Source: a virus. Taken from it: a stretch of DNA of 43,850 nucleotides. Of this stretch, positions 1 through 43,850 are shown piece by piece. The position numbers and the translations under genes are program-made. The stretch spans positions 1 to 43,850 of IMG/VR virus record IMGVR_UViG_3300046504_000013. One strand, given 5' to 3'. How positions within the stretch are numbered: the stretch's first letter is position 1; each line of letters starts with the position of its first letter. The notes below the pieces were generated by a model, which made no database searches, was not told the origin of the DNA, and worked only from the letters and a program-made list of their open reading frames with translations.

Positions 1-30
1 ATCTAATGCTAGAATTAACTCTAGCAGAAC
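1..30. repeat. Terminal direct repeat, left copy
   Basis: The first 30 bases are identical to bases 43821-43850. The polymerase frame is continuous across the join, so the contig closes on itself. A 30-base identity is more likely an assembly overlap of a circular or circularly permuted molecule than a biological terminal repeat, but sequence alone cannot decide. Confidence 0.95.
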
Positions 31-2213
31 TCGTAGAGATAAAACCCCGCATTCTTTTTATATGTGGTGAACTTCCCCTAGCTGCACTATGCGAGAGACG
101 TAAGATACGTTCTTACAGAGGATCAGTCCTTGAATTAGCAGAATGGATTCAAATTAAATACCCGATTCTAAAAAACACACTTTGTATTCCACTAGTCCCT
201 CTAAGAGATCAATTCTATGACAACCACCTATGTACTTTCACCCAGCTTGATCTTGCAAAGGGACTTAAATATTCGCAGGAGTCTTTTGTTCACCCAGATA
301 AAAGATACATTCTAACTGTTGCTAATGATGCCGGAGATTTTTATGCCTTTCTCCAAAGATGCCCGAATCCTAAATTCCGCACAATTGATATCGAAACAAA
401 CCATTGTTTCATTACTTGCATAGGATTCTGTCTTGACGGTAAAGAGGCAATTAGTGTTCCGTGGATTCACTTAAGAGAGAGTGAAGCTGCTTATGTAATT
501 TCTGCTGTATCAAAGTACATAGCAAAACCTGTCCCAACAGTAAATCAAAATATTCTATATGACGACACAATACTCTCACAATGGGGAATGCCAATCCCGA
601 ATATCATTGGCGACACAATGTTACTTGCGCATACTTTGTATCCTGAGTTTCCTAAAGGCTTGGATTTTCTTACTTCTATCTATACTGATCTTGAGTATTA
701 TAAAGATGATGTTAAAAATGTTGGGGATGCTTACAACCCAGAAAAATATAAAGAACGTCTATATCTATACAACGCCAAAGATGCATTATCAACTCATATC
801 ACGTATTCTCAACAACTTGAGGATGCTAAAGAATTGGGCGTACTCAATTTCTATCAAACTAGAGTAATGACATCCTATTCAGTTTACAAAAGACTTACCA
901 ATACTGGAATCTTAGTTGACGAATCAGCTCGAAAGAGACTAATTTATAAGTATAATGGAAAACTTGTAGAAGCACTAGATCATTTAAAAGGTTCAATTCA
1001 AGCCGACGAAAATATCAACTGGGCTACCTTCGTCAACTCTTCTCAACAAGTCGCCTATCTTGTATATGATTATCTTGACTGTCCTGAAATAACACACTGG
1101 ACTGTAAATTCTAAAACTGGAGAGCGTAAACAAGTTCTTTCTGTTGATGAAGAAGCGTTAGAAGAGTTAATCATAAATCGGATTCAAAACGAAGCAATTA
1201 AAAAAGTTCTATATGATATAATCTTGTGTCGTAAATACTACAAAATCATCAACTGGCTTTCTACTCCTTATGCTACAAATGGCCATATGTATACTTGGTA
1301 CAATCAAGTAGGTACTGAAAGTGGTCGTACATCTGCTAGTGAACGCCCGGATATGTATAGGGTACTTAAAGATGAGAACAATAAATATTACAAAGAACCG
1401 ATTGGGTATAGTTTCCAAACTATCCCTAAACACGGATATGAACTCCCCGATGGAACAAAAATCGGAGATGATTTGCTGGAAATTTTTATCCCTCATGATG
1501 GAAATATCTTCATCGAGGGAGATAAGTCCCAAGCTGAAGCGAGGGTTGTTACAGTCCTTTCAGAGAATTATAACTTACTTCCTTACTTCGATAAGCCTCC
1601 TGGTATTCATCGTTTGACTGCAAGCTGGCTTACAGGAGGAGATCCTTTTAATATAAAGAAGAGATCTTTTGAATATGATAAAGGTAAACGTGCTAGACAT
1701 GCTGGAAACTATGCTATGGGTCCGGGAAGGCTGAGTCAAATGACCCACCTTCCTTATAAAGACTGTGAACTTATTATGTTCAAATTCCACAGAGCCGATC
1801 CTTCTATCATGGGAGTATTTCATCACGAAATTAAGAAAAAACTCTCTGAAGATAGAGTTCTAATTTCCCCACATGATCGCCGTAGAGAATTCTTTGGAAG
1901 ATTAGATGAGAATACTTTCAAAGAAGCGTATTCTTATATTCCGCAAGCTGTAGTAAGTGATGATATTAAATTTTCTCTAAGAACTCTCATGGAACGTGCG
2001 GATTGGGCGCGCTTCTTAATTGAGAAACATGATAGTATCCTTGTTGAAGTTGAGAAGGGAAGAAAAGACGAATACGTTGAGATTTGGAACAAGACTATGC
2101 ATGAATCAATTGACTTTAGAAGGTGTTCATTGTCTCGGGATTTTCAGTTAATGATTCCTACGGAATTGCAGTGGAGTGAGACAAATCTTAGCGAATTGAG
2201 GGATCTCAAATGA
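1..2213 (+). CDS. Family A DNA polymerase with 3'-5' exonuclease domain (main part; 5' end lies at 43553-43850)
   Basis: This is the replicative DNA polymerase. The frame is open at base 1. Joined to 43553-43850 it gives about 826 residues starting MELINGRG; the ATG at 6 is internal. Numbered from the full protein, there is an N-terminal region of about 200 residues resembling family 4 uracil-DNA glycosylase but lacking its active-site motifs. Next comes a DnaQ-like exonuclease with DIE at about 219-221 and YNAKDA further on. The polymerase domain carries motif A (GDKSQAEAR, Asp at about 597), a motif B-like stretch (KRARHAGNYAMG, about 650) and motif C (KHDS, about 764-767). The stop overlaps the next gene by 4 bases. 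It is the last large enzyme but one of the rightward replication arm. I am sure of the polymerase call and less sure of the glycosylase-like label. Confidence 0.95.
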   Translation, partial: LMLELTLAELVEIKPRILFICGELPLAALCERRKIRSYRGSVLELAEWIQIKYPILKNTLCIPLVPLRDQFYDNHLCTFTQLDLAKGLKYSQESFVHPDKRYILTVANDAGDFYAFLQRCPNPKFRTIDIETNHCFITCIGFCLDGKEAISVPWIHLRESEAAYVISAVSKYIAKPVPTVNQNILYDDTILSQWGMPIPNIIGDTMLLAHTLYPEFPKGLDFLTSIYTDLEYYKDDVKNVGDAYNPEKYKERLYLYNAKDALSTHITYSQQLEDAKELGVLNFYQTRVMTSYSVYKRLTNTGILVDESARKRLIYKYNGKLVEALDHLKGSIQADENINWATFVNSSQQVAYLVYDYLDCPEITHWTVNSKTGERKQVLSVDEEALEELIINRIQNEAIKKVLYDIILCRKYYKIINWLSTPYATNGHMYTWYNQVGTESGRTSASERPDMYRVLKDENNKYYKEPIGYSFQTIPKHGYELPDGTKIGDDLLEIFIPHDGNIFIEGDKSQAEARVVTVLSENYNLLPYFDKPPGIHRLTASWLTGGDPFNIKKRSFEYDKGKRARHAGNYAMGPGRLSQMTHLPYKDCELIMFKFHRADPSIMGVFHHEIKKKLSEDRVLISPHDRRREFFGRLDENTFKEAYSYIPQAVVSDDIKFSLRTLMERADWARFLIEKHDSILVEVEKGRKDEYVEIWNKTMHESIDFRRCSLSRDFQLMIPTELQWSETNLSELRDLK

Positions 2214-2416
2214 AAACCACTCTCCTTAAAGTCACAGACGGTCCTGAAGGTATAGAAATCTATACTGACGATGATGAAGCTATTATAGATTGGGGAGCTG
2301 GTATACCTGGTATCTACATAATTGCTACAGCAAGTGGTGCTTATGTAAAGATAGGACCTTTTCAGTTAAAATCTATAAGAGAAGGCGTAGAAAGAATCTT
2401 GAATGTACCGCATTGA
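2210..2416 (+). CDS. Hypothetical protein, 68 residues
   Basis: This small acidic protein starts inside the polymerase stop (ATGA overlap), so it is probably translated by coupling with the polymerase. The N-terminal half is rich in Asp and Glu and the C-terminal half looks like mixed beta/alpha (GIYIIATASGAYVKIGPF). There is no motif I recognise. Its place between the polymerase and the DUF3987-like ATPase suggests an accessory role in replication, but that is only inference from position. The next gene starts 14 bases before its stop. Confidence 0.7.
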   Translation: MKTTLLKVTDGPEGIEIYTDDDEAIIDWGAGIPGIYIIATASGAYVKIGPFQLKSIREGVERILNVPH

Positions 2417-2687
2417 AAGAATTACAGACTACCTCCTAAACGGACAACGAGATATTTGTATAATACTCGAAACTCCTGATCTTCGTGAAGCAACAGATAA
2501 AATGCACGAACTCGCTTTAGTACCACACTTTGGTAAATATCAGATCATAGAAGAGGTATACGTGACAAATGAATATGCCCAAGACAAGAAGTCCACAGAA
2601 GTTAATAGAGTTGAACATAACGAAACTGAACAGGAAACTTCTTCTAGTTTGCCCTTGGGACCACAAAATAGATCGAGTGAGTCTTGA
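2403..2687 (+). CDS. Hypothetical protein, 94 residues
   Basis: It overlaps the previous gene by 14 bases and starts MYRIERITDY. The first 55 residues look like a compact alpha/beta fold (ICIILETPDLREATDKMHEL). The last 35 residues are polar and low complexity, and they are read in another frame by the following 76-residue gene. The true end of the folded part may therefore be near residue 58. No family recognised. Moderate confidence because of the 119-base overlap with its neighbour. Confidence 0.55.
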   Translation: MYRIERITDYLLNGQRDICIILETPDLREATDKMHELALVPHFGKYQIIEEVYVTNEYAQDKKSTEVNRVEHNETEQETSSSLPLGPQNRSSES

Positions 2688-2799
2688 AACAGTAACTCCA
2701 GTAGCACACATTCACAATGGCAAGATTTACTATTGCGAAGTCTTTCATTCTATCTTAAAAGTTCGTAAATGGTTAGGAGCGAATAGACCACTCAAATGA
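2569..2799 (+). CDS. Hypothetical protein, 76 residues
   Basis: The C-terminal 50 residues look like a real small domain (VCPWDHKI, then TPVAHIHNGKIYYCEVF), with two Cys and two His that could bind a metal. The start is uncertain: the ATG at 2569 has a GAGG about 12 bases upstream, and the N-terminal 25 residues overlap the preceding gene. The stop overlaps the start of the DUF3987-like ATPase as ATGA, which supports the frame. Function unknown. Confidence 0.55.
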   Translation: MNMPKTRSPQKLIELNITKLNRKLLLVCPWDHKIDRVSLETVTPVAHIHNGKIYYCEVFHSILKVRKWLGANRPLK

Positions 2800-4013
2800 A
2801 CTTCCTAACCAAACTCCTAGAACATATGGAAGATGCAGAATCTCCAAATAGTTACATTATGTGGGCTGGTCTAGCTACACTTGCCGCGATTCTTAGAGAC
2901 AATGTTTATTTTAAGTACCGTCACGATAAAATCTATCCTAATATCTACGTAATTATAGTCGCGGGGAGTTCAGCCACACGTAAAGATGCTCCTGTAAGAT
3001 TTGCTGAAAAATTAATAAGAGAAATAGGAACAACCAAACTTGTCAGTGGTAGAACATCTATACAATCATTAATGAAAGTTCTTGGCGAAAATTATACTAA
3101 TGAAAAAGGTCATAGACTTAAAGGTGCTAGTGGCATTTTATGTTCTAAAGAACTCAGCGACTTGATTGTAGATGATCCAGTCGCAATGAAAGTGATAACA
3201 GACTGGTATGACTGCCATGACATTTGGGATAACAATTTGGTTTCAGGTGGAGTATCAAAGTTGGAAAATTTATGCATTACTATATTGGCTGCTAGTAATG
3301 ACATTCTTTTCCAAGACGTGTTTAAGAATTCTGAAATCTATGGAGGATTACTTGCACGTTCCTTCATTGTTACAGAAACTCGAAGAAAAAAGAAGAATTC
3401 AAGAATGTTCGATAGTTTGGATACGAAAGACTTGTATCCCTTACTTATTAAACATCTCGAATCTCTCACTAAACTTAAAGGACCTGTAATCTTTACTTCA
3501 TCTGCACGAACATACTATGACCAATGGTATAATAGTATAGATGATGAAAGATTTGATCGTGCTGGTGTAATTGCTAGAATACACACAGGAGTTTTAAAAG
3601 TAGCAATTCTACTTGCAGCAGCACGTGAAAATTTTGAAATGACAGTTCAAGAAAAGGATATAGAATCTTCGATAGACTTATGTTTAGGTCTTATCAAGAA
3701 CTATAAACAAATTACTATGGTAAGTGGAAAATCTGAACTTGCAAATCCGATGAATTTAATCCTTGGCGAACTTATTAAAGACAAGGATCATTGTGTGCAA
3801 CGTAAGATATTGATTCAGAGACTTTTAGGAAGTCTTGATCCTTTAATTCTGGATCGTTGTACAGAGGCATTACTAGAAGCCGGATATATTCTCTTAACAG
3901 TCAAAGGTGGCAACCCGGCGTATAAACTGACCGAGAAATTCTTACTCGATTATGAAAAAGAAGCTGCGCCGAAGATGAAGAGTGTTACTCCCAACCAATC
4001 TGTTTTAGATTAA
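2796..4013 (+). CDS. DUF3987-like ATPase, candidate replicative helicase/primase-associated protein
   Basis: The protein has 405 residues. The pattern YPNIYVIIVAGSSATRKD at 47-64 resembles the P-loop region of phage DUF3987-type proteins (PNLYVxLVGxSGxxRKS). Here Lys63 is kept, but the usual Ser/Thr after it is Asp64. A Walker B-like strand (GILCSKELSDL, about 112-122) and a sensor-like strand (CITILAASND) follow. The C-terminal part (about 320-395) looks like a winged helix. It is coupled to the upstream gene by ATGA and ends the rightward arm. It is the best candidate for the helicase loader or helicase function, since no DnaB-type helicase is present. Its 3' end overlaps the 3' end of the leftward operon by 29 bases. 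Confidence 0.6.
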   Translation: MNFLTKLLEHMEDAESPNSYIMWAGLATLAAILRDNVYFKYRHDKIYPNIYVIIVAGSSATRKDAPVRFAEKLIREIGTTKLVSGRTSIQSLMKVLGENYTNEKGHRLKGASGILCSKELSDLIVDDPVAMKVITDWYDCHDIWDNNLVSGGVSKLENLCITILAASNDILFQDVFKNSEIYGGLLARSFIVTETRRKKKNSRMFDSLDTKDLYPLLIKHLESLTKLKGPVIFTSSARTYYDQWYNSIDDERFDRAGVIARIHTGVLKVAILLAAARENFEMTVQEKDIESSIDLCLGLIKNYKQITMVSGKSELANPMNLILGELIKDKDHCVQRKILIQRLLGSLDPLILDRCTEALLEAGYILLTVKGGNPAYKLTEKFLLDYEKEAAPKMKSVTPNQSVLD

Positions 4014-6048
4014 GATTCACATTTGTTAGTGAAGTTATAGGTGTAATCTCATTTACAGGATGTAGTTTACCATCCTCATGTGGTTCAAACATACCAAGTC
4101 CTTCACCTGTAGCAGTTTGAAGTTCAAAACGTACACCTTTAAGTCCGGTTTTAAAGAGAGACTTCCAAATACTTTGTGCTTCAGGAGAACCTGCGGCTAA
4201 TCTTGGAAGTTTTGCTGCTAATCTAGCATTTGCTGGACTCATCATCATTTTAGATAAAGCACCTTTAGCCCATGGAGCAGTAGCTAAAATTAAACTCCCT
4301 GTAGCAGCACTTCCTGTAATATTTCCAGCTATTAAGCCACTTCCTACACTTGCTACCATATATCCTGCACGGAATAAAATAGAAGTCATAGGAGTAGCTT
4401 TTTCAATAGGAGTAACGGCTTGTACAGTTCGTGCAAATATATCTAAAGCACTTCGTTGATCCGCAGTTAAGAATTTAGTAGAAATTTCTTTTGTCTTTCT
4501 AAGATAATCTACTCCACTTACACCTACCATCTCATCATTAGCATTTGTCATTGCATCAAAAAACTTTTTAATATATTCATTAGCTAATGGTTGTTTAGTA
4601 CCACTTGCATTAACAATTTCTTCTGCAACTGTCGAATTATGCAATCCCATTTGAAGAATATTCTCTTCAATAATATCAGGATCATCTGTATACTTACCAA
4701 TCTTCGCTAATTTCTTAGCAATTGTAGGACCATAAGTTTTTACTATATTCTGTCTATGATATTCAGTTGCACGATCTAAGGCTAATTTAGCATCCGGATT
4801 CCAATTTACAGAAGAATCTTTAATGTCTCCACTTAATGCATTACGAACCGCGCGAACACTCTCTCTTAATCTACTTTGTGCATTAGCAGGAAGTCTACTA
4901 AGCATAAAACTTAATTCATCTTTATCTGCTTTTGCAGTTGCATAATTCATTACAGGTTGATAATTAGCATCTACAAGATTTCCTTTAACAAAAGTTTCTA
5001 CTTTATTACGAAGTGCATTTATAGCAAGTTGAACTTCCGGAATTTGATAATTAGAGTTGTTAGGATCAGCGATGAATTTATCAATGTCGTCTAAGAGAGT
5101 ATTAGAGAATTGTATCGTATTCTTAGGATTAACTGGGCCTACAAGTGAAGTAGGAACTAATTGTGGCGGACCTGTTGGAAAAAGTTTTCCTGTTTTAGGG
5201 TTGGTTAAAGTACTTGGTTTAGGAGGTTCTATTCTAAACCCACTTGCAGTAGAAGATTCAATCTCATCCTTTGCAGTAGTATATAAATCATTCTTGATCT
5301 TATTTATTGCTTTAAACTGTGTGTTAGCACTTGTACTTGAAACTTGAGCTAATTCTTGAGCAGAAGGAATAACACTTCGTTTAAATCTTGTAATATCGGT
5401 AGACAACTCATCTGCCATTCTTTGAATAACTTGTTGATTCTCATATCGTCTAATATCTCTTACTCCTTCAGGAACTGCAACACTTTCTAAATATTGAGCA
5501 AGTTTATTCTGTGTTGCATTAGCAATAGTAGGTTTAAGATCACTAGGAGCAGCAAGTAGAGCATCTTTTATTGGCACGTTTGGATCTGCAGGAAAGAATT
5601 TGTTAATTGCTTTCTTTTTAAGAAAATTATTAAGCACTGGAATCTTATTAAATCCAACATCTGCCGCGGATTCTAATGCACTAGTTTTAAGAGATTCACC
5701 AAAATTAGGAGAGGGTCCACCAAAAGTACGTGGACTAATACGTCCAATAGTATTTTGCCATAGTTGATCTGCAACAGTTCCTCCTACAATAGCACCAGGT
5801 ATAGTACCTCCAGGAATTAAACTTCCGGCAGTTCCTCCCACACCTTCAGCAGGCATTCTTGCGAATCCTCTTAAAGGATCTGCGATATAATTTCTGAACC
5901 AATCTTGCCAGGTATAATTAGAGATATTAAGATCCTCTCTAGGTACAGCATTGGCGCCTAATTCAGCAGGTAGTTTAGACTTCGGGAGAATTTTCTGTAA
6001 GTCTGCTTTAGTAATTACAGTCTTCTCGTCTTCCCATCCAATAGGCAT
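3985..6048 (-). CDS. Putative internal virion / DNA ejection protein, 687 residues
   Basis: This is the last gene of the leftward late operon. The N-terminal 100 residues include a Gly-rich hydrophobic stretch (GGTAGSLIPGGTIPGAIVGG) like the membrane-active segments of podovirus pilot proteins. The middle is long, helical and polar. A second Gly/Ala-rich hydrophobic segment lies at about 575-610 (YMVASVGSGLIAGNITG). Its size, its position beside two other such proteins and the lack of a tape measure fit an ejection protein that enters the cell envelope with the DNA. It has no enzymatic motif that I can see. Its start overlaps the stop of the upstream gene (6048) by one base. Its stop lies within the convergent DUF3987-like gene. 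Confidence 0.6.
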   Translation of the reverse strand: MPIGWEDEKTVITKADLQKILPKSKLPAELGANAVPREDLNISNYTWQDWFRNYIADPLRGFARMPAEGVGGTAGSLIPGGTIPGAIVGGTVADQLWQNTIGRISPRTFGGPSPNFGESLKTSALESAADVGFNKIPVLNNFLKKKAINKFFPADPNVPIKDALLAAPSDLKPTIANATQNKLAQYLESVAVPEGVRDIRRYENQQVIQRMADELSTDITRFKRSVIPSAQELAQVSSTSANTQFKAINKIKNDLYTTAKDEIESSTASGFRIEPPKPSTLTNPKTGKLFPTGPPQLVPTSLVGPVNPKNTIQFSNTLLDDIDKFIADPNNSNYQIPEVQLAINALRNKVETFVKGNLVDANYQPVMNYATAKADKDELSFMLSRLPANAQSRLRESVRAVRNALSGDIKDSSVNWNPDAKLALDRATEYHRQNIVKTYGPTIAKKLAKIGKYTDDPDIIEENILQMGLHNSTVAEEIVNASGTKQPLANEYIKKFFDAMTNANDEMVGVSGVDYLRKTKEISTKFLTADQRSALDIFARTVQAVTPIEKATPMTSILFRAGYMVASVGSGLIAGNITGSAATGSLILATAPWAKGALSKMMMSPANARLAAKLPRLAAGSPEAQSIWKSLFKTGLKGVRFELQTATGEGLGMFEPHEDGKLHPVNEITPITSLTNVNLNLKQIGWE

Positions 6049-7382
6049 TATTCAATCCTCCTGTATTTATTAGTAGAAGGATTATAGTATCCCCAAGTGC
6101 CATCTTCTGCTTGTTTAAATAGTGGATCACCTGCTTTGTTAATAGGACGATTATATTTCACGGGATCAAGTCCAAAATGTAAAAGTGTATCTAATTTCTG
6201 ATAATTAGACATTCCTTTCATCTGGACATCTAATACACTAATTCGAGCTTGTTCTTCTAACTTACTTATATTATTCTTAAGTTTACTTCCCGTAGTTGAA
6301 GGTGAGAAGATACCTTGTAGTAAATTAGTAATATCTCTATCTGATTGCGCACCCTTAACTCCAAAAATATTAGACATCAGTGGAGTTTTAGCTGTAATTG
6401 CACCAGCTAGATCATAAAGTTTATTCCCAGGTACTTGAGTCTTTACCCAATTTGTAACAGAACCTGTTGGACCTTCACTAAGTAAAGGTTGAATTTGTTT
6501 AAGTAAGTTAATCGTTTCTTCAAGATTCTTAACATCTACTATTCCTTTAGCAGCATCAGGGTCAAGAGGAACGAGTTCTTTAGAACGTAATTGAGTCCTT
6601 GCTTTCATCTGAGGATTTGTAGAACCTAACTTAATAACACCATATCTAGCATCATTCTCATATGCATCAATATCTTGTTGCTGTGCTGTTAATGCTGTAT
6701 TAGATCCTTGCCTTCTAGAATTTGCAGCAATTATAGCACGACGTTCAGCAGCCGCATTATTAATTTCAGCTAAGTCAAGTGCTTGCTTTGCTCGATAATC
6801 TGCCAAATCTTTCGCACTCCCACCTTTTAATGTCTCGAGTGCAATTCTTCCAGGTTGTCTAGCTTGCTCTTGAGCTTGTGTAACTAAACCAGCCTCACGT
6901 GCTTTACCTTGAGACTGCATAAACATCTCGGTAAGTTTTCTCTGCAAGGATTCATCATAAGAAATTATACTATCACTAGGAATATTAACATCACCTACTG
7001 GAGTAGGCACGATTTGTTCTTGGAAAGGTATAGATTGTCTACCTTGAGGAGATGGAATTTCTGCTGATTGAATCGGTCCACTTTGACTAGTCGGAATAGA
7101 TTGATCTGGGCCAAGTTGCCCCTGCATACGTTCAGTACCAGCCATTACACGATTCTTGAATTCTTGCGCCGCGTCCATCTTTAACTTTGTTGATGCAATC
7201 TTATCAAGAAGATTCTGACGATCTCGATCAGCTTTACGTTCTTCTATAGTTGCCTTGAGTTGTTCTTGAAACTGTTTATGTTGAGTATCAGCTTCTACTT
7301 TACGCTGCTCTAACTGTGCTTCTTGCTGTTTAGCTTCAAGTAACTGAAGCATAACTCTAACTGATGCATTCATTTCAGCCAT
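6048..7382 (-). CDS. Putative internal virion protein, coiled coil, 444 residues
   Basis: Residues 1-80 form a strongly predicted coiled coil (LEAKQQEAQLEQRKVEAD). A Pro/Gln-rich linker at about 95-130 and further helical segments with many Ala, Gln and Arg follow. The middle third resembles Ala/Gln-rich injected virion proteins. There is no catalytic motif. It sits between two other candidate ejection proteins and overlaps the upstream stop and the downstream start by one base each. It is likely packed inside the capsid or at the portal and released with the genome; this rests on composition and context only. Confidence 0.5.
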   Translation of the reverse strand: MAEMNASVRVMLQLLEAKQQEAQLEQRKVEADTQHKQFQEQLKATIEERKADRDRQNLLDKIASTKLKMDAAQEFKNRVMAGTERMQGQLGPDQSIPTSQSGPIQSAEIPSPQGRQSIPFQEQIVPTPVGDVNIPSDSIISYDESLQRKLTEMFMQSQGKAREAGLVTQAQEQARQPGRIALETLKGGSAKDLADYRAKQALDLAEINNAAAERRAIIAANSRRQGSNTALTAQQQDIDAYENDARYGVIKLGSTNPQMKARTQLRSKELVPLDPDAAKGIVDVKNLEETINLLKQIQPLLSEGPTGSVTNWVKTQVPGNKLYDLAGAITAKTPLMSNIFGVKGAQSDRDITNLLQGIFSPSTTGSKLKNNISKLEEQARISVLDVQMKGMSNYQKLDTLLHFGLDPVKYNRPINKAGDPLFKQAEDGTWGYYNPSTNKYRRIE

Positions 7383-8005
7383 TATGGTTTACCTCCATAA
7401 TTAAGATCAGCTAAACTTTTAGGATTATAGTATTTCATTGCAGCTAAGAACATAGCAAGTCCATTATCAATTCCACTTCCTACTGCACCTGCTGTACTAC
7501 CATAAGAAGTTCCCTGTCCAGTAGATGTTCCGCTTTGTTGCGTTCCTGTAGGAAGACTTGTAAGAAATCTAGTAAATGCATCTGCATCAGTAGTCTGAAG
7601 TTGACGAGCAAGAAGAGGAATTGTACTCATAAAATCTACTTGTTGTTTCATTCTATCATCTTCTTGTCTCATTGCTAATCCTGCACCTACAGGAGAAGAA
7701 GAAAGTCCGCGAGCTGCAAGGATGTTATTTATAGTTTGAGTTTTAAGATCTGAACTACGATTTATATCTCGCATTCCTTGACCAGTATACCCGGTCATAA
7801 ATCCTTGATTTCCACTATCGAGACGGTTAGTATAAAAATCCATCATTCTATTCCGAGCATTTAATTGTTCGGGATCGTAGACTGGAGTGGATGTATTGTT
7901 GTAAGTCTGATTTTGATTTTGAGTTTGCTTATTCTTACCACTCAAATAACTTCCTAAAGCGCTTATTCCACTTACAATCAGAGGAATTGCTGCTGCGAAT
8001 GCCAT
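7382..8005 (-). CDS. Putative DNA transfer / ejection protein, 207 residues
   Basis: It starts with a hydrophobic Ala/Gly/Ile-rich segment (FAAAIPLIVSGISALGSYLSG), followed by a Gln/Asn/Thr/Ser-rich linker and helices. A Gly/Ser/Thr-rich stretch lies at about 155-180. This is a common layout for the first and smallest of a trio of podovirus pilot proteins. AGGAG lies 8 bases before the ATG. The 207-, 444- and 687-residue genes follow one another without gaps, as ejection-protein genes usually do. No motif gives a biochemical activity. Confidence 0.55.
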   Translation of the reverse strand: MAFAAAIPLIVSGISALGSYLSGKNKQTQNQNQTYNNTSTPVYDPEQLNARNRMMDFYTNRLDSGNQGFMTGYTGQGMRDINRSSDLKTQTINNILAARGLSSSPVGAGLAMRQEDDRMKQQVDFMSTIPLLARQLQTTDADAFTRFLTSLPTGTQQSGTSTGQGTSYGSTAGAVGSGIDNGLAMFLAAMKYYNPKSLADLNYGGKP

Positions 8006-8019
8006 TTAAATCTCCTAAC

Positions 8020-9303
8020 TTACTCTTCTTTTAAAGCAAAAATACTTCCTACTGTTTGACCTAATCCAGATACATCTTGTGACATTACACATTGCCATTC
8101 TTTACCATCAAGAGTGACTTCTGTACCCCGAGGTATATATTGCGTTACTGCGAAACAATCCCAAAGATTCCCTACAACTTGTGCAAGTGAATCAAGTGAA
8201 CCTGGAAATCTTGGTAAACTTAAATATGCTGGATTAGTTATCGGATATTCTGTTGAACCATTAACAACATTTAAATCTTGAGTGCATCTCATGGCAGGAA
8301 ATTGTAATCCTGAATCTTGAACAGTATAAGGACTCAATGCTGGAGAATAAGTTGCTTCTAAAGGAATTGCTAATTCAGTAGGTCTTCTAAAGTCATGTAC
8401 AAGTCGTATTCTAGATGATGCCATATTAGAATGTAACGAAAAATCTCCACCTGCATATCCACTACCAGGACTCAATGCCCCACAAGCAACGCCACAATAA
8501 TCTACATGGTTTATAATATCTTCCTTATCATCAATAAGGTTAGACAAATAAGGTACTGAAATTAAGAATCCCTTCGCATCTGTTGCCATATCTCCAACTT
8601 GGCAAGTCTCATAAGCAACCATGATTAACTGATATTTATTTGCAAAACAATGCCAACGTGTATACCCTCCAAACTTATAGGAGTAAACTGGTGTAGGGAA
8701 TCCAAATATCACATCGGCAGAAAATCTATAACTAGGATGATCGTAAAGATCCATCTCTGCATAATATCCATTATATTCTGCTGTTCTTACTCGATATCCT
8801 CCATAATAAGTAAGTCCACCCTGGCCCATACTAGAATTAGGGGCAAATTCTTGACCATTATACAGAGGTCCTCCGTGAAAATTAGAAACCCTTATACCAT
8901 AAGGCCACCCATTAGTAGGAGTAAAATATGTTCCAGTCCAACCGGGATAAACAGTCGCTATTTTATCCGCGGTATGTTGTACAGTAGCAACAGCAGTACC
9001 TTGAACTTCAAACCATGTAACATTCCATCCTGGACCAGGATCAGGAGGAGGACCTAAATCTGGATCATAATAACCTATAACATTAGAATTGTTGTAACAA
9101 GTATAAGGTCTATACATTGAACCACCTTTATAAGGAGGCCATGCATAATACATATCTACATAAGGAGTCAGTTGATCTCTAACTTCCCATCCTGCAGTAT
9201 TAATTAACTCCATTACAGACATCAAAGCTAATGTAGTAACACCACGAGATAAATCTATCTCACGATAATCACTACGTCCTGCGTATTTAACGTAATCTTT
9301 CAT
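8020..9303 (-). CDS. Putative tail protein, 427 residues, Tyr/Gly/Pro-rich
   Basis: The N-terminal region (ALMSVMELINTAGWEVRDQL) resembles that of the upstream 290-residue protein (VRDTLKSKGWEEVD): a helix ending in a G-W turn before a beta-rich body. The body is rich in Tyr, Gly, Pro and Asn, as in receptor-binding or particle-surface proteins. The two genes overlap as TAATG. I infer two related tail components, perhaps adhesin or spike parts. The family is not named with certainty. Confidence 0.5.
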   Translation of the reverse strand: MKDYVKYAGRSDYREIDLSRGVTTLALMSVMELINTAGWEVRDQLTPYVDMYYAWPPYKGGSMYRPYTCYNNSNVIGYYDPDLGPPPDPGPGWNVTWFEVQGTAVATVQHTADKIATVYPGWTGTYFTPTNGWPYGIRVSNFHGGPLYNGQEFAPNSSMGQGGLTYYGGYRVRTAEYNGYYAEMDLYDHPSYRFSADVIFGFPTPVYSYKFGGYTRWHCFANKYQLIMVAYETCQVGDMATDAKGFLISVPYLSNLIDDKEDIINHVDYCGVACGALSPGSGYAGGDFSLHSNMASSRIRLVHDFRRPTELAIPLEATYSPALSPYTVQDSGLQFPAMRCTQDLNVVNGSTEYPITNPAYLSLPRFPGSLDSLAQVVGNLWDCFAVTQYIPRGTEVTLDGKEWQCVMSQDVSGLGQTVGSIFALKEE

Positions 9304-10175
9304 TAGTAAGTATAATTTCCAGTTCCAAGTTCAGGAAGTAGGAGATAAAGACTTCCATAATAAAATTCATGTGTAAAGTTGATCCAATTCTGTGCATCAT
9401 ACATAAGTATACTATCCAATACTGCAGGTGCAGTACAAACCATTGCATCCCACAATATTCCTCTCACTTTGTGTTGACTTGTATTTGTATCTCCCCATGA
9501 TATAAGTGCGGGAAGATATATTCCTTTATCGCTGAGATAAGTTGCGTTTGCAAGTTGATCTAATGCAATATAATCAATCTCACCTGCACAAACTAGTGTT
9601 TCTATTCGCGGAGAGCCTACATTAAATCCTCCACAATACATTTCATTAAAGTATGCATCCCTTGTAATTAAATCTATTGCACCAGATTCATAACTCTTAT
9701 GGAGTAAAGACTTTCTAAAAGTTAAACCATAATAAAATACATTCTCAATCCCATCTCCACTTGCCCACCATACTTCTCCGTAAGGAATACTTAAAGGAGG
9801 GACAAATGGAATTCCTCCGCTAAAATTAGAGCCCCATACACTTGACTCTACTCCTATTGTACTCATGAAGAATTGACAACAATTTGCTACTATTTGAAAG
9901 TTTCCACCAGTCTCTTTAACATAGTAAGATGCACCTTGATGATTTTCTCCAAAAGAGAATTCGGTACAAAGTCCAAAATAAGAATTGTGTACATATTGAC
10001 GCATTCTCAATTTAGATATCATTCCTTGCGGACTTGTAGCTTTTAGCCACGTATAAGGTGCAGCACCATCAACTTCTTCCCATCCCTTAGATTTTAATGT
10101 ATCTCTAACATTCTCAAATACACTTCCAGTAAATGTAAACAATACGTTTCCATTTGGTGTATGAGGTATATACAT
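9303..10175 (-). CDS. Putative tail protein, 290 residues, related in layout to its downstream neighbour
   Basis: The first 45 residues contain FENVRDTLKSKGWEEVDGAAP and then YTWLKATSPQG, a layout I associate with phage virion proteins whose N-terminal element is a helix plus G-W. The rest is beta-rich with many Tyr, Trp and Gly. Overlap with both neighbours is one base, so the three genes are translationally coupled. It may have arisen by duplication with the 427-residue gene, but the similarity visible by eye is limited to the N-terminal layout. Confidence 0.5.
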   Translation of the reverse strand: MYIPHTPNGNVLFTFTGSVFENVRDTLKSKGWEEVDGAAPYTWLKATSPQGMISKLRMRQYVHNSYFGLCTEFSFGENHQGASYYVKETGGNFQIVANCCQFFMSTIGVESSVWGSNFSGGIPFVPPLSIPYGEVWWASGDGIENVFYYGLTFRKSLLHKSYESGAIDLITRDAYFNEMYCGGFNVGSPRIETLVCAGEIDYIALDQLANATYLSDKGIYLPALISWGDTNTSQHKVRGILWDAMVCTAPAVLDSILMYDAQNWINFTHEFYYGSLYLLLPELGTGNYTY

Positions 10176-10738
10176 TATCGCCAGCGTACTACAACTTCTA
10201 CTTCTCTACAAACTGACTTAGAGTCACCAACTTCAACTGCGATTTTCATAAGTGTATTGTCTACTAGAAGATCAATTCCTGTGAAGTCTGTATAGTAATT
10301 AATCCAATCATTTCCTACGGGAATCTCAAGATAAGTAGAAGGGCTTAGAATAGATACCCAAGGACTCCCATCTGCAAGTTGTACATAGACTTTCATCTTA
10401 AAAGTACAACCTGTAGGTGCAACTTTAGCATTAAATCGAATCTCAAATAGAGAACCACCTTTAAGAATGTGGAAGTGTGGTGTCTTGTCTGAACCTACAC
10501 TTGCATCATTAAGACCAAAAGTAGCTTTATATTCAACTTCACCTGATTTAACTGTTGTCACTTCTAATCGTTCATCGAGTTCTTTACGAACTACATAATC
10601 ATACGGATCAACCGATGGATGCGCGTTTACAATCCGGGTCTGTCGTCGATCCCAGTTCTTAGAGGTAGCCGTATCTAAACGATTCTGTAGTTCATTAATC
10701 GCTTGGGCAGCTTCTTGGAGTGAGGTTATGGATTTCAT
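10175..10738 (-). CDS. Putative tail fibre/structural protein, 187 residues
   Basis: The first 30 residues form a heptad-like helix (LQEAAQAINELQNRLDTATS) that could trimerise. A beta-sandwich-like C-terminal domain follows at about 65-187 (FEIRFNAKVAPTGCTFKMKV). A short coiled coil plus a beta domain is typical of small trimeric fibre or collar proteins. Its ATG lies 4 bases inside the upstream stop. It sits between the 1196-residue tail protein and the two Tyr/Gly-rich proteins, supporting a structural role. Confidence 0.5.
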   Translation of the reverse strand: MKSITSLQEAAQAINELQNRLDTATSKNWDRRQTRIVNAHPSVDPYDYVVRKELDERLEVTTVKSGEVEYKATFGLNDASVGSDKTPHFHILKGGSLFEIRFNAKVAPTGCTFKMKVYVQLADGSPWVSILSPSTYLEIPVGNDWINYYTDFTGIDLLVDNTLMKIAVEVGDSKSVCREVEVVVRWR

Positions 10739-10995
10739 TTAATTGGAAGAGTCTCTTGCATATGCTTCTTCATCCTACTATACATATCAGAAGTAAATTT
10801 AGCGATTGTAGAATACCGTGGATCAAACATATCTGCAAGTTGTTCACTTATAGGATGAATATCCGTCTTTTGATTTGCAGGTTGATTTACCTGTTGAATA
10901 CTTTGTCCAATTCCTTGAGCAGCTTGAACACGCGGCTGAAAGAATTCATAAAGTTTATTGTACAACTCATCTAATACTGGTTTTTTATCTGCCAT
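10735..10995 (-). CDS. Small hypothetical virion-operon protein, 86 residues
   Basis: It is helical and charged, with a Gln/Asn-rich centre (QAAQGIGQSIQQVNQPANQ). The site AAGGTGAAGTGA lies just upstream of the ATG, and the start follows directly after the stop of the 1196-residue gene. It may be a small linker or chaperone for tail assembly. No family recognised. Confidence 0.55.
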   Translation of the reverse strand: MADKKPVLDELYNKLYEFFQPRVQAAQGIGQSIQQVNQPANQKTDIHPISEQLADMFDPRYSTIAKFTSDMYSRMKKHMQETLPIK

Positions 10996-13900
10996 TCACT
11001 TCACCTTAATCCATTTGGGATCGGAGTCCATTCCACTTAAATTGACTTTAAGTTGCATGTCATATCTATGAAATGGTAGAGTCGAAGGTCCTATAACGAC
11101 TCGTATAGTAGAACCTTTAATAGTCTTAGGAAAATTAAACTCATAAATATCATCCAAATCAGCAACAGTAATAATTGTTTGAGTATGAATAGGAGTTGTA
11201 AGTACATTACTTTCTTCATCGTAAAAATTAAGTATGAGATTCTCATTCCCTTGTGTAATAAGTCTAAATCTACAAGAGAGAAGTTTTCCAACTTTGTCAA
11301 ATCTAATAGGCCCAATCTGATCTAATTTCTTGGCTACAGGTAGAACTTCCACACCTTCAGGTTTGAGTAAACCATAAAACTCGAAAGGTTGCGACCCAAT
11401 TAACTCACCAGAAAAGTCTGTCCCAAAAACATCTGACTCAAAATAATGGAAAAGAGTTTTACGAGATACCGAATTAAGTACACTAAGAGTACCCACAACC
11501 CCATCGACAATGGGAGTAAAAGTAACATCGTAACCATTCGTATTAATCTCCAACGGCATAGTTCTGATTCGTTTTCGAGATGCGATTCCATAATTACTCT
11601 CCGGAATTCTAAATTCTTTAAGTCTAGGCGGAAGAATCTCTATCTGCTGTGGTTTGATTACACCATAGAATTCAAATTCTTCATCCGCAAGAGATTCAAG
11701 AGTTCCACCTATATCAATAGCGATTGTATCGGAAGTAAAGAAATATTCAACTGTGAGTTTCTCACTTGTGTTTATCGTAATCGGAGTCTTATCTACACCA
11801 TCTAATCTTGGTGTGAACTCAACGTTAAACCCTCGAGTATTAATCGCGAATTTGTACGAGGAGTGTCTCTTACGATTCGGCTCCCCATAGTCCGTAGCAG
11901 GAATAATCAAGAACTTAACAGGAGTTGGTAGCTTTTCTGAAACAATCTCTTCAAGATTAAGCCCGTAGTACTCAAAGATAGCACCAAAAAGTAAACCACC
12001 AATATCCGTACCAAGTGTCTCGCTTTTAAAATAGTGTATGAAGGTTCTTTTTCCAGTAAATGTGACAGATGCACCTGATAAGTTAACACCGTCAACGACA
12101 GGTGTGTAACTAATAGTATTTCCAAGAGTATCAATGACAAAAGCATGGTTTGTAAACCTCTTTCTAGCAAACGTGCCCAGATTGTTGTTAGGAATGCGAT
12201 AGAAATTCAGTTGTTCAGGAAATGGTTCATATTCAATTGTGAAATTGTAAATCTTACAAGTATCTAATCCATAACCTTCAATCTTGAGTGCATAGCCTTT
12301 ACCGGGAAGGATTACACCTTCGAGTCTAATCAAATTCTCTGTTGTACCATTGAATGTGTAAACTCCAAGATAAACAAAAGCTTCCTTATCTTTTGCAATC
12401 CAAATATGCGCAGGTTGACTTCCGAAGTCTGCGGTTATTTTTAATGTGAATACATCTTTACGATTACGAGGTTGTGTGTTGTCGTCAAAGATTGTAAGGA
12501 AGCGTACTGTTTGTCCTACTGTATCATCAAACTTCTTCCCAACATTAAACTCTCTAAGATAGTTATCCCCATTACCATATCCGGCAAGAATTACACCGTC
12601 CTCTTCTACGAAGAAACAAAGAGGACTTGTAGTTCTATATGTGAAAGTCTTCGTAGACAAGTTAAGGTCAATAACATTTCGTGACCCATCTGTAAAAGGA
12701 AGGGATATAAAAATATGCGTCTGTGTAATCGCGAGTGGATATCGTTCAATATTCTTAGGTTTTACATTGATTGGAGCAATTCCATAACGATCTTCATCTT
12801 GAAAGAGCAAATCTAAACTCGGGGAGGTAAGTATATCACTCTGGCCTCCCGGAGCAATAATTCGTACTCCATCTTTAGCCATGTAGTATATTGAGGTAGA
12901 AAATACTTCAACATCGTAAGATAAAGGAGGATAACTTACACTAAGGGGTTTAACAAGAAGGTCAATACTACCATCGGGCATATTGACCATTGTACCTGAG
13001 ATTTCAAAGATTTCTTGAGTAGTTCCTACGAGTACAACACCAAGAGAACTCTTTACAATCCAGAGATTCTGACTTATGTCTCCACCTTCAAATTTAAGTA
13101 TGTTAATTGAATCTACAGAATCAGGATTAAGTGGTTCTGAGATATAAACATACTTTGAAGTAAGATAAAGAGTACGATCATAATATCCAGATACAATTCC
13201 TATGATTTCATCTTTTATATCTTTAACAGAAATAAGTGTAACATTAGTTTTGATATTAAGTTCAAGTACATCTTCATCTGTCATCGTATCTTGAAATTCA
13301 AGACTAACAAGCGAGTTAAGTATACCTACTCTATACCATGTGTCAAGTATAGGAGGAGAACCAATTGGTATCACATCACCAATAATACTTGCACGTCTAA
13401 ATAACCAGACCTCATTAATTTGCGAGTCTGCATCATCTCCTCCATAAGGATTATCTACAAGTATTCTAACTTGTCCACCTACAGGTTCTATAATTGAAGA
13501 CTTAGTACTAAGAGGAGATTTTGCTACATAAGTTCCAAGATTTGCTACATTTTGTGTTGCATAGTAGTAAGATTTGCCTACAAGAAAATTACTAGTTACT
13601 TTAAAATCTGTAAAATAATTCCCCTGTTCTTCAGCAGACTTAAAAATGACACGAACTGCTTTTACATCTTTCCAATCGAGATTAGGATTAACTCCAACGC
13701 GTGTAAAATCTTTTCGTTTAACTTGAAGAACAGTTCCTGAACCTGGGGAGAGATTCCCAAGTGCATCCATTGTTACACCTAATCCAGGAGGATTCTTCCA
13801 TTCATAAGTATAAGAATCTGTAATAGGATAAGTAGATTGTAAATAGAATTCAATTTGAACATTAATAAAAGATTGTGTGTATCCTGCAGCCCAGAAAGAG

Positions 13901-14586
13901 AAAATATCATCATCTGATCCTGGATTTCCTCCAATATTACTTAAATCATATGCCTTCCATTGTTGTGCAATTCCCCAGAATGAAACTCCATCCCCTGCAT
14001 CTTTAGTGTAAATCCAAATAGCAGGCATTGCTTCTGTAGGAGGATATAAAGTTCCCCATTCTGCAAACCAATCTGCAAAATTATCTCCGAATTTAACTTG
14101 ACTTACAGTTGTATCTATCTTAACTGGTGCATTATCGGGTTTGCGAAGACCAAGTTCTCTTACAACACTACCATCGTCTTTTTTACGAGAGTTACCAGCA
14201 CAAATAAGATTTTGACCTAAGGCTGAAGTAAATCCTACGTGAGTAAAATTTTCATTTCCTACTATTTGATGTCCATTACAATAGACATTTCCATTATCTG
14301 TCACGACATAACGATACTTTAGATTATTTATATATTTCGAATAAATTTGAACAATTTGCCCAGGATATGCAAGAGTTATATCTAAAGTTCTTCTAGGATC
14401 TGGAGTTTGTCGTCTAGAAGATCCTGTTGCATCATATCCAGCTACGTGTGCCGAGTTTGTTAATGAGAGAATTCCACGTTCATCGAGTTCAAGATTGTCC
14501 GCGCGTAATAATCCTCGGGGATCTCCATTCACACTATCGTTAGAAGGAGTCCAACCTAATGACCAGTCTTTTCTCGTGAGATTCAT
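10996..14586 (-). CDS. Large tail protein (tail-tubular-B/stabilisation-like) with three tandem C-terminal repeats, 1196 residues
   Basis: The N-terminus (MNLTRKDWSLGWTPSNDSVN, then GLLRADNLELDERG) is of the type found in large podovirus tail hub or needle-stabilising proteins that form beta-propellers. The first 780 residues are beta-rich throughout. Residues about 790-1085 hold three repeats spaced about 100 residues apart, each opening with an (R/I)IP...(N/D)(L/Y)G...RKR element. Each continues with (T/F)TP(V/R)(V/L)DGV and a (T/S)D(I/F)(G/S)G...(E/F)(Y/F)YG element. Residues 1085-1196 form a further beta domain. I infer a tail hub/knob with repeated surface domains. It is the largest gene and lies between a two-discoidin protein and small fibre proteins. 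Confidence 0.65.
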   Translation of the reverse strand: MNLTRKDWSLGWTPSNDSVNGDPRGLLRADNLELDERGILSLTNSAHVAGYDATGSSRRQTPDPRRTLDITLAYPGQIVQIYSKYINNLKYRYVVTDNGNVYCNGHQIVGNENFTHVGFTSALGQNLICAGNSRKKDDGSVVRELGLRKPDNAPVKIDTTVSQVKFGDNFADWFAEWGTLYPPTEAMPAIWIYTKDAGDGVSFWGIAQQWKAYDLSNIGGNPGSDDDIFSFWAAGYTQSFINVQIEFYLQSTYPITDSYTYEWKNPPGLGVTMDALGNLSPGSGTVLQVKRKDFTRVGVNPNLDWKDVKAVRVIFKSAEEQGNYFTDFKVTSNFLVGKSYYYATQNVANLGTYVAKSPLSTKSSIIEPVGGQVRILVDNPYGGDDADSQINEVWLFRRASIIGDVIPIGSPPILDTWYRVGILNSLVSLEFQDTMTDEDVLELNIKTNVTLISVKDIKDEIIGIVSGYYDRTLYLTSKYVYISEPLNPDSVDSINILKFEGGDISQNLWIVKSSLGVVLVGTTQEIFEISGTMVNMPDGSIDLLVKPLSVSYPPLSYDVEVFSTSIYYMAKDGVRIIAPGGQSDILTSPSLDLLFQDEDRYGIAPINVKPKNIERYPLAITQTHIFISLPFTDGSRNVIDLNLSTKTFTYRTTSPLCFFVEEDGVILAGYGNGDNYLREFNVGKKFDDTVGQTVRFLTIFDDNTQPRNRKDVFTLKITADFGSQPAHIWIAKDKEAFVYLGVYTFNGTTENLIRLEGVILPGKGYALKIEGYGLDTCKIYNFTIEYEPFPEQLNFYRIPNNNLGTFARKRFTNHAFVIDTLGNTISYTPVVDGVNLSGASVTFTGKRTFIHYFKSETLGTDIGGLLFGAIFEYYGLNLEEIVSEKLPTPVKFLIIPATDYGEPNRKRHSSYKFAINTRGFNVEFTPRLDGVDKTPITINTSEKLTVEYFFTSDTIAIDIGGTLESLADEEFEFYGVIKPQQIEILPPRLKEFRIPESNYGIASRKRIRTMPLEINTNGYDVTFTPIVDGVVGTLSVLNSVSRKTLFHYFESDVFGTDFSGELIGSQPFEFYGLLKPEGVEVLPVAKKLDQIGPIRFDKVGKLLSCRFRLITQGNENLILNFYDEESNVLTTPIHTQTIITVADLDDIYEFNFPKTIKGSTIRVVIGPSTLPFHRYDMQLKVNLSGMDSDPKWIKVK

Positions 14587-16395
14587 TTATCTTACCACGT
14601 CATTTAAATATCTTCTATAGTAAGTCAAATCTTCTTCAACACCTGAATTAACAACCGCGTCAGAAAGACTCATAGTATCACTTATGTTAAGATTATATTT
14701 GATTTGTAATTCAGCAGAAACTAGATCATTCCAAAGTTGGAGAGAATCAGAAAGATTAGCATCTTGAGAGGAAAGACTAACACTTATTGCATCAGAGAGT
14801 GCAAGAGTATCAGAGATACTTCTTGTAGTTGTCATAAAGAGTCGGATAAAATCATAAAGTGCAAAATCATCTTCAATGGTTCTATTAACTTGTAATCTAA
14901 CACTTACACTGTCTAACCAGTTACTTAGACTGTCTGCTACAGATTTAGATTGTAAGAAAGCATCAAGAGAAATTGTGATTGCATCTGAAAATGTGAGTGA
15001 ATCAAAGTTTCCTCTATGTTGACGTAGATCAACTTCAATTGAATCTAAGAAGTCATACATCATCGTATCATAAGCATAATCTACAAAATCTCCTGGCATA
15101 AGTGCTACCTCATCAGTCCAATTATCGAGATCATCTTCTAGTTCAACAAAAAGATTATTAAATATTGCGATAGAATCAGAAAGTCGATTAGAATCCCCGA
15201 GATCAAATGCGATCTCTTCTGCCATAAAGATAAGAGCAATTGCATCAAGAGAATCGTCAAAATCAAAAATATCTGAAACATCAACTGTAAGAGGATGATG
15301 GTAAACCCAAAGTTGAGTTACGACTTCATCATAATAGTGAAATAAGTTATCTTCAAAATCTAGAATAGTAGATAGTATTGGTTCCCTTAAATCATCCCAA
15401 TTAGAAAGGTCATCTTTAACACTTATACCTATTCCGATTACAACACTATCACTCCAACTATTGAGTAAATCACTTACATCTGGATCTGTAACTACAGTAA
15501 CAATACTAAATCTAAACTCTGCAATCTGTTGATCCCAACCTACATTACCACTAGTTCCTAAGAGTTGATAATACAAGTATGCAGTAGTATTCCCAGATAA
15601 TGATGTATCTTTGTAAACTCCAGAAGTAGGTGCTATTGTAAATTCAGATCCAATATCACTCCAATTAGTACCATCGTCAGATCCTTGCCACTTCCAGGTT
15701 GCCCAATTTGAAGCAGTATAGATAACTACTTCTGTAATAGTTTTAGCTACACTAAACTGGAATCTAAAGAATTTACCAGAAACATAATAAGGATATGAAC
15801 CTTCTATACCTGCATAACTCCCATCTACAAACCATGCAATATTACTACCAGAACCATATTCCCATATTCCACTTGTACAAGTTGCTGTAATAACTGTACT
15901 ACGATCTCCAGATCCTCCTTCATTATAATAATTAGAAGTATAATTAGTATCAGGATTGTATATCTTAAATTTTACTTCACGAATTGCTGCATCCCATCCA
16001 GGACCACCACTAATTCCTAAAAGTTGATAATAAAGATATGCTGTTGTATTCGCGGAAAGTGTTGTATCAACTTGTGTAGTTGCAGCACCTAGAGTAAATG
16101 CAGCACCAATATCACTCCAATCAGTTCCATTTTGTGAACCTTGCCACTTATAACTCCCAAAACTATCAGTATTTTTATGTGTAAAAGTTACTTCTGAGAT
16201 AACTTGTGTTGCTACAAATTGAAATCTAATATATTTTTCAGACGCTGTGAAAGGTAAACTATTTAAACCTCCTGTTTCTAAACCATCAACTGTCTCAGTG
16301 ATATTACCTTGATACCACATAGACGCACTACACGAAGCGGTAACAAGATGCCCACGAATTCCAGATCCTTCGAGATTGTAATATGAACCTGCCAT
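14587..16395 (-). CDS. Putative tail adhesin with two discoidin-like domains and D-S-L repeats, 602 residues
   Basis: Residues about 1-148 and 152-300 are two copies of a beta-sandwich resembling F5/8 type C (discoidin) domains. Each has (W/K)KWQGS(Q/D)(N/D)GT(N/D)WSDIG and TTAYLYYQLLG(I/T)SG at matching places; in other proteins such domains often bind carbohydrate. From about 305 to the end the protein is acidic and built from variants of a short motif such as (I/L)SD(S/T)LxLSDAI or DxLxxWxDxV, in an irregular string. Its stop and start abut the neighbouring genes, so it is in the same operon. I infer a receptor-binding or particle-decorating protein. Placement in the virion is not proven. 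Confidence 0.55.
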   Translation of the reverse strand: MAGSYYNLEGSGIRGHLVTASCSASMWYQGNITETVDGLETGGLNSLPFTASEKYIRFQFVATQVISEVTFTHKNTDSFGSYKWQGSQNGTDWSDIGAAFTLGAATTQVDTTLSANTTAYLYYQLLGISGGPGWDAAIREVKFKIYNPDTNYTSNYYNEGGSGDRSTVITATCTSGIWEYGSGSNIAWFVDGSYAGIEGSYPYYVSGKFFRFQFSVAKTITEVVIYTASNWATWKWQGSDDGTNWSDIGSEFTIAPTSGVYKDTSLSGNTTAYLYYQLLGTSGNVGWDQQIAEFRFSIVTVVTDPDVSDLLNSWSDSVVIGIGISVKDDLSNWDDLREPILSTILDFEDNLFHYYDEVVTQLWVYHHPLTVDVSDIFDFDDSLDAIALIFMAEEIAFDLGDSNRLSDSIAIFNNLFVELEDDLDNWTDEVALMPGDFVDYAYDTMMYDFLDSIEVDLRQHRGNFDSLTFSDAITISLDAFLQSKSVADSLSNWLDSVSVRLQVNRTIEDDFALYDFIRLFMTTTRSISDTLALSDAISVSLSSQDANLSDSLQLWNDLVSAELQIKYNLNISDTMSLSDAVVNSGVEEDLTYYRRYLNDVVR

Positions 16396-17618
16396 TACTT
16401 AATCGCTTTCACAATCAAATTGAAACCTTCAAACTTAGTTTCTTTAATTGTAAGACCTTCTCTCTTAAGTAATCCTTCTAATCTCGCGAGCCAAAATCCA
16501 TTTTTGTGAAAATCATATTCATCCGTTTGAGCACCATAAAGAACATCTAACGCTTTAAGTGGTTGAATTTCACCCTCAGGAGTAGTTCTAATTCCTAATT
16601 TATGATCTCCTTCAATAATATGTTCATTCTCTGGGTTATCCTTAATAAATTTATATGCCCAAGCAAGATTAGGAACAATACAAGTAAATAATCCTCCAGG
16701 TTTAAGTACACGTAACCATTCTCTAAGTGTAGTATCTTGTTCTCCTCGTGGAATATGTTCAAGAATATGAGAATTGAAAACTATGTCAAATTCTTCATTT
16801 CCAAATGGAAGAGTTCTAACATCACAACGATAGTCTGGATTACAAACTTCGCGTATATCTACACGAACTAACGTATGTTCTGGAAACTGTTCCGCGCGAT
16901 TAATTTCACCACATCCAATATCAAGTGCTCTCTTCTTACCACTCTCTACTATTGTCCGCCCCATTGGAACAGAATCTATAGGAAGTTTGTATGCAGTATT
17001 TCCATCATAATGGTCACAAATCACACTACCATCACAATAGACTTTATATTCTGTTTCCTCAAGAACTTTCTTCAAGAAATAGATATCTTCAGTCCATGTC
17101 TCAGCATGATTAACTGCATCTAAGAATCCATCATCATCTATGGTTCTAAACCAAGGTTTGGAAAGTTTCTTAAGTACATCAACTCGTATGAGTGTACAAT
17201 CCATACCAAGTCCTGTAACTTCAAAGAACTCTCCTATCTTCCAATCCCAGTAAGATCCCGCACCATTTCCACGGAATACTAAAGGTGCTGGTGGTGTACT
17301 CTTGCTACAATAAACACCACCTACTACACCAATCCCAGGATGTTGCTCCATCCTATATATAAGTTGTTTAAGTGTATGTGCAGGAACTACAACATCATCT
17401 CCGAGAAAGAACAAAAACTTCGCACCTTGTTCAACCGCGGCTTCTGCTATTCTGTTTCGAGCAACATCCACTGGGTTACCATAAATTACCATCATATTAG
17501 TGTTGTAATTTATAGGCGGGGAGATTGATTTAAATGCCAATCCCCACTGTAAAGGTTGAAGACGACCAAGTGTCGGTATTCCAATTAGAAGACCTAGATT
17601 TGAAGGTATGCGAGTCAT
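16395..17618 (-). CDS. Glycosyltransferase-methyltransferase fusion protein, 407 residues
   Basis: I choose the ATG at 17618 (MTRIPSNLG) because AAGGAATTT precedes it; a longer frame begins at 17645. Numbered from 17618, residues about 5-215 are a GT-A type glycosyltransferase domain. It has an opening strand IGIPTLGR, a DxD-like metal site in FLGDDVVV (73-78) and a later TEDIYF acid motif. Residues about 228-407 are a class I SAM-dependent methyltransferase with motif I ALDIGCG (231-237), an acidic end to strand 2 (VRVDIRE) and the DIVFNSHILEHI strand. The fused enzyme could transfer a sugar and methylate it or its acceptor. It lies among tail genes, so the target may be a virion protein or a host surface glycan. 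Confidence 0.8.
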   Translation of the reverse strand: MTRIPSNLGLLIGIPTLGRLQPLQWGLAFKSISPPINYNTNMMVIYGNPVDVARNRIAEAAVEQGAKFLFFLGDDVVVPAHTLKQLIYRMEQHPGIGVVGGVYCSKSTPPAPLVFRGNGAGSYWDWKIGEFFEVTGLGMDCTLIRVDVLKKLSKPWFRTIDDDGFLDAVNHAETWTEDIYFLKKVLEETEYKVYCDGSVICDHYDGNTAYKLPIDSVPMGRTIVESGKKRALDIGCGEINRAEQFPEHTLVRVDIREVCNPDYRCDVRTLPFGNEEFDIVFNSHILEHIPRGEQDTTLREWLRVLKPGGLFTCIVPNLAWAYKFIKDNPENEHIIEGDHKLGIRTTPEGEIQPLKALDVLYGAQTDEYDFHKNGFWLARLEGLLKREGLTIKETKFEGFNLIVKAIK

Positions 17619-17625
17619 AAATTCC

Positions 17626-17955
17626 TTAATCAGGTACGAATACATTTGCTACAGTAAATACTTCAGTACTATCATCAGATACAAATTGCACTGAGCCACC
17701 TTCATCCGAAGGAATCATATAATCTCCATCCTCTGGAGGATCTTCCACATATAAACCAACAGAAAGTAAGCTGTGCCCTAAAAGTGCAACTATGTCCGAT
17801 AAAATTAGACTATCAGTAAATAACATTCTTGTTCTAAAAAGATGAGATGTAATTGCGTCTGAAAGTACTAATGTATCTCTCACAAGTCTCTCTTTAGCGA
17901 CTTTAATCTCCGCTCCCATGTATTGTTGATTAAAACCGCCAGTTAGAGAGATCAT
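17626..17955 (-). CDS. Small virion-operon protein with D-S-L repeats, 109 residues
   Basis: Residues 25-60 carry two copies of a motif (RDTLVLSDAI and TDSLILSDIV) that also fills the C-terminal half of the 602-residue protein on the other side of the glycosyltransferase-methyltransferase gene. The C-terminal 45 residues are acidic and end FTVANVFVPD. Its start overlaps the upstream stop by 4 bases. It may be a small tail or capsid-surface component that shares a partner with the 602-residue protein. Function not known. Confidence 0.55.
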   Translation of the reverse strand: MISLTGGFNQQYMGAEIKVAKERLVRDTLVLSDAITSHLFRTRMLFTDSLILSDIVALLGHSLLSVGLYVEDPPEDGDYMIPSDEGGSVQFVSDDSTEVFTVANVFVPD

Positions 17956-18203
17956 ATTAGTCCTACTAAATCACTTGCTGCTGTTCCTGATGCCATTACT
18001 CTCTTAATTTGGAGCGGTAAACAAGAACCACCAAGAACATTAGCAAATAGAATCTCAACAGTATCATCTTGTAAGATAACTTGCAAATCACCACCTGTTC
18101 CTACATAGATTGCTCTAATAGGATAAGTAATATCTGCATCATCGTTAGGTGTGATACTAAATGCTGAAGAAGACGGTCCTGTGCCAAAAGAATTAAGTGA
18201 CAT
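17952..18203 (-). CDS. Small conserved-type phage structural protein, 83 residues
   Basis: The pattern (A/I)(I)YVGTGGDLQVILQDD, then (I/V)xFANVLGGSCLPLQIKRV and a final MASGTAASDLVGL, is one I know from many phage virion clusters. There it is a small beta-rich protein of unresolved function. AAGGAGGAATT directly precedes the ATG, one of the strongest ribosome binding sites in this operon. It is probably a spike, collar or capsid-surface protein. Confidence 0.65.
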   Translation of the reverse strand: MSLNSFGTGPSSSAFSITPNDDADITYPIRAIYVGTGGDLQVILQDDTVEILFANVLGGSCLPLQIKRVMASGTAASDLVGLI

Positions 18204-18212
18204 AATTCCTCC

Positions 18213-18671
18213 TTAATTAGATACAGTATAGGAAATAGAAAGTGTGTTACTTGTAGTCTTATTCAACGTAGCAAATGTTGCACGACCGAGAAGTGTACCA
18301 TTAGCAGACGAATTAATCAAACCAACTTCAGCCAGAGTCGTATTACCTTCATTAGATGCAAAAGAACATTCTGCACGCCAAGAAGGTGGATTTGATGTGA
18401 GATTTGTAGTCGTAAATGACACAATCGCATTACGAGTCGTCTCACCTGTAAGACTCGTATCTGAAGTCGCGGGAGCTGTAGTAGTCGTTCCAATAGCCAT
18501 ATGACTAATAGAATGACTAGTTACCATTACCGAACTTGCAATCTGTTGAAGAACAAAACGTCTTCCGACCGTTACGATCACGTTATTTACTTTACGACGT
18601 TCTAGTTCGTTCCCCTGCAAATCCCCAAGAACAATCTCTAAACAACCTCTCATTTTAATTACATCTTCCAT
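18213..18671 (-). CDS. Putative tail protein (collar/fibre-like), 152 residues
   Basis: A longer frame from 18782 would overlap the upstream gene by 101 bases. The ATG at 18671 is preceded by AAGGAGAAAGAA, so I take it as the start. The body follows the pattern MAIGTTTTAPATSDTSLTGE, then a strand pair, then EVGLINSSANGTLLGRATF. I associate this arrangement with small phage tail proteins carrying a jelly-roll-like domain. It lies downstream of the two adaptor-like genes and upstream of other tail genes. Exact role unknown. Confidence 0.6.
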   Translation of the reverse strand: MEDVIKMRGCLEIVLGDLQGNELERRKVNNVIVTVGRRFVLQQIASSVMVTSHSISHMAIGTTTTAPATSDTSLTGETTRNAIVSFTTTNLTSNPPSWRAECSFASNEGNTTLAEVGLINSSANGTLLGRATFATLNKTTSNTLSISYTVSN

Positions 18672-18681
18672 TTCTTTCTCC

Positions 18682-19371
18682 TTAACTTGGATAATCTGGA
18701 GGCAATACTGGCCTTCCAGGTGTTGCATACATTCCTTCGTTAAATGCACCGTTGAGAACACGAGTTTTCCCAATGAATACATTTGAGTTGATAACTTTCA
18801 ATGCTTCAATGAGTAAAGAGAGTTTCTTCTCATAATACTGTGAAGCTTGCAAATTCTGCCCCTTACCTTCTTTAGCAAAAGCTCGCGAAAGTAAATAGGC
18901 TTTCTTTACTCTACGAATTATGTATAATGGCAAGTGAAGTGAATCTACTGAATTATCTTGATCTCGATAACAAGATATAATAACACCAGTAGCAATATTT
19001 GATCCAAAAAGATTAGAGCTTATTTCCGCAAGATCCTCACTAGGAGTAGGATATAATCTTATATCATAAAAATTTGTAGGATGTTTGATATAATAAAGTG
19101 GAGTAGAAGAAGATAGTTCTACCGCACTAGGATCTATGACTGCAGAAGTAGGATTAAGAAGACAGAATTCTTGAAAAGTTAAAGGCCAGAGTTTCTTACC
19201 TTTCCAAGTTACACGTATAATTCTATTTACATAACTTGGAAGAGTATAAACTGAAATTCCAGTAGTTATTGGAATAGAGAAACGATCGAAGATACAGTCA
19301 ATCTCTGTAGAGATGTAACTTTCTGCTTCTTCGAGTAGTGTATTGAGGTAGGTGTTATCCCAAAGGGGCAT
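18682..19371 (-). CDS. Head-tail adaptor-like protein, 229 residues
   Basis: The N-terminal helical segment (YLNTLLEEAESYISTEIDCI), the central strands ending in RIIRVTWKGKKLWPL and the Leu/Arg-rich C-terminal helices (YIIRRVKKAYLLSRAFAKEG) match the usual layout of podovirus head-completion/adaptor proteins. These sit below the portal. It directly follows the similar 205-residue gene; both have an N-terminal helix, a beta core and a C-terminal helical hairpin, and may be paralogues. There is no enzymatic motif. Confidence 0.55.
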   Translation of the reverse strand: MPLWDNTYLNTLLEEAESYISTEIDCIFDRFSIPITTGISVYTLPSYVNRIIRVTWKGKKLWPLTFQEFCLLNPTSAVIDPSAVELSSSTPLYYIKHPTNFYDIRLYPTPSEDLAEISSNLFGSNIATGVIISCYRDQDNSVDSLHLPLYIIRRVKKAYLLSRAFAKEGKGQNLQASQYYEKKLSLLIEALKVINSNVFIGKTRVLNGAFNEGMYATPGRPVLPPDYPS

Positions 19372-19989
19372 TTAAGCAAGCCTTGAAATCAAATCGGGCA
19401 TTCTAATAGTACGGGTCGCTTGCTTTAGTTCTTGAATATCCTTAAAGTAGTTTGTAAGACTAATTCCAGCTTTAGTAAATTCTTCAGATTGTTCTAGAAG
19501 ATCACCTGTGGTGTATTCTTCTAGTATACTCTGTAGACTGTCAGGAATCTGTGGTGTAGAAGTTCCAGTTAATACATCGGCTTGTGCCCTGTAATAGGCA
19601 TATAAAGATCCCGTTGAAGTAGTGAGTTTAGGATAAATTGCAACGTATCTAAAATTGATTGGCCAAAATAAATAAGGATTACCTATTGCAAGCTCCCAAT
19701 CATTACGAATTTCTTCTAACTGTCTAAGACTTACTGGAACCATCCAGCGTTTAATGGTTGGATTGAATATTGCTGTTACTGCAAAGAAATCTGGAATCAA
19801 AAGTCCAAAATCATAATAAGAAAGATTTGCAGAGGTAGAAATACTTGCCGCCTTAAAGATACATCCCGTAAGTGCCGTAACTTCAAAGTAGCCATCTTGA
19901 ATAGAGTCATTTAGATCCGCGGGAGTAATTTTTACCCCAAAGTCATTGAGGCGTGTTTGGACTTTAGATGCTATTTGATCTCGGGTCAT
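19372..19989 (-). CDS. Head-tail adaptor-like protein, 205 residues
   Basis: It starts MTRDQIASKVQTRLNDFG and has an early PADLNDSIQDGYFEVTAL helix, as in phage adaptor proteins (the group represented by P22 gp4 and many DUF-annotated equivalents). The centre holds strands (WMVPVSLRQLEEIR), and the end is a helical hairpin. It overlaps the glycosyltransferase gene by 4 bases and is followed without a gap by the 229-residue relative. I infer binding to the portal ring to complete the head. Confidence 0.6.
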   Translation of the reverse strand: MTRDQIASKVQTRLNDFGVKITPADLNDSIQDGYFEVTALTGCIFKAASISTSANLSYYDFGLLIPDFFAVTAIFNPTIKRWMVPVSLRQLEEIRNDWELAIGNPYLFWPINFRYVAIYPKLTTSTGSLYAYYRAQADVLTGTSTPQIPDSLQSILEEYTTGDLLEQSEEFTKAGISLTNYFKDIQELKQATRTIRMPDLISRLA

Positions 19990-20687
19990 TTAACTTCTAA
20001 AACCTTTATGCTATCTGTTGGATGTTCGGAAGGGTAGACTTTCTCATAATAGTTAAGAAGTTCTGGTCTATTCCCTGGACCAATATACTCAGGAGAGATT
20101 TTATGCCCTGTTGGGACTTTAGTATCTACTCCAATAGTTACAGGAGCCTTACAGAATTCAAGACACTTAAAACAAAAGTAAACGTCTTCAGTACACTTAT
20201 TAGGAATAGTTACAAACCAAGGTTCAGGTACTTCTTTAAACATCCATGTTTTATAAAGCGTACAAGAATTGCCGATTGCGTCGCAGAGAACAACTCCCTT
20301 ATCGTTTATTTTATCTTTAAACTCACCAAAGAGACTAAGACTCTGTTTCTCTGCATCTTTAAAAGAAAAGAACATTGGTTCAAATGGATACCCGCGAATA
20401 TAAGTAAGAGCCATTACTATATCAAGATTACATTCATAGAGTGATTTAAAAGTGTGGGGTTCCACTACGACATCATCGTCGATAAAGAGAATGTAATCAC
20501 ATTCATATTGTAATGCAGCTTTCACGCATTGATTTCTCATATTGTCCACAGACATTCTTTGGGGTGCAAAGAATAAGAAATCATCTTTAGGATACTGTTT
20601 TACTGTACGAGTCCAGAACTGCATATGCGACAAATAGACCATTTGATCTACTGAAGTAAGTGTGTTTACGCCGACAAGTATCTTCAT
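19986..20687 (-). CDS. GT-A type (family 2-like) glycosyltransferase, 233 residues
   Basis: It opens MKILVGVNTL, a first Rossmann-like strand. It has a hydrophobic strand leading to a metal-binding acidic cluster (YILFIDDDVVVEP; Asp70-72) and a later TEDVYF element like the acid-plus-aromatic segment of the fused enzyme at 16395. It is predicted to transfer a sugar from a nucleotide-sugar donor; acceptor unknown. It lies between capsid and adaptor genes, which favours virion or host-surface glycan modification. There is no ribosome binding site that I can see: the ATG is only 17 bases from a terminator hairpin. Expression may therefore be low or depend on read-through. Confidence 0.8.
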   Translation of the reverse strand: MKILVGVNTLTSVDQMVYLSHMQFWTRTVKQYPKDDFLFFAPQRMSVDNMRNQCVKAALQYECDYILFIDDDVVVEPHTFKSLYECNLDIVMALTYIRGYPFEPMFFSFKDAEKQSLSLFGEFKDKINDKGVVLCDAIGNSCTLYKTWMFKEVPEPWFVTIPNKCTEDVYFCFKCLEFCKAPVTIGVDTKVPTGHKISPEYIGPGNRPELLNYYEKVYPSEHPTDSIKVLEVK

Positions 20688-20698
20688 AAATTTAGCTT

Positions 20699-20741
20699 AA
20701 AAAGGGAGTGACTTACTGTTCCGCAGGTAACATGCACTCCC
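20699..20741 (-). terminator. Intrinsic terminator inside the late operon
   Basis: Read on the minus strand, GGGAGTG (pairing 20735-20741 with 20704-20710) forms a 7-bp stem, with an inner TTAC/GTAA stem (20713-20716 with 20727-20730). Five T residues follow (20699-20703 on the complement). It separates the capsid genes from the glycosyltransferase and tail genes and probably sets a high-capsid, low-tail ratio by partial termination. Confidence 0.75.
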
Positions 20742-20755
20742 TCACATTCCTCAGA

Positions 20756-21274
20756 CTACATGAGCCTAAGGAAAACCTTAATTCCAGCAGTAGAATAAGT
20801 CAACGAGTTTGCTGTAGAAGTTGCAGAACCAGCATTACTGGCAATAACTTCAGCAGCAGCAATATACGGCAAATGCGCCACATGGTTTGTAGACGCAGCC
20901 ATTGTAACCAACACATTATTTACTGTGTCGATTCCCATAGGTTGCCCAATAGCGATCGCGGATTCTGTAACCCACGAACTTGTACCAGACGTGCCTGCAC
21001 GAGTATGGACAAGGTAAGGAACCTCATCAATAATTCCTTTTACCATACAAGCACCTACAGAACCTACGGGCAAATCTTGCAGAAGAATACCTGCAATACA
21101 ACCTTGTGATTGCAATAGACTAGTAGTTGAAGGTCTTACAACAGTAAAACCATCATCTGTACCAGACATTGCAAATACAACTGGTGTTCTCTTAGCGATG
21201 GAGACGGTATCTCCATTTCGGACGTTAATTGATCCCTGTTCAGGACGACTTTGGTTAATCAAAGGTTGATTCAT
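20756..21274 (-). CDS. Putative head decoration protein, 172 residues
   Basis: The protein is rich in Gly, Ala, Ser, Thr and Val. It has an N-terminal SINVRNGDTVSIAKRTPVVF and a central GILLQDLPVGSVGACMVKG beta region, which resembles small beta-barrel capsid-stabilising proteins. It lies directly downstream of the major capsid gene and upstream of a terminator, the usual place for a decoration or head-fibre gene. There is no specific motif to prove this. Confidence 0.55.
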   Translation of the reverse strand: MNQPLINQSRPEQGSINVRNGDTVSIAKRTPVVFAMSGTDDGFTVVRPSTTSLLQSQGCIAGILLQDLPVGSVGACMVKGIIDEVPYLVHTRAGTSGTSSWVTESAIAIGQPMGIDTVNNVLVTMAASTNHVAHLPYIAAAEVIASNAGSATSTANSLTYSTAGIKVFLRLM

Positions 21275-21290
21275 ATAAGTGTCCTCCTTT

Positions 21291-22352
21291 CTACGTCAGT
21301 GACCTTGGAATCTTCCATCCAAGTCCCTGCTTCTTACGATTCGAGCAAGTGATATTACCCATCCAGAGGATATGAGCAACCTTTGCATCTTGGTTAGCGG
21401 GTTTAACAAAGTCAGTTTTCACGAAATCGGTTTCCGATTCATAACGAACCTTAAGAAATTCAAAGTTCAACATAATCATTCCACCACCTGTCGTAGTGGT
21501 AGTATCAAGTGTACTGGCATACAAATTCGGGAAGTTCTCGTCCCAGCATACAAGTACATTATTGAACTTAATATTCGGGAAAGGATAATCATCCTGAGAA
21601 TCAGCAGTTCTACGATAGACTGCCATGTACGCAGACTTCCACAATTCAAATGTGGTCTGGTCACATAGAATGAGTTTTGGTTTTCCACCGGGTCCAATAG
21701 AACAAGTATTGAACAGATTATCGGCATACTGTAGAAAACCTACGTATGTCGTAACGCCTGAGAAATCCTTGACTCTATTCTGCCACCAGGAATGAGATGC
21801 TTGAGCGATATTACCCACTGTGTCTACACCAGTTGGTGCAGTTTGAACAATCTTCCAAAGTGGATCACAAGCATATGATCCATTTGCAGGACTAGTTCGT
21901 GGGGTTGTAAGAGCACCTGCACCATTACCTTGCAGAAGTGCCTTACAATAAAAGTCAATTGCGCCTAGTTCACCTTGTTTAATACGAGCTTGAACAAAGT
22001 CTACAATACGATGCTTATTCATCTTACGTTCTTTTTCAGAATAAGCGATCGGAGTAGCAGTCTGTCTCCACTCGTAAAATGCAGCGGTAATGCCTTCCGG
22101 ACCAGCAACACCCAACGTATCGTAACTATCGTAAGAATCTGTTTGGGCGAGTTCGTACATCAAATCTTCTTGAATATACGCACCACCATCAGCAGATTCA
22201 TACATCCCACGCTTCTTAGCTTCATAGAAGAATGGATTAGAATTTGAGATATTATCAGCGATTGTTTTGCTGGCATTCGCAAGACTCGTTGCAAAAATAG
22301 AGTCAAAATTTAGTGTAAGTTGACTAGGTTGCGATGCCTGACCTAATATCAT
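21291..22352 (-). CDS. Major capsid protein, 353 residues
   Basis: Its length, its position right after the scaffold gene and its mix of long helices with beta segments fit an HK97-fold major capsid protein. Examples are an N-arm rich in Asn, Ser and Phe, then ESADGGAYIQEDL and the C-terminal VAHILWMGNITCS. The repeated EKERKMNKHRIVDF and WKSAYMAVYRR stretches look like the spine helix and A-domain. It has no separate N-terminal protease or delta domain, consistent with the separate scaffold gene upstream. Well supported by context, though no single signature motif exists. Confidence 0.8.
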   Translation of the reverse strand: MILGQASQPSQLTLNFDSIFATSLANASKTIADNISNSNPFFYEAKKRGMYESADGGAYIQEDLMYELAQTDSYDSYDTLGVAGPEGITAAFYEWRQTATPIAYSEKERKMNKHRIVDFVQARIKQGELGAIDFYCKALLQGNGAGALTTPRTSPANGSYACDPLWKIVQTAPTGVDTVGNIAQASHSWWQNRVKDFSGVTTYVGFLQYADNLFNTCSIGPGGKPKLILCDQTTFELWKSAYMAVYRRTADSQDDYPFPNIKFNNVLVCWDENFPNLYASTLDTTTTTGGGMIMLNFEFLKVRYESETDFVKTDFVKPANQDAKVAHILWMGNITCSNRKKQGLGWKIPRSLT

Positions 22353-22358
22353 GATTAA

Positions 22359-23087
22359 TTACTCCAATGTTTCGCCGCGAGATGCGGCAAGTACAGCTTC
22401 CCTTATTGTTGGGAGTTTTGATCCTGATTTAACTCTCTCAGTATTAACTCCGATTGGGACGTTAGTAGTTTTCTTATTTTGATCTCGTTTAACGTCCTGT
22501 GTTTTAATTCGTTCTGCCTCATCAAAATCTGATTTGGCAAGTGTAAAAATATGACGTATGTAAGCTTCTGGTTCAGTTTTAGGACCCGGTTGAATCTGAT
22601 CCATTAACTCAACCATTCTCGATTCTAATTTCTTAGAAAGACCTTTAGACTCAGTGTTTAGACTTTCAAAAGTCTTATCTATCCGAGTTGCAAATTCGTT
22701 TTTCTTCTGTTCAGAGATAGTATCTTGAATAGGTTTAACTTGATCCTCGACTGCCTTAGCAATAACTCTCTCAAGCGCGGGGCCTAGTTTCTCTGCAAGA
22801 ATACTATTATCTTCACCAAGTTCCTCAGTGATTATCTGAGAAATGGTCTTTTTAAGTGTTACTTGATCTTTCTTGACTCCAATTTCGAGTCCGGCAAGTT
22901 CTGCAAGCTGTTTAATGACAATACCACTAGTTTCTGGGTTTTTAAGAGCATTAAAAAGATTAAGAGCTGCTTGTTGGTCAGGAGACTCAACTTTAGTCTC
23001 TTCAACCTTAATTTCTTCAACTTTAGTCTCCCCTACCTTAGTAGGTTCTTCAACTTTAGTAACTTCAGTAGTAACTTCGGGTTCCAT
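22359..23087 (-). CDS. Scaffolding protein, 242 residues
   Basis: The first 40 residues are a Glu/Val/Lys/Thr-rich repeat (EVTTEVTKVEEPTKVGETKV). The rest is nearly all helix with high Glu, Lys and Gln and no Trp. The C-terminal 30 residues are basic (KRDQNKKTTNVPIGVN), as in scaffold domains that touch the capsid protein. The order portal, scaffold, capsid is typical. It would guide procapsid assembly and then be released. AAAGGT precedes the ATG. Confidence 0.8.
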   Translation of the reverse strand: MEPEVTTEVTKVEEPTKVGETKVEEIKVEETKVESPDQQAALNLFNALKNPETSGIVIKQLAELAGLEIGVKKDQVTLKKTISQIITEELGEDNSILAEKLGPALERVIAKAVEDQVKPIQDTISEQKKNEFATRIDKTFESLNTESKGLSKKLESRMVELMDQIQPGPKTEPEAYIRHIFTLAKSDFDEAERIKTQDVKRDQNKKTTNVPIGVNTERVKSGSKLPTIREAVLAASRGETLE

Positions 23088-23089
23088 AA

Positions 23090-23182
23090 TTATTTACCTT
23101 TAGGTTTAGATTTTGTAAATTTCCCTTTTTTGAACATCTCTAACATTTTCTGTTTTACAAGAGAACAAGGTTTCTGTGGCAT
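23090..23182 (-). CDS. Very small basic protein, 30 residues, between portal and scaffold
   Basis: The frame reads MPQKPCSLVKQK, then a basic tail ending SKPKGK and a TAA stop at 23090-23092. Its ATG overlaps the portal stop as TAATG, and it ends 2 bases before the scaffold start, so it fills the gap between them exactly. About one third of its residues are Lys. It may be a real microprotein that binds DNA or an acidic scaffold, or it may act as a translational bridge. Reported because the fit is so tight. Confidence 0.5.
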   Translation of the reverse strand: MPQKPCSLVKQKMLEMFKKGKFTKSKPKGK

Positions 23183-25020
23183 TATTGTGTCAATCCTACT
23201 TGTTTGGTAAGTTGATTAGTGATTCGTTCTTGATCCGAAGGTGTCGCTTTTGCAACTTCACGTTGTCCAAGCGGCGATGCACCTTCTTGTCCAAGTGCTC
23301 CATTAATTTGCGCCTGCTGTCCCGCTTGCATTAACAGAGCCATATCTTGTAATTCGCGTAAAACTTTCTCATTCGTCTTAAAACCAACACGTTTTGCAGT
23401 TTCACGAATTAGTGTTGGCGACATTGCAATCTGAGGATAGTTGTTTATAATTGCCATGAATTCAAGAAACTTATTCTTTTGATCTTGTTCATCAATAGGA
23501 GACATTGAAGTTACATCAATTTGTACAGTAAAGTCTAAACCTTCAATATCCATTCCTGTGATTTCTTGGTATAACTTTGAAGTCTCTTGAACATTCCCTA
23601 GTAAAGATTCTTGTGTAGTATTATTAATTGCAATCCAAAATGGAAGCGTGATACGTTGCTGCAAGAACATTATTTGCCGGGCAAGTCTATTAAGCCAGTT
23701 TGCTATGATTATCTTTGGACGAGATTCCCGAATTTGTGAACGTGCATCCATTATTTGAGCCTGTGTTGCAGTAGTACGATCTGCTACACCACGAGCTTCA
23801 CTTCGTGTACCTGAGACAATATTAAAATTGTCTTTTGCAAGTATAAGAACTTTATCTACTGCACTATCTAAAGGTGCAAGAGGAACAGCAGCAATTGCAG
23901 TTTGAGGATCACCTTCAGTCTCAGCATAAGTACCATCTGGACCAAACATGAGATTGTCCATTTGGTCAGTGTCCATTGTATTTTTACGAATTAAATATTT
24001 TCGCGATCCTCTCCTCTGATGTACACGAATTTGTTCTTGCGCGATATTAACATCATCCTGTGACTGTAACCACTGACTAACAGGAGGAACAGGATAGAAT
24101 CCTCTCATTCTATTATGATATTTTAGTTCAAATAACGGAAGTCCTCTATAAGGCGCGGAGAAGAGATAATCTTTCTCAAAAACATCTGTAAAAAGATGAA
24201 ATTCATGCCTTCGCTGGTCCCAAAAATGCCAAAGTTTGATTACATCTCCAGATTGGAATAATTTATCTAATTCTTCAGACCTATCTACAAAAGCCTCGTC
24301 AAATTCCTCTGTCCTTGCTCCAGTATAGATTAACTTATCTGTATTCTGAAGTGCTTTGTTACCTTTCAAGTCGAGTACATCAACATATTCATAATATGCA
24401 ACCCAGTTACAATTCTCTAAATAGCGAGAATCCATACCACCTACACGAATTTGTGCAGGATGGATTCTTTTAATGTAAAGTTGTTCATACTCCGGGACTT
24501 CTTGTGGTTGAATAATGTCTTTTCCTTCAATGTCCCGGAGAATTTGTCCATCTTTTTTAAGATAAGGTTTGTCTGCATTAGGATTTATGATATAATTCGC
24601 ATCTAGTCCTATTTCAACTACGCCAAATGCAAAGAATGAATCAATAATGGCAGCTTCTACCTCTTCTGCAAATAGACTGTCTTGATTTGTGACGAATGTA
24701 TTTAATGCAGCTTCTTGAAGTTGAGTACGGCGATTCTCGCCTTCGGGATCTGTAGCAGTCTTTTTCGCAGAGACGTTGAAGATAGGTTGGGAAAAAAGAA
24801 GGGAAGGTAATTGTACTTCTATTGTAGAGAAAACTAGATTTACTACAGAAGGACGATACTCGTTTTTGAAATATGTAGAATAACCTGCCCATTGCTGACC
24901 CTCATAATATTTGATACTGTCACTTACACGAAACCTATCCCACCACTTTTTATGGTATTTATTTGCTACACGTATCTTTTCTAAGCAATTAGATACTGAA
25001 GTGTCAGGCATAAAATCCAC
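23182..25020 (-). CDS. Portal protein, 612 residues
   Basis: The N-terminus has HKKWWDRFRVSDSIKYYEG and QWAGYSTYFKNEYRPSVVNL, then IEVQLPSLLFSQPIFNVSAK: the entry pattern of podovirus portal proteins, with a helix, a G-Q-W turn and a VN-to-P segment. Later segments include RIHPAQIRVGGMDSR and the long helical ARGVADRTTATQAQIMDAR near 420, like the stem and wing. The Gln-rich C-terminus may be the barrel. It follows the large terminase (17-base overlap). As a dodecamer it forms the DNA channel of the head. Confidence 0.85.
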   Translation of the reverse strand: MDFMPDTSVSNCLEKIRVANKYHKKWWDRFRVSDSIKYYEGQQWAGYSTYFKNEYRPSVVNLVFSTIEVQLPSLLFSQPIFNVSAKKTATDPEGENRRTQLQEAALNTFVTNQDSLFAEEVEAAIIDSFFAFGVVEIGLDANYIINPNADKPYLKKDGQILRDIEGKDIIQPQEVPEYEQLYIKRIHPAQIRVGGMDSRYLENCNWVAYYEYVDVLDLKGNKALQNTDKLIYTGARTEEFDEAFVDRSEELDKLFQSGDVIKLWHFWDQRRHEFHLFTDVFEKDYLFSAPYRGLPLFELKYHNRMRGFYPVPPVSQWLQSQDDVNIAQEQIRVHQRRGSRKYLIRKNTMDTDQMDNLMFGPDGTYAETEGDPQTAIAAVPLAPLDSAVDKVLILAKDNFNIVSGTRSEARGVADRTTATQAQIMDARSQIRESRPKIIIANWLNRLARQIMFLQQRITLPFWIAINNTTQESLLGNVQETSKLYQEITGMDIEGLDFTVQIDVTSMSPIDEQDQKNKFLEFMAIINNYPQIAMSPTLIRETAKRVGFKTNEKVLRELQDMALLMQAGQQAQINGALGQEGASPLGQREVAKATPSDQERITNQLTKQVGLTQ

Positions 25021-26569
25021 GATCTATCATAGTAACTTGTCTATTGAGCATTGTGGCTTTTCTTCGGTATGCTTCAAAAGAATTCTCAGGAAGTTTAGGT
25101 TTTGAGTCTTTAGATCCCTGGCTATGAATTCCTACATAATATCTTACAGGATCGTAAGCATGATCCATACATTCTGCACGATCATCTGAGAATATGGGAG
25201 AGCCATTCTCAGTTCCGATTACTTCACGCTTTTGACTCGAAGTCTGTAATGGGATATGATAACATCCCTCAGGATATTCTTCAGTTTTCATTATGAAGAA
25301 CATTCTGGGAGATCCTACTGTACCCGTTACCGGATGCATCATAGATTTATTAAGACGAAGCAATTCATTGATACGATTACGATTTCCGAACTCATTATTG
25401 TCTGCGGGTTGCCAGTATATTGCAGGAGCACTGGTGTTTGTACAATCCAAATATTCATCTGCTACTGTCCACCTTCCACCATATTTTTGTTGTTGTTTAT
25501 GATGGATTGAAGGATCTCCCCAGTTTCCAACATAAGTTTCGCCTTCACTCATACCTGAGATATTTAATCTATGCTCAGATATAAGTGTATCTGGCATATA
25601 GTATTCTTTATAAAAGAAATGCATCCCTTTATATGCTGCAACCCATGCTACACAAGTCGGGGCGCTTTCTCCGTGGTCGAGAACACGATAAAGTGCAGCT
25701 TTCTTTTTAAGATTCTCAAGAAACTCACGAGTGATGTAAATTTTAGTATCAGTAGAAGAAGTCTTTTTTCCAACATAAAGTTTACTTGCATCGTCAATTC
25801 TATGAATCGTTCCTTCTGCGATCCCCCACTTACCTTTAAGGAATCGTTCTATCCATACGGGATCACGTGAGAGAGCTTCAGCATAAGTTTCGGGATCTAT
25901 AAGCGTGGGATCTGTTTCTGCTTCATACATTATATAACGATTGTTATATTTAGTCTGCCATTCTATTGATTCCTTGTGATAACGTCTGTAGATCCAGTGT
26001 GTAAATACATCAGGGTTACAACCAACTCCCATCCACCCCGGAACTCTTGGCTTTTTAGTCGCGGGATGTAATGGCCAGTTTTCATTTTGAGAAAGTAGTT
26101 CTGGTGGAACTTCTGCTTTTGCCCAACGGCCTACTCTATTATCAAGATGGAGATATATATTTTCTCCTACTTCTTCCGCTTGGTCGATAAATACAGAATT
26201 GATTTCTAACCCGCGGACAGTACCTTCGTCAAAATCATCAAGATGCATCCAAAGAATTTCAGATCCGTTGATTAATCTGGTGTAATTCATCGAATCTGCT
26301 CTTTTACCTCCTTTTCTTTCATCATAAAGAGCCGGAGGACACACATTAAAGAATGTTGTTCGCGTAGTCTTGTTTAGATCTGTAGAATTAAGACGTGCAA
26401 TTACCATTCGATAATAGGGATATGTGCAGAGGAAAAGAAGACTCCTCATTGAAAAAGCATAAGTCTTACCATTCCCGTATCCCCCGGAACCAGCAAGGTG
26501 ACGATAGGACGAGGTAAAGATATCCTCTTGAAACTTACTCTTGAACTCGAAATTAATGTCTAAACTCAC
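25004..26569 (-). CDS. terL: Terminase large subunit, 521 residues
   Basis: This is the packaging motor. The ATPase domain has a Walker A-like GSGGYGNGKT at 27-36 and Walker B VFIDQAEE at 126-133. An RNase H-like nuclease domain has acidic residues in RVLDHGE (Asp298), NWGDPS (Asp352) and MDHAYDPVRY (Asp469/Asp473). The start is a GTG that overlaps the endolysin stop (GTGA), suggesting coupled translation. Its neighbours are endolysin upstream and portal downstream; the lysis genes ahead of the terminase are less usual. Confidence 0.92.
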   Translation of the reverse strand: MSLDINFEFKSKFQEDIFTSSYRHLAGSGGYGNGKTYAFSMRSLLFLCTYPYYRMVIARLNSTDLNKTTRTTFFNVCPPALYDERKGGKRADSMNYTRLINGSEILWMHLDDFDEGTVRGLEINSVFIDQAEEVGENIYLHLDNRVGRWAKAEVPPELLSQNENWPLHPATKKPRVPGWMGVGCNPDVFTHWIYRRYHKESIEWQTKYNNRYIMYEAETDPTLIDPETYAEALSRDPVWIERFLKGKWGIAEGTIHRIDDASKLYVGKKTSSTDTKIYITREFLENLKKKAALYRVLDHGESAPTCVAWVAAYKGMHFFYKEYYMPDTLISEHRLNISGMSEGETYVGNWGDPSIHHKQQQKYGGRWTVADEYLDCTNTSAPAIYWQPADNNEFGNRNRINELLRLNKSMMHPVTGTVGSPRMFFIMKTEEYPEGCYHIPLQTSSQKREVIGTENGSPIFSDDRAECMDHAYDPVRYYVGIHSQGSKDSKPKLPENSFEAYRRKATMLNRQVTMIDRGFYA

Positions 26570-27006
26570 AAAGTTATTAACGAAAGAAGAGGTTTATCCA
26601 TCGGGATTTTCGCAAGTTTTGCAACATTCTTAGCATATTCTAAAGGTAGGTTGTTGTCTGCAGATGGAGCATACACTTCAAACATTTGAGTTAATGTTGG
26701 CGAGACTCCATTATGAAGTTTCCCGTCAATATAAAATCCAACTTGTAATTTGAGTACACGATAAGATTCGCGAAGTGCAAGTTGAACATTTCCACTAGCC
26801 CAACGGAAGAAGTCTACATATCCATTTGAAGTTGGATATTTCTTTCCATCTTTAGACCATTCTCTGATATTTCCTATGTTACAATAGATTTGTGCAATGC
26901 ATGGCCACGAGAGATTACAATTTTTTGCATCAAGAGGAGTGAGTAGAAAACCTTCCTGATGAATAATTCCATCAGAAATTTTATCAATAAGTTCTTGTTT
27001 TGTCAT
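26566..27006 (-). CDS. Endolysin (lysozyme/transglycosylase-like), 146 residues
   Basis: Residues 9-20 (KISDGIIHQEGF) end with a Glu18 in the position of the catalytic acid of small phage muramidases and transglycosylases. NIGNIREW and then GYVDFFRWASGNVQLALR follow, like the (N)PGN(L/I)R segment of this fold. The C-terminal APSADNNLPLEYAKNVAKL resembles the closing helix of such enzymes. It would cut the peptidoglycan glycan chain at lysis. There is no signal peptide, so it needs the holin next to it; the overlap is 4 bases. Confidence 0.75.
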   Translation of the reverse strand: MTKQELIDKISDGIIHQEGFLLTPLDAKNCNLSWPCIAQIYCNIGNIREWSKDGKKYPTSNGYVDFFRWASGNVQLALRESYRVLKLQVGFYIDGKLHNGVSPTLTQMFEVYAPSADNNLPLEYAKNVAKLAKIPMDKPLLSLITL

Positions 27007-27197
27007 TTCTTTTCCGGAACTTGTCCATTACCTACATGTTGACAAAAGAAAGTTAAACAACCTACAAATGCTGCTGTAACCATTGTAACCCAACCTGGAA
27101 CATCTTGCATTACAGCAAGTCCAGCATTTATCATTTGCGCGAATACAAGAATTGTTTGGATAAGTAAAAGATAGATAGGTTTAATTACTGGGTTCAT
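27003..27197 (-). CDS. Holin, 64 residues
   Basis: Two hydrophobic segments lie at about 5-24 (IKPIYLLLIQTILVFAQMI) and 36-56 (VTMVTAAFVGCLTFFCQ), with a short charged tail ending VPEKK. The frame extends to 27218. Two ATGs two codons apart (27203 and 27197) spell MQMN, and GGAAG suits 27197. A pair of close starts is known in the lambda S holin, where it tunes lysis timing. The gene overlaps the endolysin by 4 bases. It would form the membrane lesion that releases the endolysin. Confidence 0.75.
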   Translation of the reverse strand: MNPVIKPIYLLLIQTILVFAQMINAGLAVMQDVPGWVTMVTAAFVGCLTFFCQHVGNGQVPEKK

Positions 27198-27393
27198 TTG
27201 CATTCTTCCACTGTTCAATCAAGTCGATTGTTTCTGTGTCCGTTTCAACAGTATCATCCAAGATCATATCAAGTTCTTCTTGTATAGATGGATCACTTGA
27301 AATGAGTGCTTTGATCTTCGCGGCCACATCAACTCCGATAGGAAGAAGTTTGAGAACACCTTCTAAAATCTGAAGTAAGGTTAAGATATTCAC
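27181..27393 (-). CDS. Small acidic protein next to holin, 70 residues
   Basis: The first 30 residues are an amphipathic or weakly hydrophobic helix (LLQILEGVLKLLPIGVDVAA). The rest is strongly acidic (IQEELDMILDDTVETDTET). It overlaps the lipoprotein gene by 4 bases and the holin start by 17. It may be an antiholin or another lysis accessory, judged only by position. Confidence 0.5.
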   Translation of the reverse strand: MNILTLLQILEGVLKLLPIGVDVAAKIKALISSDPSIQEELDMILDDTVETDTETIDLIEQWKNANEPSN

Positions 27394-27821
27394 TTTGCAG
27401 CCTCCACAAGAATACTAGATATGGCACTTTGAATACTGGTGATTGTACTTAAAACAACTTTACCTTGTTCTCCAGTTGCACCAAGAGTCTTTAGAATATC
27501 ACCAGAAGGTACAACTTGATCTAAGACAATTTTGATCTGTCCAGCAATTACATTCCAATTACCTTGATTTTGCTGAAGAATAGCAACAGCTTTGCTTGCA
27601 TTTGCTACTCTTAGAGAATAGTCAAGTACAAGAGATGTCTGAGAAACCGTGAGAACCTTAGATGTGTTAAGTTGAATAACACCTGTTACTAATGCCTTGT
27701 TACTCTCAGCAAGAATCCCATTGTAAACAGCAATTTTCTGCACCGGGGTCAAAGGTGTCGTATTTACATTCTTCTGACATGCAAGAAGGAAAAGAAGAGG
27801 AATTAAGTAGATGTATTTCAT
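27390..27821 (-). CDS. Lipoprotein, 143 residues
   Basis: A type II signal peptide is clear: MKYIYLIPLLFLLAC, with lipobox L12-L13-A14-C15. After it comes a helical region rich in Val, Ser, Thr, Gln and Ile without further Cys. It would be anchored by a lipid in the outer or inner membrane, facing the periplasm. It lies within the lysis cluster, so it could be a unimolecular spanin-like or outer-membrane lysis factor, though the C-terminal membrane helix of a typical u-spanin is missing. It could instead be a superinfection-exclusion lipoprotein. The host is then probably Gram-negative. Confidence 0.6.
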   Translation of the reverse strand: MKYIYLIPLLFLLACQKNVNTTPLTPVQKIAVYNGILAESNKALVTGVIQLNTSKVLTVSQTSLVLDYSLRVANASKAVAILQQNQGNWNVIAGQIKIVLDQVVPSGDILKTLGATGEQGKVVLSTITSIQSAISSILVEAAK

Positions 27822-28333
27822 AATTTATCCATAAAACTGAGAATAGTAGAAGCAAATTCCACAATTTCGTCAGATTTTGGTGGTTGTTTTCTTAGTTCCC
27901 TACTAATAAAATCACGAGTAGCAATTTTAACATTAACAGGGATTACTACAGCGCCTAAAGGAGGTGGACAAGAGACTTTAATGTCAAAAATGATATATCT
28001 ATACCAATTACCACTACCCACAGGTTCTTCAAATTTGACATTTTGTATGGGTCCTGGATCAACGACAGGAGGTGTCACAACTTGAGGTTTCGGAAGATAA
28101 AGACTAATCCATTCCGCAGGAGTAAGCCAAGGATCTGAAGTTTGAGTTACATTATATTCTTTTCCAAAAACAGTTAGTGTCATTTTTCCTGTAGGAGGCA
28201 CTAATGCAAATCCATCAATCAAAGTTGCGGATAAATCAATCTGCCTTGCAGCAACAAGAAGAGAAGCTAGAAAATCAGTCATTCGTTTTCTAGCAGCAAC
28301 AGCTTCAGCATTCCAGTTAATACTAGTAGACAT
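27818..28333 (-). CDS. Hypothetical protein, 171 residues, Pro-rich
   Basis: There is no signal peptide or membrane segment. A Pro/Val-rich linker at about 80-100 (PKPQVVTPPVVDPGP) joins a helical N-terminus and a beta-containing C-terminus. It lies between two exported proteins and overlaps the lipoprotein start by 4 bases. Its role is unknown: a cytoplasmic partner of the lysis proteins or a virion protein is possible. Confidence 0.5.
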   Translation of the reverse strand: MSTSINWNAEAVAARKRMTDFLASLLVAARQIDLSATLIDGFALVPPTGKMTLTVFGKEYNVTQTSDPWLTPAEWISLYLPKPQVVTPPVVDPGPIQNVKFEEPVGSGNWYRYIIFDIKVSCPPPLGAVVIPVNVKIATRDFISRELRKQPPKSDEIVEFASTILSFMDKL

Positions 28334-28343
28334 TTATTCTCCT

Positions 28344-28754
28344 TTAAATCCTATCATAATCTACAACTATAACTGCATTTACAGGCCAGTTACAGTCAAC
28401 ACTCCCCGCAGTACAATTTGGTGTGATTACTTTAAGGACAATTGAGTATTCAGAAAGATTATACCGAAGGCCATTCACAGTAACTACGATATTAGTTCCC
28501 ACGGCATTTGCAGGAAGAGGATAGTTACCAGAAGAATCTTTAGTGAGAAGAGTATTGTAACTACGTTGAATAGCTACAGGAGAGGGTACGACATTAAGAA
28601 TTCCATTTGTTATACTAAGAGTAGATCCTATTTGAATCCAGTTATAACGATTGGATGTACTATTCCAAATTGGAATAAAGAAAGATGAATTCTGGGCCAG
28701 GGCGAATGTGAGTGCAGAGAGAATAAGACTAAGTACTAGGATTTTTTTCGTCAT
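28344..28754 (-). CDS. Exported protein with type I signal peptide, 136 residues
   Basis: MTKKILVLSLILSALTFALA is a classical signal peptide with a likely cut after Ala20. The mature part is beta-rich, with two Cys (VITPNCTAGSVDCNW) 8 residues apart that could form a disulfide in the periplasm. The gene overlaps the upstream gene by 26 bases. Its place in the late operon suggests lysis, host-surface change or superinfection exclusion. Function unknown. Confidence 0.55.
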   Translation of the reverse strand: MTKKILVLSLILSALTFALAQNSSFFIPIWNSTSNRYNWIQIGSTLSITNGILNVVPSPVAIQRSYNTLLTKDSSGNYPLPANAVGTNIVVTVNGLRYNLSEYSIVLKVITPNCTAGSVDCNWPVNAVIVVDYDRI

Positions 28755-28959
28755 TTAATTTCTTCTCCATATCAAGAATGAATGGACGAACATGAATGAA
28801 ACGACGTTTTGTATTAGAACTTTCACAATATTTTTTTGATTTTGTAATTGCATCTTGTAAATCATTAGCAACTATATTATAGCTGTTTACAAAATTTCCT
28901 TCTTTAATAGCAAGAAAGAAGAGATTCTCAATACCAGGTTTAGTTGTAAGAGTTTCCAT
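28729..28959 (-). CDS. Hypothetical protein, 76 residues
   Basis: A small soluble protein with LQDAITKSKKYCES and a basic-then-acidic end. Its start is 3 bases from the upstream stop, and it overlaps the exported-protein gene by 26 bases. No family recognised. Confidence 0.5.
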   Translation of the reverse strand: METLTTKPGIENLFFLAIKEGNFVNSYNIVANDLQDAITKSKKYCESSNTKRRFIHVRPFILDMEKKLNDEKNPST

Positions 28960-28961
28960 GT

Positions 28962-29261
28962 TTATTCCTGTACGATCAAATTGTTAAGTGTGATATTATT
29001 TCCCATTAAATTGAAGATGATTCTATTATCGTTCTTCTTATCTCCGAGTGCTCTAAATTCAATCGCTAATTGCGCAGCGCGGAGTTTCACATGTTCAGAA
29101 GACCCGCAATTAAGAAGTTCTCCTATTGTACGCGCCACATCTGGAACTCCGGCTTGATTTTCATCGAGTGCAAGTTCAATAGACTTAACTGGAAGTTTCT
29201 CCGTTACGCGGGAAAGTGCTGTTAAGTCCACGGGATGTTCCATTGCTCTTATTACTGGCAT
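28962..29261 (-). CDS. Possible terminase small subunit, 99 residues
   Basis: The central helical part (VARTIGELLNCGSSEHVKLR, then AAQLAIEFRALGDKK) resembles the C-terminal dimerisation region of some small terminases, where a helix with HxKLRAAxL is followed by a short turn. Its place near the head of the late operon also fits. However, it is 2.7 kb upstream of the large subunit, and I see no clear helix-turn-helix. The start at 29261 (MPVIRAM) or 29243 cannot be separated. It overlaps the 60-residue gene by 77 bases. Confidence 0.35.
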   Translation of the reverse strand: MPVIRAMEHPVDLTALSRVTEKLPVKSIELALDENQAGVPDVARTIGELLNCGSSEHVKLRAAQLAIEFRALGDKKNDNRIIFNLMGNNITLNNLIVQE

Positions 29262-29367
29262 CGTATTCTCTCAGAATTTTATCAAGTGGAGAATTCTCAA
29301 CTCTCTGAAGTGCTTCCTTTTCTGTGCGAGATACATCTTGCTTTAATTCGTTCAATTTCGATTTCAC
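29185..29367 (-). CDS. Small helical protein, 60 residues
   Basis: A GTG start with AAGGA eight bases before it gives a charged helix (KLNELKQDVSRTEKEALQR). The last 20 residues are low complexity. It overlaps both neighbours by more than 70 bases, unusual for this operon, so only the first 40 residues may matter. Function unknown. Confidence 0.4.
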   Translation of the reverse strand: MKSKLNELKQDVSRTEKEALQRVENSPLDKILREYDASNKSNGTSRGLNSTFPRNGETSS

Positions 29368-29554
29368 GATGCAATCCTTGCCGTGAAAGTTCTTCTACTG
29401 TAGAGCATAATCTAACAATGTCTTTCTTTAAACTCGAAATTGCATTTCTCGTCGAAACTATTACTGCTGTCACTGAAACTAAAATTGCTCCCACGTCGAT
29501 AATACGCGAAGTTAAAACTAATTCTAGCAATTTATCCGACGGATTTATTTGCAT
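29297..29554 (-). CDS. Small membrane protein with coiled coil, 85 residues
   Basis: It is the first gene of the leftward late operon. A hydrophobic segment at about 16-36 (SRIIDVGAILVSVTAVIVST) is followed by a coiled-coil stretch (SSLKKDIVRLCSTVEELSR). It ends with a basic tail. This layout is common in small phage lysis accessories (XhlA/Rz-like), but the family is not certain. The predicted transcription start is about 35-40 bases upstream; the ribosome binding site is weak. Confidence 0.5.
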   Translation of the reverse strand: MQINPSDKLLELVLTSRIIDVGAILVSVTAVIVSTRNAISSLKKDIVRLCSTVEELSRQGLHREIEIERIKARCISHRKGSTSES

Positions 29555-29597
29555 CTCTGAGATTTAACTCGCGCTTCATACTTACTTGTATCATCCC

Positions 29598-29626
29598 ACT
29601 CTACCACACAACATACACACTGTCAA
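29598..29626 (-). promoter_or_regulatory. Late operon promoter, sigma70-type
   Basis: On the minus strand, TTGACA (29621-29626), a 17-base spacer and TAGAGT (29598-29603) precede the first late gene. This is a full -35 match and a 4/6 -10 match. TGACTCA (29666-29672) and a second TGACTC lie about 40-55 bases upstream of the -35 and recur near 31.36-31.41 kb, so an activator or repressor may bind there. Confidence 0.8.
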
Positions 29627-29864
29627 GAACTCAATGTCCTTTGGTTTCAACGCCCTAGGGGCATGTGACTCACCGTGACTCCACTCACACTTCTAAAATA
29701 AAAAATCACACTATTTCAAAAATTTAAAATTTATAGCAAGAAATATTCAAAAAATATTCTCTCATGCAAGGGGGACTAGTAGACTATGGTTTATATACAC
29801 AATCCCCACTCTTTTGGGGTCTACCCGTACTCCTAGTACTTGTGGACTATTACGTATAGAACTA

Positions 29865-29909
29865 AAGTACTATGAGTAATGTACTTACTAGTACACAAGT
29901 ACTATGAGT
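29865..29909. repeat. 13-base direct repeats AAGTACTATGAGT
   Basis: Two exact copies lie at 29865-29877 and 29897-29909, 32 bases apart. A partial third copy, ACTATGAGCATGAG, lies near 29971. An inverted ACTCAT/ATGAGT pair follows at 29917-29933. They are good candidates for protein-binding sites. Confidence 0.7.
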
Positions 29910-30202
29910 GTGCTATACTCATATTACATGAGTGCAAGATAGTAGCGCGTGTTATAAGTAGCGAGCATACACTATGAGCATGAGTATAAGCATAGGTTAT
30001 GTATACTATAGAAGCTATACTTATACTAAAGCGTAGTCTGTATAAGCACAGTTACTCATATTAGTACATTCGCAAACTCGCAAGTAGGCTGTAGAGATGC
30101 TAGAGTACCTGGGAGATGGAGCAAGCTCACCTTGAGGCTGTAATGTGCGGGAAACGCTATGTAAAAACTACGTTATTGAGTGCGTAAATTGAGGATTGAA
30201 CA

Positions 30203-30245
30203 CTTAACATTAACGTTCATACACGTTAACATTCATTAACATTAC
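30203..30245. repeat. Iteron-like TTAACATT repeats
   Basis: Three copies of TTAACATT and one TTAACGTT lie within 43 bases, together with two ACGTTAA/TTAACGT-type steps on opposite strands. This could be a binding site for an initiator protein or a regulator. Confidence 0.5.
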
Positions 30246-30253
30246 TATGGGCA

Positions 30254-30296
30254 TGAAAAAGCGGAGTCTATAATCATGAGATTACATACTCCGCTT
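30254..30296 (-). terminator. Intrinsic terminator after the 51-residue gene
   Basis: A 9-bp stem pairs 30259-30267 (AAGCGGAGT) with 30288-30296 (ACTCCGCTT). An inner 5-bp stem (30271-30275 with 30280-30284) adds stability. On the minus strand the stem runs into TTTTT. Confidence 0.8.
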
Positions 30297-30353
30297 AGGT
30301 GAAGCTTAGTAATTAAAGCTCTTGTGAATCCTCAAGCCAAATATCGAAGGTTT

Positions 30354-30509
30354 TCATAGTGTGATTCTCCTCTGGAGTTTTTTCTTCAAGTCAGAATTCT
30401 TCAACAGCATTTGAAATGCTTTTGCCAAGTCACAGCGAAAGACTAGCATGAGACTGACAGCCGTTTCCGCTAATTGGTGTGCGAGAATTTTTATTTCTTT
30501 TTCGGTCAT
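30354..30509 (-). CDS. Small helical protein, 51 residues, own transcription unit
   Basis: The ATG at 30509 (MTEKEIKILAH) has AGAGAGGG in front of it, better than the earlier start at 30542. The protein is nearly all helix, with Leu/Ala/Lys patterns (QLAETAVSLMLVFRCDLAKA), and basic at the end. It has its own sigma70-type promoter (30525-30553) and terminator (30254-30296), so it is transcribed alone on the minus strand. It could be a small regulator or host-takeover protein. No family recognised. Confidence 0.6.
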   Translation of the reverse strand: MTEKEIKILAHQLAETAVSLMLVFRCDLAKAFQMLLKNSDLKKKLQRRITL

Positions 30510-30524
30510 AGTGTCCCTCTCTTC

Positions 30525-30553
30525 ATTATGCACACTTCCCATTCTCTTGTCAA
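30525..30553 (-). promoter_or_regulatory. Promoter of the 51-residue gene with operator-like palindrome
   Basis: On the minus strand, TTGACA (30548-30553), a 17-base spacer and CATAAT (30525-30530). The -35 lies inside CTCTTGTCAAGAC (30544-30556), nearly the same palindrome as at 31324-31336. Confidence 0.8.
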
Positions 30554-30556
30554 GAC

Positions 30557-30592
30557 AAAAAAAGAGACTGGAAGAGATTTTCTCCCAGTCTC
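30557..30592 (-). terminator. Intrinsic terminator after the 174-residue gene
   Basis: An 8-bp stem pairs 30564-30571 (GAGACTGG) with 30585-30592 (CCAGTCTC). An inner GAGA/TCTC stem (30574-30577 with 30581-30584) lies inside. Seven T residues follow on the minus strand (30557-30563). It is the strongest terminator in the window. Confidence 0.85.
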
Positions 30593-30688
30593 AGTTTATG
30601 AACGTGTATTAATGTACGGCTTATGTGCTAGTACGGAATCAGCGCAAAGTTAACGTCGGATTCGGGAGTGCTCTTCAGAGTATTCAAG

Positions 30689-31213
30689 CTACTTGCTCTC
30701 TTCTGCGGTCTCCTCTTCAACTGCTCCAATATCGGTTACATCGGGATAACGAGATTTGCGAACACCCTTTTCGTCTGGTTCGCTTAGTTGGTATGCGGCA
30801 AAATCGCTGATATCAACTGTGATGAATTGCTCGAATTTTTGCTCACCGAACGCTTTTGCGGTCGCGGGATTGGACATGAGGAGAGTTCGGGCGGATTCGG
30901 CGGTGTAAATCCCGGTCTGTACTAGACCGTTGATCGCTTTTTCAAGGCCCTTGGACATGTTGTCGCCTTTGCCAAGGTTGTTGGTTTCCCATTGCTGGAT
31001 TACACGCCACATTCCATTGTTGAAAATGCGGGCGACTAGTGCAGCATCTCCGCCGCACAATGCGAGAGCTTCATCGTACCATTCCTCATTGTTTGGGTCA
31101 ACGTACTGAGAATTGATTGTGGCCTTTCGAGTCACAATGACTGGCTTTCCTTCGGCTGTTAGTTGAGAAGGATGATTCACTTTCTTCGTTACTTCACGAG
31201 TGATTGTAAGCAT
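30689..31213 (-). CDS. Unknown protein, 174 residues, own transcription unit, G+C-rich
   Basis: The start at 31213 (MLTITREVTKKV) has AGGAG eight bases ahead; the frame is open to 31363. The protein has helical parts (ALVARIFNNGMWRVIQQWET), a middle rich in Ala/Gly/Asn and an acidic tail (VEEETAEESK). I do not recognise the family. It is transcribed alone from a strong promoter (31304-31333) and ends at a strong terminator (30557-30592). Its base composition differs from the neighbours: bases 30841-30900 contain 37 G or C of 60. This suggests recent transfer or selection for high expression. An early, abundant DNA-binding or host-interaction protein is possible. Confidence 0.75.
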   Translation of the reverse strand: MLTITREVTKKVNHPSQLTAEGKPVIVTRKATINSQYVDPNNEEWYDEALALCGGDAALVARIFNNGMWRVIQQWETNNLGKGDNMSKGLEKAINGLVQTGIYTAESARTLLMSNPATAKAFGEQKFEQFITVDISDFAAYQLSEPDEKGVRKSRYPDVTDIGAVEEETAEESK

Positions 31214-31303
31214 GTGTACTACTCCTAGGAGACTATGCACGCGAATGATTGACGGTCCATTTATCCGTCTCTTCAGATTTGATCTCCGCGCCATGTCAGA
31301 ATG

Positions 31304-31333
31304 ATTATGCGGCAAGTCGAATCCTCTTGTCAA
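31304..31333 (-). promoter_or_regulatory. Promoter of the 174-residue gene
   Basis: On the minus strand, TTGACA (31328-31333), an 18-base spacer and CATAAT (31304-31309). The leader to the ATG at 31213 is about 85 bases. The -35 lies in a perfect palindrome. Confidence 0.8.
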
Positions 31334-31336
31334 GAG
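31324..31336. promoter_or_regulatory. Operator-like palindrome CTCTTG-T-CAAGAG
   Basis: A perfect 6+1+6 inverted repeat covers the -35 hexamer. A copy with one mismatch covers the -35 at 30544-30556. The late promoter keeps only one half-site (TCTTGACA). A shared repressor that shuts the two monocistronic units but not the late operon would fit. Confidence 0.6.
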
Positions 31337-31355
31337 AAAAGTGATATAGTAGGGG

Positions 31356-31414
31356 TGAGTCATTTAACCCATGAGAATGAGACATGGGTGTCCGAATATG
31401 GGTCAAATGACTCA
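31356..31414. repeat. 17-base inverted repeat around TGAGTCA
   Basis: The left arm TGAGTCATTTAACCCAT (31356-31372) and the right arm ATGGGTCAAATGACTCA (31398-31414) are complementary except for one base. The 25-base loop contains another ACATGGGTGTC. It lies just upstream of the 31304-31333 promoter. It may be an operator for a dimeric protein or an RNA hairpin. Confidence 0.8.
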
Positions 31415-31574
31415 TAGCTGAGAGGCGCTAGGACGAATCGAGGGGTACAAGACCATAGGTGAGTCGAGCTCGGTCGTATGGTGGTCTCAGGATCGCCAGC
31501 AAACCATATCCTATAGGGTAGTCTCCAACCGATCTACCATATCATTTATCTTATGGATCGCTTATGCCAACCGA

Positions 31575-31604
31575 TGTTCCACGCGAAATGTTCCACGAAA
31601 TGCG
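31575..31604. repeat. Tandem TGTTCCACG repeats, parS-like
   Basis: TGTTCCACGCGAAATG (31575-31590) is followed at once by TGTTCCACGAAATGCG, sharing TG. The first matches 13 of 16 bases of the bacterial parS consensus TGTTYCACGTGRAACA. No ParB gene is seen in this window, so a link to host ParB is speculative. Confidence 0.45.
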
Positions 31605-31644
31605 GTCTTTTTTGTGTGCCCCTTTTCAGTGCCTTTTGCAGGGG

Positions 31645-31676
31645 TTTTGACATGGTTTTTGCATGTTCTGGACAAG
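31645..31676 (+). repeat. Inverted repeat, left copy (TTTTGACA...GTTCTG)
   Basis: This 32-base element on the plus strand matches about 25 of 32 positions of an element at 32003-32033 on the minus strand. Both read TTTTGACA, GGTT, TGCA and GTTCTG in order. The pair faces inward around about 325 bases. TTGACA here lacks a good -10, so a protein site is more likely than a promoter. Confidence 0.55.
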
Positions 31677-31758
31677 TAGCTTTAACCGCAATGCATTGAT
31701 TCAAAAGTAATTGTGAGCATTCCATGCCTTACTACTCTCCCTCTATACCCACCCCCCT

Positions 31759-31772
31759 ATACCCTAGGGTAT
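31759..31772. repeat. Perfect 14-base palindrome in a C-tract cluster
   Basis: ATACCCTAGGGTAT is self-complementary and lies in a run of C tracts (31748-31777) that could form a quadruplex on the opposite strand. CCCTAGGG also occurs at 29653-29660, in the late control region. Confidence 0.6.
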
Positions 31773-31847
31773 CCCCCGTAAAAAGCGCGATTTTTCACGA
31801 TTGCTCGTAAGTCTTTGATTGTGTTGGAGTTAGGGGTCTTTTCTTAT

Positions 31848-31856
31848 TGATATAAT
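31848..31856 (+). promoter_or_regulatory. Extended -10 element, candidate rightward early promoter
   Basis: TGATATAAT is a perfect TGnTATAAT. No good -35 is present at 16-18 bases, as is usual for extended -10 promoters. Transcription would start near 31863 and give a leader of about 350 bases before 32213. This is the best rightward promoter signal I find in front of the replication arm. Confidence 0.45.
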
Positions 31857-32002
31857 ATATATTTATATATAATACAAGAAGAAAATTAACACCTATCATG
31901 CACACCACTCCGCGAGGATACCTGGGGGTATGGGAGAGGGTACCTATGGAGGGAGGGGGTTTCACGTAAGTCCTATGGAATGAGTACATTACAGCCAAAA
32001 AA

Positions 32003-32033
32003 CATGCACAGAACGTGCAGAACCGTGTCAAAA
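32003..32033 (-). repeat. Inverted repeat, right copy
   Basis: On the minus strand it reads TTTTGACACGGTTCTGCACG and then TTCTGTGCATG. It is the partner of 31645-31676. Confidence 0.55.
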
Positions 32034-32212
32034 GGCTGGCATAACCCATTGAAAAGGCTGGAGAAAAAAGTACTGGTTTTTTGATTCTCCATCGTGATAT
32101 GCTCTAGGAGTGGCCCGCTATCCCTATACAAGCAAAGGACTTAGATCAAAGTCTAATGTTTACTACACTTTACAGAGAATGCGGGGCAGACTTACAGTAG
32201 AGACTTTTAGTA

Positions 32213-32434
32213 ATGTCTGAATCCTCTAAACACATTCGAGTAACTGCAAAGACAGGCTATCTCACGCTGTTAAAACGACGTAGAAAAGATGTGTTAGATA
32301 AGATGAAAGCACGCTATAAAGCTCTTGTGAAAAAAGGCTTACGAAAATGGATAAACTCTGTGAATCCTGTGAAGAGAAACCCGGAGTTCATACTCGACTG
32401 GGTTATCTTTGTGACGACTGTAAACTTGCTCTAG
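32213..32434 (+). CDS. Possible small basic protein, 73 residues
   Basis: The first 50 residues are very basic (LLKRRRKDVLDKMKARYKAL), as in a nucleic-acid binding protein. I see no good ribosome binding site, and the last 29 codons overlap the next gene in another frame. It would be the first gene of the rightward arm. Real or chance cannot be settled by eye. Confidence 0.4.
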   Translation: MSESSKHIRVTAKTGYLTLLKRRRKDVLDKMKARYKALVKKGLRKWINSVNPVKRNPEFILDWVIFVTTVNLL

Positions 32435-32955
32435 AGACTCAAGAGCAAGAGAGAATAGCAGAAGAAGCAAAGAAGGCTAGTCTACTTGCAGAGGATATAT
32501 GGTTTGCTTGGACGCCAAGTATATCGTATCGTCTTATCTTCAACCGGATCAAAGAGAGTGGTTCTAATAAAATCTCACCAGATAAACTAGTGGACTTCGT
32601 TAACACAAATGTTGACCCACTAGTTCACCTTCTCTCGCAAGAAGAGATTGAACGTATGTTTATTGTGGTAAAAGAATACTACCACAGTCTCCAGCGCGAA
32701 ATGACCATGCGTCCGACGGAGCAATTCCGTGAGTCTGAGATTATCAAAAAGCAAACCAAACGAGACAAGACTACAGAAAAGTTTACAAAACAAATCGAGA
32801 AACAAAAGAAATTTGCGAGTAAAGATAGGACTCTCACTAAAGAAGAACGTGGTCTTGCTAAACTCGCAGAAGGTCTTGCCGCAAATAATATCCCTCAAAC
32901 TGAAATAGATCGACTTGTAAAAACGGCACGTGAGCAAATGAAGGGGAAGAAGTGA
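32347..32955 (+). CDS. Zinc-ribbon protein with long helical body, 202 residues
   Basis: Cys5-x2-Cys8 and Cys22-x2-Cys25 form an N-terminal zinc ribbon. Helices rich in Glu, Lys and Arg follow. The end is a basic low-complexity stretch (KKQTKRDKTTEKFTKQIEKQ) and a final short helix. The gene directly precedes a small CGH/CDEC zinc protein and the SNF2-type helicase. It may be a nucleic-acid binding partner of that helicase or an early regulator. Family not recognised. Confidence 0.65.
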   Translation: MDKLCESCEEKPGVHTRLGYLCDDCKLALETQEQERIAEEAKKASLLAEDIWFAWTPSISYRLIFNRIKESGSNKISPDKLVDFVNTNVDPLVHLLSQEEIERMFIVVKEYYHSLQREMTMRPTEQFRESEIIKKQTKRDKTTEKFTKQIEKQKKFASKDRTLTKEERGLAKLAEGLAANNIPQTEIDRLVKTAREQMKGKK

Positions 32956-33146
32956 GCGAAATTAATATATCATTTGAAATACACGGACAAACATATCTTC
33001 TTATTCAATTTACTTGCGGCCATTCACGCTTAACACGCAGTAAATTTGATAAAACCGAAATAAACAATCCTGGCATGTGGCACACTGCAATGTGTGATGA
33101 GTGCAAGAAACCCACACCTATTGTAAAGTTAAGTTTACCTAAATAA
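32952..33146 (+). CDS. Small zinc-binding protein, 64 residues
   Basis: It has a GTG start inside the upstream stop (GTGA), with GGGGAAG ahead. Cys22-x-His24 and Cys48-x2-Cys51 can bind one zinc. The TCGH segment lies in the same context (F-T/N-CGH) as in the N-terminal zinc element of the helicase that follows 6 bases later. It could be a detached accessory of that helicase. Function unknown. Confidence 0.6.
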   Translation: MSEINISFEIHGQTYLLIQFTCGHSRLTRSKFDKTEINNPGMWHTAMCDECKKPTPIVKLSLPK

Positions 33147-33151
33147 CTCCC

Positions 33152-34807
33152 ATGCGCGCAACTAAACTCTGTCCCCATTGTAAGAAACCCGCAGAAGTAA
33201 AGAGCGAGAAACGTATTGAGTCTCTCCATAAAATCCGTATCACATTTAATTGTGGCCATACTATCCTCGAAAAGCTCACTAAGATTCCACAAGGTAGAGA
33301 TGAAAAGTGGAATGACTTTTTCGAGTTTCAAAAAACAGGAATTGAAGCAATCGAACAAAGCAATTATAGAATCCTTGTAGCAGACGAGTGCGGTTTAGGT
33401 AAAACAATCCAATATCAAGGCGCACTTCGTTACAACTGGGTGAACTTGACCCCATGTCTTATTATCTGCAAAGCATCTCTCATTTTCAATCACATGAGAG
33501 AGTACATGAAATGGGTCGCAGATTCTAACGAGTCTCTTAGTGGTAGACTTGATTATCTCCCTATCCCTGTAATGGATGGCCAAAACAAACCTTTACCAGG
33601 CTTTCGCGTTTACATAGTCTCAATGGACATAATCTCTAAGCCTAAGATAATGGCATGGATTAGTGAAACGCCATTTAAGACTATGGTGATTGACGAAAGT
33701 CACAACTTCAAAAATATCTCTTCAAAACGTACATGTGCGCTTAACACCTGCACTAAACATATTCCTAATCGAATTTGTCTCTCAGGCACTCCTATTCTAA
33801 ACAATACACTCGAATACTTTCCTACACTTAACATTATTCGCCCTGAAGTATTCTACAGTCAAACAAGATTCATACAGGACTACATAGAATATGACCGCGA
33901 AACTAAACGCTGGCTTGGTTTGAAGAAGTGGAAACGAGATGAATTCTTCAGACTAACAAGCTCTTACATTATTCGTAGGGAGAAAAAAGATGTTTTGAAA
34001 GATCTTCCTCCTATGCGAATAAATGAGCAAGTCATATCGAATTTCGATCGTGCATTTGCTACAGCATACAATGTAGAGCTTGATAAATTAGAAGCTCTGC
34101 TAAATGCAGAGAAAAGCTCTTTTCAAGAAAAAAGTCAGTATATGGACATTCTAGCTGCAATGTCTAGACTTCGCCACATAACTGGACTTGCTAAAGTACA
34201 AGCTGCATTTGAATACGCGGAAGAATTTCTTGAGAGCACTTCCGAAGGATCTAAACTCTGCATCGGAATTCACCATAAAGATGTAGCACAGTGGTTACAA
34301 GTGCTACTTTCTAAGTATAATCCTGTGATGATTAGTGGAGCAGACTCTCCAGAAGAGAAACAGCGAAAAGAAGATCTCTTTCGTACAACATCCCGTTTAG
34401 CTATTGTAAACACACTTTCTGTAGGAGAAGGACGTAACTTTCAATTCTGTGCAAACGCACTAGTTGTAGAACAACAATGGAATCAAAAGAAAGAAGATCA
34501 ATTTACAGGAAGATTTCAACGCCCTATCAAATGTGAGAAGTGTGATGCTCCGTTTATAAAGATTACTCCTGAAGATGGCGTGCCTTACTACAAGTGTCCC
34601 AAGTGCAATAATACTACTGACATTGTACCAATTCAAATCGACTACTTACTTGCAGCTAATACAATTGATGAGTTTTTTAGTAAACTCAAGCAATTGAAAC
34701 AACAGGTTACAGATTCTAGTATGTCATGGAGTTTCGAGACAGACTATACTAGTATCTATAGACTCGCGCAGGAAGTTGTAATGGCGCGAATGAAAGCGGG
34801 GATCTAA
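33152..34807 (+). CDS. SNF2-type DEXH helicase with two zinc elements, 551 residues
   Basis: Residues 7-35 form an N-terminal zinc element (CPHC, then CGH). Superfamily 2 motifs follow: I DECGLGKT (78-85), II DESH (181-184), III SGTP (211-214), a motif V-like SVGEGRN (423-429) and VI QFTGRFQR (450-457). A zinc ribbon (C461-x2-C464, C482-x2-C485) is inserted right after motif VI, before a helical C-terminus. It is likely an ATP-driven translocase on dsDNA that acts in replication, recombination or removal of bound proteins. Phage SNF2-type proteins are known, but their exact role is mostly unclear. Confidence 0.9.
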   Translation: MRATKLCPHCKKPAEVKSEKRIESLHKIRITFNCGHTILEKLTKIPQGRDEKWNDFFEFQKTGIEAIEQSNYRILVADECGLGKTIQYQGALRYNWVNLTPCLIICKASLIFNHMREYMKWVADSNESLSGRLDYLPIPVMDGQNKPLPGFRVYIVSMDIISKPKIMAWISETPFKTMVIDESHNFKNISSKRTCALNTCTKHIPNRICLSGTPILNNTLEYFPTLNIIRPEVFYSQTRFIQDYIEYDRETKRWLGLKKWKRDEFFRLTSSYIIRREKKDVLKDLPPMRINEQVISNFDRAFATAYNVELDKLEALLNAEKSSFQEKSQYMDILAAMSRLRHITGLAKVQAAFEYAEEFLESTSEGSKLCIGIHHKDVAQWLQVLLSKYNPVMISGADSPEEKQRKEDLFRTTSRLAIVNTLSVGEGRNFQFCANALVVEQQWNQKKEDQFTGRFQRPIKCEKCDAPFIKITPEDGVPYYKCPKCNNTTDIVPIQIDYLLAANTIDEFFSKLKQLKQQVTDSSMSWSFETDYTSIYRLAQEVVMARMKAGI

Positions 34808-34808
34808 A

Positions 34809-35006
34809 ATGACACTACTTTTTACAAATGGCCTAATTACTGTTGAAATGAATAGCAGTAATGAAGTATTCGTTACAAATGTAGAAACTAGAGTTACGGT
34901 TAGAATTGGGAAGTATGGTAAAGACTTAAAATTAACTTGTAATGCACAGTTATCCCCTACAATTATTAATGGCTGTGCTGGAATTGCAGCTTGGAGTGTA
35001 AAATGA
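34809..35006 (+). CDS. Hypothetical protein, 65 residues
   Basis: A beta-rich small protein (LLFTNGLITVEMNSSNEVFV) with two Cys. It starts 1 base after the helicase stop and overlaps the next gene start by 4 bases. No family recognised. Confidence 0.55.
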   Translation: MTLLFTNGLITVEMNSSNEVFVTNVETRVTVRIGKYGKDLKLTCNAQLSPTIINGCAGIAAWSVK

Positions 35007-35695
35007 CCACCGAAGAGAAAATTCGCAAGTTGTTAGATTTAGCTGGAAGTCCTAACGAGCATGAAGCTAAACTCGCTATGGATCGTGCGCGAGAGTTAAT
35101 GGCGAAGTATTGTATTACAATAGAGGATAGGCCGGAAGAGAAACCTGAAGTTATCTATGAGATTTATACTCCTCCTATCCGCGTTAATAACGCTAACTTC
35201 AAGTATACTACTATGATAGTGAATACACTATCTAAACACTTTGGAGTTATACTTATAATAGATATGACTTTTATACGCATCTATGGCTTTCCTAAAAGTA
35301 TCAAACTGGCATTTTATGCATTTGATACAATCTTCAATCAATTAAATGCTGCTTTTCGCATAGGTTATTCGCATGAGCGAAGCATTACATTCTCTGAGTC
35401 CTTCTGGTATGGAGCAGCATTCGAGATTCATAGAAAATTCTCTTTAACGAAAGAACAATCTGTAGGACTAATAGTTTATGATCCTGTACAAGCTAAAGTA
35501 GCAGAGCTAAATGTAGCTCCTATAGTATCAAATTGCAATCCTTCATCTAGACATGGCATTATGCTTGGAACACTCGCAGGTCAAGAAGCATCTTTCTATA
35601 AAGGTGTAGAATCTAAAACTGAAAGCGGAAACTTACTACAACGAAAGTACCTACTATTGAAGAAATTGACACAATTCCAGAGAATATCACTATAG
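35003..35695 (+). CDS. DUF2786-like protein, 230 residues
   Basis: The true start is the ATG at 35003 (MTTEEKIRKLLDLAGSPNEH), with GGAG upstream. EEKIRKLLDLA(G)SPNEHEAK and then ARELMAKYCI is the DUF2786 signature, a domain of unknown function common in phages. A conserved-looking middle (FWYGAAFEIHRKF) and a terminal GIMLGTLAGQEASFY follow. The domain seems complete. Its stop lies inside the frame of the next gene, which is open from 35623. Confidence 0.75.
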   Translation: MTTEEKIRKLLDLAGSPNEHEAKLAMDRARELMAKYCITIEDRPEEKPEVIYEIYTPPIRVNNANFKYTTMIVNTLSKHFGVILIIDMTFIRIYGFPKSIKLAFYAFDTIFNQLNAAFRIGYSHERSITFSESFWYGAAFEIHRKFSLTKEQSVGLIVYDPVQAKVAELNVAPIVSNCNPSSRHGIMLGTLAGQEASFYKGVESKTESGNLLQRKYLLLKKLTQFQRISL

Positions 35696-35739
35696 AAGAA
35701 GAATTAGCACAGCACTGTCAAGCTACTTATGCTGCCATA

Positions 35740-35916
35740 ATGAAAACTGAATGGTTGGCCATGAATTATAAAATGGCTATCATTAGCGCACTAACCGCTA
35801 AAGACCCTACAGAAGTCTTTATGCATTGCTTAATGGTAGGTTTCCACTACGGTTATTGCAAAGGTCTTAATGCAGGTCATGAAGAAGCACTTAGAGAAAT
35901 GTTGGAGGGAAAGTGA
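35740..35916 (+). CDS. Small protein, 58 residues or longer; start uncertain
   Basis: The first ATG in frame is 35740, but the frame is open from 35623, and the earlier part reads as sensible protein (TKVPTIEEIDTIPENITIEE). I see no ribosome binding site at 35740. The clear part is DPTEVFMHCLMVGFHYGYCK. It may start at a rare codon, or by a -1 shift from the DUF2786-like gene. Function unknown. Confidence 0.55.
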   Translation: MKTEWLAMNYKMAIISALTAKDPTEVFMHCLMVGFHYGYCKGLNAGHEEALREMLEGK

Positions 35917-36095
35917 AACAGCTTAAAATCTTTAATGGTCCACGTTACATAGCAGGTTTGTACTTTGAATCTAAAAAAGAAGAAAAAGATCATATTTGGT
36001 ATATATTCAAAAACGAATATATTTTTTGTCTTTGGCTTGATAGTAGATTAACAACGGAGGAAGTAAATGAGCCGAACCTACTTGCAGCATCCTGA
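35913..36095 (+). CDS. Hypothetical protein, 60 residues
   Basis: It has a GTG start, with TTGGAGGGAAA in front, overlapping the upstream stop. It holds a small beta/alpha domain with many aromatic residues (HIWYIFKNEYIFCLWL). It overlaps the next gene by 29 bases. No family recognised. Confidence 0.55.
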   Translation: MKQLKIFNGPRYIAGLYFESKKEEKDHIWYIFKNEYIFCLWLDSRLTTEEVNEPNLLAAS

Positions 36096-36318
36096 ATTAT
36101 TTCCTGAAATGAAAACGAGTGATCCTTATTATAAGGATCATTTGAGAGATTCAACTTTTCACTTTGATTCAAAACCAAGGTGTGCCGTTTGTGGAGACAC
36201 AAGACATTCTACAAGTCTTCACATTCTCAGTGTGGAAATTGATAAGACAACCAAAGAAACAATGTCTGATCCAATTGAAACATTACTAGACTTACGCTTT
36301 GGAGACAAGGAACTTTAA
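36067..36318 (+). CDS. Small zinc-finger-like protein, 83 residues
   Basis: GGAGGAAGTAA precedes the ATG. Cys39-x2-Cys42-x4-His47-x4-His52 could bind zinc. The rest is acidic. It ends one base before the Fe-S nuclease gene. It may assist DNA processing; unknown. Confidence 0.6.
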   Translation: MSRTYLQHPELFPEMKTSDPYYKDHLRDSTFHFDSKPRCAVCGDTRHSTSLHILSVEIDKTTKETMSDPIETLLDLRFGDKEL

Positions 36319-37152
36319 ATGCCCCGTCTCACTCTTACTCTCGACTCTCATACTCTCGCACAATATATGCGATGTGAGACCCTCTACAATCTCTCTACAA
36401 TTCAAGGTTATCAACTTGAAGGTCTGAACTTCGGCCAGTTTAGAGGGACCCAGATTCATAATCTTCTTTATTTATTCTACAAGAGTAAATTAAAGAAGAA
36501 ATCCTACAATCTCTGCGTATCAAATGCAATGCGTTATCTTCGTCTCATTGGCAAGACAATGAAGATTGAAGATTTCTTGCTTCTTTCTCGCAAATTTGGA
36601 GAATATGTTGCATACTATCGTAATGAGAATATCCAACCACTTGCAGTAGAAAAAGGTTTCTCAAAAATTCTCTACCAAGATGCATATTATCTCTTTATTT
36701 ATGAAGGTCGTATAGACTTCATTGGCCGTTTTCTAAATGATCCCCTGAAATATTGGGTAGATCATAAGAGCGAGAGCCAGAAGGAAGACTTGAATCCTGA
36801 TAGTTTTCAGTTCTTAGGTTATTCATGGGCACTTAATACTTCAAGTGGACTAATCAATTACATAGGCTTTCAAGAATCCAAATCTCCTGCTGATGCTTTC
36901 CGACGCACGATTGTAAACCATCCTAAAGCATTAATCGAGGATTGGAAAGAACGAGCAATTCATATTTACTTTCGCATCGCACGAACTCACGATCAGAATT
37001 ACTACGAAAAAAATCGTAATCAGTGCAAGCCTTATAAGTGCCGACCTTGTGACTTTAATGAAGTATGCCATAATACGAATCCGCGAATGATATCAGCACT
37101 CTTGAGTAAGAATTTTGTAGTAAGAAAATCTCCTTGGAGAGCATGGGATTAG
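36319..37152 (+). CDS. PD-(D/E)XK nuclease with Fe-S cluster, Cas4/RecB-like, 277 residues
   Basis: The nuclease core has His47 (TQIHNLLYLF), Glu111 (VEKGF), Asp133 (GRIDFIG) and Asp148-x-Lys150 (WVDHKSE). Cysteines 19, 241, 244 and 250 follow the C...C-x2-C-x5-C pattern of the iron-sulfur nucleases AddB and Cas4. It is predicted to resect or trim DNA ends, working with the Sak4-like ATPase and SSB-like protein in phage recombination. There is no Cas1, Cas2 or CRISPR array nearby, so it is not part of a CRISPR system. Confidence 0.85.
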   Translation: MPRLTLTLDSHTLAQYMRCETLYNLSTIQGYQLEGLNFGQFRGTQIHNLLYLFYKSKLKKKSYNLCVSNAMRYLRLIGKTMKIEDFLLLSRKFGEYVAYYRNENIQPLAVEKGFSKILYQDAYYLFIYEGRIDFIGRFLNDPLKYWVDHKSESQKEDLNPDSFQFLGYSWALNTSSGLINYIGFQESKSPADAFRRTIVNHPKALIEDWKERAIHIYFRIARTHDQNYYEKNRNQCKPYKCRPCDFNEVCHNTNPRMISALLSKNFVVRKSPWRAWD

Positions 37153-37247
37153 CTATGTTAATAATACTCTGTATTCTCTTACTTCCTGGAATAATTTTCT
37201 GCTTAGTTGTGTTAAGCTACATTTTTGACTGGATATTGGATACTTAG
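37143..37247 (+). CDS. Very small membrane protein, 34 residues
   Basis: The frame MGLAMLIILCILLLPGIIFC continues to a stop at 37245-37247 and is almost wholly hydrophobic, one membrane helix. It starts inside the nuclease gene (10-base overlap). It could be a host-membrane-acting microprotein. The frame is clear, but evidence of translation is lacking. Confidence 0.5.
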   Translation: MGLAMLIILCILLLPGIIFCLVVLSYIFDWILDT

Positions 37248-37257
37248 GAGACATAAA

Positions 37258-37479
37258 ATGGACTGTAAACACTACAATGAATTGATCTATACGTCTAGTA
37301 TAAACCGAGACGAGAATAACAATCCCACTATTTGGGATTGTTCAGAGGATAAGTTTCTTATTCCAAGCGAGGAACAAATTAGAGAAGTTCAAAGTTTTGC
37401 TGCTTTTCTAATCAAGAAAGCACTTCATTTAGACCATTGGGTTGAAGATGCACTTGAAGAATTAAAAGAGAAAACATGA
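37258..37479 (+). CDS. Hypothetical protein, 73 residues
   Basis: The ATG at 37258 (MDCKHYNELI) has TTAGGAGACATAAA ahead; the longer frame from a TTG at 37225 is less likely. It has an acidic N-terminal half with two Cys, then a helix (EVQSFAAFLIKKALHLDHWV). Its stop overlaps the start of a 28-residue membrane protein. Function unknown. Confidence 0.6.
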   Translation: MDCKHYNELIYTSSINRDENNNPTIWDCSEDKFLIPSEEQIREVQSFAAFLIKKALHLDHWVEDALEELKEKT

Positions 37480-37562
37480 CCATCCAAGCTAAACGAGATC
37501 TTTTCGGAATAATCCTTCTCTGTCTTTTCTTCGCTTTAATCTTGAAATTTGTGGAGGTTTAA
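37476..37562 (+). CDS. Very small membrane protein, 28 residues
   Basis: MTIQAKRDLFGIILLCLFFA is followed by LILKFVEV: a basic start, one hydrophobic helix, stop. It overlaps the upstream stop as ATGA, and GTGGAGG for the next gene lies in its last codons. It is the second such microprotein within 400 bases. Confidence 0.5.
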   Translation: MTIQAKRDLFGIILLCLFFALILKFVEV

Positions 37563-37563
37563 A

Positions 37564-37758
37564 ATGCTAATAACAGCAAACAGAGTTGAATTCTACAAAG
37601 ATGAAAAAGGACTAATTCATGAGTTAGGTTTTGATGTTTGGGAACCTGCTTATGAAAAAATCTACAAAACGCCTTGTAGTACACTGTTTGGGAACAATTT
37701 TCCTGAGTGCTATTTCATGTTTCATTTTAGTTCAAGACTCCAATTCGAGGTACACTAA
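37564..37758 (+). CDS. Hypothetical protein, 64 residues
   Basis: The start at 37564 (MLITANRVEF) has GGAGG seven bases upstream. It is a small mixed protein with aromatic residues at the end (CYFMFHFSSRLQFEVH). It is read across in another frame by an upstream extension of the next gene. Unknown. Confidence 0.55.
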   Translation: MLITANRVEFYKDEKGLIHELGFDVWEPAYEKIYKTPCSTLFGNNFPECYFMFHFSSRLQFEVH

Positions 37759-37759
37759 C

Positions 37760-38008
37760 ATGGTAACGACCATCTTTGAGAATCACGCACTTGCAATGGA
37801 TGTAGTTAGAGAACTCTTGGATCATTCTACGATACATCCTAAGAAGCAAGAGTTTTCTAAACTCGAAGCTAAGACTATGACTCTTGAGAGACTGTATAAA
37901 GAGTCTCAAAGTCTCTTAGAAGAACTTAAAGATTATCCCAATATCATTGTACTTCAAGAATATGTTAAGAGAATGGGATATTTTGTGGGGAATAGAGATG
38001 CTTCCTAG
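37760..38008 (+). CDS. Helical protein, 82 residues; longer form possible
   Basis: The ATG at 37760 follows the previous stop by 1 base, with CGAGG ahead. The protein is mostly coiled-coil helix (LEAKTMTLERLYKESQSLLE). An in-frame extension from 37652 would add a basic start and a hydrophobic segment ending in ISC, like a lipoprotein signal; that extension overlaps the previous gene. I prefer the short form. Confidence 0.6.
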   Translation: MVTTIFENHALAMDVVRELLDHSTIHPKKQEFSKLEAKTMTLERLYKESQSLLEELKDYPNIIVLQEYVKRMGYFVGNRDAS

Positions 38009-38020
38009 GAGATAACTAAT

Positions 38021-38305
38021 ATGACTTTTGTAACTTGTGCATTTGTAAATAGTGATAATCCACCAACTCTAGAAGAGAAAGTACATGGTTATCATGTAGA
38101 AGAGATAGATTCTAAAACTCTTAGACTTTCGGGATTCAAATTAGTCTCATATCCTCATCCAGAAGCACCTGAAAATGCAATTTTGCAAGTGCTAGAAAAA
38201 AAATTTATTTGTGAAGCTAAAGACGGTAGAGGAGATCCTAATTTTCCTCTCCTTTATATGCTTCTTCAAGCACAAAGTGGAGTAACACAACATGTGTCAG
38301 CCTAA
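38021..38305 (+). CDS. Hypothetical protein, 94 residues
   Basis: TAGGAGATAACTAAT precedes the ATG. Mixed alpha/beta (RLSGFKLVSYPHPEAPENAI) with no known motif. It overlaps the next gene by 14 bases. Confidence 0.6.
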   Translation: MTFVTCAFVNSDNPPTLEEKVHGYHVEEIDSKTLRLSGFKLVSYPHPEAPENAILQVLEKKFICEAKDGRGDPNFPLLYMLLQAQSGVTQHVSA

Positions 38306-38513
38306 TAAAGAAAATCTTATCTTCGTAGGCCATTGGATAACTGAGGATGGAACTATAGGAATAGTTAAAGATGGAGTCTTAACTATTGAAGAATGTGAAT
38401 TTAAGAATATTATCGGATTAAGACTTCCTATAGATTCTTTAGGAAAATGTTCAATTTCTCCAAAATTTGATCTTAAAGAGAAAATTAGAGATTCTGAAGG
38501 GCATACGAAATGA
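38292..38513 (+). CDS. Hypothetical protein, 73 residues
   Basis: A beta-rich small protein (LIFVGHWITEDGTIGIVKDG). Its stop overlaps the next start as ATGA. Unknown. Confidence 0.55.
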   Translation: MCQPNKENLIFVGHWITEDGTIGIVKDGVLTIEECEFKNIIGLRLPIDSLGKCSISPKFDLKEKIRDSEGHTK

Positions 38514-38671
38514 CGATAAGATTAACAATTGAAATAAGTGACCTTGATCCTAGGGTATATACAAGTTCTAATCTTGCTAATGAGGTTTGTGGTTTAATCG
38601 CATCATCAGATGAATCATCCTTTAATTCTAATCAAATTCATTGTTTAGAGGCTTTTGTAGTAGAGGAATAA
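38510..38671 (+). CDS. Hypothetical protein, 53 residues
   Basis: The frame MTIRLTIEISDLDPRVYTSS runs to a TAA at 38669-38671. Its start overlaps the upstream stop (ATGA), and it ends 2 bases before the next gene, so it fills the gap fully. It is acidic at the end. Unknown. Confidence 0.55.
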   Translation: MTIRLTIEISDLDPRVYTSSNLANEVCGLIASSDESSFNSNQIHCLEAFVVEE

Positions 38672-38673
38672 TT

Positions 38674-38973
38674 ATGAAACACCTTCACATTCTTAAACGA
38701 GTAAGTAAAAGTAAAGACCTTTTTATGTGCGCAGATCCAGAATGCAACTGGACTCGTAATCGTAAGTATCTTACAGGAAAAAAGTTTATCTGTCCTTTTT
38801 GTGGTAATCCTTATTTAGTAGATGCTAAATCTCTACGTCTTTCAACTCCACACTGTTCTAATTGCACTGATAGCCCGCGAGTTATAATCGTCGATCCGCT
38901 TGTAAGCAAACTTGTTGATGGACTCGTTCAAATAATGCCGTTGAGTGAGGTGAAAGATGAAACGAATTTGTGA
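38674..38973 (+). CDS. Zinc-ribbon protein, 99 residues
   Basis: The ATG at 38674 has GAGGA ahead; a longer frame starts at a TTG. Three pairs of Cys (C19/C24, C40/C43, C61/C64) give one or two zinc ribbons (FICPFCGNP, HCSNCTD). The C-terminus is helical. It is likely to bind nucleic acid or protein. Its end overlaps the start of the decayed zinc-ribbon gene. Confidence 0.65.
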   Translation: MKHLHILKRVSKSKDLFMCADPECNWTRNRKYLTGKKFICPFCGNPYLVDAKSLRLSTPHCSNCTDSPRVIIVDPLVSKLVDGLVQIMPLSEVKDETNL

Positions 38974-39055
38974 TATTTGTCAAAAGAAATGAAAGACTAT
39001 AACTTACTCCAAAGGTTATCAACAGATCAATCTCTGTAAAAATGTGATTTTATAA
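38957..39055 (+). pseudogene. Decayed small zinc-ribbon gene
   Basis: The ATG at 38957 reads MKRICDICQKK and then TGA (38990-38992). Past the TGA the same frame continues with KTITYSKGYQQINLCKNV to a TAA. In the next frame from the second half I see C-K-N, then (with one base added) CDFIKARINA. A complete ancestral protein CxxC...CxxC with helix is easy to imagine. Two lesions, a nonsense codon and a one-base loss, would explain the present state. Confidence 0.5.
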
Positions 39056-39067
39056 AAGCGAGAATAA

Positions 39068-39247
39068 ATGCTACTAAAACAATCAACAATACTAAAGTTA
39101 GTTGAATTAGCTAAGAAAGCTCCTAGTACTTGGATGTGTACAAGTAATTATGTAGAACTTATTAAGTGGGAACATCCTGAACTAGATCCACTTGATATAG
39201 ACATTCAGATTCAAGTACAGGAGATTATTGATGCCCACAGCAGATAA
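39068..39247 (+). CDS. Hypothetical protein, 59 residues
   Basis: MLLKQSTILKLVELAKKAPS is followed by a helical acidic part ending QEIIDAHSR. It ends 17 bases inside the Sak4-like gene and carries that gene's ribosome binding site (CAGGAG). I find no strong site of its own. Unknown. Confidence 0.5.
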   Translation: MLLKQSTILKLVELAKKAPSTWMCTSNYVELIKWEHPELDPLDIDIQIQVQEIIDAHSR

Positions 39248-40067
39248 ACTACAACCTGAAAATAGACTAATGGCATTATTCGTCGGGGAGTCAGGTTCAG
39301 GCAAGTCTTGTGCCGCGGCTTTTCTTCCAGGAAAAATAAAGTGGATGGCACTTACTAAACGTGTCTATGGAATAATGGGCCATCCTCTAGTAAAAGGAGA
39401 CCAGGAGCTTCTCAAGAATATAGATATAACCTTCTATGATACTAAAGGAGGTTTCAAAGCTATTGACGATGATCTTGAAATGCTTCTAAATGCAGGGCCT
39501 AATCTTCGTTACAAAACTATTGTAATCGAAGACTTCACTACAGCATCAGACCTTCTTCAAGACGATGCTTTTAAATTCACGGGAATGTTAAAAAATGCTC
39601 AAGGACAATCGAGTTCCTGGCATAAGAAGCTCGGTAATGTAGATCTTCCAGGTTTAGATGAATTCGCTTATGAAGACAAAGCGTTTAAAGATATTACTCT
39701 TGCTCTTAATGCCCTTCCCTGTAATATTATATGTATGGTTCATTGGGCAGACCGTTATGAAGTCTCACTCGATGGGAGTCCTAAAGTCTCAGGGCGTAAA
39801 ATCAGTCTCCGTAATGCAACCATACCTAAGATAATGAAGTGGTTTAATGAAGTTTGGTTCTTTGAGAAGAAGATCAAAATAGGCCAGATTAAAGAAGACG
39901 GAGTAGGCAAAACTATTCAAATTCCTGAGTTTCATTGTACTTTTACAAACGATCTTGCTCGCACATGTTTTCCAGAACTTCCATATTCGATTGAATGGAC
40001 GAATCGTAACTTCTGGGAAATCGTAAGTCCGAAGTTGAAATTGCAAGAGGAGGTAAAGAAATGCTAG
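39231..40067 (+). CDS. Sak4-like RecA-fold ATPase, 278 residues
   Basis: The ATG at 39231 (MPTADKLQPEN) has CAGGAG ahead. Walker A GESGSGKS at 19-26 and a Walker B strand YKTIVIED (94-101) mark a P-loop ATPase. An ICMVHWADR sensor-like strand and basic residues follow. This resembles the short RecA-like single-strand annealing ATPases of phages (Sak4 type), which pair DNA ends together with an SSB. It sits upstream of an SSB-like gene, as is usual. It may instead be a related AAA protein of unknown use. Confidence 0.75.
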   Translation: MPTADKLQPENRLMALFVGESGSGKSCAAAFLPGKIKWMALTKRVYGIMGHPLVKGDQELLKNIDITFYDTKGGFKAIDDDLEMLLNAGPNLRYKTIVIEDFTTASDLLQDDAFKFTGMLKNAQGQSSSWHKKLGNVDLPGLDEFAYEDKAFKDITLALNALPCNIICMVHWADRYEVSLDGSPKVSGRKISLRNATIPKIMKWFNEVWFFEKKIKIGQIKEDGVGKTIQIPEFHCTFTNDLARTCFPELPYSIEWTNRNFWEIVSPKLKLQEEVKKC

Positions 40068-40280
40068 TTGAAGGTTGTATTGTTACCGTGGGATGGGAAT
40101 ATAGTAAAAGATCATCTGATAATGAAGATGAATACCTTGGTAGAAAACAAGAACATTTCATCAAGATAGAGATTCCTCTCCCCGGGGGGTAAAGCAACAT
40201 ATACGATTCCTACAGATAAAGAAATCGTAGAACATATTGAACAATCTGCACAATTGTTCAGAACTATAAAACCAAACTAA
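40061..40280 (+). CDS. Small protein interrupted by a G-tract frameshift (43 residues as written, about 72 if joined)
   Basis: The ATG at 40061 follows AGAGGAGGTAAAGAA and overlaps the Sak4-like stop by 7 bases. The frame ends at a TAA at 40190-40192, immediately after a CCCCGGGGGG tract (40180-40189). One G fewer in the tract would give IEIPLPGGKATYTIPTDKEI and a natural end at 40278-40280. It may be an assembly error, a phase-variable tract or a programmed frameshift. Confidence 0.6.
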
Positions 40281-40290
40281 GGAGTAACAC

Positions 40291-40521
40291 ATGCTAAACG
40301 CCCGTAAAGATTATCAAGACTTAGAAGCTCTTGATAAAAGAATTCCGAAGAATGAACCTGTGATGTTAGTCAGAGGACAAGACCTTGCAGGTCCAGATAC
40401 TATGAGATATTGGGCACGCCGTAATGCAGAACTTGGTGGAAATGCAGAATTAACTAAGACTGCAATTCAACATGCTCAAAAAGCCGACCATTGGCCTAAG
40501 AAGAAACTAGCAGATCTCTAA
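40291..40521 (+). CDS. Hypothetical protein, 76 residues
   Basis: AAGGAGTAACAC precedes the ATG. It is a small charged protein with PVMLVRGQDLAGPDTMRYWA in the middle. Its stop overlaps the next start by 1 base (TAATG). In other phages proteins of this look are of unknown function. Confidence 0.6.
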   Translation: MLNARKDYQDLEALDKRIPKNEPVMLVRGQDLAGPDTMRYWARRNAELGGNAELTKTAIQHAQKADHWPKKKLADL

Positions 40522-40757
40522 TGCCTATAGTAATCAAACGCTACGGCAAACCACTCTCTGAAGAGAAACTTCAGCAGATAATTGAGAAACAAATTCGCTA
40601 TCAAGAAAGGAAAAGAAACGTGGAGAAAGATCCTAGAGAACCTTTCTTAACACAAGAATTAGATCCAAATCATCTTCCTGAAGAAGATGAAGATGAAGAT
40701 GAAGAACTTGAAGAATTTGATGTTGACCTTAAAAATCTTGATGAAGAGGAAGCATAA
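40521..40757 (+). CDS. Small protein with acidic tail, 78 residues
   Basis: It has a basic first half (IVIKRYGKPLSEEKLQQIIE) and a very acidic tail (HLPEEDEDEDEELEEFDVD). Acidic tails often act as DNA mimics or contact SSB-type partners. It overlaps both neighbours by 1 base. Unknown. Confidence 0.6.
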   Translation: MPIVIKRYGKPLSEEKLQQIIEKQIRYQERKRNVEKDPREPFLTQELDPNHLPEEDEDEDEELEEFDVDLKNLDEEEA

Positions 40758-40972
40758 TGGCATCGGATAAAATGCCACAAATGGGAGAACATGTTGAAGT
40801 TGGACTGACTCCTGTAAATATCGGCAAAAAGTATAGAATCGAATATGAGACAGAAAGTGGGTCTCATACAAGATGTTATGTATCTGCATTAAGTATTGTA
40901 GATGCTATAACAAGTTTAACAGCAAGTGAAGTAGATAGGATTAAAAAACTCACAATCGAAAGGCAACCATAA
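40757..40972 (+). CDS. Hypothetical protein, 71 residues
   Basis: A soluble protein with a beta hairpin (KYRIEYETESGSHTRCYVSA) and a helix. It lies directly upstream of the SSB-like gene, one base apart. Unknown. Confidence 0.6.
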   Translation: MASDKMPQMGEHVEVGLTPVNIGKKYRIEYETESGSHTRCYVSALSIVDAITSLTASEVDRIKKLTIERQP

Positions 40973-40973
40973 C

Positions 40974-41375
40974 ATGGGCGTAATCAGATTTTCTCAAAAA
41001 GACCTTGACAGAAATAGACCCTTTGATGCAGGATGGAGAGCAATTAAAATCCTTGGGGAAAAAGACCAACTTTCTAAGAAGAAAGATTCTGTTAATCACA
41101 TCATCACTCTTGAAGTCCAAGTTGATGAAGACATGCGTGAATTTGAACACAACTTCTCAGATAAAGCTCCAGGATTTGCAGAACCTTTTATTAAAGCATG
41201 TCTTAGTAAAGATCCCGAAGCTAACCAGGACTACGATCTATCACAATTCGTAGGTTGTGAACTTTATGCAGAGTTCACAAAAGAAATCTACAAGGATGCT
41301 TCTAATCCTAATGACCACGGCCGTCCAATCAATAAGATTATCGGGTGGGCGAGTAAAGACAATCCCCCTTTCTAA
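40974..41375 (+). CDS. SSB-like protein, 133 residues
   Basis: It has beta-rich patterns (GWRAIKILGEKDQL, then VNHIITLEVQVDEDMREFEH) and a GCELYAEFTKEIY strand, as in OB-fold single-strand binding proteins of phages. It ends SKDNPPF, which resembles the acidic/aromatic C-terminal tip (D...IPF) that SSBs use to bind partners. Its position behind a Sak4-like ATPase fits. Moderate confidence, because OB folds are hard to see by eye. Confidence 0.6.
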   Translation: MGVIRFSQKDLDRNRPFDAGWRAIKILGEKDQLSKKKDSVNHIITLEVQVDEDMREFEHNFSDKAPGFAEPFIKACLSKDPEANQDYDLSQFVGCELYAEFTKEIYKDASNPNDHGRPINKIIGWASKDNPPF

Positions 41376-41431
41376 TAGGAGATATTCCAACTAGTAAGGG
41401 ATGGGATTGGATATTTGGAAATAGATAGAAA

Positions 41432-41650
41432 ATGGCGCGCGAATTAAATATCGGAAGTCACTTAGATGTGGCAGTAGATTTGATAGAAAGCCGTATCTTC
41501 CCCACTTCTACTAAAAGCAACTGTTGTAATCGAAAGATTACTGGACATCCAGCCACCGACGCGCCAGTTTATTCTGGGAGAAAGGAGATTATATGGTCCG
41601 TCTTTAATAGGACTGCATACTTAGAAATATCGAGCCTGAACATTTTATAG
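41432..41650 (+). CDS. Doubtful small protein, 72 residues
   Basis: The start (MARELNIGSHLDVAVDLIES) looks protein-like, but the second half is Ser/Thr/Ile-rich and irregular and the ribosome binding site is weak. A perfect AAGGAG followed by a 4-codon frame (41593-41607) lies inside it. The region may instead be a structured leader for the next gene. Confidence 0.3.
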   Translation: MARELNIGSHLDVAVDLIESRIFPTSTKSNCCNRKITGHPATDAPVYSGRKEIIWSVFNRTAYLEISSLNIL

Positions 41651-41654
41651 TTGT

Positions 41655-41685
41655 AGGGGAGTAACTACGGGGGTAGAACTCCCCT
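41655..41685 (+). promoter_or_regulatory. Strong RNA hairpin before the 78-residue gene
   Basis: AGGGGAGT (41655-41662) pairs with ACTCCCCT (41678-41685), and CTAC (41665-41668) pairs with GTAG (41673-41676) around GGGG. The following sequence is TTTAGAGAAAAAGGAG, with only three Ts, so a regulatory hairpin or a weak terminator is possible. Confidence 0.6.
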
Positions 41686-41706
41686 TTAGAGAAAAAGGAG
41701 ATAAAA

Positions 41707-41943
41707 ATGAACCAACCACTAATCTTTGTTGATGAAAAAGCAATTCTAATGGAACATGTTGTATATGTTGATTTTAAACAAGCACAACCGACTGCGAAGG
41801 GGCGTAAAGTTGTTATTCAATTAATCACAGGAACTTGTGTAATCGTGATTAATAATCAAGCAATCGACTTAATAGTTGGGGTCTTCGTGCCTGAACCATT
41901 TCGTTCAAAGTATCTACCTACTATTTCTCTTGTGAGGAATTGA
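41707..41943 (+). CDS. Hypothetical protein, 78 residues
   Basis: AAGGAGATAAAA precedes the ATG. The protein is beta-rich (EHVVYVDFKQAQPTAKGRKV) and hydrophobic at the end. It starts 1 base before the next gene's frame. Unknown. Confidence 0.6.
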   Translation: MNQPLIFVDEKAILMEHVVYVDFKQAQPTAKGRKVVIQLITGTCVIVINNQAIDLIVGVFVPEPFRSKYLPTISLVRN

Positions 41944-41944
41944 G

Positions 41945-42175
41945 ATGCAACCTATCTTCCGTTTTGAAAATGGTACTGGTCAAATAATTCTAACTCCTGA
42001 TAATCCACGTACAAAAGCTCTAATAAGTCTTTGTATTGAGGGAAGACCAGAAGTTAGAATAAAACATACTACAGATGACTCACTTGTATTAGAATTTTCT
42101 GAAGTTAAACCAAAGCCGGTTGAGTCTGTGGTAATCCCTCCTAATTCAGAAATGCGTGGAGGAAAGCTTCTATGA
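41945..42175 (+). CDS. Hypothetical protein, 76 residues
   Basis: A GAGG site precedes the ATG. A small beta protein (QPIFRFENGTGQIILTPDNP) with a Pro-rich end. It overlaps the next gene start by 4 bases. Unknown. Confidence 0.6.
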   Translation: MQPIFRFENGTGQIILTPDNPRTKALISLCIEGRPEVRIKHTTDDSLVLEFSEVKPKPVESVVIPPNSEMRGGKLL

Positions 42176-42348
42176 TCCTCTGGCCTAGTAGGGAATCTAC
42201 AGATAGATCCCGTAAACGTGGATCTCTTACTTTTACACGCAAGGGTCCGCGAGAATGTCGTATTTGTACGAAGAAAGGTAAGTTTACTCTTTGTGCTAAT
42301 ATGGGAGCTTTACATGCACATATGCAGAAAGAACATGGGATGAGATGA
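42172..42348 (+). CDS. Small zinc-finger-like protein, 58 residues
   Basis: Cys29-x2-Cys32, Cys41 and His48/His50/His55 (ECRICTKKG, then HAHMQKEHGMR) form a C2H2-like finger. The N-terminus is basic (STDRSRKRGSLTF). It likely binds DNA or RNA. Its ATG overlaps the previous stop. Confidence 0.65.
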   Translation: MILWPSRESTDRSRKRGSLTFTRKGPRECRICTKKGKFTLCANMGALHAHMQKEHGMR

Positions 42349-42349
42349 G

Positions 42350-42538
42350 ATGAAAAATATCTATTTAACTATCTTTCAAGCCCCTGCATGTAAAAAGGGG
42401 GATGAAATAACAATAGGTTGGTTTGTAAGCTCTACAGACTTTCCTTATATTAATAGTTTAGTAGGAGATTCTCCTTTAGAAGCTTTAGAGCGATTTTGCA
42501 TAGAATTAAGAAAAAGTCAGGGAAGAAAATCATTATGA
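42350..42538 (+). CDS. Hypothetical protein, 62 residues
   Basis: A small protein with IYLTIFQAPACKKGDEITIG at the start and a helical end. Its stop overlaps the next start as ATGA. Unknown. Confidence 0.55.
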   Translation: MKNIYLTIFQAPACKKGDEITIGWFVSSTDFPYINSLVGDSPLEALERFCIELRKSQGRKSL

Positions 42539-42867
42539 CTCAAGCCGACTTTCAAAAACTATTTGATGATCGTGTTGCTAAACTTATAGAGACTGGCAAG
42601 ACGAAAGGCGTGAAATATACTGTAAGTGCTGAAGATAGACTCGCGAATTTTAAGTCTCTTCTACCACGAATGACTCCATTACAAGTTTGGGAAGTCTTCT
42701 TTAGTAAGCACTGGTCTGCAATCCAATACTATTTAAGTACAGGAAAGAATATTGGAGAAGACGTTAGAGATACTCACGTGCATGATGCGATAATGTATTT
42801 GTTCCTTTTAGATGCTTTAATCAAGGAAATGCAAGATAATGCCACAGACAAGAGAACAAAAAAATAA
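42535..42867 (+). CDS. DUF1599/nucleotide-modification-associated-like protein, 110 residues
   Basis: The ATG at 42535 overlaps the upstream stop; a longer frame from 42496 is not needed. The helical pattern LANFKSLLPRMTPLQVWEVF, then FFSKHWSAI and DTHVHDAIMYLFLLDALIKE, has the K-H and D...D..MYL spacing of a group of phage proteins called nucleotide modification associated domain 1 (DUF1599). If so, it may take part in making or handling a modified nucleotide. No partner enzymes for such modification are seen. Moderate to low confidence in the label. Confidence 0.45.
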   Translation: MTQADFQKLFDDRVAKLIETGKTKGVKYTVSAEDRLANFKSLLPRMTPLQVWEVFFSKHWSAIQYYLSTGKNIGEDVRDTHVHDAIMYLFLLDALIKEMQDNATDKRTKK

Positions 42868-43216
42868 ATATATGAGAGAAGTATGCTTTGCAAGAAAGAA
42901 TGCATACTTACAAATACATGGACCTTGTATTAAATGTGGAAGTTGGGAAAACCTTGAGTTTCATCATAGAGACCCTAAGACAAAGATTAGAACTATTTGC
43001 TGGTCTTGGAAAACAGCGATACTTTTAGCAGAAATTGCTAAATGTGATATACTTTGTCGTATGTGTCATATTGCTACTAAACCCTTTGTGCATGGGACAT
43101 ATTCTTGTTATGTTAATGCTTATTGTAGATGTAAACTTTGTACTAATGCAGCAAGATTACATTCTAAATCTCAACGAATGAGGATTAAAGATGATCCTAC
43201 AAATCGGCAAGTATAA
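42839..43216 (+). CDS. HNH endonuclease, 125 residues
   Basis: Zinc-binding Cys30-x2-Cys33 and Cys73-x2-Cys76 flank the HNH core (LEFHHRDP, His42/His43). A CDILCRMCH motif completes the usual HNH layout. A second Cys cluster (CYVNAYCRCKLC) lies in the C-terminal part. It may be a free-standing homing-type nuclease or a host-DNA cutting enzyme. It overlaps both neighbours by 26-29 bases. Confidence 0.8.
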   Translation: MPQTREQKNKYMREVCFARKNAYLQIHGPCIKCGSWENLEFHHRDPKTKIRTICWSWKTAILLAEIAKCDILCRMCHIATKPFVHGTYSCYVNAYCRCKLCTNAARLHSKSQRMRIKDDPTNRQV

Positions 43217-43553
43217 AGGTCAAGAACTTGAAGAAATTCCTCTTGAATATCTTATCTGGTTCGAGAGTAACACGAATCCGGCTCCACCTTTACGTGAGGC
43301 ACTTAATGCTGAGATTAAGATACGGATTGCGGATAAATCGTCGATAGGGCGTGATCCAAGTGGTCCATCTTACACGAGTTTTGAAGAGATGCTTCACAAG
43401 GAATTAGTCAAATGGCTTGTAGAAGAACATACAGCTAAGAGACTGATTTTACTTCTTAATGCGCGAGCACATTTAGAACGCTCTCTTGCAACCATGCTCA
43501 AAACCGAAGTCCCTAGACTTAAAAAACTCTATCGTTCACAAAGCAAACCTTAA
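43191..43553 (+). CDS. DUF3820-like protein, 120 residues
   Basis: IGKYKGQELEEIPLEYLIWF near the start is the DUF3820 signature (GKYKG...IP..YL.W), a small domain found near DNA-processing genes and often fused to exonucleases. The second half is helical. Its stop overlaps the polymerase start (TAATG), so coupling is likely. Function of the domain is not settled. Confidence 0.7.
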   Translation: MILQIGKYKGQELEEIPLEYLIWFESNTNPAPPLREALNAEIKIRIADKSSIGRDPSGPSYTSFEEMLHKELVKWLVEEHTAKRLILLLNARAHLERSLATMLKTEVPRLKKLYRSQSKP

Positions 43554-43850
43554 TGGAACTCATCAATGGACGCGGACCTGATGGTGGAATTTTCTTTCTA
43601 GAAGATTATCCAAGTGAAGAGGAGTTTCACCAATGTAGACCATTGATAGGTGGAAATCTAAACTTATTAAAGAGACTACTTTACTCTTTTCAGGTAAATC
43701 CTGAGACTTTCTATCGTTCTGTCTTTTTTAAGGAAAGGCTTGAACCTTTACAAGTAGCTATAAGGCGTAATCGAATCAAATGGAATTCTAAAGCATTTCT
43801 TGAACATAAAGATTATTTTAATCTAATGCTAGAATTAACTCTAGCAGAAC
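43553..43850 (+). CDS. Family A DNA polymerase, 5' part (continues at base 1)
   Basis: The ATG at 43553 overlaps the DUF3820-like stop. The frame runs without stop to 43850 and continues across the closed ends to 2213. The first 91 codons before the Met at base 6 carry GPDGGIFFLEDYPSEEE and RPLIGGNLNLLKRLL. These align by eye with the GP...I..VGEAPG...EE and RPFVG(...)LL start of family 4 uracil-DNA glycosylases, but without the catalytic Glu-Ala-Pro-Gly motif. Confidence 0.9.
   Translation, partial: MELINGRGPDGGIFFLEDYPSEEEFHQCRPLIGGNLNLLKRLLYSFQVNPETFYRSVFFKERLEPLQVAIRRNRIKWNSKAFLEHKDYFNLMLELTLAE
43821..43850. repeat. Terminal direct repeat, right copy
   Basis: Identical to bases 1-30. 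Confidence 0.95.

Follow-up and report, generated by a model that had tools for sequence, protein, structure and literature searches.

UDG-PolI fusions, in which a uracil-DNA glycosylase (UDG) is joined to a DNA polymerase, have been described for PaBG-group phages, and the UDG domain of PaBG was modelled on 1ui0 (PMC7412058). PDB names for family 4 UDGs such as 'Phage SPO1 DNA polymerase-related protein' reflect the same link, and the UDG-polymerase fusion itself is therefore not new. Phage fusions of this kind have so far been understood to link uracil repair with accurate copying. In the family 4 enzyme Tth UDGa, the uracil pocket consists of E41, G42, E47, F54, N80 and H155, and motif 3 is represented by N89; k2/Km is lowered about 900-fold in the E41Q mutant, more than 40-fold in N80A and more than three orders of magnitude in H155S (PMC5387724). 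UdgX retains E52 and the His of the HPS motif and adds a cross-linking His109 (PMC10359453), and the processive polymerase complex of vaccinia virus contains the UDG D4 as an essential component (PMC4450493). In the literature searched, which was mostly non-subscription, we found no description of inactive UDG domains in phage polymerases or of a clade that keeps such a domain after its inactivation, and no paper on the phiLo polymerase. What is new here is a clade of eight polymerases in which two or three of three key pocket residues have been lost and the domain retained. One of them is encoded by the window, the whole 43,850-bp stretch of DNA analysed, which is the record of a phage-type virus.

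Architecture of the polymerase and its gene neighbourhood

The two ends of the window carry the same direct repeat (Table 1), and joining across it gave a polymerase ORF of 826 aa in one frame (43553..43850 + 31..2213), whose start site is backed by a sister gene opening MPELIYGRGPD. The initial annotation had placed the UDG-like domain at 43553-43850, which covers its first half and misses the second, at 31-287. In the joined protein, an N-terminal domain of about 185 aa is followed by a 3'-5' exonuclease and a family A polymerase. Pfam matched DNA_pol_A alone, at residues 410-793, and PHROG 17 (DNA polymerase) aligned with residues 12 to 811, the first sign that the N-terminal region is part of a known polymerase architecture. 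The motif A Asp, the O-helix Lys, the motif C His-Asp and the exonuclease acidic residues are all present. The combination that defines a UDG-PolA fusion, namely a UDG-derived N-terminal domain, an exonuclease and a family A polymerase on a single polypeptide, was found in the window.

Table 1 Coordinates of the polymerase gene, its domains and motifs, and neighbouring features in the window
Feature	Position	Strand	Evidence or remark
30-bp terminal direct repeat	1..30 = 43821-43850	.	exact; circular or terminally redundant record
UDG-like domain, first half (polymerase residues 1-99)	43553..43850	+	ORF, join; half alone 49.5 bits against window-free clade profile
UDG-like domain, second half (residues about 100-185)	31..287	+	half alone 45.0 bits against clade profile
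3'-5' exonuclease domain	375..902	+	motifs D219/E221, D277, Y346/D350 retained
Family A polymerase domain	960..2213	+	D597, K652, Y660, H766-D767 retained; Pfam DNA_pol_A E 1.4e-22
Former motif 1, D18-Y19-P20-S21 for E41-(G/A)42-P43-G44	43604..43615	+	alignment
V57 at uracil-contacting N80 position	43721..43723	+	Asn in all 65 intact relatives
R129-G130-S131, UDG-domain motif retained	117..125	+	alignment
P156-L157 at catalytic H155-P156, HPS motif lost	198..203	+	His in all 65 intact relatives
DUF3987 primase/helicase-like	2796..4013	+	kept downstream of polymerase in relatives
QSregVF_b (DUF3820-type) protein	43191..43553	+	directly upstream; stop overlaps polymerase start

The surrounding replication genes encode a SNF2-type helicase, a PD-(D/E)XK exonuclease, Sak4-like and HNH proteins, QSregVF_b and the DUF3987 primase/helicase. 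Much of this gene order recurs in relatives, most consistently the DUF3987 primase, and a QSregVF_b homologue also lies upstream of the polymerase in L174, the closest sequence found to the window polymerase, with 77% identity over the polymerase region and part of the sequence masked. This sequence (L174:7450-8349, contig MEZD01000021.1) is the closest relative of both the polymerase and the tail gene of the window. Its contig was binned as Bathyarchaeota and carries a bacterial DnaA (Bac_DnaA_C, E 1.4e-30); it is probably mis-binned, chimeric or an integrated phage, and the archaeal host label is doubtful. Loss of the UDG because the phage DNA uses uracil was also considered and found no support, as no PF00692 dUTPase was detected in 13 records and the replication ORFs scanned included no obvious gene of uracil metabolism, which is weak evidence either way.

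Homology and predicted fold of the N-terminal domain

PF03167, the UDG superfamily model, did not match the window N-terminal domain at E<=10, a PDB phmmer search with this domain gave only an insignificant match (1ui0, E 1.3), and scans of viral_contigs with nothing but fragments of the window as queries yielded no relatives. Because PF03167 is blind to the window, homology was argued through relatives. The first large relative scan used a pattern resembling motif 1 and was hence biased to intact domains; our conclusion rests on the second scan, with the polymerase domain only as the query. It uncovered closer relatives, L095-L102, which share 35-39% identity over the whole protein and are all degenerate in motif 1. 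PF03167 matched the N-terminal domains of 17 of 17 relatives tested (best E 3.4e-30). It also matched each of eight degenerate-clade records, with four scores above the curated cut-off and four below it; the polymerases of two of these eight, L101 and L102, are near-identical. The profile search called for by the initial annotation was thus positive for the relatives and negative for the window itself, and hhalign of the single window domain against the 17 relatives, at 97.7% probability, favours a UDG. Family 4 motifs are recognisable in the N-terminal domains of several named phages, including those of Desulfofustis and Microcystis and the Methanomicrobiales-associated vir526, among others.

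Against a profile of seven close relatives from which the window was excluded, the window domain scored 102 bits (E 4e-29), compared with a maximum of 9.3 bits among 20,000 shuffles, and its two halves also matched independently of each other (Table 1). When searched against the PDB, this seven-sequence clade profile returned family 4 UDGs in 28 of 30 hits (best E 2e-12), and a profile of the 17 relatives' N-terminal domains returned family 4 UDGs together with the solved phage polymerase 9qhs. The order of motifs had been claimed to be that of family 4 UDGs; each of the motifs cited was found and lines up, in the same order, with its counterpart in the relatives, LEDYPSEEE with GEAPGxEE, RPLIG with RPFVG, PRILFICGELPLAAL with PNxIxALGNxAL, IRSYRGS with IxxxRGS, and IPLVPLR with IPTxHPA, the last placing PLVPLR at the HPS motif as was originally read. 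Similarity to UDG motifs by chance, without homology, had been offered as the alternative and would explain why the Pfam model misses the window alone, but it is refuted by the profile score and the shuffle test, as well as by hhalign, the fold of L097 (see below) and the PDB matches of the clade profile, so that its probability is negligible. At the level of sequence, homology of the window domain to UDG is secure.

The structure was modelled on L097, the nearest full-length relative, the window's own domain being split by the record ends, and the alignment for the L097 N-terminal domain was restricted to the seven degenerate-clade sequences of the profile to avoid circularity. The AF2 model of this domain (pLDDT 85.8, pTM 0.81) had only UDGs as top matches in Foldseek, the best being 1ui1 and 1ui0 (E 3e-12 to 5e-12). 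For family 4 UDGs and UdgX, VIA-align gave Z values of about 20 (20.1 for 1ui0/1ui1), compared with 14.0 for the N-terminal domain of the phiLo polymerase (9qhs) and 12-13 for TDG/MUG. A full-length L097 model (62 mixed sequences; pLDDT 92.4, pTM 0.91) is consistent with an N-terminal domain packed on the exonuclease/polymerase core; the full-length VIA comparison was taken up by Klenow-type polymerases and is uninformative about the placement of the UDG. Since the window groups with L097 in one clade and matches the profile of that clade, the UDG fold is attributed to the window as well. Prediction on this relative therefore bears out the expected family 4 fold with a degenerate active site. 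The ordered motifs and the 102-bit profile score confirm the observation of a degenerate UDG-like domain at the N-terminus of the polymerase, and the predicted fold of L097 and the pocket loss support its reading as a UDG with a degenerate active site.

Pocket loss, phylogeny and selection

At the positions of the Tth UDGa pocket, the window has D18 (for E41), Y19 (G42), E24 (E47), L31 (F54), V57 (N80) and P156 (H155), and N73 aligns at the motif 3 column of N89, within a gappy loop. LEDYP does stand in place of GEAPG, as first noticed, motif 1 being EDYPS in the window rather than GE(A/G)PG. At E41/N80/H155, the window reads D/V/P versus E/N/H in the 65 intact relatives, which are by definition the rows having all three residues (65/84). 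Listed in the order window, L097, L096, L101, L098, L095, L099 and L100, the clade states are DDDDDGGG at E41, YYYYYYYY at G42, EEEEDDDD at E47, LFLLLLLL at F54, VHISLLVA at N80 and PSHASGSG at H155. Two or three of E41, N80 and H155 are lost in all eight members, and L096 is the sole member retaining the catalytic His. At the G42 position, where Tyr is invariant in the clade, 89% of the intact relatives have Ala.

Regarding the 4Fe-4S cysteines, motif 1 of the window is not preceded by a CxxC, and the KCRPP position lacks a Cys. Cys is outside the six commonest residues of this column in the relatives, and those with an intact UDG pocket mostly have no Cys there, ctLwi270 in L007 being an exception. 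Features of UdgX were likewise absent from the window, which has EDYPS instead of GEQPG and neither a KRRIH-type loop nor the R-loop His109.

In a tree built on exonuclease and polymerase columns only, with the UDG columns left out, the eight pocket-degenerate polymerases, window included, formed a clade with 99% SH-aLRT support that adjoins a clade of mostly intact enzymes. Losses of two to three pocket residues required about five changes over the tree, which suggests that the loss arose about five times and can be tested comparatively. Other UDG-PolA relatives also depart from the intact state. The N-terminal domains of L038, L050, L054 and L059 keep motif 1 and N80 and have Asn for the motif 2 His (NPAY), a second independent route to a possibly altered glycosylase. 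Independent partial losses occurred in L003 (Desulfofustis phage) and L147, with D/Y/N and D/Y/H at E41/N80/H155. In L008-L011 (Tiera, Emalyn, Muddy and EBPR podovirus 3), the polymerase N-termini are shortened and retain only pieces similar to the second half of the UDG (LGNEALF...WRG), which points to stepwise reduction of the domain.

Comparison of the UDG-domain codons of the window and L174 yielded pN 0.23 and pS 0.75, with differences of 0.33/0.17/0.53 at the three codon positions, pointing to clear purifying selection on the domain, with synonymous sites near saturation. The former motif 1 stretch, LEDYPSEEEF, is unchanged between the two, and PLRDQFYD is near-identical or identical. 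In the degenerate clade, mean identity is 0.30 for the UDG-like domain versus 0.41 for the polymerase; the corresponding values in the intact sister clade are 0.57 and 0.54. The domain therefore diverges faster than the polymerase in the degenerate clade, and its constraint is looser than in active versions.

Role of the retained domain and comparison with known systems

We consider it probable that the domain is a pseudo-glycosylase that the replicase has retained as a module with a structural role or for binding DNA or a partner. A family 4-type UDG would have been fused long ago to a family A polymerase, the catalytic pocket would have been lost in the common ancestor of the phage clade including the window, and selection would have retained the fold. 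Judging from its residues, the N-terminal domain is very likely a non-catalytic pseudo-enzyme, and we infer that its approximately 185 residues excise no uracil. It may instead be a fixed module of the replicase that holds template DNA or binds a replication partner, in the manner of vaccinia D4, whose role is in part independent of catalysis. A DNA- or partner-tethering role specifically is tentative, with slightly less than an even chance of being right; the net charge of the domain is not unusual and lends DNA binding no direct support.

Several other readings were weighed against this one. The domain might be a decaying vestige that has lost its job, with no activity or partner of its own, and that persists since its removal would destabilise the exonuclease/polymerase. 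The faster divergence of the domain in the clade and the more reduced N-termini of Gordonia, Mycobacterium, Polaromonas and EBPR phage polymerases fit such decay, but purifying selection between the window and L174, the retention of the full-length domain in eight long-branched lineages and the clade-invariant Tyr19 in place of Ala make it unlikely. To a similarly low degree, we allow that the remodelled pocket, with its invariant Tyr at the G42 position and a conserved Y-R/K-S/T...K segment, acquired a new ligand, for example a modified base, the single-stranded end of a template or a peptide of a partner, which would make it a glycosylase-derived reader domain in the replicase.

Less likely still is an altered glycosylase whose pocket was remodelled for another base. 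The Asp and Tyr at motif 1 (D18/Y19) are somewhat like those of family 1 GQDPYH, E24 at the E47 position is Glu or Asp in 8/8 members, and families 2 and 6 are active without the motif 2 His (PMC5387724), but within the clade the motif 1 residue varies between D and G and the His position among P, S, H, A and G, unlike a conserved catalytic site. We regard it as very improbable that the domain is a uracil sensor, which would bind uracil in the template, leave it uncut and stall the polymerase. It sits in the replicase, and archaeal family B polymerases possess a pocket for template uracil, but the uracil-contacting N80, H155 and F54 are replaced, and the role in detecting uracil raised by the initial annotation has accordingly become less likely.

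If the pseudo-glycosylase reading holds, purifying selection after active-site loss means that the domain is useful without catalysis, and the degenerate clade would be a natural experiment in which repair can be told apart from structural or tethering roles, in parallel to vaccinia D4 in an unrelated replicase. D4, functionally the nearest parallel, likewise places a UDG fold in a viral replicase, with a role that is partly catalysis-independent (PMC1936997, PMC4450493). Different from the window domain, D4 is a family 1 UDG, a separate polypeptide joined via A20 to a different polymerase, and still catalytic. UdgX shares the family 4-like fold and a diverged motif A, whereas none of its E52, HPS His and His109 is present in the window. 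Tth UDGa (1ui0) has the same fold, as judged from the L097 model, and the same order of sequence blocks, but in the window its E41, N80, F54 and H155 are replaced, a bulky Tyr occupies the G42 position and the domain is fused to a polymerase. The closest match in architecture is with the polymerases of SPO1-like phages, PaBG and phiLo (9qhs) and with PHROG 17, all of which combine an N-terminal UDG, an exonuclease and a family A polymerase as in the window. Compared with the UDG-PolA relatives seen, most of which retain the E/N/H pocket, the clade of the window has kept this architecture and lost the pocket residues.
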